Assembly: GCA_035709005.1 (NCBI GenBank)
Contig: DASTFB010000060.1
Span: forward strand, 1-32,707
Origin: Candidatus Methylomirabilota bacterium
GTDB taxonomy: Bacteria; Methylomirabilota; Methylomirabilia; Rokubacteriales; CSP1-6
DNA length: 32,707 bases
Direction of reading: 5' to 3'
The first letter of the stretch is position 1, and each line of letters opens with the position of its first letter. Below the pieces are notes generated by a model. That model saw nothing but the letters and a program-made list of their open reading frames with translations. It had not been told where the DNA came from and searched no databases. Both the position numbers and the translations under genes were made by a program. Shown piece after piece: positions 1 to 32,707 of the stretch.

Positions 1-588
1 GACTTGACGGTCCAGATTCTCGACCTGGTCGAGAAGTTGCTGAGTCGCGTACGCGGTACACGGGGGCAGGAGCTCGAGACGCTGACGCAGGAGGGCGCGG
101 CCCCTGGCGCCGAAGAGATCGCTCACCTCCAGATCGTGGAGGGCGTACTTGGCCAGGGTGGCGTGAATGCGATTCTTGAGCTGCGTGCGCTGGCGGACGA
201 GCACCATGCGCGTGCGGGGAAGGTCACGCTGGTCGCGGAGCTCGCCCGGGGGAATCCAGACCGTCGGTAGCGTGCCGTTGCGTTGGAGCTGATTGAGTCC
301 GCGGACGTCGAGCCGATCGGTCTTGTTGATCTCGCCCATCATCAGTTTCGCCTTGCGGGCGTGGACGAGCTTGGACACGCAGCCGGCCGCCTCAATCTCG
401 TCGACGATCCAATACCAATTGCCGATCGTCTCCACGGCGACGGGGGATCCCGACTCACGGCGCGCCAGAAACTGCTGCAGCGCTCCCCGCTCATGGGGGA
501 GGCGCTGTTCACGGACGAGCCGACCGTCCGGCCGAGCCACGGACGCCAGCGTGTCGTGCTCATGGGCATCGAACGCGATAAATTCCAT
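1..588 (-). CDS. IS110-family transposase, N-terminal part (runs off left edge)
   Basis: The minus strand is open from an ATG at 588 to the window edge, giving 196 codons without a stop. The product has the RuvC-like DEDD domain of IS110/Piv transposases. The four expected acidic residues are all visible: D7 in the opening [11 protein letters not shown]53 in VAVETIGNW, and D91 and D94 in [11 protein letters not shown]. The stretch [11 protein letters not shown] before the third Asp and the later [14 protein letters not shown] helix are also typical of the family. These enzymes act on DNA through a bridge RNA encoded in a non-coding end of the element. The C-terminal domain with the catalytic serine would lie beyond base 1, so integrity cannot be judged. 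No clear ribosome site precedes the ATG. The family call is firm; the subgroup (IS110 or IS1111) is not determined. Confidence 0.88.
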
Positions 589-690
589 TGGCTGCGGCTC
601 CCTCGCGGCCAGCGGCCGCTGAGTGTTGACCAACGCCCACGGTAACCTCACCGTGGGCGGAGGCGGAGCGCTTTTATCCCATCAAAGGTC
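589..690 (-). ncRNA. Candidate IS110 left end / bridge RNA region
   Basis: This non-coding stretch lies just upstream of the IS110 transposase start, where IS110-group elements carry the bridge RNA. Two hairpins are visible. One has a 9-bp perfect stem with a 6-nt loop (635-643 with 650-658). The other has a 6-bp stem with a 3-nt loop (605-610 with 614-619). The outer boundary of the element is not visible and probably lies between about 650 and 690, where the tRNA fragment begins. The position and structure are seen; the bridge RNA identity is inferred from the family. Confidence 0.3.
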
Positions 691-718
691 GCTGGTTCAA
701 ATCCAGCCTCCGCAACCA
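681..718 (+). tRNA. 3' end of a tRNA gene (partial, attachment-site-like)
   Basis: The bases contain a perfect T arm: a 5-bp stem at 691-695 paired with 703-707, enclosing a TTCAAAT loop at 696-702. It is followed by a seven-base acceptor strand (708-714), a discriminator A (715) and an encoded CCA (716-718). Upstream there is no room for D and anticodon arms, and no matching 5' acceptor strand at the right distance, so only the 3' part of a tRNA is present. The amino acid cannot be assigned. Such fragments mark integration sites, and a recombinase remnant on the opposite strand reads straight through this one. Confidence 0.65.
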
Positions 719-736
719 TGAACGCTACACGCTCGA

Positions 737-783
737 GAAGCCCTTTGCCGGTGGTCATCACCTCGGCCCTGGCAAAGGGCTTC
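737..783. repeat. 13-bp perfect inverted repeat
   Basis: Bases 737-749 and 771-783 are exact reverse complements, separated by 21 bases. The repeat lies inside the recombinase C-terminal remnant, about 20 bases beyond the tRNA CCA end. No T-run follows on either strand, so it is not a classical terminator. It could be a recombinase or operator site next to the attachment region; that is speculative. Confidence 0.5.
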
Positions 784-1397
784 GCCGTCTTCTCTCGTAC
801 AGGGTGGATGACGATCTACCTGTTCTGCCTCACGTTCGGCATCGCGGAGCCACTCGCGTACTTTGGCTGATGTGTCACCTTGTTCGATGAACCGGCGAAG
901 CCCATCCAGTCGCTGGCGGACCCTATCCCGCTCCTGGATCAGCTTGTGTCGCTCTTCAGCAAACTGGGGCTTTTCCACGGCGAGCAGCGAGTTCACTTTG
1001 CCAACTAGGCGTTGGACGGCCTCCGGCTGATAGAGCTTCTCTTGGAGTAGTTCGATGATTCGCTGCTCTACCAGGTCGCGGCGAACGAGAACATTGTTGG
1101 TGCAGGCTTCCTTGCCCCGGCGCCAGCGTCGAGGACAGCCGTACCGCTGGTCGCCGCCGATGGAGCTCCCCGAGCGGATGCTGAGCAAGGCCCCGCAGCC
1201 AGCGCATACCAGGAGCCCCGAGAGGATGTATTTCCGGTACGGAGCGCGCTCTGCCGAACTGCGAGGGGTCGTCGAAGCGGCGCCAGCTGTACGCTACGAG
1301 CAAGAGTCCAATGACGCCGTCGCCTGATGATCCGGGCACGAGCGAGCGCAGGGGGAGCCTTCACGCGAAGGTGAGAATAGACCATCCCTCTACTATT

Positions 1398-3206
1398 TCA
1401 AACGATGAGCGGGTCCCAGCTTCCGTAGCGGTCCCGGATCCGCCCGCGCGGCACGCTGAGCACGACCAGCAGGAGACCGGCAACCAGATCGCCCAGCCGC
1501 GCGGCGAGCGACATGTCGGGGAAGAGCCAGGCCGCAATGGCGATCGCCAGCCCGATGAGCACGTTCACGCCCCTGAACAGGCGCGTCACCTCCGCCCAGG
1601 CCACGAAGGTGGTGACGACTGCCAGCGCGCCGAAGATGCTCTCGAACCTGAACGCCGGACCCGTCGTGCCGAACACCCAGGGGCCGGCCATCACCCACGC
1701 GCCGACCAGCGCGCTGCCGAGCAGCGGCCAGCTCACGCTTGCGCCCCGGAACATCTCCGTCGAGAAGCCCACCGCCCCGGACGCCGCGGGGCGGCGCGAG
1801 AGGCCGATGTCCTCTACCGGCTTCGGCAAGCTGCCGCCCATCCAGAACAGGCGCCAGGCGGACGCCCCGGAGCGCTTGCCGACGACCAGGAACTGGATCA
1901 TGGCCACGACCTCGTCCAGGGACACCGCGACCATGATCAGCATGAACAGCGCGGTGATCAGGCAGATCGTGCACCAGGCGCCCACGGCCACCGGCTGCAG
2001 CATGATCAGCACCACGCTGGTGACGCCCAGCGGAATCACCAGGACGCCGAACATCGCCACCATCCACGGCATCGTGCGCCAGCGGCGGCCATCACCCATG
2101 ACGGCGGAGAGCAGCTCGAGCAGGTACGAGTACGCGCCCAGCCCTGCGTCCGAGACGAGGAAGGCGCGAGAGACCGCCGAGGTCAGCACCAGTTCGGTGC
2201 CGGCGCCGAAAATGGGGTCCCAGGCCTGAGGGGTGTGACCCAACTGGAACGACGCCATATACCGCGCCAGGAAGAAGCTGACCGTCGCGAGGGCGATCAC
2301 CGGCGCCCGCTGCGCCCAGGTGGAGGGATTGTAGGTCCACCCTGGCGGCACTTCGGGCCCGGGCATCTCCGAGCGCATGGGGATGATCACGGAGAACGCG
2401 GCGATCAGGATGCCGACCAGGGTGTCGTTGGCGTACGAGGCGGGATCCGGCGCCCAGAACGCGAGCGGCGCGAACGCCACCCACAGCCCGACCGCCGCGT
2501 TGGCCCATGGCGCCCACGGGAATCCCTTCATACTCAGGACAGCGAACAGGATCACCAGCACACCGCTGATCATGTCGTTCCATGCCGTGGCGGCGCTGGG
2601 GTAGGCGAGGGCCGAGGGGCTGAAGAGCAGCCAGGCGCCCAGCGGCATCACCGCGATGTGCACCCAGTGCTCCGCAAGCACGTGCCAGGCCATGACTGGG
2701 CCGTGCTCCAGTTCGGTCACGGCGGGCGGCGGGCGCAGGCGCTCGATCTCCTGGTACAGCTCCGCCTCGTGGCGCAGAAGGGCCTCCGGCAGCTCCCGCA
2801 CGAGCGCCTTGTGCTCCTGCATGGGACGCATGGTCTCGATGTGCCCCGTGGGGTCGGTCTCCATCAGGCGCCGCACGTGCGCATCGTGCTGCCGCTGCTC
2901 GGCCATCTCACGGTCGTACTCGCGCCCCAGGACCGCCTGCAGGACGCGCATCTCCTGCAGGTGCCTCATCAGCTTCTGCACGCGCTCCGGCAGCCGGGGC
3001 GGAGCGGCCGCGTGCTCGACGTGCGAGTCGTGGGTGCCGTGCCCGGCCGGCGCCTGGTGCCCGCCGCCTTCGTGATCCGACCCGGCCGTCGCGTCGTGTC
3101 CGGTGTGCGCATCATCGGCGCCGTGAGCCCCGTGCGGAGTCGGTGGCTGTTGGTCGTGCCGGTCGCGTCCAGCCTCGGGCTGGTGGTGCTCCGCGTCGCG
3201 GGTCAT
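1398..3206 (-). CDS. VKOR-family membrane protein with SPW repeats
   Basis: This 602-residue integral membrane protein starts at an ATG (3206) that overlaps the stop of the upstream epimerase gene by one base (TGATG), so the two are translationally coupled. The first 75 residues are rich in His, Asp and Gly and may bind metal. A charged helical segment follows, then a first SPW-type membrane unit. After it comes a vitamin K epoxide reductase-like helical bundle with a single CxxC (WCTIC) in a membrane helix after LQPVAVGA, and then a second SPW-like unit near the C-terminus. VKOR relatives pass electrons between thiols and quinones. The extra loop cysteine pair of classical VKOR is not seen, so the electron route would differ or the domain may have another role. 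The family call rests on the helix pattern and the CxxC context. Confidence 0.78.
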   Translation of the reverse strand: MTRDAEHHQPEAGRDRHDQQPPTPHGAHGADDAHTGHDATAGSDHEGGGHQAPAGHGTHDSHVEHAAAPPRLPERVQKLMRHLQEMRVLQAVLGREYDREMAEQRQHDAHVRRLMETDPTGHIETMRPMQEHKALVRELPEALLRHEAELYQEIERLRPPPAVTELEHGPVMAWHVLAEHWVHIAVMPLGAWLLFSPSALAYPSAATAWNDMISGVLVILFAVLSMKGFPWAPWANAAVGLWVAFAPLAFWAPDPASYANDTLVGILIAAFSVIIPMRSEMPGPEVPPGWTYNPSTWAQRAPVIALATVSFFLARYMASFQLGHTPQAWDPIFGAGTELVLTSAVSRAFLVSDAGLGAYSYLLELLSAVMGDGRRWRTMPWMVAMFGVLVIPLGVTSVVLIMLQPVAVGAWCTICLITALFMLIMVAVSLDEVVAMIQFLVVGKRSGASAWRLFWMGGSLPKPVEDIGLSRRPAASGAVGFSTEMFRGASVSWPLLGSALVGAWVMAGPWVFGTTGPAFRFESIFGALAVVTTFVAWAEVTRLFRGVNVLIGLAIAIAAWLFPDMSLAARLGDLVAGLLLVVLSVPRGRIRDRYGSWDPLIV

Positions 3207-4408
3207 CAAGCCAACCTGTGTCCGGCCGCCGTGGCCGGTGCGGCAGGCAGCGCCGCGCTCATGCGGGCGATCTCGACACGGAGTTCCTGCAGACGCTCCC
3301 ACGACAGCTCGCCGGGAGGCGCCGGGGGCGCGACGGCTTCCAGCCAGGCCGGCATCTGCAGTTCGTTCTCGCGATACCACGCCCAGGGATCGGCCTTCAA
3401 TGCCGCGACGACCCTCGGTAGGGTCTCACGAAGCCGGTGTCTGGGTTGCCACCCCACCACCGTGCGAGCGCGGCTGATGTCGAGCTCGTAGTGGTCATCT
3501 GCCCGGTCGATCATCCACGGCTTCACGAAAGGGATCCGCCACAGGCGCAGCAGTTCCATCCCCCACACCCCCAGCTTCGCCAGGGACTTGGGGAGCACGA
3601 TGGTCGTCCAGCGCTCGTCGCCGTGGACGAGCTGTCCCAGGCGCGTCTGCAGCTCTGCGTAGCTGACCGTCTCGGGCTCGCCGGCCTCGAGCACCAGCTC
3701 CGGCGGCAAGTCTCGCCGCCGCTCGACGAGCCGGACGTAGAGGTCCACCACGTCGTCGGAGTGCACCATGGCTTGCCCGTGGTGCGGGTTGCCCGCGAAC
3801 ACGTAGGCCGTCGGGTCGCGCTCGAAGATCCGCTGGATCTGCCGCGGCAGCGGGGCGGAATGCCCGAGGTCGTCGTAGACACCGGACAGCCGGAGCATGA
3901 CCACGGGGATGTCGCCCCGCTCCCGGCGGATCAGCTCCTCGGTCCGCACCTTCGACCGTGGATAGGCCCAGGTGGGCTGCAGCGGAGAGTCCTCGGTGAT
4001 GGGACGGCCGGGCGTGGTGGGCGCGTGCACGAGCATCGTGCTGGAGAAGATGAACTGTTCCACGCGGAAGTCCATATCGCGGAGCAGCCGCAACAGCCGG
4101 CCTGTGCCGCCCACGGTGATCTTCTCGTAGAGCGGGCTCGGGGCTCCCGAGAAGTCGTAGTGCGCCGCGAAGTGCATGACCGAGACGAGCGTGTTTCCGT
4201 GCCGCTCGCGCACGGTTTCCAGCCCCCTGCGCAGGCTCGGATCCGAGGTGAGGTCGACGTAGATGCACTCGGCGCTGGGCGGCGGGTGCGACGGAGCCCG
4301 CCGGTCGAATCCGACGACGGCGTACTGCTCACTGAGCCGCTTGGCTGTCGCGTAGCCGAGGTAGCCGTTGCTGCCGGTGACGAGGATCGCGCCCGTCCGC
4401 TCGTTCAT
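3206..4408 (-). CDS. NAD-dependent epimerase/dehydratase (extended SDR)
   Basis: The product has 400 residues. The ATG at 4408 is chosen because a GGCAGGG ribosome site lies about 5 bases before it, and because it places the Rossmann motif at the usual distance from the N-terminus. The nucleotide-binding motif TGSNGYLG covers residues 11-18, with an acidic residue at D35 after the second strand, as in NAD-preferring enzymes. The catalytic residues are S122-S123-T124 and Y149-xxx-K153 (YPRSK). These enzymes modify nucleotide sugars or related substrates; the substrate is not evident here. The C-terminal half continues past the usual epimerase core with a helical tail rich in Pro and Ala. The gene is first in a two-gene unit with the VKOR/SPW protein, behind a plausible promoter at 4530-4558. 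Confidence 0.88.
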   Translation of the reverse strand: MNERTGAILVTGSNGYLGYATAKRLSEQYAVVGFDRRAPSHPPPSAECIYVDLTSDPSLRRGLETVRERHGNTLVSVMHFAAHYDFSGAPSPLYEKITVGGTGRLLRLLRDMDFRVEQFIFSSTMLVHAPTTPGRPITEDSPLQPTWAYPRSKVRTEELIRRERGDIPVVMLRLSGVYDDLGHSAPLPRQIQRIFERDPTAYVFAGNPHHGQAMVHSDDVVDLYVRLVERRRDLPPELVLEAGEPETVSYAELQTRLGQLVHGDERWTTIVLPKSLAKLGVWGMELLRLWRIPFVKPWMIDRADDHYELDISRARTVVGWQPRHRLRETLPRVVAALKADPWAWYRENELQMPAWLEAVAPPAPPGELSWERLQELRVEIARMSAALPAAPATAAGHRLA

Positions 4409-4529
4409 GACGCCCTGCCTCGTGCTGACGCCCGGGTCATCCCGGCTCCGATGCCGAGGGGCCGGGGGACAAAGCGTACATCGGGACCACAGGGCGGGGA
4501 AGCTCTGCATGCCGCCCGTCGGAGAGCAT

Positions 4530-4558
4530 ATTATTGGGTTTTGCGTAAGTAGTGGAAA
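4530..4558 (-). promoter_or_regulatory. Predicted sigma70-type promoter for the SDR-VKOR unit
   Basis: On the minus strand TTTCCA (4558-4553) and AATAAT (4535-4530) are separated by 17 bases, matching the consensus at four and five of six positions. The patch is conspicuously AT-rich against its surroundings. It would start transcription near 4522, leaving a leader of roughly 115 bases before the epimerase ATG. It is predicted by eye only. Confidence 0.4.
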
Positions 4559-4579
4559 CAACGCGGAGGTGCGATAGCG

Positions 4580-5563
4580 CTACTCAATCAGCTGATCCGC
4601 CCGCGCGAGCACCGAGGGCGGGATGGTGAGGCCCAGGGCGCGGGCGGTCTTGAGGTTGATGACCAAGTCGAACTTTGTAGGCTGCTCCACCGGTAGGTCC
4701 GCCGGTTTGGCGCCTTTTAGAATCTTGTCCACGAGGATAGCGGCACGCTGGTACATGTCCGTAGTGTTCGGACCGTATGACATGAGGCCACCAGCCTCCA
4801 CGAACTCCTTCGCATAGTGAATGAAAGGCACCCGACGCCTTGCAGCGAACTCCGCGAGCCTTCCGCGGATGTTAAAGAACAATCGGTCTGACAGCACGAT
4901 GAGGCCATCGGCCCGCTCTCTGATCACTGCCGAAAAAGCGCTTTCAAGTTCAGTGGGATTCCGTACCGCAAGAACTTGAAGCTGCATCCCCAACTCCCGG
5001 GCCGCGACCTCCCCCTCGCTTAACTCGGCCGCGGAACGTGGGTGCGTCGGATTCAAGAGAGCGGCTACGCGGGTGATTCCCGGATCGACCTCCTTGAGCA
5101 GTTCTAGGCGCTTTTGAGTCATGTCCTGTGCAATGAAGCTGAAACCCGTGACGTTCCCGCCTGGTCGGGCGAGGCTCTCGACAAGCCCGGATCCCACAGG
5201 GTCGTTACTAACAGGTATGACGATCGGGATCGTCTTCGTCGCCTTCTTGGCGGCGAGGGCCCCCGGCGTTGTCGAGCCCAGAATGATGTCTACTTTGAGT
5301 TGGACCAGTTCGGTCGCGAGGTCTGCGAGCCGTTCTCGCCTACCGCCTGCCCATCGGTACTCAATAACAATGTTCCTTCCCTCAACCCAACCGAGGTCGC
5401 GCAGACCTTGCCTAAACGCCTCGGAGGATAACGACGGTCCAGAATCAGGCGCAAGATAGCCGATCCTGTAGACCTTCCCCGCCTGCTGGGCTTGGGCGGG
5501 CAGCGGCGTGGCGAGGAGCGCGAGAGTCAAGACAGTGACGAACCGGCCGGCCCGCAGCTTCAT
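4580..5563 (-). CDS. ABC transporter substrate-binding protein (ABC_sub_bind / TrpX-like)
   Basis: This 327-residue periplasmic solute receptor has the usual length for its family. The ATG at 5563 is preferred over an upstream one because GGGGAGG lies 6 bases before it and it begins a clean signal peptide (MKLRAGRF, then a hydrophobic core, then a PAQAQQ cleavage region). After cleavage the sequence [13 protein letters not shown] opens the typical two-lobe binding fold. Landmarks of the family follow, such as [17 protein letters not shown], a [20 protein letters not shown] segment and [17 protein letters not shown]. Members import amino acids or other small molecules, but the ligand cannot be told. 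No permease or ATPase gene is nearby, so this is an orphan receptor, as is common for this expanded family. Antisense frames across it are not genes. Confidence 0.92.
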
Positions 5564-5743
5564 CGGCGCCTCCCCGGTGGGCGTGGTGATGTTAGGGCGG
5601 CGCAATCGGCAGAGTCAAGTGAGCAGACGCAAAGCCCCGAACCTGGCGCCAAGGATGCTCCTGAGCGTTCCATTATTTCTGCAAGTCTCAATATTTTGAC
5701 GGTTCCCACGAGGGCGAATGATCTAACGGTCCCAGCGTCGGCG

Positions 5744-7658
5744 ATGGTGATCATCGATCTCGGGACATTCGAGGCCTTCGTCTTCGACCTCGACGGGGTG
5801 ATCACGCGGACGGCGGCGGTCCACGCCCGAGCCTGGAAGCATGTGTTCGACGGGTACCTGGCGAGCCGCGCGGCCCGCACCGGCGAGCCGTTCGCCCCGT
5901 TCGACCCGGACGCGGACTACCGCCGGTACGTCGACGGCAAGCCCCGCCGGGCAAGCCGGCCCCCGACATGTTCCTGGAGGCCGGGCGCCGCCTCGGCGTG
6001 CCGCCCGCGCGGACGGTCGTCTTCGAGGACGCGACACGCCGCGCGGACGGCGGTGGCGCGCGCGCCCCCGAGTTCGCCACGCTCCTCGCCGCCCACGCGC
6101 TCGCCTGGGAGCAACTCTGGCGCTCCTTCGACATCGACCTCGAGATCGACGGCGCCGGGCCGGCCGGCGAGCGCCTGGCGACGGCGGCGATCCTGCGCCT
6201 GCACATCTTCCACCTCCTCCAGGTGGTCTCCTCCCACAGCACCGACCTCGACGTCGGGGTCCCGGCCCGGGGCCTCACCGGTGAGGCCTACCGAGGGCAC
6301 ATCTTCTGGGACGAGCTGTTCATCTTCCCGTTCCTCAATCTGAGAATGCCCGAGATCACCCGCGCGCTCCTGCGCTACCGGTACCGGCGGCTCGACGAGG
6401 CCCGGGCCGCTGGCTACCGCGGCGCGATGTACCCGTGGCAGAGCGGAGCGACGGCCAGGAGGAGACGGACGTCCTCTACCTGAACCCGCGGTCGGGTCGG
6501 TGGATGCGCGATCACACGCGGCTGCAGCGGCACGTGGGCTCGGCCGTCGGCTACAACGTCTGGCAGTATTATCAGGTCACGGGCGACATGACATTCCTCG
6601 CGGAATACGGCACCGAGATGCTGGTCGAGATCGCACGGTTCTGGGCCAGCGCCGCCACGTACAACGCCGCGTTCGACCGCTACGAGATCCGCGGCGTCAT
6701 GGGACCCGACGAGTACCATGACGCCTGCACGGGCGCCGAGCGACCGGGCCTGGACAACAGCGCCTACACGAACGTGATGGCCGGGTGGGTGCTGTGGCGC
6801 GCGGCCGACGCCCTCGACCTCATCCCCGCCGACGAGCGCATGGCGCTGTGCGAGCGGCTGGCCGTGAGCGAAGCGGAAATCTCGGAGTGGGAGCGGGTGA
6901 GCCGGCGCCTGTACCTGGTCTTCCACGCCGATGGCCAGTTCGCCGGCTACGAGGCGTTGAAGGAGTTCGACTGGGACGGCTACCGGACGCGGTATGGTCA
7001 CTTGTACCGCCTCGACTTCATCCTGGAGGCCGCGGGCGACACGACGAACCGGTACAAGCTCTCCAAGCAGCCGGACGTCCTGATGCTCTTCTCCCTGTTT
7101 TCGGCCGCGGAGCTCGAGGCGCTCCTCGAGCGCCGCGGTTACGCCTTCGAGCGCGATACGATCCCGCGCACGATCGACTACTATCTGCGTGGGAGTGCCC
7201 ATGACTCGACGCTGAGCCGGGTGGCCGACTCGTGGGTCCTGGCGCGCGCGGATCGGCCCCGGTCGTGGGCCGTGTTTCAGGAGGCGCTCCTCAGCGACGT
7301 CGCCGACATCCGGAGCGGGACGACGCACGAAGGCATCCACCTGGGCGCCATGGCCGGGACGGTGGACGTCCTGCAGCGGTGCTACACAGGTCTCGAGCTG
7401 CGCGGCGACGTGCTGTGGCTCAACCCCCGGCCGCCCGACGCGCTGCCACGCCTCCGGTTGCTCGTCCGCTACCGGGGCCACTCGCTGGGTCTCGACATCC
7501 GTCGCGACCAGGTGGAGGTGAGCGCCGAGCGGTGCGCGGCGCCCGGCATGAAGGTGGGCCTCCGCGATCGCGTGTACGAGCTGGCGGCGGGCGAGGTCAA
7601 GACGTTCGGCGTTTCCGCGCGCGGCCGACAGGCGCCGTCCGCGCGGGCCGTTTCCTGA
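5744..7658 (+). pseudogene. HAD phosphatase-GH65 phosphorylase fusion, decayed
   Basis: Intact relatives are long fusions of a beta-phosphoglucomutase-like HAD domain and a GH65 disaccharide phosphorylase. Here the HAD start is visible ([20 protein letters not shown], with the DxDxV nucleophile) in one frame up to about 5943. At 5950 the frame changes and the sequence jumps to the HAD end ([23 protein letters not shown]), so the cap domain is missing. It then jumps again into the middle of GH65 ([28 protein letters not shown]), losing about the first third of that domain. A further one-base loss near 6443 separates YPWQSG from SDGQEETDVLYLNP. From 6435 the rest is intact: GVMGPDEYHD with the catalytic Glu, the NSAYTNVMA loop and the phosphate-binding THEGIHLGAMAG, ending at 7658. 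A shortened protein from 6435 could be made but should be inactive. Confidence 0.82.
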
Positions 7659-7670
7659 TCGGGGCGCCGT

Positions 7671-10484
7671 GTGGGCACCACCGCTCTGCAGCGAGACCTC
7701 GCGGCCCCGTACCGTCACGGGGTCGACGACGTCGTGGCCGCGCTCGCCACCGACGCCGAGCGCGGCCTGAGCGAGGCGGAGGCCCAGGCGCGGCTCGACC
7801 GCCACGGCCGGAACGAGCTGACGGCGGAGACGCCCGTCCCCGCTTGGCGGAAGTTCATCGCCCAGTTCCGGGACGTGCTGGTCATCCTGCTGCTCGTCGC
7901 GACGGCGATCTCGGCCGGGCTGTGGCTGTACGAGCGCGACACGGTCCTGCCCTACGAGGCGATGGCGATCCTCGCCGTCGTCCTCCTCAACGCGATCATG
8001 GGCTACATCCAGCAGTCGCGGGCCGAGCACGCGGTGGCGGCGTTGCGCCAGATGTCCGCGGCCCACGCCTCCGTCGTCCGGGACGGCGTGCGGCGCCGCA
8101 TCCCGGCGGCCGAGGTGGTGCCCGGCGACGTCATGCTGGTCGAGGAAGGCGACACGATCCCCGCCGACGCCCGGGTGATTCGGGAATCGGCCCTGCAGAC
8201 CGCGGAGGCGGCGCTCACCGGCGAGAGCCTGCCGGTGGCGAAGGACACGCTGCCGATCACCGAGGAGGTCGGTCTCGGCGACCGCCACAACATGGTCTTC
8301 AGCGGCACCGCGGCGACGTACGGACACGGGCGGGCGGTCGTGGTGGCGACCGGGATGCGGACCGAGATGGGACGCATCGCGGGCATGCTGCGGGAAGCGC
8401 CGGTGGAGACCACGCCCCTGCAGCGGGAGCTCGCGCGCGTCGGTCGGGTGCTGGCCATCATCGTCCTCGTCATCGCGATCGTGATGATCACGACGATCCT
8501 CCTGATGGAGGACGTGCGCGGGATCTCGGCGGTGTTCGACGTGCTGATCCTGGGGGTCGCGCTGGCGGTAGCGGCGGTGCCGGAGGGGTTGCCGGCCGTG
8601 GTGACCGCGGTGCTGTCGCTCGGCGTGCAGCGTATGGCGAGACGCAACGCCATCGTGCGCCATCTCGCCGCTGTCGAGACCCTCGGCTCGGCCGACGTCA
8701 TCGCCTCCGACAAGACCGGCACACTGACGAAGAACGAGATGACCGTGCGGGCGGTGGTCACGGCCGGCGGGCGCGTCAGCTTCGAGGGCACCGGGTACGA
8801 GCCGCGGGGTGAGGTGCACCGGGCCGGCGGCGGCGAGATCGAGGGCGCCCTGCGGGTCGAGCTCGTGCGCAGCCTGGCCGCCGCCGACCGGGCCAACAAC
8901 GCCGTCCTGCAGGAGCGTGAGGGACGGTGGACGGTACAGGGTGACCCGACCGAAGGCGCGCTGATCGTCGCCGCGCGCAAGGCCGGGCTCGAGGACGAGG
9001 CGCTCGGGGGGCGCTTCGTCCGCGTCGCGGAAGTGCCCTTCTCCTCCGAGCGCAAGCTGATGAGCACGATCCATACCGACGCGCGGGCCGCGGAGCGCCT
9101 GCTCGCCTTCACGAAAGGCGCGCCGGACGTCCTGCTCGCCCGCTGCTCGCGGGAGCTGTTCGGCGAAACGATCAGGCCGCTCACCGCCGAGCGCCGCCGG
9201 GAGATCCAGGCGACGAACGAGGCGCTGGCCGGCGAGGCACTGCGCACGCTGGGGGTCGCCTTCCGGTCGCTGCCGAGCGACGGATTCCAGCGCGACGAGG
9301 TGGACGAGCGCGTCGAGCAGGATCTCGTCTTTCTGGGCCTCATCGGCATGATGGATCCCCCGCGAGAAGAGGCGAGGGAGGCCGTCGCCCGCGCCAGGCG
9401 TGCCGGCATTCGCCCGCTCATGATCACCGGCGATCATCCGAAGACGGCGGCCGTCGTCGCCGCCGAGCTCGGCATCGCGACGGACGGACGCGTCGTCACC
9501 GGTGCGGAGCTCGAGCGGATGCCGGACGCCGAGCTGGCGCAGACCGTCCAGGAGGTGGCCGTCTATGCCCGCGTCAACCCCGAGCACAAGCTGCGGATCG
9601 TCAAGGCGCTGCAGCGACAGGGCGCGACGGTGGCGATGACCGGCGACGGCGTCAACGATGCGCCGGCCTTGAAGACCGCAGACATCGGCGTGGCAATGGG
9701 CATCGCGGGGACGGACGTGGCCAGGGGGGCCGCCGACATGGTGCTCGCCGACGACAACTTCGCCTCCATCGTGGCCGCCGTCGAGGAGGGCCGGGCGATC
9801 TTCGCGAACATCCGGAAGTTCCTGCGGTACCTGCTGTCGTCGAACCTGGGCGAGGTCATGACGATGTTCTTCGGCGTGCTGCTGGCCGACGCGATCGGGC
9901 TGGGGTCGGCCGAAGCCGGCGGCGTCGTGCTCCCGCTGCTGGCCACGCACATCCTGTGGATCAACCTGGTGTCGGACGGCGCGCCCGCTCTGGCCCTGGG
10001 AGCGGACCCGGCGGATCCCGGCGTGATGAACGAGCCCCCCCGCGCGCGCAGGGAAGGCGCCATCACCGGCCGCATGTGGGCGGGCATCGTGTTCGTGGGA
10101 GCGATCGTCGCGGCCGGGACCCTGCTCGTGCTCGATGCGAGCCTCCCCGGTGGCCTGATCGACGGCGCGGGTAGCCTGCGGTACGCGCAGACGATGGCGT
10201 TCACGACGCTGCTGTTCTTTTCGCTCTTCAACGTCTTCAACGCGCGGTCCGACGAGCGCAGCGCGTTCGCCGACCTCTGGTCGAACGCGTGGTTGTGGGG
10301 GGCGATCGCGTTGTCGCTCGTGCTGCAGGCGGCGGTGATCTACGTCCCGTTCCTCCAGCAGGCGTTTTCGACCGTGACCCTCACCGGCGGGGACTGGTTG
10401 CTCTGCGCGGCGGTCGGCAGCTCCGTGCTCTGGCTTCGCGAGCTGAGCAAGATCGCGATAAGGGCCAGGGCACTCTCTGGATAA
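7671..10484 (+). CDS. P-type cation ATPase, Ca2+ (P2A) type
   Basis: This is an intact 937-residue pump that moves cations, most likely Ca2+, across the cytoplasmic membrane at the expense of ATP. It shows the N-terminal cation-ATPase region, TGES of the actuator domain at 183-186 and VAAVPEGLP in helix M4 (P304, E305). The phosphorylated DKTGTLT is at D347, KGAPD follows in the nucleotide domain, and TGDGVNDAPAL closes the hinge. Ca2+-site residues known from SERCA have counterparts: E305 in M4, N725 and E728 in M5, and N765 and D769 in M6, with Ser (768) in place of Thr. The GTG start at 7671 lies 12 bases after the GH65 stop and has no strong ribosome site. Mn2+ or other cations cannot be excluded. 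A strong ribosome site follows the stop and leads only to a tiny frame. Confidence 0.94.
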   Translation: MGTTALQRDLAAPYRHGVDDVVAALATDAERGLSEAEAQARLDRHGRNELTAETPVPAWRKFIAQFRDVLVILLLVATAISAGLWLYERDTVLPYEAMAILAVVLLNAIMGYIQQSRAEHAVAALRQMSAAHASVVRDGVRRRIPAAEVVPGDVMLVEEGDTIPADARVIRESALQTAEAALTGESLPVAKDTLPITEEVGLGDRHNMVFSGTAATYGHGRAVVVATGMRTEMGRIAGMLREAPVETTPLQRELARVGRVLAIIVLVIAIVMITTILLMEDVRGISAVFDVLILGVALAVAAVPEGLPAVVTAVLSLGVQRMARRNAIVRHLAAVETLGSADVIASDKTGTLTKNEMTVRAVVTAGGRVSFEGTGYEPRGEVHRAGGGEIEGALRVELVRSLAAADRANNAVLQEREGRWTVQGDPTEGALIVAARKAGLEDEALGGRFVRVAEVPFSSERKLMSTIHTDARAAERLLAFTKGAPDVLLARCSRELFGETIRPLTAERRREIQATNEALAGEALRTLGVAFRSLPSDGFQRDEVDERVEQDLVFLGLIGMMDPPREEAREAVARARRAGIRPLMITGDHPKTAAVVAAELGIATDGRVVTGAELERMPDAELAQTVQEVAVYARVNPEHKLRIVKALQRQGATVAMTGDGVNDAPALKTADIGVAMGIAGTDVARGAADMVLADDNFASIVAAVEEGRAIFANIRKFLRYLLSSNLGEVMTMFFGVLLADAIGLGSAEAGGVVLPLLATHILWINLVSDGAPALALGADPADPGVMNEPPRARREGAITGRMWAGIVFVGAIVAAGTLLVLDASLPGGLIDGAGSLRYAQTMAFTTLLFFSLFNVFNARSDERSAFADLWSNAWLWGAIALSLVLQAAVIYVPFLQQAFSTVTLTGGDWLLCAAVGSSVLWLRELSKIAIRARALSG

Positions 10485-10496
10485 GGAGGGCCTGCG

Positions 10497-10571
10497 ATGC
10501 GTCTCGCACTGGCGCCGATCCTGGCGATCTTTCTCGCCCGCGACGGCCCACGGGCGGCCGCCAGCGGGTGA
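10497..10571 (+). pseudogene. Signal-peptide-like 24-residue frame, probable 5' remnant of a secreted protein gene
   Basis: A strong ribosome site (AAGGAGGG at 10483-10490) overlaps the ATPase stop and precedes an ATG at 10497 with good spacing. The frame reads MRLALAPILAIFLARDGPRA and stops after 24 codons. A positively charged start followed by a hydrophobic stretch resembles a signal peptide without a mature protein. It probably is the surviving beginning of a deleted gene that was co-transcribed with the pump. A genuine micropeptide is possible but less likely. Confidence 0.4.
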
Positions 10572-10584
10572 GCGGGTCGATCAC

Positions 10585-10800
10585 ATGGCAGAGCCGCGTC
10601 CCGAGCCCATCCGCTACCCCGAACGTCACGTCGTCGGGATCCGCGACACCCCGGAGGCGGCGGCCGAGGCGCGGTGATGCGCCTGGCTGACCGACTGAAT
10701 GTACTGGACGACGAGCTGGAGGAGAAGCGCCGGTACGAGGAAGCCCTGAGAGCGGGCGGCGTCGTCCTGTTGGTCCTCGCGCCAACCGAGGAGCGCAGCT
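10585..10800 (+). pseudogene. Small stress-type protein gene, frameshifted and cut off
   Basis: A frame from ATG 10585 encodes 30 residues including RHVVGIRDTPEAAAEA and stops at 10675. The neighbouring frame from 10674 continues with MRLADRLNVLDDELEEKRRY and EEALRAGGVVLLVLAPTEER. Read together they look like a small regulatory protein of the kind that begins VVGIFDTxEEA and ends RYEEGLRxGGVLVxV, often annotated as a general stress protein. That comparison is from memory and tentative. The gene is broken twice: a one-base frameshift near 10672 and a cut near 10795, where a transposase fragment on the other strand begins. Confidence 0.45.
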
Positions 10801-10920
10801 CGCGTCGCACCGAGCCGATGAGCCGCTCGGCAAACGGGTTCTGCCAGGGGTTGTGCGGCGCCGTGAGGACTTCTTCGATCCGCATACCCTTCACGCGGTA
10901 CCGAAACTGCTGGCCAGGCT
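10793..10920 (-). pseudogene. Transposase integrase-core fragment
   Basis: On the minus strand a short frame reads FRYRVKGMRIEEVLTAPHNP followed by WQNPFAERLIGSVRREL. This is the end of a DDE integrase core (rve), with the third catalytic residue, the Glu of FAER, present. Full-length relatives continue with a C-terminal part starting RREC, which is missing here. The first two catalytic Asp residues are also missing. The fragment sits between a cut small gene and a pyruvate kinase fragment. The exact IS family (IS3 or IS481 type) is not settled. Confidence 0.7.
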
Positions 10921-10933
10921 TGCGGTCCATCGC

Positions 10934-11083
10934 GGGGTCGACGTGGTGGTAACGGTGACCCGGACCGGCGAGACGGCCCGCCTCGCCGCCAGGTACCGGC
11001 CCGCGCAGCCGATCCTGGCGCCGACCAGCGATCCGAAGGTCTACCGGCGGCGCGCCCTGGTTCGCGGCGTCCAACGCTGCCCG
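10934..11083 (+). pseudogene. Pyruvate kinase C-terminal domain fragment
   Basis: One frame reads VDVVVTVTRTGETARLAARY, RPAQPILAPTSDPKVYRRRA and LVRGVQ. This matches the C-terminal domain of pyruvate kinase, where the sequence VxVTxSGxTAR, SRxRPxxPIxAxTxxxxVxR and LxLxWGV recurs. About 50 residues survive, without the catalytic barrel, and both ends are cut. It cannot encode an active enzyme. Its presence next to a transposase fragment and a cut small gene makes this an insertion and deletion scar. Confidence 0.65.
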
Positions 11084-11178
11084 CGAACAGGGGTGGGAGG
11101 GCAAGCGCGCTGTGTTCGTGTCGCGTGACCGTGTGTGGAAGGGAGTGCTCTGACGCTCGGCGTGGAGCGTCGAGCGAC

Positions 11179-11224
11179 TGTCGGTTAGCCGACACTTCAC
11201 GACGTTCGGGCCATGTTGTATATT
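11179..11224 (+). promoter_or_regulatory. Predicted promoter and operator-like palindrome upstream of the Crp-family gene
   Basis: TTCACG (11196-11201) and TATATT (11219-11224) are 17 bases apart and match sigma70 consensus at four and five of six positions. Just upstream is a palindrome, TGTCGG-N4-CCGACA (11179-11194). Transcription would start near 11231, which argues against an initiation codon at 11213 and for one at 11294 or 11309. This was predicted by eye. Confidence 0.4.
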
Positions 11225-11293
11225 TCAGCGATCCGTCCGGGCAACGCCGTGGCTCGACAAGTTCCGAGGGAGCAACTTTCGGCCTTTCGAAAC

Positions 11294-12145
11294 ATGGACA
11301 GAGAGACGATGCCTCCTCCGAATCGCCGTCTGACGAGTGTGACCAAGCCCAGCAAACCGTCTGGGGCGCGGAGCCCCACCGGCGGGAAGCCCCTCGAGGC
11401 GGGCAAGCTAACGACGGTGGCCACCGAGGGGCTGCCCGACCGGTGGAAGAAGCGGAAGTCCTCCACGCCGGAGGCGTGGACGATCCGCAAGCGCCCGCGT
11501 CGCGGGTCGTCATCGATCGATGTCACGACGTTCCTGATCAGGCTCGCCGGCCGGGGTGCCGTGTCGCAGTACCGGAAGAACCAGGTCGTCTTCGCGCAGG
11601 GAGACCCCGCGGATGCGGTGTTCTATGTTCAGACCGGCGAGGTCAAGCTGACCGTGGTGTCGGCGCGGGGGAAGGCGGCCATCATCGCCATCCTGCGGGC
11701 CGGTGACTTCTTCGGTGAGGGATGTCTCGCCGGCCAGCCGCTGCGCATGGCGACGGCGTCCGCGCTGAGCGAGGCGTCCGTGGTGAGGATCGAGAAAGCC
11801 CGGATGACGGGCCTCCTGCACGAGGACAGCGCATTCGCGGACGTCTTCGTGTCCTATCTGCTGTCCCGGACGATCCGCATCGAAGAGGATCTCGTGGATC
11901 AGCTCTTCAATTCGAGCGAGAAGCGCCTGGCCCGGATCCTCCTGTTGCTCGCGGGATTTGGCAAGAAACGGGATGCGGAACCGGTGATCCCGAGAGTCAG
12001 CCAGGAAGCCCTGGCGGAGATGATCGGCACGACACGGGCGCGGGTCAGTGTGTTCATGAACAAGTTCCGGCGGCTCGGGCTCATCGACTACAACGGCGGC
12101 CTGCGCGTGCACGAGTCGCTCATGAACGTGATCGTGCACGACTGA
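11294..12145 (+). CDS. Crp/Fnr-family transcriptional regulator
   Basis: The product has 283 residues from ATG 11294; ATG 11309, with AGAGAG before it, is an alternative. A low-complexity, basic N-terminal extension of about 75 residues precedes the conserved part, which is unusual. The cyclic-nucleotide-binding fold follows: RKNQVVFAQGDPADAVFYVQ, TGEVKLTVVSARGK, and GDFFGEGCLAGQPLRMATA in the position of the ligand cassette. A long dimer helix (SRTIRIEEDLVDQLFNSSEK) leads to a winged helix with the recognition region VSQEALAEMIGTTRARVSVF. No cysteine cluster of the Fnr type is seen, so the signal is more likely a nucleotide or other small molecule. An operator-like palindrome lies upstream and two more follow the gene, which fits autoregulation or control of hflKC, but neither is shown. 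Confidence 0.9.
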   Translation: MDRETMPPPNRRLTSVTKPSKPSGARSPTGGKPLEAGKLTTVATEGLPDRWKKRKSSTPEAWTIRKRPRRGSSSIDVTTFLIRLAGRGAVSQYRKNQVVFAQGDPADAVFYVQTGEVKLTVVSARGKAAIIAILRAGDFFGEGCLAGQPLRMATASALSEASVVRIEKARMTGLLHEDSAFADVFVSYLLSRTIRIEEDLVDQLFNSSEKRLARILLLLAGFGKKRDAEPVIPRVSQEALAEMIGTTRARVSVFMNKFRRLGLIDYNGGLRVHESLMNVIVHD

Positions 12146-12542
12146 GCCTCGACAGGCTCCGACCCCGGGTCCTCGCTCACCGACATCGCAGCTGACCGCG
12201 GAGTTGCCCGGCGGTCTCCGTCCCGTGTGTTCAATTTTGAACAGTGCTCCATCGTGTTCTCTTTCGAACAGATCGTGACCTCGCGCCGCGGTACCGTACC
12301 TCCCTCGGTCGGGTACGACGGGACGTGTCGGGGATGGTCGAAGCCCGCCCTGGGCCGACCAGGCTCGCCGGAGCCGATCCCGGGGTCCATCGGGCGAGAT
12401 CAGGGTCCGATCGATCTCCTCGACACGCCGACCGGCCGCTTGGCCGTCTGGGTGGTGGACGCGTGGCAAGCGCCCTGAAGAATGCCTTCAACGGGGGAAC
12501 TCTTACCAGCCGGAGGCCGCCCCTCGGGAAGGAGGAGAGGCC
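12146..12542 (+). promoter_or_regulatory. Upstream region of hflKC with tandem palindromic operators
   Basis: This 397-base stretch holds no recognisable gene. It carries two 16-base palindromes of the form TGTTC-N6-GAACA at 12228-12243 and 12255-12270. The first is nearly symmetrical throughout, with seven-base arms. Their starts are 27 bases apart. They lie about 270 bases before hflK and 83 bases after the Crp-family stop. Two identical half-site pairs strongly suggest binding of a dimeric regulator; which one is unknown. A strong ribosome site (AAGGAGGAG, 12529-12537) ends the region. The remaining sequence shows nothing further. Confidence 0.5.
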
Positions 12543-13583
12543 ATGGAGGACGACGACCGGGGAACCCGTAGGCCCGTACCCGATTTCGAGCGCGCGCTCG
12601 ACGAGGTGCGGAATCTCCTGGCCGGGTTCGGGAGCTGGCGGCTCGTCGCGGGCGCCGCCGTCGTGCTCGTCGCGATCCTGGTCTGGTCGAGCTGGTTCAC
12701 CGTGCAACCCGAGGAAACGGGCGTGGTCCAGCGCTTCGGGGCGGTGGTCCGGAGCGTGGGTCCAGGTCTCCACTTCAAGCTCCCCTACGGGATCGAGACG
12801 GTCCGCCTGATCCCGACCGCCAGGGTCCTCAAGGAGGAGTTCGGCTTCCGGACCGTGGCCACCCGAGCTGGGCAGCGGACGCAGTACGAGGACAACAAGG
12901 CCCTGAAGGACGAGTCGCTGATGCTCACCGGCGACCTGAACGTGATCGACGTCCAGTGGATCGTGCAGTACCGGATCGAGGACCCGGTGCGCTACCTCTT
13001 CCGGGTGCGGGAGTCCCAGCAGACCATCCGGGACGTCGCCGAGGCGGTCATGCGCCAGATCGTCGGCAACCGGCTGGGCAGCGACGTGCTGACGGTCGGC
13101 CGGGTGGCGGTGTCCACCGAGATGAAGGAAGAGATGCAGAAGATCCTCAGCGCCTACGAGACCGGCGTGCGCCTGGTGACGGTAGAGCTCCAGGACGTGA
13201 CGCCCCCGGATTCCGTCAAGCCTGCCTTCAACGAGGTGAACGAGGCGCGGCAGGACCGGGAACGGACGATCAACCAGGCCCAGGAGCAGGCGAACCGGGA
13301 GATCCCCAAGGCCCGGGGCGAGGCGGCCCGCACGATCACCGAGGCCGAGGGCCACGCCGTCGAGCGCGTCAACCGGGCCAGTGGGGAAGCCACGCGATTC
13401 CTGGCCATCCTGGACCAGTATCAGGCGGCGCCGGAGGTCACTCGCCGGCGCCTGTACCTGGAGGCGCTGGGCGCGATCCTGCCGGAGGCGAAGGCCCTCT
13501 ACATCGTCGACGGCGATCAGAAGGCGCTGGTGCCCTGGTTGCAGATGGGCTCGGGTGACGGGCTCCCTGCGGGAGGGAAGTAG
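12543..13583 (+). CDS. hflK: FtsH protease modulator HflK
   Basis: This 346-residue SPFH/band 7 protein forms with HflC a membrane complex that surrounds and modulates the FtsH protease. The ATG at 12543 has an AAGGAGGAG ribosome site 5 bases before it. Residues 1-30 are cytoplasmic and one membrane helix follows (about 34-52, LVAGAAVVLVAILVWSSWF). The band 7 domain opens with VQPEETGVVQRFGAVVRSVG and contains GLHFKLPYGIETV. A long Glu/Arg/Ala-rich coiled coil (NEARQDRERTINQAQEQAN and on) gives the assembly surface. The C-terminus (LPEAKALYIVDGDQKALVPWL) is typical. The downstream hflC follows after 2 bases, so both come from one transcript. Confidence 0.94.
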   Translation: MEDDDRGTRRPVPDFERALDEVRNLLAGFGSWRLVAGAAVVLVAILVWSSWFTVQPEETGVVQRFGAVVRSVGPGLHFKLPYGIETVRLIPTARVLKEEFGFRTVATRAGQRTQYEDNKALKDESLMLTGDLNVIDVQWIVQYRIEDPVRYLFRVRESQQTIRDVAEAVMRQIVGNRLGSDVLTVGRVAVSTEMKEEMQKILSAYETGVRLVTVELQDVTPPDSVKPAFNEVNEARQDRERTINQAQEQANREIPKARGEAARTITEAEGHAVERVNRASGEATRFLAILDQYQAAPEVTRRRLYLEALGAILPEAKALYIVDGDQKALVPWLQMGSGDGLPAGGK

Positions 13584-13585
13584 CC

Positions 13586-14566
13586 ATGAAGACCGCCGTG
13601 AAGGTCGGGCTCGGTCTCCTCGCGGTGGCGATCCTCCTGGTGGTCGCCGGCACCTTCTACACACTGGAGGAGGGCCAGCAGGCGGTTATCGTGCAGTTCG
13701 GCCGGCCCGTAGGCACGCCAGTGACCGACGCGGGTCTGCACCTCAAGCTGCCCTTCGTGCAGGACGTCCGGCGCTTCGAGAAGCGCCTGCTCATCTGGGA
13801 CGGCGATCCCAACCAGATCCCGACCAAGGGGCGGGAGTTCATCTGGGTGGACACCACGGCGCGCTGGCGGATCGCCGACGCCAAGAAGTTCCTGGAGAAC
13901 GTGGCCACGGAGGCCGGGGCCCGGTCTCGCCTCGACGACATCATCGATTCCGTGGTCCGGGACCAGGTCTCTGCCAGCGAGCTGGTCGAGCTGGTGCGGA
14001 GCGCCTCGTGGGAGGTTCCCGAGGGCGAGGTCTTGGAGGAGGTGCCCGCCGAGGTGCGGGAGGAGCTGAAGAAGGAAGTCATCCGCGGCCGCGAGGAGCT
14101 CACCCGGACCATCCTGGCTGAGGCCCGGAAGGTCATCCCCCAGTACGGGATCGAGCTGGTGGACGTGCGGATCAAGCGCCTGAACTACGTGGAAAGCGTC
14201 CGCGAGAAGGTGTACGCCCGGATGATCTCCGAACGGAAACGGATCGCCGCGCGCTTCCGGTCGGAGGGCGAGGGCCGGAGCGCGGAGATCCTGGGGACGA
14301 TGGAGAAGGAGCTGCGCCAGATCCGCTCGGCCGCCTACCGGCGGGCCCAGGAGATCCGGGGGAAGGCCGACGCCGAGGCCACGCAGATCTATGGCCGCGC
14401 CTACAACCGCAACCCGGAGTTCTACGCCTTTTCGCGGACCCTGGAGGCCTACAGGGACGGGCAGAACAAGAACTCGATCTTGATCCTCACCACGGACAGC
14501 GACTACTACCGGTACTTGAAGGACGCGAGCACCCGAGCGCCGGCTCAGGCCCGCGCCCCGCGCTGA
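13586..14566 (+). CDS. hflC: FtsH protease modulator HflC
   Basis: This 326-residue partner of HflK begins 2 bases after the hflK stop with GGGAGGGAAG as ribosome site. An N-terminal membrane helix (about 6-25, VGLGLLAVAILLVVAGTFYT) anchors the protein, with most of it on the periplasmic side. The SPFH domain begins LEEGQQAVIVQFGRPVG, and GLHLKLPFVQDVRRFEKRLL is the HflC hallmark. A charged coiled coil and the motif RIAARFRSEGEGRSAEI followed by ADAEATQIYGRAYNRNPEFY are conserved in the family. The end, DSDYYRYLKDAS, is also usual. No ftsH gene lies in this window, so the target protease is encoded elsewhere. Confidence 0.94.
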   Translation: MKTAVKVGLGLLAVAILLVVAGTFYTLEEGQQAVIVQFGRPVGTPVTDAGLHLKLPFVQDVRRFEKRLLIWDGDPNQIPTKGREFIWVDTTARWRIADAKKFLENVATEAGARSRLDDIIDSVVRDQVSASELVELVRSASWEVPEGEVLEEVPAEVREELKKEVIRGREELTRTILAEARKVIPQYGIELVDVRIKRLNYVESVREKVYARMISERKRIAARFRSEGEGRSAEILGTMEKELRQIRSAAYRRAQEIRGKADAEATQIYGRAYNRNPEFYAFSRTLEAYRDGQNKNSILILTTDSDYYRYLKDASTRAPAQARAPR

Positions 14567-14655
14567 AGAGCCTGACGACAACCGGTCGCGGCTGAGCGAC
14601 GCCGAGCGCCATGGCGCGGCGATTGCGTAGCACCGACGCGAGAGGGAGCCGTGGG

Positions 14656-15564
14656 ATGAGAGCCGACGACAGGATGCTCGGTGCAGTCCTGGAGGCGCTG
14701 CCGGATCCGGCGGTCGTCACGGATTCACGGCGGCGCATCGTGACGTTTGGCCTCCTGGCGGCGGAGGTCGCCCACGAAAGCAAGAACGCCCTCGCGATCC
14801 TGTGGTCCCGGATCGATCTCATGCTGCTCGAGGCCGAGGAGATCGGTCTGCCCGAGGTGGTCCGCGAAGATCTTGCCGTCCTCCAGCGGGCGGCGCGGCG
14901 GGTGGCGGCGACCTTCGACAGCCTGCTCGGCTACGCGGCGCCGCCACAGCGAACCGACGGACCAGTGGATCTTTCCCACATGGTCGGGGAGACGCTGGCC
15001 CTTCTCGAGCGACCCCTCACCCACGGAGGGATCTGGGTCTCGACGGATCTCGCCCCGGCGCTGCCGTCGATCCGGGGCGATGCCGAAGCCCTCCAGGAGC
15101 TACTCGTGAATCTGATCGTGAACGCCCACGAGGCCATGCCCGAGGGTGGGGCGCTGCACGTCCAGACGCGTCCCACATCGGACCGGGCGCGCGTCCGCCT
15201 CGTGGTGGCCGACAACGGACCCGGGCTCCCCGCCGAAGTGGTCGGTCGTCTGTGGCAGCCCTTTACGAGGACGAAGGCGAGAGGTCACGGGCACGGCCTT
15301 GCTTCCATCGGGCGCATCGTTCGCGCCCACGGCGCCGCGATCGAGGTCCAGTCGGAGCCTGGTCGGGGAACCGCCTTCATCGTGACCTTCCCGGCGAGGG
15401 CGGCCGGCGACGAGCGAGGCGACAACCAGCGCAGCGTCGCTGGTCCCAGCCATCGGCAAGCGGGCGATCCCCAGCAGCACGAGCAAGATCAGGAATCCGT
15501 CGCCGACACCGAGAAGTCCCGTGAGCATACCCACGCCCCGGCCGGCTCCGAGAATTCGGGCTAG
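14656..15564 (+). CDS. Histidine kinase with reduced PAS domain and a foreign C-terminal tail
   Basis: The product has 302 residues from ATG 14656, chosen because GAGGGAG lies upstream; an earlier ATG at 14611 has no ribosome site. The first residues (LEALPDPAVVTDSRRRIV) are the beginning of a PAS domain, but the text then jumps directly to GLLAAEVAHESKNALAIL, the phosphoacceptor helix with His 40. Most of the PAS sensor is thus missing. The N box (LIVNAHEAMPEGG), DNGPGLP and GHGHGLASIGRIVRAHGA of the ATP-binding domain are complete, ending at FIVTFPARA. The remaining 55 residues are read antisense from a TauE/SafE-like fragment and are not part of the kinase. It could still be an active cytoplasmic kinase without its own sensor. 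No response regulator is adjacent. Confidence 0.78.
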   Translation: MRADDRMLGAVLEALPDPAVVTDSRRRIVTFGLLAAEVAHESKNALAILWSRIDLMLLEAEEIGLPEVVREDLAVLQRAARRVAATFDSLLGYAAPPQRTDGPVDLSHMVGETLALLERPLTHGGIWVSTDLAPALPSIRGDAEALQELLVNLIVNAHEAMPEGGALHVQTRPTSDRARVRLVVADNGPGLPAEVVGRLWQPFTRTKARGHGHGLASIGRIVRAHGAAIEVQSEPGRGTAFIVTFPARAAGDERGDNQRSVAGPSHRQAGDPQQHEQDQESVADTEKSREHTHAPAGSENSG

Positions 15565-15565
15565 G
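15405..15565 (-). pseudogene. TauE/SafE-type membrane transporter fragment
   Basis: The minus strand encodes ILGAGRGVGMLTGLLGVGDG, FLILLVLLGIARLPM and AGTSDAALVVASLVAG. This resembles the first repeat of TauE/SafE sulfite or anion exporters, where GLLGVGGGFLIVP and VGTS are hallmarks. Only about 50 residues survive, with no start codon and no second half. The fragment overlaps the 3' end of the histidine kinase gene in the opposite direction and provides that gene's aberrant tail and stop. The stretch from 15566 to 15795 holds nothing recognisable. Confidence 0.5.
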
Positions 15566-15795
15566 TTCGACTGGCCTTCCACGCTGCCGGCCGCGTCCCC
15601 GGCGCACCAGGTGCTGAGTCCGCGACGGCATCCGGTCGGCGGCGGTGCCTGCGACTTCACAGCCGGACACGGTCTCGTGCACCAGAGATCCCAGGAGCCG
15701 CGTTCCGCAGGCGCGCGCGAGCTTGCGGCGTCCGTCATACTGGTAGCCGGGCTCTGGCAGGGCCCTTTGGCCTGCTGTTCGATGGGGAGAGGGTG

Positions 15796-16827
15796 ATGCA
15801 TGCACCGGGAACTGCCGTCGGGCCGTTGAGCGACGAAGGTGACGCCGGCTGCGCCGGCCTCACCATCCGCCATGTCCTCGTGCCGTTGGATGGCTCATCG
15901 CTGGCCGAATGCGCCCTTCCCTGGGCGGTGGCGGTGGCGCAGGCCCTGGCGGCACGCGTGACGCTCCTGCGGGTTGTCGAGACGCCCGCCATCTCGATCG
16001 CGACGAGCCACCACCACGACGCGGTGGACTGGCAGATGAGACGGGCGGAGGCCCAGAGCCAGCTCACCGGGATCGACCGCGACCTCAAGGCGCGAAAGCT
16101 GACGTCGGCCATCGAGCTGCTCGAGGGACGGCCCGCCGAGAAGATCATCGACTTCGCCCGGGCGCAGAGGGTCGATCTCGTCGTCCTGTCGAGCCACGGC
16201 GAGGGGGGACTCACCGGATGGACGCTCAGCAGCACCGCCCTGATGGTGGTCTCCCGCATCCACAGCTCGGTGCTCGTCGTCCCCGCGCAGGCGGCCCAGG
16301 GACAGCGGATCGGCCATGTCCGCATGCGCCGGCTCCTCGTGCCGCTCGACTGCTCGCCGCGGGCGGAGTGCGTCCTGCCGCTCGCCGCGGCGCTCGCGCG
16401 CGCGCATGACGCGGAGATGATCCTCGGGCATGTCGTGCCCGAGCCCGAGATGCCGCGGCGCCTCCCGCCCTCGGCAGAGGATCTGGCGATGGTGTCGCGG
16501 CTCACGGAGCGGAACCGGCTCGAGGCCGAGCGCTACCTCGGCGAGTTGCAGGCTCGCCTCGTCGAGGGGGAGGTCCGCGTCGGGACGCGGATCGTGGTGG
16601 CCTCGCGACGAGCCCGCGCCATCCGGGCGATGGCCGACGAGGCCGACGTCGATCTCGTCCTGGTGTGCGCGCACGGACAGACCGGGGACGCACGTGAGCG
16701 GTACGGCAGCGTGGCCGGACGGCTGCTGGAGGAGGGTGGGCGGCCGATCCTCGTGTTCCAGGACCTCGGGGCCGGACGCGGGCCGACGCCCGGCGAAGAG
16801 GCGGCGCGGAGCCGTCCGGGGCACTGA
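15796..16827 (+). CDS. Tandem universal stress protein (two Usp domains)
   Basis: The product has 343 residues from ATG 15796, preceded by GGGGAGAGGG; a GTG three bases earlier is possible. Two Usp domains follow each other. The first runs from IRHVLVPLDGSSLAECALPW to SSVLVVPAQ, the second from MRRLLVPLDCSPRAECVLPL to RPILVFQD. Each begins with the strand ending in the Asp that contacts the adenine-nucleotide site. In the second domain HGQTGDARERYGSVAG keeps a recognisable nucleotide loop; the first (HGEGGLTGWTLSSTA) has a less regular one. Tandem Usp proteins are soluble stress or nutrient sensors, often ATP-binding. The next gene begins 29 bases after the stop on the same strand, so the two may be co-transcribed. 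Confidence 0.92.
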   Translation: MHAPGTAVGPLSDEGDAGCAGLTIRHVLVPLDGSSLAECALPWAVAVAQALAARVTLLRVVETPAISIATSHHHDAVDWQMRRAEAQSQLTGIDRDLKARKLTSAIELLEGRPAEKIIDFARAQRVDLVVLSSHGEGGLTGWTLSSTALMVVSRIHSSVLVVPAQAAQGQRIGHVRMRRLLVPLDCSPRAECVLPLAAALARAHDAEMILGHVVPEPEMPRRLPPSAEDLAMVSRLTERNRLEAERYLGELQARLVEGEVRVGTRIVVASRRARAIRAMADEADVDLVLVCAHGQTGDARERYGSVAGRLLEEGGRPILVFQDLGAGRGPTPGEEAARSRPGH

Positions 16828-16856
16828 GGCCTGGGCAGCTCTCCCGGCCGATCCCC

Positions 16857-19800
16857 GTGGTGAGCGACGGCCCTCGCCTGGCCGATCGCCTGCGCGGCCC
16901 GCAGCATGTCCTCGACGCTGCGTATCGGCGGCTCGCCGGAGGCGGCCCCGGCGCGGATCGCGCGGCTGCCGAGTGGCTGCTCGACAACTACTACATCGTC
17001 CAGCGGGCCTTCCGGCTGGTGCGCGAGGAGTTCTCGCCCGCCTTCGAGCGCCGGCTGCCGCGCAGCGCGGCGGGTGAGCGGCCGGGACTCCCCGTGGCGT
17101 ATGCGCTGGCCCGGGAGATCGTGACGGCCAGCGCCCCCCACGTCGAGAGAGAGGGGATCGCGCGCCTGGTCGAGGAGTTCCAGACACTTCGCCCTCTCTC
17201 GATGGCCGAGGTCTGGGCGCTGCCCCTGCTTCTTCGCATCGTGGTGCTCGAGTCCCTGGCGGGCGCCGTCACCATCGCGCTCCCCCCGGAGGGACCCGCG
17301 GGGGACACCCCGACCGACCAGAGCGTCGGGGTCTGCATCCGGAGCCTGCGCACGCTCGAGACCACAGACTGGAAGGCGTTCTTCGAGGAGGTCAGCGCGA
17401 CCGAGCGGATCCTGCGCGAGGATCCGGCGGGCGTCTACGCCCGCATGGACTTCGACACGCGTGATCGCTACCGCAAGGTGGTCGAGGAGCTGGCCGCGCG
17501 CAGCGACTGGTCGGAGGAAGCCGTGGCCCGCGAGGCCGTGCGGCGGTCGCGCGAGGGCATGGGCGGTCGCCGCGGCCATGTCGGGTATCACCTCGTCGAC
17601 GAGGGCTTCGAGGCCCTCGGCCGGACGGTGGGCTATCGTCCCGGCCGAGGCACGCGGTGGCGGCGATTCCTCCTGCGTCATCCGGCCCCCTCGTACCTCG
17701 GGGCCATCGCCGTGGTCGCCTTGCTTCACGTGGCCGCGCTGGCCGTGGCGCTCCTCGCTGCGGGGACCGCGCCGGCCGTCGTCGTCGTGGGGCTGGCGCT
17801 GGCCCTCGTTCCGGCCGTGACCGTCGCGGTGAGCCTGGTGAACCGCCTGGTGATGCAGGTCATCCCCGTGCGCGTCCTCCCCAAGATGGACTTCCGCGAC
17901 GGTCTTGCTGTCGAATGCCGGACCATGATCGTCGAGCACGCCATCCTCTCGCCGGGGGACGACGTCTCGCCGCTCCTGTCGAGGCTCGAAATCCACTGGC
18001 TCGCCAGCGCCGACCCCAACCTCCATCTCGCGCTCCTGGTCTCGCTGGCCGACGCTCCCGAAGCGTCGATGCCAGGCGACGTCGACCTGGTGCGACGGGC
18101 CGAGGAGGGCGTGCGCGCGCTCAATGCGAGGTACGGGCACGACGGCATCGGTCCGTTTCACCTGCTGCATCGCCGGCGATTGTGGAACGCCCGCGAGGGC
18201 TGCTGGATGGCCTGGGAACGCAAGCGCGGCCAGGTCGCCGAGTTCAACCGCGTGCTCGCCGGCCATCAGGACACCAGCTTTGCCGGTCACGTCGGCGATC
18301 CCGACTTCCTTCCGACGACCCGGTTCGTGATCACCCTCGACGCCGACACCGAGCTTCCCCGCGGCGCAGCCCGCCGCCTCGTCGCCACCCTGGCGCATCC
18401 GCTCAACCGGGCCGAGCTCGAGGCCGGGACAGGTCGCGTGACGGCCGGCTACACGATCCTCCAGCCGCGCATGGACGTGACGCCTTTCGGCGCCGCCGCA
18501 TCCTCGTTCGCCCATCTGTTCGGGGGAGACCCCGGCCTCGACCTCTACGCCCGGGCGGTCTCGGACGTGTACCAGGATCTCTTCGGCGAGGGCATCTACG
18601 TCGGCAAGGGGATCTACGACCCGGTGGCGCTCGAGGCGAGCCTGCACGGGCGGGTGCCCGAGAACGCGGTGCTGAGCCACGACCTGTTCGAGGGGGTCCA
18701 CGGTCGGGCGGCGCTGGTGACGGACGTCGTCCTCTTCGAGACCTATCCGGCCGACTACCGCAGTTACTGGCGGCGTCTCCACCGCTGGGCCCGGGGAGAC
18801 TGGCAGCTTCTCCCCTGGCTCGGGCGCCGGGTGCCGCTCGCCGGCGGCGGGCGGGCGCCGAACGGGCTATCGCTCATCTCGCGCTGGAAGATCGTGGACA
18901 ACCTTCGAATCACCCTGCTTCCCCCGACGCTGCTCGGCTTTCTGCTTCTCGCCTGGGTCGCCTTCCCCGGCGCGCCCGCCGTGTGGACCGCGATCGCGGC
19001 CCTCGTGCTGGCTGCCCCCTTGCTCACCGAGGCGATGGGCGGACTGCTGTCGGCGAACCGGGTCGCGGCCCTGCCTCCGGCGGTCCGGGGGGTGACGCTT
19101 CGACTCCGACCCGCGTCGGCGCTCTGGATCATGCACGTGGCCCTCCTGCCCCATCGTGCCGTGGTTCTCACTGACGCGATCGTGCGCACACTCATCCGTC
19201 TGCGCCGGGGACGCCGACTCCTGGAGTGGACGTCAGCGGCCCGGGTGGCCCGCGCGCTGGTTGGCACCGAGGCCCGCCGACCGTTCTGGCGAGAGATGTT
19301 CGCGGCTCCGACGGTCTCGATCGGTACGCTGGCGCTGCTCGCCGTCGGTCGGCCGGACGCGCTCCCGGCCGCGCTTCCGCTCACGGCGCTCTGGTTCCTC
19401 GCCCCGGAGATCGCTGCCGCCGTCAGCCGGCCACGCCGCCAGCCCGCGCCGGCGTTGACGGACGCCGACGCCCGGCGCCTCCGTCTGCTCGCGCGCCGGA
19501 CCTGGCTCTTCTTCGACACGTTCGTGGGCCCGGACGACCAGTGGCTCCCGCCCGATCATTTCCAGGAGAAGCCACGGGGCGAGGTGGCACGGCGAACCTC
19601 CCCGACCAACATCGGCCTCCTGCAGCTGGCCACGCTGTCCGCCCACGATCTCGGCCATGCCGGCCTGCTGTCCGTCATCCTGCGCCTTCGGAACACGTTC
19701 GACACGCTCGGGCGAATGGAACGTCACCGCGGCCACTTCTACAACTGGTACGACACGCGCGATCTCGCGCCGCTGTCGCCCCGCTACGTCTCCACGGTGG

Positions 19801-22800
19801 ACAGCGGGAACCTCGCCGGGTGCCTGCTGATCGTGAAACAGGCGTGCCTCGAGCTCGTCCACGCGCCGGTCGTCGGGCCCGCCCGCTGGGAGGGGCTGCT
19901 CGACACGCTCGACGTCCTGCTCCAGGTGATCGAGCGCCGGGTCCCCTCGCCGGAGGCCGTGCGGTTCGTCCCGCTGCGCGCGTCCGTCACGAAGATGCGC
20001 GAGGAGACGGCGGCGCTGAGAGGACAGCGGCGCGCGTGGGGGCATGGCATTGCCCGGCTCCTTCAGCGCGGCGGCACCGAGCTCGACCAGGCCCTGCTCT
20101 CGGTGATCGCCGACGATGGCGCGGGTCTCGACCCGGACCTGCTCGCCGAGCTGCGCGTGTGGTCCGCCGAGGTGCCGCAGCATCTCGAGGCCATGTGGCG
20201 CGACATCCAGCTCTGCCTTCCGTGGGAGGCTCCGGAGGCGACGCCCCCGGTGGTCGTGGCCGAAGACCGTGGGGAGCTGGCGGAGGCGTGGGCCGCCTTC
20301 GAGCGATGCCTGCCCGCCGATCCCGCGCTGGGCGAGCTTCCCTCGGCCTGCGCGTGCGCGAGCGCCGGTCTATCGCGGCTCGAGAAGCAGCTCGACGTCT
20401 TGTCCGAGGACGTCGCCGGCCTGCCCGAGGCTCGCGCCTGGGCCCAGCGCCTCCAGGAGGCGATCGCGCGGGCAGGGGACACCGCGCGCAGCATCCTCGC
20501 CACCCTCGACGCGCTCGGCGAGCAGGCCGGGGCGCTCTTCGAGGCGATGGACTTCGCCTTCCTCTACGACGAGGGACGACGTCTCTTCTACATCGGCCAC
20601 GATGTCACCTCGGATCGCCGCGATGCGCACCATTACGACCTCCTCGCCTCCGAGGCGCGCCTGGCCAGCTTCGTCGCCATCGCGAAAGGGGACGTCCCGG
20701 AAGAGCACTGGCTCCAGCTCGGCCGCCCGCTCTCCCGCGTGGACGGCGCCACCACGCTCCTGTCCTGGAGCGGCACGATGTTCGAGTACCTGATGCCGAG
20801 GCTGCTCCTGCGGGAGTCGCCGGCCAGCCTGATGGGCCGGGCGTGCGCGGCCGCCGTCGAGGTCCAGATCGCGCATGCCGCCCGGCGTGGAGTTCCGTGG
20901 GGCATGTCGGAGTCGGGGTACTACCGCTTCGACGCGCAGCGCAATTACCAGTACCGGGCCTTCGGCGTCCCCGACCTCGGGTTCAAGCGTGGACTCGAGG
21001 ACGACGTGGTCGTCGCCCCCTATGCGTGCCTGCTCGCGCTGCCGTTCGCGCCGCCGGCGGTGATGGCCAATCTCGACCGTCTGGACGAGCTCGGACTCAT
21101 GGGGCGCTACGGCCTCTACGAGGCCGTGGACTTCACGGCATCACGTCTCGACGCCGGGACGACCCACGCGATCGTCCGCTCGTTCATGGCGCACCACCAG
21201 GGGATGATCCTGACCGCGATCGACAACCTGCTGGATGGCGAGACGATGGTGCGTCGCTTTCACGCCGACGCCATCGTCCGGACCGCGGAGCCGCTCCTGT
21301 TCGAGCGCCCGGCTGTCACGACGCCCGGGAAGCGGACGCGCCTCGTGCTCGCGCCCCCTCGCCCGGCGCCGGCCCCGCGGGCGCCCCTCGAGCCGTGGCC
21401 GGCGGGTCCCGACGCAGGCGTTCCGCAGGCCCACGTGCTATCGAACGGCCGCTACCGCGTCCTCGTCTCGAGTCACGGCGGCGGCAGCGACTGGGGCGCC
21501 GTGGCGCTCACGCGGTGGCGCGCCGACAGCACGCTCGACGGCCCCGGGTTCCGTCTGTACCTGCGCGACCTCGACCGCCGGTTCTCGTGGTCCCTGGCCC
21601 CGGGAGATGGCGAGATGGTGTTCCACGCCCACATGGTCGAGAGGCGCCAGCGCGTTCACGACGTCTCGCTCCGCGAGCAGGTCTGCGTCGCCTCGGGCGA
21701 CGACGTCGAGGTGCGGCTGGTGACGCTGGGGAACGAGGCGGCGGCACGGCGACGACTCGAGGTGACGAGCTACGCCGAGGTCGTCGTCGGCGACGCGGCC
21801 GAGGACGAGCGTCATCCGGCGTTCAGCAAGCTGTTCGTGGCGAGCGAGTACATCGAGGACCTGGATGCCCTCGCGTTCCACCGCCGACCGCGCTCCGGTC
21901 GGGGGCCCGACGCCTGGGTCGCGCACATGCTGGTGCTTCCGGCCGGCCGGGCGCGCCGGGCTGGCTACGAGAGCTCGCGCGAGCGCTTCGTGGGTCGTGG
22001 ACGGACGGTGCGGCGTCCGGGCGCGATCGACCGGGAGGGGCCCCGCGGCGCCGGAATGACGGGCGCGACACTCGATCCGGTCATGGCCCTGTCGGCGGAA
22101 GTCGAACTGCCGGCGCATCGCACCACGACGTTCGGGTACGTGGTCCTGGCCGCCCGCTCGCGCGACGACGTCCTGGCCCTGGCCAGCCGCTACCGCTCGC
22201 TTCCTGCCCTCGAGTGGAGCTTCGAGGCGGCGCGTCAGCGGAGCGAGGCCGAGGTGGCCGATCTGGCGCTCGCCCCTGGGGATCTCCGGGCGGCGGCGAG
22301 GCTGCTCTCCCTTCTCCTGTACCCCCACGGCGCCCTGCGAGCGCCCGCGGCGGTCCTCGGCGACAACCGCCTCGGGCAGCGCTCGCTGTGGAAACACGGG
22401 ATCTCCGGAGACCTGCCGATCTGGCTGGTCCGGGTCGGCGCGGCCGGGGACACGGCCATCCTGCCCTCGGTGTTGCGCGCCCACCGCCTCTGGCGTCAGC
22501 GCGGCGTCTCCATCGACCTGGTGATCCTCAACGAGCGGGCCGAGGGCTACGTGCCGGAGACCGACGATCACGTCGACCGGGCGATCGCCCAGGCCGCCGC
22601 CGACGCCTGGCGCGACCGGCCGGGCGGCGTGTTCCCGGTCCGGGCCGCTCGGCTCGAGGAGGCCGACCGCGTCCTGCTGCTGTCCGCCGCGCGCGTCGTG
22701 CTGGACGGAGCGGAGGGCAGCATCGGCCGGCAGCTCGCGCGTGCGGGGGGCGAGCCGGCGAGGCTCCCGGGGCTCGTGCCGAGCCTGACGCAGGTGCCGC

Positions 22801-25250
22801 TGCCCGAGAGCCTTCCGCGGCCCGACTCGTTGCTGTTCGACAACGGGCTCGGTGGGTTCACCGCCGGCGGCCGCGAGTACGTCATCCATCTCGAGCCGGG
22901 CGAGTCGACGCCGGCCCCATGGGTGAACGTGGTGGCCAACCGGCGCCTGGGCTTCGTCGTGACCGAGGCGGGCGGCGGCTACACGTGGGCGGAGAACGCC
23001 GGCGAGAACCGGCTGACGCCCTGGCGGAACGATCCGATCTCGGACGAGCCGGGCGAGGTGCTGTACCTGCGCGACGAGGAGACCGGCGCCGTGTGGACCC
23101 CGACGTCGCGGCCCGCCCCGGCCCACGGCGCCTATCAGATCCGCTACGGGGCGGGGTACGCCACCTTCCTCCACCGCAGCCACGGGCTCGAGCAATCCCT
23201 GCGCCTGTGGGTGCCGCCCGACGATCCGGTCAAGCTCGTCGAGCTCACGCTCACCAACCGGCTGGACCGCCCGCGCCGGGTCACGGTGACGTACTACGTC
23301 GAGTGGCTGCTCGGGGCCACGCGCGACCGATCGCAGGCGTTCGTGTTGCCGGAGTTCGATCCGGCCTCGGAGGCCCTGCTCGCGCGCAACCCGTGGAACG
23401 AGGACTTCGCCGGCCGCGTCGCGTTCGTCGCCGCGAGCAAGAGGCTCCACGGCCTGACGGCCGATCGCACGGAGTTTCTCGGCCGGCACGGCGACTACGC
23501 CGCGCCGGCGGCGCTGGGGCGTATCGGTCTGGCCAGCGCGGTCCGGGCCGGGCTCGACCCCTGCGCCGCGCTCCAGGTGCATCTCGACCTCGCCCCCGGG
23601 GCGACGGCGCACGTGCACTTCATGCTGGGCCAGGCGGCAAGGCGCGACGAGGCGCTGGGGCTCGTGACCAGGTACCGCGAACGCGCCGCGATCGGGGCCG
23701 CATGGTCCGATCTCCATCGGCACTGGGACGCGTTGCTCGGCGCGGTCACCGTGCGCACGCCGGATCCGGCGCTCGATGTGATGCTCAACCGCTGGCTGCT
23801 GTACCAGGTGCTGTCGAGCCGGCTGTGGGGTCGGACCGGCTACTATCAGTCGAGCGGCGCGTTCGGGTTCCGCGATCAGCTGCAGGACGTGGCCGCGCTG
23901 GTCCATTGCGCGCCCGGGATGTGGCGCGAGCATATTCTGGAATCGGCGCGGCACCAGTTCGAGACCGGGGACGTCCTCCACTGGTGGCACCCACCGGCGG
24001 GAGCCGGGGTGCGGACGCGGTGCTCGGACGACCTCCTGTGGTTACCCTTCATCACGGCCCACTACGTGGAGGCGACCGGCGACGAGACGATCCTGTCCGA
24101 GGAGGTGCCGTTCCTGGCGGGCGCGCCCCTGGAGCCGCGCGAGGTCGAGCGCTACGCGCGCTTCGAGCCCGGAGCGCGCCGCGCGACGCTCTACGCGCAC
24201 TGCCTGGCCGCGATCGAGCGCGGCCGCACGGCGGGCGCGCACGGACTGCCCCTGTTCGGGAGCGGCGACTGGAACGACGGGATGAACCGCGTGGGCATCG
24301 GCGGCCGCGGCGAGAGCGTGTGGCTCGGCTGGTTCCTCTACACGACGCTCGTCCGGTTCGCGGCGGTGAGCGAGCGCCGGGGCGACATGGACCGGGCGGC
24401 GACGCAGCGGCGTCAGGCGGAAGAGCTGCGCGGCGCCCTCGAGGCGGCCGCGTGGGACGGGGCCTGGTACCGGCGCGGATATTACGACGACGGCACGCCG
24501 CTGGGTTCGGCGGAGCGTGCCGAGTGCCGGATCGACGCGCTCGCCCAGGCCTGGGCGGTCCTGTCGTCGGCGGCGGACAGGCCACGGGCCGCCGCGGCGA
24601 TGGAGGCCGCAGCGCAGCACCTGGTGCGGGAGGAGGAGGGACTGATCGTGCTCCTCACGCCCCCCTTCGCCGGTCTCGACCAGGACCCAGGCTACATCCG
24701 CGGCTACCCTCCCGGGATCCGGGAAAACGGCGGCCAGTACACCCACGCGGCGATCTGGGCGCTCTGGGCCCTGACCGGGCTGGGCGAGATCGAGCGCGCG
24801 GTCGGCCTGTTCCAGCGGCTCCTGCCGATCCGCCACGCCCTCACCCGCGACGCCGTGGCCCGCTACCGGACCGAGCCGTACGTGCTGGCCGCCGACGTCT
24901 ACTCCGCGCCGCCATGGACCGGCCGGGGAGGCTGGACCTGGTACACGGGGGCCGCGGGCTGGGCCTACCGGCTGGGCCTCGAAGCGATCCTGGGCCTTCA
25001 CCCTTCGCGGGGGGGCTGGCGCCTGGACCCGCGCGTGCCGCCGAGCTGGCCGGGGTTCGAGATCGTCCTGCGCGACGGCGCGACGGTCGTGCACATCGAG
25101 GTGCAGAATCCACACGGCGTCACCCGTGGCGTCGCGCAGGCGTTCCTCGACGGCGAGCGCATCGACCCTGCGATCCTGCCGCGCCTGCAGGATGGGCGCA
25201 GGCACGAGCTCCGGGTGACGATGGGACGATCGGGAGAAGGCCGGGACTGA
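16857..25250 (+). CDS. ndvB: Cyclic beta-1,2-glucan synthase-like protein (NdvB/ChvB type)
   Basis: This 2797-residue enzyme of the inner membrane polymerises UDP-glucose and closes or trims the chain into cyclic beta-1,2-glucan for the periplasm. The order matches the family. An N-terminal helical part is followed by a membrane hairpin (about 280-330). A GT84 glycosyltransferase comes next, with LDADTELPRGAAR near 495, GEGIYVGKGIYDP, LSHDLFEG and RRLHRWARGDWQL. Further membrane helices lie at about 686-727, 757-783 and 820-857. A glycoamylase-like module has YYRFDAQRNYQYRAFG near 1356. Two GH94-type regions follow, the last with SGAFGFRDQLQDV near 2336 and GSGDWNDGMNRVG near 2468. The start is GTG 16857, with a second GTG next to it. 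The length is normal for NdvB. No export ATPase (ndvA) is present in the window. Several very long antisense frames across this gene are codon-bias artefacts. Confidence 0.93.
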   Translation: MVSDGPRLADRLRGPQHVLDAAYRRLAGGGPGADRAAAEWLLDNYYIVQRAFRLVREEFSPAFERRLPRSAAGERPGLPVAYALAREIVTASAPHVEREGIARLVEEFQTLRPLSMAEVWALPLLLRIVVLESLAGAVTIALPPEGPAGDTPTDQSVGVCIRSLRTLETTDWKAFFEEVSATERILREDPAGVYARMDFDTRDRYRKVVEELAARSDWSEEAVAREAVRRSREGMGGRRGHVGYHLVDEGFEALGRTVGYRPGRGTRWRRFLLRHPAPSYLGAIAVVALLHVAALAVALLAAGTAPAVVVVGLALALVPAVTVAVSLVNRLVMQVIPVRVLPKMDFRDGLAVECRTMIVEHAILSPGDDVSPLLSRLEIHWLASADPNLHLALLVSLADAPEASMPGDVDLVRRAEEGVRALNARYGHDGIGPFHLLHRRRLWNAREGCWMAWERKRGQVAEFNRVLAGHQDTSFAGHVGDPDFLPTTRFVITLDADTELPRGAARRLVATLAHPLNRAELEAGTGRVTAGYTILQPRMDVTPFGAAASSFAHLFGGDPGLDLYARAVSDVYQDLFGEGIYVGKGIYDPVALEASLHGRVPENAVLSHDLFEGVHGRAALVTDVVLFETYPADYRSYWRRLHRWARGDWQLLPWLGRRVPLAGGGRAPNGLSLISRWKIVDNLRITLLPPTLLGFLLLAWVAFPGAPAVWTAIAALVLAAPLLTEAMGGLLSANRVAALPPAVRGVTLRLRPASALWIMHVALLPHRAVVLTDAIVRTLIRLRRGRRLLEWTSAARVARALVGTEARRPFWREMFAAPTVSIGTLALLAVGRPDALPAALPLTALWFLAPEIAAAVSRPRRQPAPALTDADARRLRLLARRTWLFFDTFVGPDDQWLPPDHFQEKPRGEVARRTSPTNIGLLQLATLSAHDLGHAGLLSVILRLRNTFDTLGRMERHRGHFYNWYDTRDLAPLSPRYVSTVDSGNLAGCLLIVKQACLELVHAPVVGPARWEGLLDTLDVLLQVIERRVPSPEAVRFVPLRASVTKMREETAALRGQRRAWGHGIARLLQRGGTELDQALLSVIADDGAGLDPDLLAELRVWSAEVPQHLEAMWRDIQLCLPWEAPEATPPVVVAEDRGELAEAWAAFERCLPADPALGELPSACACASAGLSRLEKQLDVLSEDVAGLPEARAWAQRLQEAIARAGDTARSILATLDALGEQAGALFEAMDFAFLYDEGRRLFYIGHDVTSDRRDAHHYDLLASEARLASFVAIAKGDVPEEHWLQLGRPLSRVDGATTLLSWSGTMFEYLMPRLLLRESPASLMGRACAAAVEVQIAHAARRGVPWGMSESGYYRFDAQRNYQYRAFGVPDLGFKRGLEDDVVVAPYACLLALPFAPPAVMANLDRLDELGLMGRYGLYEAVDFTASRLDAGTTHAIVRSFMAHHQGMILTAIDNLLDGETMVRRFHADAIVRTAEPLLFERPAVTTPGKRTRLVLAPPRPAPAPRAPLEPWPAGPDAGVPQAHVLSNGRYRVLVSSHGGGSDWGAVALTRWRADSTLDGPGFRLYLRDLDRRFSWSLAPGDGEMVFHAHMVERRQRVHDVSLREQVCVASGDDVEVRLVTLGNEAAARRRLEVTSYAEVVVGDAAEDERHPAFSKLFVASEYIEDLDALAFHRRPRSGRGPDAWVAHMLVLPAGRARRAGYESSRERFVGRGRTVRRPGAIDREGPRGAGMTGATLDPVMALSAEVELPAHRTTTFGYVVLAARSRDDVLALASRYRSLPALEWSFEAARQRSEAEVADLALAPGDLRAAARLLSLLLYPHGALRAPAAVLGDNRLGQRSLWKHGISGDLPIWLVRVGAAGDTAILPSVLRAHRLWRQRGVSIDLVILNERAEGYVPETDDHVDRAIAQAAADAWRDRPGGVFPVRAARLEEADRVLLLSAARVVLDGAEGSIGRQLARAGGEPARLPGLVPSLTQVPLPESLPRPDSLLFDNGLGGFTAGGREYVIHLEPGESTPAPWVNVVANRRLGFVVTEAGGGYTWAENAGENRLTPWRNDPISDEPGEVLYLRDEETGAVWTPTSRPAPAHGAYQIRYGAGYATFLHRSHGLEQSLRLWVPPDDPVKLVELTLTNRLDRPRRVTVTYYVEWLLGATRDRSQAFVLPEFDPASEALLARNPWNEDFAGRVAFVAASKRLHGLTADRTEFLGRHGDYAAPAALGRIGLASAVRAGLDPCAALQVHLDLAPGATAHVHFMLGQAARRDEALGLVTRYRERAAIGAAWSDLHRHWDALLGAVTVRTPDPALDVMLNRWLLYQVLSSRLWGRTGYYQSSGAFGFRDQLQDVAALVHCAPGMWREHILESARHQFETGDVLHWWHPPAGAGVRTRCSDDLLWLPFITAHYVEATGDETILSEEVPFLAGAPLEPREVERYARFEPGARRATLYAHCLAAIERGRTAGAHGLPLFGSGDWNDGMNRVGIGGRGESVWLGWFLYTTLVRFAAVSERRGDMDRAATQRRQAEELRGALEAAAWDGAWYRRGYYDDGTPLGSAERAECRIDALAQAWAVLSSAADRPRAAAAMEAAAQHLVREEEGLIVLLTPPFAGLDQDPGYIRGYPPGIRENGGQYTHAAIWALWALTGLGEIERAVGLFQRLLPIRHALTRDAVARYRTEPYVLAADVYSAPPWTGRGGWTWYTGAAGWAYRLGLEAILGLHPSRGGWRLDPRVPPSWPGFEIVLRDGATVVHIEVQNPHGVTRGVAQAFLDGERIDPAILPRLQDGRRHELRVTMGRSGEGRD

Positions 25251-25269
25251 CGCGGGAGAGGGCGATACG

Positions 25270-25405
25270 CCCCCTCGATCGATCCTGGCGCTCCCGGGTA
25301 CGCTTGGCGGTCGGGTGAGGCGTGGCGGCTGCTCCGGGACACCGTCAGCGACTGGTACCAGGACCGGGCGCAGCGGATCGGCGCCGCGCTGGCGTTCTAC
25401 ACGTT
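25270..25405 (+). repeat. Direct repeat, copy 1 (YihY upstream region and start)
   Basis: This stretch matches 32571-32707 in the same orientation with about 11 differences over 137 positions, one of them a single-base gap. It covers some 40 bases of leader and the first 30 codons of a YihY-type gene. In this copy the initiation codon is lost: where copy 2 has ATGGAT the sequence here reads differently and one base shorter. Copy 2 runs off the window, so the full repeat length is unknown. Confidence 0.9.
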
Positions 25406-25622
25406 GTTCGCGCGGGCGCCCGGCCTCGTCATCCTCATGCCGCTCACCGGCGTCTGCCTCGGCCCTCAGGCCGCGCAGGGGCACATCGTCGAGCAGGTCG
25501 AGTCCCTGATCGGCCGGCCGGGAGCGAGGGCCATCGAGGCCATGATCGTGAGCGCCCGCGAGGAGGGAGCCGGCGTGACCGTCGTCGCGGTGATCACGCT
25601 CGTGTTCGGTGAATCAGGCGTT
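25311..25622 (+). pseudogene. YihY/BrkB-family membrane protein, N-terminal fragment without start
   Basis: The frame reads GEAWRLLRDTVSDWYQDRAQ, RIGAALAFYTLFARAPGLVI and AAQGHIVEQVESLIGRPGAR, and ends at VITLVFGESGV. This is the first third of a YihY/BrkB-type protein (formerly called ribonuclease BN), six-helix membrane proteins of unclear function. No in-frame ATG or GTG is available at the beginning, since the start codon seen in the related copy at 32613 is destroyed here. At about 25620 the similarity ends exactly where a TAXI receptor fragment on the opposite strand begins. A TTG at 25404 could open a chimeric frame running to 26177, but that would not be a functional protein. Confidence 0.78.
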
Positions 25623-25887
25623 CGGATGGCCGACCGAATAGACGATGACGTCAAGCTCCTTGACGCAAAAGGCGCGGTGCTGCTCGGCGGCCGGGAGTTC
25701 GCGCACGTCGACGAAATCGCTTCGCCTGAGGCCGAGGATGGCCACCACGCGGTCGATATTTGCCCGTTGCCGCGATCCGGGATTCCCGATGTTGATGCGT
25801 GTACCACGGACCTTCGCCACCGTGCGGATTCCCAATTCCCTTCCGGGCCAGCATCTCGTCAGGGCCGGCGAACAGGGTGCGCAGTTG
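25617..25887 (-). pseudogene. TAXI-family TRAP transporter receptor fragment, frameshifted
   Basis: On the minus strand LGIRTVAKVRGTRINIGNPG, SRQRANIDRVVAILGL, PAAEQHRAFCVKELD and VIVYSVGHPNA are clear parts of a TAXI-type periplasmic receptor of TRAP transporters. LRTLFAGPDEMLARK lies before it in another frame. One extra G within the run of bases encoding ARK-ELGIR, near 25835, accounts for the change of frame. Signal peptide, N-terminal lobe and C-terminal half are missing, so this is a dead internal segment of about 90 codons. It lies between a YihY fragment and an AI-2E-type fragment, both on the plus strand. Confidence 0.75.
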
Positions 25888-26020
25888 TGCTTCTCATCGT
25901 CGCTCTTTCTCTGTTCTTCGCGTACCTCTTGTTTCCCTTCGTCCAGGCTCGCGCAACGGTGGGTGATAGAGAGCCGAGACCATTGGCGATCGTAGTCGTG
26001 GACCTGGTGCCCCAATCTGG
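25881..26020 (+). pseudogene. AI-2E-family transporter N-terminal fragment
   Basis: One frame reads VVLLIVALSLFFAYLLFPFV, then a short divergent linker, and then RPLAIVVVDLV. AI-2E/YdiK-type permeases begin with just such helices (LVxFxxAYLLxPLV followed by RxLAIxxVYLL). About 45 residues remain, with no start codon and no downstream part. The 35 bases after it end at the stop codon of the convergent histidine kinase gene. The identification rests on a short hydrophobic stretch and is moderate. Confidence 0.45.
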
Positions 26021-26055
26021 GCCCCGAGCGGCATGGCTGGTGCTGGCGTGCCTGA

Positions 26056-27369
26056 TTACCGGCTGCCGGATCGCGCCAACGAGGCGACCATGGCCACGAG
26101 CTCGTCCGGCTCCACCGGCTTTCGGGCATGCATCTGAAATCCGGCGGCCCGCAGGCGAGCGGAGTCCTCGGACGTGACGTAGCCAGTGAGCGCGATGGCT
26201 GGCAGGTAGCCGCCGTTCCCCTCCCGCGCTCGGACGTGGCGAATGAGCGTATAGCCGTCTTCGTCGGGCATCCCGATATCGCTGACCAGCACGTCCGGTC
26301 GGAAGTCATCCAACGCGCGCAGCGCTCCACGCACCGACCCGGAGGCCTCCACCTTGGCGCCGGCCATCTCGAGGATGAGGCGGAGGACGTCCCGCGCATC
26401 GGCATCGTCCTCGACGAGAAGGACCTTGATGTTGTCGAGCCGGGCCGGCGCGGCGGCGGGCGTGTCGGCGCCCCCAACCCGTTCGAGCTGGTCCAGTTCA
26501 CGAGGGGAAAGAACCGGAAGCCGAACCGTGAACGTGGCTCCCTCCCCCACGCCCGGGCTGTGGGCGTGAACGCTACCGCCGTGCCCTTCGACAAGCGCCT
26601 TGACGATGGCGAGCCCGAGACCGATCCCGCCCTGCCGTGTGCTCACCATCTTCGCCTGGCTGAACCGCTCGAAGAGATGCGGCAGGAACTCCGGGGCGAT
26701 GCCCTGACCGGTATCGGCGACCTGAATCTCCACCTGCGAACCGGCCGAGGTGAGCCGAACCTCGATGCGCCCACCCCGAGGCGTGAACTTCACGGCGTTC
26801 GAGAGAAGGTTCTCGACGACCTGCGTCAGACGGAGCGAGTCACCTGCGACCGGCTCGGGGACGGCGTGATCGATGAAGATCACGTTGATGGCCCTGGCGT
26901 CAGCCGCCAGGCGAAGCGCATCCAGTGCCTCTTGAACCACCGCGCTGAGGTCGACGGGCTGACGGTCGAGACGAATGCTGCCACCGATGATCCGGGACAC
27001 GTCGAGCAGGTCGTCGATGATTCGCGCCGCTGCCCTGGCGTTGCGTTCGATGACGTGGATCGCGTGCATCGCCTGGGCTGGGTCGAGCTGCCCGCGGTCG
27101 AGCAGATGCGCACAACCGAGGAGGGCGCTCAGCGGCGTCCGGAGCTCGTGGGAGACCATGGCGAGGAACTCGTCCTTCAACCGGTTCGCGGTCTCGGCGT
27201 CAGCCCGGGCGCGGTCCGCCGCATCCGCCAGGGTCTGATTCTGCATCGAGCTGACGACCAGCTGCTCGTTCGCGTCTCGAAGCTGGTCCAGCAACGACTG
27301 CTGATCAGGCTGCGTGGCGGGCGTTTCGCGCTTCGGATCGTCGCCCGGCCGTTCCGCGTGGGGAGTCAT
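26056..27369 (-). CDS. Hybrid histidine kinase/response regulator
   Basis: This soluble 437-residue signalling protein has no membrane segment. A short coiled coil (about 22-65) leads into the phosphoacceptor helix DEFLAMVSHELRTPLSALLG with His 74. The ATP-binding domain has the N box (QVVENLLSNAVKFT), VADTGQGIAPEFL and RQGGIGLGLAIVKALVEGHG. A receiver domain follows (KVLLVEDDADARDVLRLILE), with phosphoacceptor Asp 364 in DVLVSDIGMPDEDG and the conserved Lys in ARKPVEPDEL. There is no output domain. The start lies 15 bases after the KaiC stop, so it is the third gene of that operon. With no sensor of its own, it may take its input from the KaiC-like protein, as SasA does in cyanobacteria; that is inference. 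Confidence 0.9.
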   Translation of the reverse strand: MTPHAERPGDDPKRETPATQPDQQSLLDQLRDANEQLVVSSMQNQTLADAADRARADAETANRLKDEFLAMVSHELRTPLSALLGCAHLLDRGQLDPAQAMHAIHVIERNARAAARIIDDLLDVSRIIGGSIRLDRQPVDLSAVVQEALDALRLAADARAINVIFIDHAVPEPVAGDSLRLTQVVENLLSNAVKFTPRGGRIEVRLTSAGSQVEIQVADTGQGIAPEFLPHLFERFSQAKMVSTRQGGIGLGLAIVKALVEGHGGSVHAHSPGVGEGATFTVRLPVLSPRELDQLERVGGADTPAAAPARLDNIKVLLVEDDADARDVLRLILEMAGAKVEASGSVRGALRALDDFRPDVLVSDIGMPDEDGYTLIRHVRAREGNGGYLPAIALTGYVTSEDSARLRAAGFQMHARKPVEPDELVAMVASLARSGSR

Positions 27370-27384
27370 GCCACCCTTCTACGA

Positions 27385-28914
27385 TTACTGGCGGCGATCA
27401 CGTCGGGTCGGGCCTCGCGGGTGCGCCTCGGGGGAGCTCCAGGGATCGGCGGTCAGAAGCCCGTGATGGTACCCGCGGATCGGGTCACCGACGGTGATGC
27501 CCCTCGAGTTCACCTCGTAGAAACGCAGGTCCGCGCTGTGATCGCTGCCGCGGACCTTCACGACCGTCATCACCCGCTTCAGCGCCCCGTCCAGCTCCAC
27601 GTAGCGCTGCAGGATGAGCGCGTCCGTGAGGAACGCATTCTCGCGAGGACCGAGGCGGAGCTCGGTGTAGCCATCCTCGATCTCGATCGTCATCATCACC
27701 GTGACGCCGAGGCCGGTCAAGACGCCCACCAGGCGGTAGAGCGACTCCCGAAAATCTTCACGGAACCCGGGCGAGACGGCCGTCTCGAAGCCGGAGAGCG
27801 AGTCGATCGCGACGCGCTGGGCCTGGGTGCGTGCGATCGTCTCGCGCAGCTCGTACAGCGTCTCATCGACGGACAGGTCGAGCGGGCGAAGGTAGACCAT
27901 GGTGATCTGGCCGTCGTGGATCATCCGGCCGAGAGTATCGCCCAGCGCCGTGGTCCGCAGGTAGCCGGCGGGGTGCTTCTCGAAGACGGCGATCACGCCG
28001 CGCTCCCCGCGCCTCACCCCCTCGACGACGAACTGACCGGCCAGCACGGTCTTGCCCGAACCGGAGGGGCCGGCGACCATCGCCGAATAGCCCCGGGGGA
28101 CGCCGCCGCCCAGCATCTCGTCGAGGCCGCGGACGCCCGTCGAGAGGCGCCCCTGGACAGGCGCGACGGCCTGTGACGCATCCGCCTGAGCCGGATCCGC
28201 CTCCGGCTTGGGAAGCCGGGGGAACACCTTGAGGCCATCCGGCGTGATCCGAAACGTGTGGAGACCAGGCAGGTCACCCTGCCCGCGCAACTTGACGACT
28301 CTGATCTTCCGCACGACGGAGTTCCGCTCGATCGTCTGCTTCAGGACGATGAGGCTGTCGGCCACGGTGAAGACCGGATGGTCACCCTCCGCGTCAGGAA
28401 ACTCGCCGACGAGGAAGGTCGTCGCCTCCCAGGTGGTGAGGTGAAGCGCCAGCCTCTGGACGAAGTCCTGCACGTCCAGCGCGCTCAGCTCGGCTTCATT
28501 CCCCACCCGCAGCACCGAGCGAAAGGAGTCCACGATGACGAAGCCGGGGGTCACGGCTTCGACCTGACGCACGATGCTGTCGAGGACTGCCGGGAGGCCC
28601 CGTGGTACCTCCCCGCTCAGCGAGCTGAAGCGGATCATGCCGTTCACCTTCGCCGGATCGAAGAAGCTGTACTGCTGCTGGTACCGGAGCATCTTGAGGG
28701 GCGGCTCGCCGACGATCGTGAAGTAGAGGCCCGGGCGATCGCCCGTCGCGTTGGCAAACATGATCTGGTGGGCCAGGGTCGTCTTGCCGCACCCGGGGCC
28801 GCCGACGATGAGGTTGAAGGACAGCTCCGGGAGGCCTCCCCCCAGCACGTCGTCCAGCCCCGGAACCCCGGTTGCGAGTCGCCGGATCGAGACTGCTTCG
28901 CGGCCATCTGTCAT
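27385..28914 (-). CDS. KaiC-like double RecA-fold ATPase
   Basis: This 509-residue protein has two KaiC domains. The first Walker A is GGPGCGKTT (K44), the second GPSGSGKT (K288). Each domain begins with STG/ATGVxGLDxxLGGG. The tandem catalytic glutamates of cyanobacterial KaiC are reduced to one in each domain: GE in the first (IVGEPPLK) and EK in the second (VFEKHPAG). In the second domain the residues aligning with phosphorylation sites S431 and T432 are A427 and F428 (ENAFLTDALILQRY), so the classic phosphorylation rhythm should not occur. The ATG overlaps the stop of the upstream gene (ATGA, 28911-28914), and a kinase gene follows. It probably is an ATP-driven signalling switch rather than a clock. 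No KaiA or KaiB is in the window. Confidence 0.92.
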   Translation of the reverse strand: MTDGREAVSIRRLATGVPGLDDVLGGGLPELSFNLIVGGPGCGKTTLAHQIMFANATGDRPGLYFTIVGEPPLKMLRYQQQYSFFDPAKVNGMIRFSSLSGEVPRGLPAVLDSIVRQVEAVTPGFVIVDSFRSVLRVGNEAELSALDVQDFVQRLALHLTTWEATTFLVGEFPDAEGDHPVFTVADSLIVLKQTIERNSVVRKIRVVKLRGQGDLPGLHTFRITPDGLKVFPRLPKPEADPAQADASQAVAPVQGRLSTGVRGLDEMLGGGVPRGYSAMVAGPSGSGKTVLAGQFVVEGVRRGERGVIAVFEKHPAGYLRTTALGDTLGRMIHDGQITMVYLRPLDLSVDETLYELRETIARTQAQRVAIDSLSGFETAVSPGFREDFRESLYRLVGVLTGLGVTVMMTIEIEDGYTELRLGPRENAFLTDALILQRYVELDGALKRVMTVVKVRGSDHSADLRFYEVNSRGITVGDPIRGYHHGLLTADPWSSPEAHPRGPTRRDRRQ

Positions 28915-29375
28915 TCCTCAGTCTCCTGGCGGTGGGTTCGGGGTAGGAGAGTGTCGGGCCAGCTCTGCTGGAGCAGGCTCCACGTGAGCCTGGCGCCGAT
29001 GACGTTCGCCAGCAAGCCCAGGAAGGTGGCGAAGAGTGTCACCGAGATCTCCCGGATCACGTCGGGCTCGTGCTCCTGCAGAGCGGCGCGAAGCGGCTCG
29101 GCCAGGCTGTCGCAGCGCTCACCGAGGACGATCCGCTCGTCGAGAAAGGCGAACTCCGATTTTCCGAGTTTCACCGCCCGGAGAAGGATCGCCTGGACGC
29201 CGGCGAGACCGATGACGTCGGCGAGCCGCTGACACAGCGAGTCCAGGAGGCGCCCCGCCGCCGCCGCCAGAGTCTCGGGGGTCGCCGGCGCTCCGCTCGT
29301 TTCGAGGGCGAGCAACTGCGTCACGGCGCGACGCAGGCGCGGAGTCGCGTACCGCGTGTCCGAGGCTTTTCCCAC
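28911..29375 (-). CDS. Hypothetical protein, first gene of the KaiC operon
   Basis: The product has 154 residues from GTG 29375, which has GGAGG six bases before it; an in-frame ATG at 29435 lacks a ribosome site. The protein is not recognised. It looks fully helical: an Arg-rich N-terminus (TPRLRRAVTQLLALE), a central part with LCQRLADVIGLAGVQAILLR, and a hydrophobic helix VTLFATFLGLLANVIGARLT near the end. It is not KaiB, which is a thioredoxin-like protein of about 100 residues. Its stop overlaps the kaiC start by four bases, a strong sign that the two proteins work together, perhaps as input or assembly partner of the ATPase. Codon use matches its neighbours. Confidence 0.75.
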   Translation of the reverse strand: MGKASDTRYATPRLRRAVTQLLALETSGAPATPETLAAAAGRLLDSLCQRLADVIGLAGVQAILLRAVKLGKSEFAFLDERIVLGERCDSLAEPLRAALQEHEPDVIREISVTLFATFLGLLANVIGARLTWSLLQQSWPDTLLPRTHRQETEE

Positions 29376-29707
29376 GCCGTGCCTCCACCTCGTCTTCCCG
29401 TGTCCTGCGTGAACGCTCGCAGCCTGCCACCGCACCGTGCGTCAGGGCGACCTCACGTTCAGGAACCAAAGGAGTGTGAGATCACGCGGCCGTCGCCCGA
29501 GGTCTCATCCGTCGCCCACGGGCCGATGCCATCCTATCCAGTTCCTGCACGGCGCGAGCCGTGCACGCGACGTGCCACAAGCGAGTGCCCTCAAGAATCG
29601 AGATGATAGCGCAAGACCGTCCGTGTTCGTGCACCATCCGCTCCCCACCCTGGGGCGACCGGTCCCCGCTCGAGACGATGACCTGGGAAGCGCGAAAGGA
29701 CCGGGCG
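29376..29707. other. Intergenic region upstream of the KaiC operon
   Basis: This stretch of 332 bases contains no recognisable gene on either strand and should hold the promoter of the KaiC operon, though no convincing -35/-10 pair was found. It contains a perfect hairpin: 29546-29553 pairs with 29558-29565 (8 bp) around a GCGA loop, a GNRA tetraloop on the plus strand. No T-run follows on either strand. Confidence 0.5.
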
Positions 29708-29917
29708 TCACATCATGCCGAAATGTCGCAACGCCTCTTCGATCGCCTCACGCTTTTCGGGCGGGCACGGCTCGACGTCACGACCGCGACGGGCCCGGCT
29801 CGCCCCCCGCAGCGTCGGGATGCCGTGAACCTCCTTGACGTGGACGATCCACCCCATCCTCGGGATGAAGCCGTGGTGATGCTGCACGAACTTCTGGATC
29901 TCGGCATCCGTGGCCAT
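29708..29917 (-). CDS. Small hypothetical protein (69 residues)
   Basis: The ATG at 29917 has a good ribosome site (GGAGG, four bases before). The product begins MATDAEIQKFVQHHHGFIPR and ends PCPPEKREAIEEALRHFGMM, with a basic middle (ASRARRGRDVE). It is soluble, with a helical start and a conserved-looking CPPEKR-AIEEAL-HFG end. I recall similar small proteins in soil bacteria but no assigned function. Codon use is consistent with a real gene. It stands alone, with about 330 bases to the next gene downstream. Confidence 0.72.
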   Translation of the reverse strand: MATDAEIQKFVQHHHGFIPRMGWIVHVKEVHGIPTLRGASRARRGRDVEPCPPEKREAIEEALRHFGMM

Positions 29918-30036
29918 GTGCCCTCCACAACCGTCCCCCTGAATGCATGCCCTGGTTGCGGGCCCTCCCGAACGGGTTGGGCCAGGGCTCCGCCATCCAT
30001 ACTGTCGCGCGCGTTGGTGTCCGGCGCGGCTGCGGT

Positions 30037-30651
30037 CTATCTCGGCGATGACCTCGCGCCGAAGAGCAAGATAACGGCGCCGGCCTCCAGGGGGAGCAGC
30101 ACGACGATGACAGCGGCCATCGCCCCGTAGATCACGTTGACCATCGATAGCTTGGCGAAGTACCACACCGTGGCGCGTCGGGTCACCTCCCAGAGCACGG
30201 TCGCGGTGACGCCCCCGGCCAGGGCGTGCCCGAAGCGAATCTGCCCCACCGGCAGCACCATGTAGAAAGCGGTCGGGAGCAGGGCCAGCCCCACGACGCC
30301 AAGCAGGTGGAGCACGGCGCCGGACAGACCCGCCGGGGGCCACGCATGCCCGAAGACATGCACCGCACGCACCGCGTGGAGCGCGCTGCTGATCACCGTG
30401 ATCAGCAGGAGGCCCACGCCGATGAGCATCATGGAGAGATACGGGAGCAGTACCGACACGAGGCAGCGCCGGTGCTGCGTCGAGCTGAAGAAGACGAGCG
30501 CCACCAGCCCGACGATTCCGACCACCTCGCGGTGGGCCAGGAAGCTGGCGACCTGCTCGGTCACGGCGGCAGGCGGCACGATCGCCAGCAGCGTGTAGTA
30601 AGCGACCGCGCCGGCCCGCAGAAATCCCTGGCTTCGCTGGAAGCCGGACAC
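30037..30651 (-). pseudogene. YihY/BrkB-family membrane protein with internal deletions
   Basis: The frame of 204 residues starts at a GTG (30651) and contains clear YihY segments: VSGFQRSQGFLRAGAVAYYT, TEQVASFLAHREVVGIVGLV, FGHALAGGVTATVLWEVTRR and WYFAKLSMVNVIYGAMAAVI. Family members usually have about 270-300 residues with six membrane helices. Here two in-frame gaps are apparent, one after LLAIVP and one after VFFSS, together some 60 residues. The upstream frame (VAARLRWRV) is closed by a TGA without any ATG. The end (LLFGARSSPR) also departs from the usual sequence. It might still be made as a shorter membrane protein, but it is more likely a decaying copy. It is the third YihY-like sequence in the window. 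Confidence 0.65.
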
Positions 30652-30767
30652 GACCCGCCACCGAAGGCGAGCAGCGACCCTTCAATGGCGGGCCGTCTCG
30701 ACGGCCGGTGTCCGTGGCATCCCGACTCACAGCGAATCTGCCGAGGGGCACACCACGCCGACGTGCG

Positions 30768-30956
30768 CTACCGAATGCGTATGTCGCGCAGCGAGCCCAG
30801 GACACCGAACGCCTGCAGCAGCCAGACGACGACCACGATGACGACCACGACGTTGATGATCGTCTTGATCTTCGAATCCATCGGCACGTAGTTGTTGAGC
30901 AGCCAGAGCAGAATCCCGACGACCACCAGCGTGAGGATGAGGCCGATCAGGCTCAT
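30768..30956 (-). CDS. Small two-helix membrane protein (Thivi_2564-like)
   Basis: The product has 62 residues from ATG 30956, with AGGAG five bases before it. Two membrane helices are obvious: SLIGLILTLVVVGILLWLLN at the start and TIINVVVVIVVVVWLLQAFG after the turn YVPMDSKIK. The end is charged (LRDIRIR). The arrangement and the NNYVPMD turn match the Thivi_2564 family of small membrane proteins, whose function is unknown. It is one of a run of small minus-strand envelope genes; the YtxH-like gene ends about 80 bases before this start. Confidence 0.85.
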   Translation of the reverse strand: MSLIGLILTLVVVGILLWLLNNYVPMDSKIKTIINVVVVIVVVVWLLQAFGVLGSLRDIRIR

Positions 30957-31037
30957 GTCCGCTCCTCTCTCTTCAGACGCCAGCACCATGCCGCCGGCAA
31001 GGGCCAGGCCGCCGCCGGATCGGCGGCCAGAGAAGGC

Positions 31038-31313
31038 TTATACGGGGCGAATCGCGTCCTGCCCCGCCCGGAGAGCCTCGCTGACGTGCTCCTTCGTGTC
31101 CTGCAGGAAGTCGTCAACCCGATGCAAGGCAGCTCCGCCGCGGTCCAGCACCTTGCCGGTCGTCTCCTCGACCGCCCGGACGCCCTCCGCCGCCTTCAGG
31201 CGTACCCCGCGCGTCCTTTCCTGCACGTACGCCTCGATCTGCCGTCCCCACAGCCACACGACGGCGGCCCCCAGGCCGGCTCCCAGCACAAAGGCTCCAC
31301 TGGTACGCATCAT
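31038..31313 (-). CDS. YtxH-like small membrane protein
   Basis: The product has 91 residues from ATG 31313, with GAGGAGG three bases before it (a second ATG follows immediately). A glycine-rich membrane helix (SGAFVLGAGLGAAVVWLWG) near the N-terminus is followed by a long amphipathic, charged helix (EAYVQERTRGVRLKAAEGVR and on), as in YtxH/gas-vesicle-like stress proteins. Such proteins are membrane-anchored and often induced by stress; the role is not established. The stop lies about 80 bases before the next minus-strand gene. Confidence 0.7.
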   Translation of the reverse strand: MMRTSGAFVLGAGLGAAVVWLWGRQIEAYVQERTRGVRLKAAEGVRAVEETTGKVLDRGGAALHRVDDFLQDTKEHVSEALRAGQDAIRPV

Positions 31314-31325
31314 AGTCCTCCTCGG

Positions 31326-31665
31326 TCACTTGACCCGCATCTCGTTCTTGACGGACTTCACGCCCGCGATCCCGCCGGCGACCCCGCCTGAGACCTGACG
31401 AAGCCGCTCAGCTGAACCACGCCCTTGAACGTCGCGCGGCGTGAGCGCCCGGACACGCGCCTGGATTTCGGCGGTGCGAGCTTCGGCGGCCAGATCCCGC
31501 GCGTCCTTGGTCACTGCCCGCTCGATCGCGCCAAGCAGGGCGTTGCCGGCGAACGGCTTGGTCAGGAAGCCGACGGCGCCGCTTTTCATGGCCGTCACGC
31601 TCATCGCCACATCACCGTGGCCGGTGATGAAGACGACGGGAATGCGGACGTTTCTGACCCTCGGT
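31326..31665 (-). pseudogene. Response regulator fragment fused to a BON-domain tail
   Basis: From about 31660 the minus strand reads VRIPVVFITGHGDVAMSVTA and MKSGAVGFLTKPF, the second half of a FixJ/NarL-type receiver domain with the conserved Lys of TKPF. A linker to RVRALTPRDV follows, where the DNA-binding domain (LTPRE...) should start. Phosphoacceptor Asp and helix-turn-helix are both missing. Instead the frame runs into GVKSVKNEMRVK and a stop at 31326, the typical end of a BON-domain protein. So two unrelated gene remnants are joined in frame. A short protein could start at GTG 31610, but it would have no known activity. Confidence 0.7.
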
Positions 31666-32270
31666 GTGTATCGAGTCGACCATGTGCGCCAACCTCAAAG
31701 CAGAGTGATCGGCAGCTCGACGGGAGTGCATCAACGATGCCGCGCGGGCCTGGCAAAATACTCGGAAACTTAGAGTCGACAGCGCCCTATCGAACATGGG
31801 GTCGGCGTGCCTCACGTGGGACACGTGGGCCCCAGTGCCCTGAGGCATTCGTGCCGTCTCCCACGTACCTGCGTAGGAACCGGGTGATTCGACGGTGTTC
31901 GCTCCGCGCGCCGAGCGAAAAAGACTTCTGGAGTCCGCAGGAATCGGAATCATCGCGTTGCCGCCCGACCCTCCGCCTTCCCGGCCGCACTGGACGGGAC
32001 ACCGCCTACCTTCACGCGTCGCATTACTTCGACCCGCCGCAGGGTGATGCGCGGCACGGGCGGGATCTTCTGGAGGACGAGCGCTGTCTCGGCTGGCACT
32101 CGATCTCGGACTGCTGCCGGCGACGACGCTGCTTAGTCTCGCAATCTGAGGCTCCCGAGGAGATGATCGAGGTTGCGCGGCGCGCGGCCCGGGAGCGCGG
32201 CCGGCCCGAGCTACGCGCCGTGTCCGTGTCGCACGATCGACTGTGGACGGGACGGCTCTGATGATCTCCA
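31666..32270. other. Region without a convincing gene
   Basis: About 600 bases lack a recognisable gene. A plus-strand frame ends here at 32261 with EMIEVARRAARERGRPELRA and SHDRLWTGRL; its last 60 codons have the local G/C-ending codon bias, so a remnant of a real gene is possible, but the earlier part is unlike a protein. At 31813-31829 CACGTGGG occurs twice with one base between, and its partial inverse (ACGTGGGA against TCCCACGT) recurs at 31859-31866. Nothing else is evident. Confidence 0.35.
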
Positions 32271-32525
32271 TCAGCGGGAGTCGCGCCTCGCCTGCTGGCG
32301 CCGGCCTCGTGCGCTGATGTGAGCCTGGATCACCTGCCCGCGCGTCGTCTGGAACTGGCGCCTGGCAACCTTCTCCACCGAGGCCTGCCCGATCGCCTGC
32401 CGCTGCGCGCGTCGCCCGGCGGCGTCGGCCGCAGCCGCCGCCTCCCACGTCGCCGCGGTGACGCGTGATGGCGCCTTCTTGGTCTTCGATGTCGTACTCC
32501 CGGGCTCGGCCTTCCTGTTTTTCAT
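32271..32525 (-). CDS. Small basic hypothetical protein (84 residues)
   Basis: The ATG at 32525 opens a frame rich in Lys, Arg, Ala and Gln: MKNRKAEPGSTTSKTKKAPS at the start, then TWEAAAAADAAGRRAQRQAI and a Gln/Arg-rich end (FQTTRGQVIQAHISARGRRQ). The lysine-rich disordered start and helical remainder suggest a nucleic-acid-binding or stress-related small protein, without a family I can name. No good ribosome site precedes the ATG, which lowers confidence. It is divergent from the YihY gene at the right edge, with about 87 bases between the starts. Confidence 0.5.
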   Translation of the reverse strand: MKNRKAEPGSTTSKTKKAPSRVTAATWEAAAAADAAGRRAQRQAIGQASVEKVARRQFQTTRGQVIQAHISARGRRQQARRDSR

Positions 32526-32570
32526 GGCGACGATTCTACGTGCTTCGTCGCCGGCGCGATATGCCCCGTG

Positions 32571-32707
32571 CCCCCTCGAGGGATCCTGGCGCTCTCGGGT
32601 ACGCTTAGCGGTATGGATGAGGCGTGGCGGGTGCTCCGGGACACCATCAGCGACTGGTACCAGGACCGGGCGCAGCGGCTCGGCGCCGCGCTGGCGTTCT
32701 ACACGTT
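32571..32707 (+). repeat. Direct repeat, copy 2 (reaches window edge)
   Basis: The partner of 25270-25405, in the same orientation, with about 11 differences. Here the leader is followed by an intact ATGGAT start. The repeat continues to the last base, so its true length is longer than seen. It indicates a duplicated YihY-type locus about 7.3 kb apart. Confidence 0.9.
32613..32707 (+). CDS. YihY/BrkB-family membrane protein, N-terminus (runs off right edge)
   Basis: ATG 32613 opens a frame to the window edge reading MDEAWRVLRDTISDWYQDRA and QRLGAALAFYT. This is the usual beginning of YihY/BrkB family proteins, with the amphipathic N-terminal helix and the first membrane segment. No obvious ribosome site precedes it. 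Comparison with the copy at 25311, which lost its start and its 3' part, suggests this is the functional version, but only 31 codons can be seen. Confidence 0.75.
   Translation, partial: MDEAWRVLRDTISDWYQDRAQRLGAALAFYT

Follow-up and report, generated by a model that had tools for sequence, protein, structure and literature searches.

In the 32,707-nucleotide stretch of DNA analysed here (the window), a small protein, X, is encoded directly ahead of a two-domain KaiC-family ATPase and a hybrid histidine kinase (HK), and we lean towards a reading in which an ATP-driven signalling switch of the cytoplasm would have X and KaiC as its fixed core and the third gene, here the hybrid HK, as a replaceable output. 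The layout is operon-like, the linkage of X to KaiC is near-obligate, the two proteins are co-inherited, phosphosites have been lost and outputs are exchanged; X is also found adjoining or fused to outputs in the absence of KaiC.

Organization of the X-kaiC-HK locus

The three minus-strand genes are tightly packed in the order X, kaiC, HK, and their features have the following exact coordinates:

28911..29375, minus strand: gene X, 154 aa, GTG start, all-helical product; dedicated neighbour of X-type KaiC
28911..28914, minus strand: overlap of X stop and kaiC start, ATGA, 4 bp
27385..28914, minus strand: kaiC, two-domain KaiC-family ATPase, 509 aa
28780..28803, minus strand: CI Walker A, GGPGCGKT, residues 38-45
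28702..28710, minus strand: CI catalytic-glutamate region, GEP replacing EE, residues 69-71
28048..28071, minus strand: CII Walker A, GPSGSGKT, residues 282-289
27976..27981, minus strand: CII catalytic-glutamate pair, changed to Glu312-Lys313
27631..27636, minus strand: Ala427-Phe428, at the positions of cyanobacterial KaiC Ser431-Thr432
26056..27369, minus strand: hybrid histidine kinase, 437 aa, starting 15 nt past kaiC
27148..27150, minus strand: HK phospho-acceptor His74 in SHELRTP
26086..26424, minus strand: HK C-terminal REC, residues 316-428

A purine-rich GGTGGAGG lies shortly 5' of the GTG start of X. The -4 overlap between X and kaiC recurs in many relatives, and translational coupling of the two genes via the ATGA is likely. 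The initial annotation had described a 154-residue helical protein overlapping kaiC by four bases and a sensorless hybrid kinase following it, and both descriptions hold: the AlphaFold model of X is helical, and the kinase, beyond its 15-nt gap, comprises an N-terminal predicted helical stretch followed by HisKA, HATPase_c and REC, with significant Pfam matches to HisKA, HATPase_c and Response_reg and none to PAS, GAF or another recognisable sensor domain. Elsewhere in the window (16857-25250, plus strand), a 2797-aa open frame convergent to the operon resembles, by eye, a cyclic beta-glucan synthase (NdvB-like).

X is a conserved family linked to kaiC

That X is a chance or mis-called gene was rejected, as a family HMM from which the window protein was left out still detects it (E 8e-31). 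When the window KaiC protein was searched against one genome per species (84,980 species), 36 kaiC loci were recovered, spanning nine named phyla besides the window's own (Armatimonadota, Myxococcota, Gemmatimonadota, Pseudomonadota, Planctomycetota, Bdellovibrionota, Acidobacteriota, Chloroflexota and Verrucomicrobiota), and an X homologue lies immediately 5' of kaiC in all 36. Thirty-four of these were identified with the HMM and two (L008 and L012) by reading the frames. The latter two were considered as cases of lost linkage and rejected, X being present in frame 5' of kaiC; the ORF caller missed them because the conserved part is not preceded by ATG, GTG or TTG. In both, X is open and conserved, with either another start codon or an assembly error.

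Conversely, an X profile, used without reference to KaiC, was run in about 1,700 additional genome searches covering several groups. Pooling all searches and excluding the window's own gene gives 77 distinct X genes, of which 71 have an X-type kaiC directly 3'; the X-anchored searches contributed 32 of the 71 pairs. The co-occurrence with this type of KaiC that had been proposed as a check on the initial annotation is therefore seen from both directions. The six exceptions consist of two contig ends (L067, L105), the first copy of a tandem pair (L015), a kaiC whose frame is broken (L091) and two genuine cases of KaiC-free X: in L083, X (E 5e-12, HMM without L083) is followed by a PAS histidine kinase with no kaiC, and in L092 it forms the N-terminal part of a GGDEF protein (E 1.5e-10, HMM without L092). 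Three further matches (L003, L084 and L098) were set aside as chance or too weak.

X is rare: it occurs in at least 1 of 95 genomes (one clear case) in the window's own phylum, in at least 18 of 198 genomes, a few of them weak, in the sampled gemmatimonad class and in at least 3 of 189 sampled genomes of the myxobacterial phylum, all three being lower bounds from searches that score a limited number of candidates in each genome. Named sequenced isolates carrying the operon include Caballeronia sp. SBC2, Paracoccus liaowanqingii and Noviherbaspirillum humi; on the plasmids of the first two, X is annotated only as a hypothetical protein.

Several loci depart from the usual arrangement. L015 (4930-6040) carries a tandem X pair 5' of kaiC, the first copy having a longer C-terminal extension. 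In L111 and L108 (G1719:C1, 2955233-2958103), X seems split into two pieces about 2.5 kb apart, followed by an intact-looking kaiC, which appears to resemble the outcome of an insertion. L002 (G055:C166, 2-331, minus strand), from a genome of the window's family, joins about 40 N-terminal X residues in frame to a REC with close similarity to the one in the window kinase, which would fit a deletion of the intervening part of the same operon; it lies at a contig end and is possibly a misassembly.

Sequence and structure of X

X has no significant Pfam match (best E 0.018, below the cut-off), and a known family was rejected, since neither the whole family, searched against Pfam, PHROGs and PDB sequences, nor the window protein, searched against NCBIfam and PADLOC, produced more than weak, scattered matches. 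AlphaFold models of the window protein and of a distant relative within the family (26% identity) are confident (pLDDT 86.7 and 86.1, pTM 0.81 and 0.82, respectively) and almost wholly helical. Helices with the motifs GxxGFxxLLxRAL and TFIGxxLTLRL are conserved in the family. A known fold was likewise rejected, because neither of these separately modelled members has a meaningful Foldseek match in the PDB (best E 1.8 and 2.4), nor the second among viral models (best E 0.9). The models thus point to a protein with no solved relative among the PDB and viral models compared, rather than to a proven new fold. The earlier proposal that the first protein is a candidate new component is in keeping with these results, X falling in no Pfam or NCBIfam family while being a near-obligate neighbour of kaiC. 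No likeness to KaiA or KaiB was found in Pfam, in PDB sequences or in Foldseek PDB matches with E below 1. PADLOC gave no anti-phage defence assignment for X and only weak, generic ATPase or REC matches for KaiC and the HK.

X could instead be a ligand-sensing input domain: a small molecule bound to X would determine the state of KaiC and, through KaiC, that of the kinase. The X-GGDEF fusion and the X-HK pair do have the input-to-output order typical of sensor domains, and the window kinase lacks a recognisable sensor domain. However, the invariant residues of X are glycines, a leucine and an arginine, and no conserved His, Cys or acidic cluster hinting at a cofactor or metal was found in the family, and we regard this explanation as quite improbable.

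ATPase motifs and phosphosites of the X-type KaiC

The window KaiC belongs to the KaiC superfamily, with two stretches matching the KaiC domain (PF06745, E 3e-65) and a Walker A motif in each; both motifs are intact, and are invariant or nearly so across 34 relatives. It scores only 136.5 bits against the cyanobacterial circadian KaiC equivalog TIGR02655, for which the cut-off is 546. Where circadian KaiC has Ser431/Thr432 and tandem glutamates in both CI and CII, the window protein reads A-F, GE and EK, in agreement with the single catalytic glutamate per domain noted initially. In an alignment to the canonical ST-type KaiC L144, the window's ENAFLTD stands opposite HISTITD, so that Ser431 corresponds to Ala and Thr432 to Phe, the Ala-Phe pair already reported for the second domain. 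Displacement of the phosphosites, which alignment was to decide, was rejected, A-F-L-T-D aligning with S-T-I-T-D of clock KaiC; by this alignment, the sites are lost.

The losses are unevenly distributed among the 63 X-type KaiCs. In a midpoint-rooted, maximum-likelihood tree of these proteins, the window KaiC falls within a 17-member clade (support 100/99) that includes members from the Myxococcota. The Thr432 equivalent is Phe family-wide (61 of 63), and CI reads Gly-Glu for Glu-Glu in 63 of 63, the placement of the gap being ambiguous but leaving at most one Glu. The losses of the serine and of the second CII glutamate, on the other hand, are concentrated in the window clade: the glutamate is replaced (by K, Q, R or H) in 17 of 17 members and the serine in 14 (13 Ala, 1 Cys), whereas the remaining 46 proteins keep the serine in every case and EE in 44. 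The claim that the classic phosphosites and one catalytic glutamate are gone thus stands for the window but not family-wide, where Ser and the second CII Glu are mostly kept. As three clade members (L006, L007 and L034) lack the glutamate and still have the serine, glutamate loss may have preceded serine loss. Losing the tandem CI glutamate and the second CII glutamate could leave a weak or dead ATPase.

These substitutions bear on whether the set might be a KaiC-based timer, either clock or hourglass, with X replacing KaiA and KaiB. An hourglass comprising KaiC and an HK, free of KaiA and KaiB, has been proposed for Ramlibacter in the text of the 2011 report (PMC3164672), and the Walker A motifs are intact here; but the tandem CI glutamate is gone across the family, the window clade has lost the second CII glutamate (17/17) and usually the serine (14/17), and there is no sign of daily timing, making a timer highly improbable. 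The anatomy of the locus fits the initial view that the set would be no clock but a self-contained signalling module driven by ATP.

KaiB and other KaiC lineages

The initial annotation had noted no KaiB beside the operon, and KaiB (PF07689), a component of the KaiABC clock, is in fact absent from the whole window assembly (G000, 95% complete), with S. elongatus positive as control. Seven of 17 genomes with X-kaiC do contain KaiB, and in all seven it is near another KaiC, on a contig other than that of X-kaiC. The window genome itself encodes a second two-domain KaiC (L142, G000:C55:85000-90500; 520-aa frame) followed by a histidine kinase, with VSSLVD as its phosphosite region. X was found neither near L142 nor near three further KaiC loci from X-kaiC genomes. 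With KaiB beside non-X KaiCs, and X absent there, X and KaiB mark separate KaiC lineages.

At one locus from another genome of the window's family, L041 (G033:C123, 2-3297), the genes run in the order hybrid kinase, X-like gene, kaiC; this KaiC is of another kind, its phosphosites reading Ser-Ser and its CII pair EE. Its X-like protein is 122 aa long and very divergent (E 5e-5), and the X family may on this basis extend to further KaiC lineages.

Co-inheritance of X and KaiC

Pairwise protein distances within the X and KaiC families are correlated (r 0.75, 63 pairs, reached in 0 of 2000 permutations), which supports common inheritance rather than proving contact, since the permutation ignores shared species history. 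The maximum-likelihood trees of the two proteins have their main groups in common although phyla are intermixed, as is expected if X-kaiC travels as a unit. L059 is the one mismatch, pointing to occasional recombination or to mixing within a metagenome bin. L059 and L051 are two X-kaiC operons of a single assembly (G201), in which the X proteins are close and the KaiCs are of different lineages.

Outputs and a model for signalling

The gene 3' of X-type kaiC varies considerably. It encodes a hybrid HK, a PAS- or GAF-HK, a HisKA_2 kinase in L018, a PAS-GAF-SpoIIE phosphatase in L004, an HWE kinase with a single REC in L097 (Paracoccus liaowanqingii plasmid) and a GGDEF-HK protein, annotated as a diguanylate cyclase, in L095 (Caballeronia sp. 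SBC2 plasmid), while some loci (e.g. L009 and L038) have no recognised output gene beside kaiC. It is because the gene after kaiC changes that X-KaiC is taken as the fixed core, and the occurrence of X ahead of a PAS-HK or fused to GGDEF without KaiC indicates that it acts like an input or relay domain for signalling outputs.

Alternatively, X might act on KaiC alone, as a KaiA-like or KaiB-like regulator of the ATPase cycle, with the N-terminus of the kinase reading KaiC directly. Two observations would suit such an arrangement: KaiC accompanies X almost everywhere whereas the outputs differ in type, and the kinases at X-kaiC loci carry their own N-terminal coiled-coil-like or PAS segments. 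We nevertheless think it unlikely, given that X occurs without an adjacent KaiC in L083 and L092, which points to contact with outputs, and resembles neither KaiA nor KaiB in sequence or Foldseek searches.

For the preferred fixed core of X and KaiC, we infer binding, activity and the direction of information flow. With both Walker A motifs intact, KaiC would assemble into a ring binding and hydrolysing ATP, and in the window clade the signal would be carried by the nucleotide state or conformation of KaiC and not by Ser/Thr autophosphorylation, the former being more likely given the loss of the usual phospho-acceptors and of part of the catalytic pair. X would bind KaiC and relay or gate its state to the kinase through the helical N-terminal stretch of that protein, and the kinase would autophosphorylate His74 and pass the phosphate to its own REC and then to partners encoded elsewhere. 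The job of X, reading or regulating the KaiC ring, would thereby be akin to that of cyanobacterial KaiB or the KaiB-like domain of SasA, performed by an unrelated fold.

Relation to known KaiC systems

In the cyanobacterial KaiABC-SasA clock, the state of a two-domain KaiC is passed to a histidine kinase, and KaiC-reading kinases of the SasA type have an N-terminal KaiB-like (thioredoxin-fold) domain. The present locus shares the two-domain KaiC and the histidine kinase; in contrast, the window genome lacks KaiB, its KaiC lacks Ser431/Thr432 and the tandem glutamates, its kinase has no KaiB-like domain (HisKA, HATPase_c and REC alone being significant in Pfam) and X is helical with no Kai match.

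Also comparable are the KaiC-histidine kinase operons without KaiB described in 2011 from Ramlibacter and others, and the third ('black') kaiC-context group (PMC3164672); the window carries a KaiC-kinase operon of this 2011 type, with the kinase gene directly after kaiC and kaiB absent. In the portions consulted, that report lists KaiC homologues whose phosphosites are poorly conserved (SF and AF among them) near HK, REC or GGDEF genes, the same combination as seen here, shows co-transcription of a kaiC-HK pair of the second group and describes the conserved HK N-terminus as similar to KaiB/SasA; those portions describe no conserved small protein 5' of kaiC, whereas here X is constant and the output varies.

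Site loss is also shared with about fifty myxobacterial KaiCs reported in 2024 to lack both phosphosites (PMC11832031), and the window's KaiC clade has members in the Myxococcota. The mode of action of such KaiCs is posed by those authors as an explicit question, and the sections of their article consulted describe no small partner, unlike X-kaiC. Most of these proteins probably belong to types other than X-type, because X was found in just 3 (a lower bound) of the 189 genomes sampled from that phylum. KaiC-like ATPases that occur together with two-component and other signalling domains were recognised as signalling hubs in archaea (Makarova 2017, cited in PMC5847659); these resemble the present set in that combination but are archaeal and often fusions, with no X-like partner mentioned in the part of PMC5847659 consulted.

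Open-access literature on KaiC together with Methylomirabilota, SpoIIE or absent phosphosites contained nothing on X, and the X partner, its distribution, its KaiC-free attachment to outputs and the clade-wide pattern of loss were not found in open-access main text. The near-obligate X family thus appears new, while KaiC-kinase operons with poor phosphosites have been known since 2011.

It is a broader proposition, held with about equal belief and doubt, that X founds a new helical domain family, a dedicated reader or regulator of a distinct and widespread bacterial KaiC lineage. KaiC would then be a general-purpose engine signalling through its ATP state, to which different outputs (kinase, phosphatase or cyclase) can be attached, and phosphorylation of KaiC would have been dropped altogether in one clade. 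The natural series of sites (SF with EE, SF with EK/ER, AF with EK/EQ) offers a test set for KaiC-ring signalling without the phospho-cycle, and, as KaiC homologues devoid of phosphosites are common outside cyanobacteria, the dedicated, co-inherited X provides a concrete handle on their mode of action.
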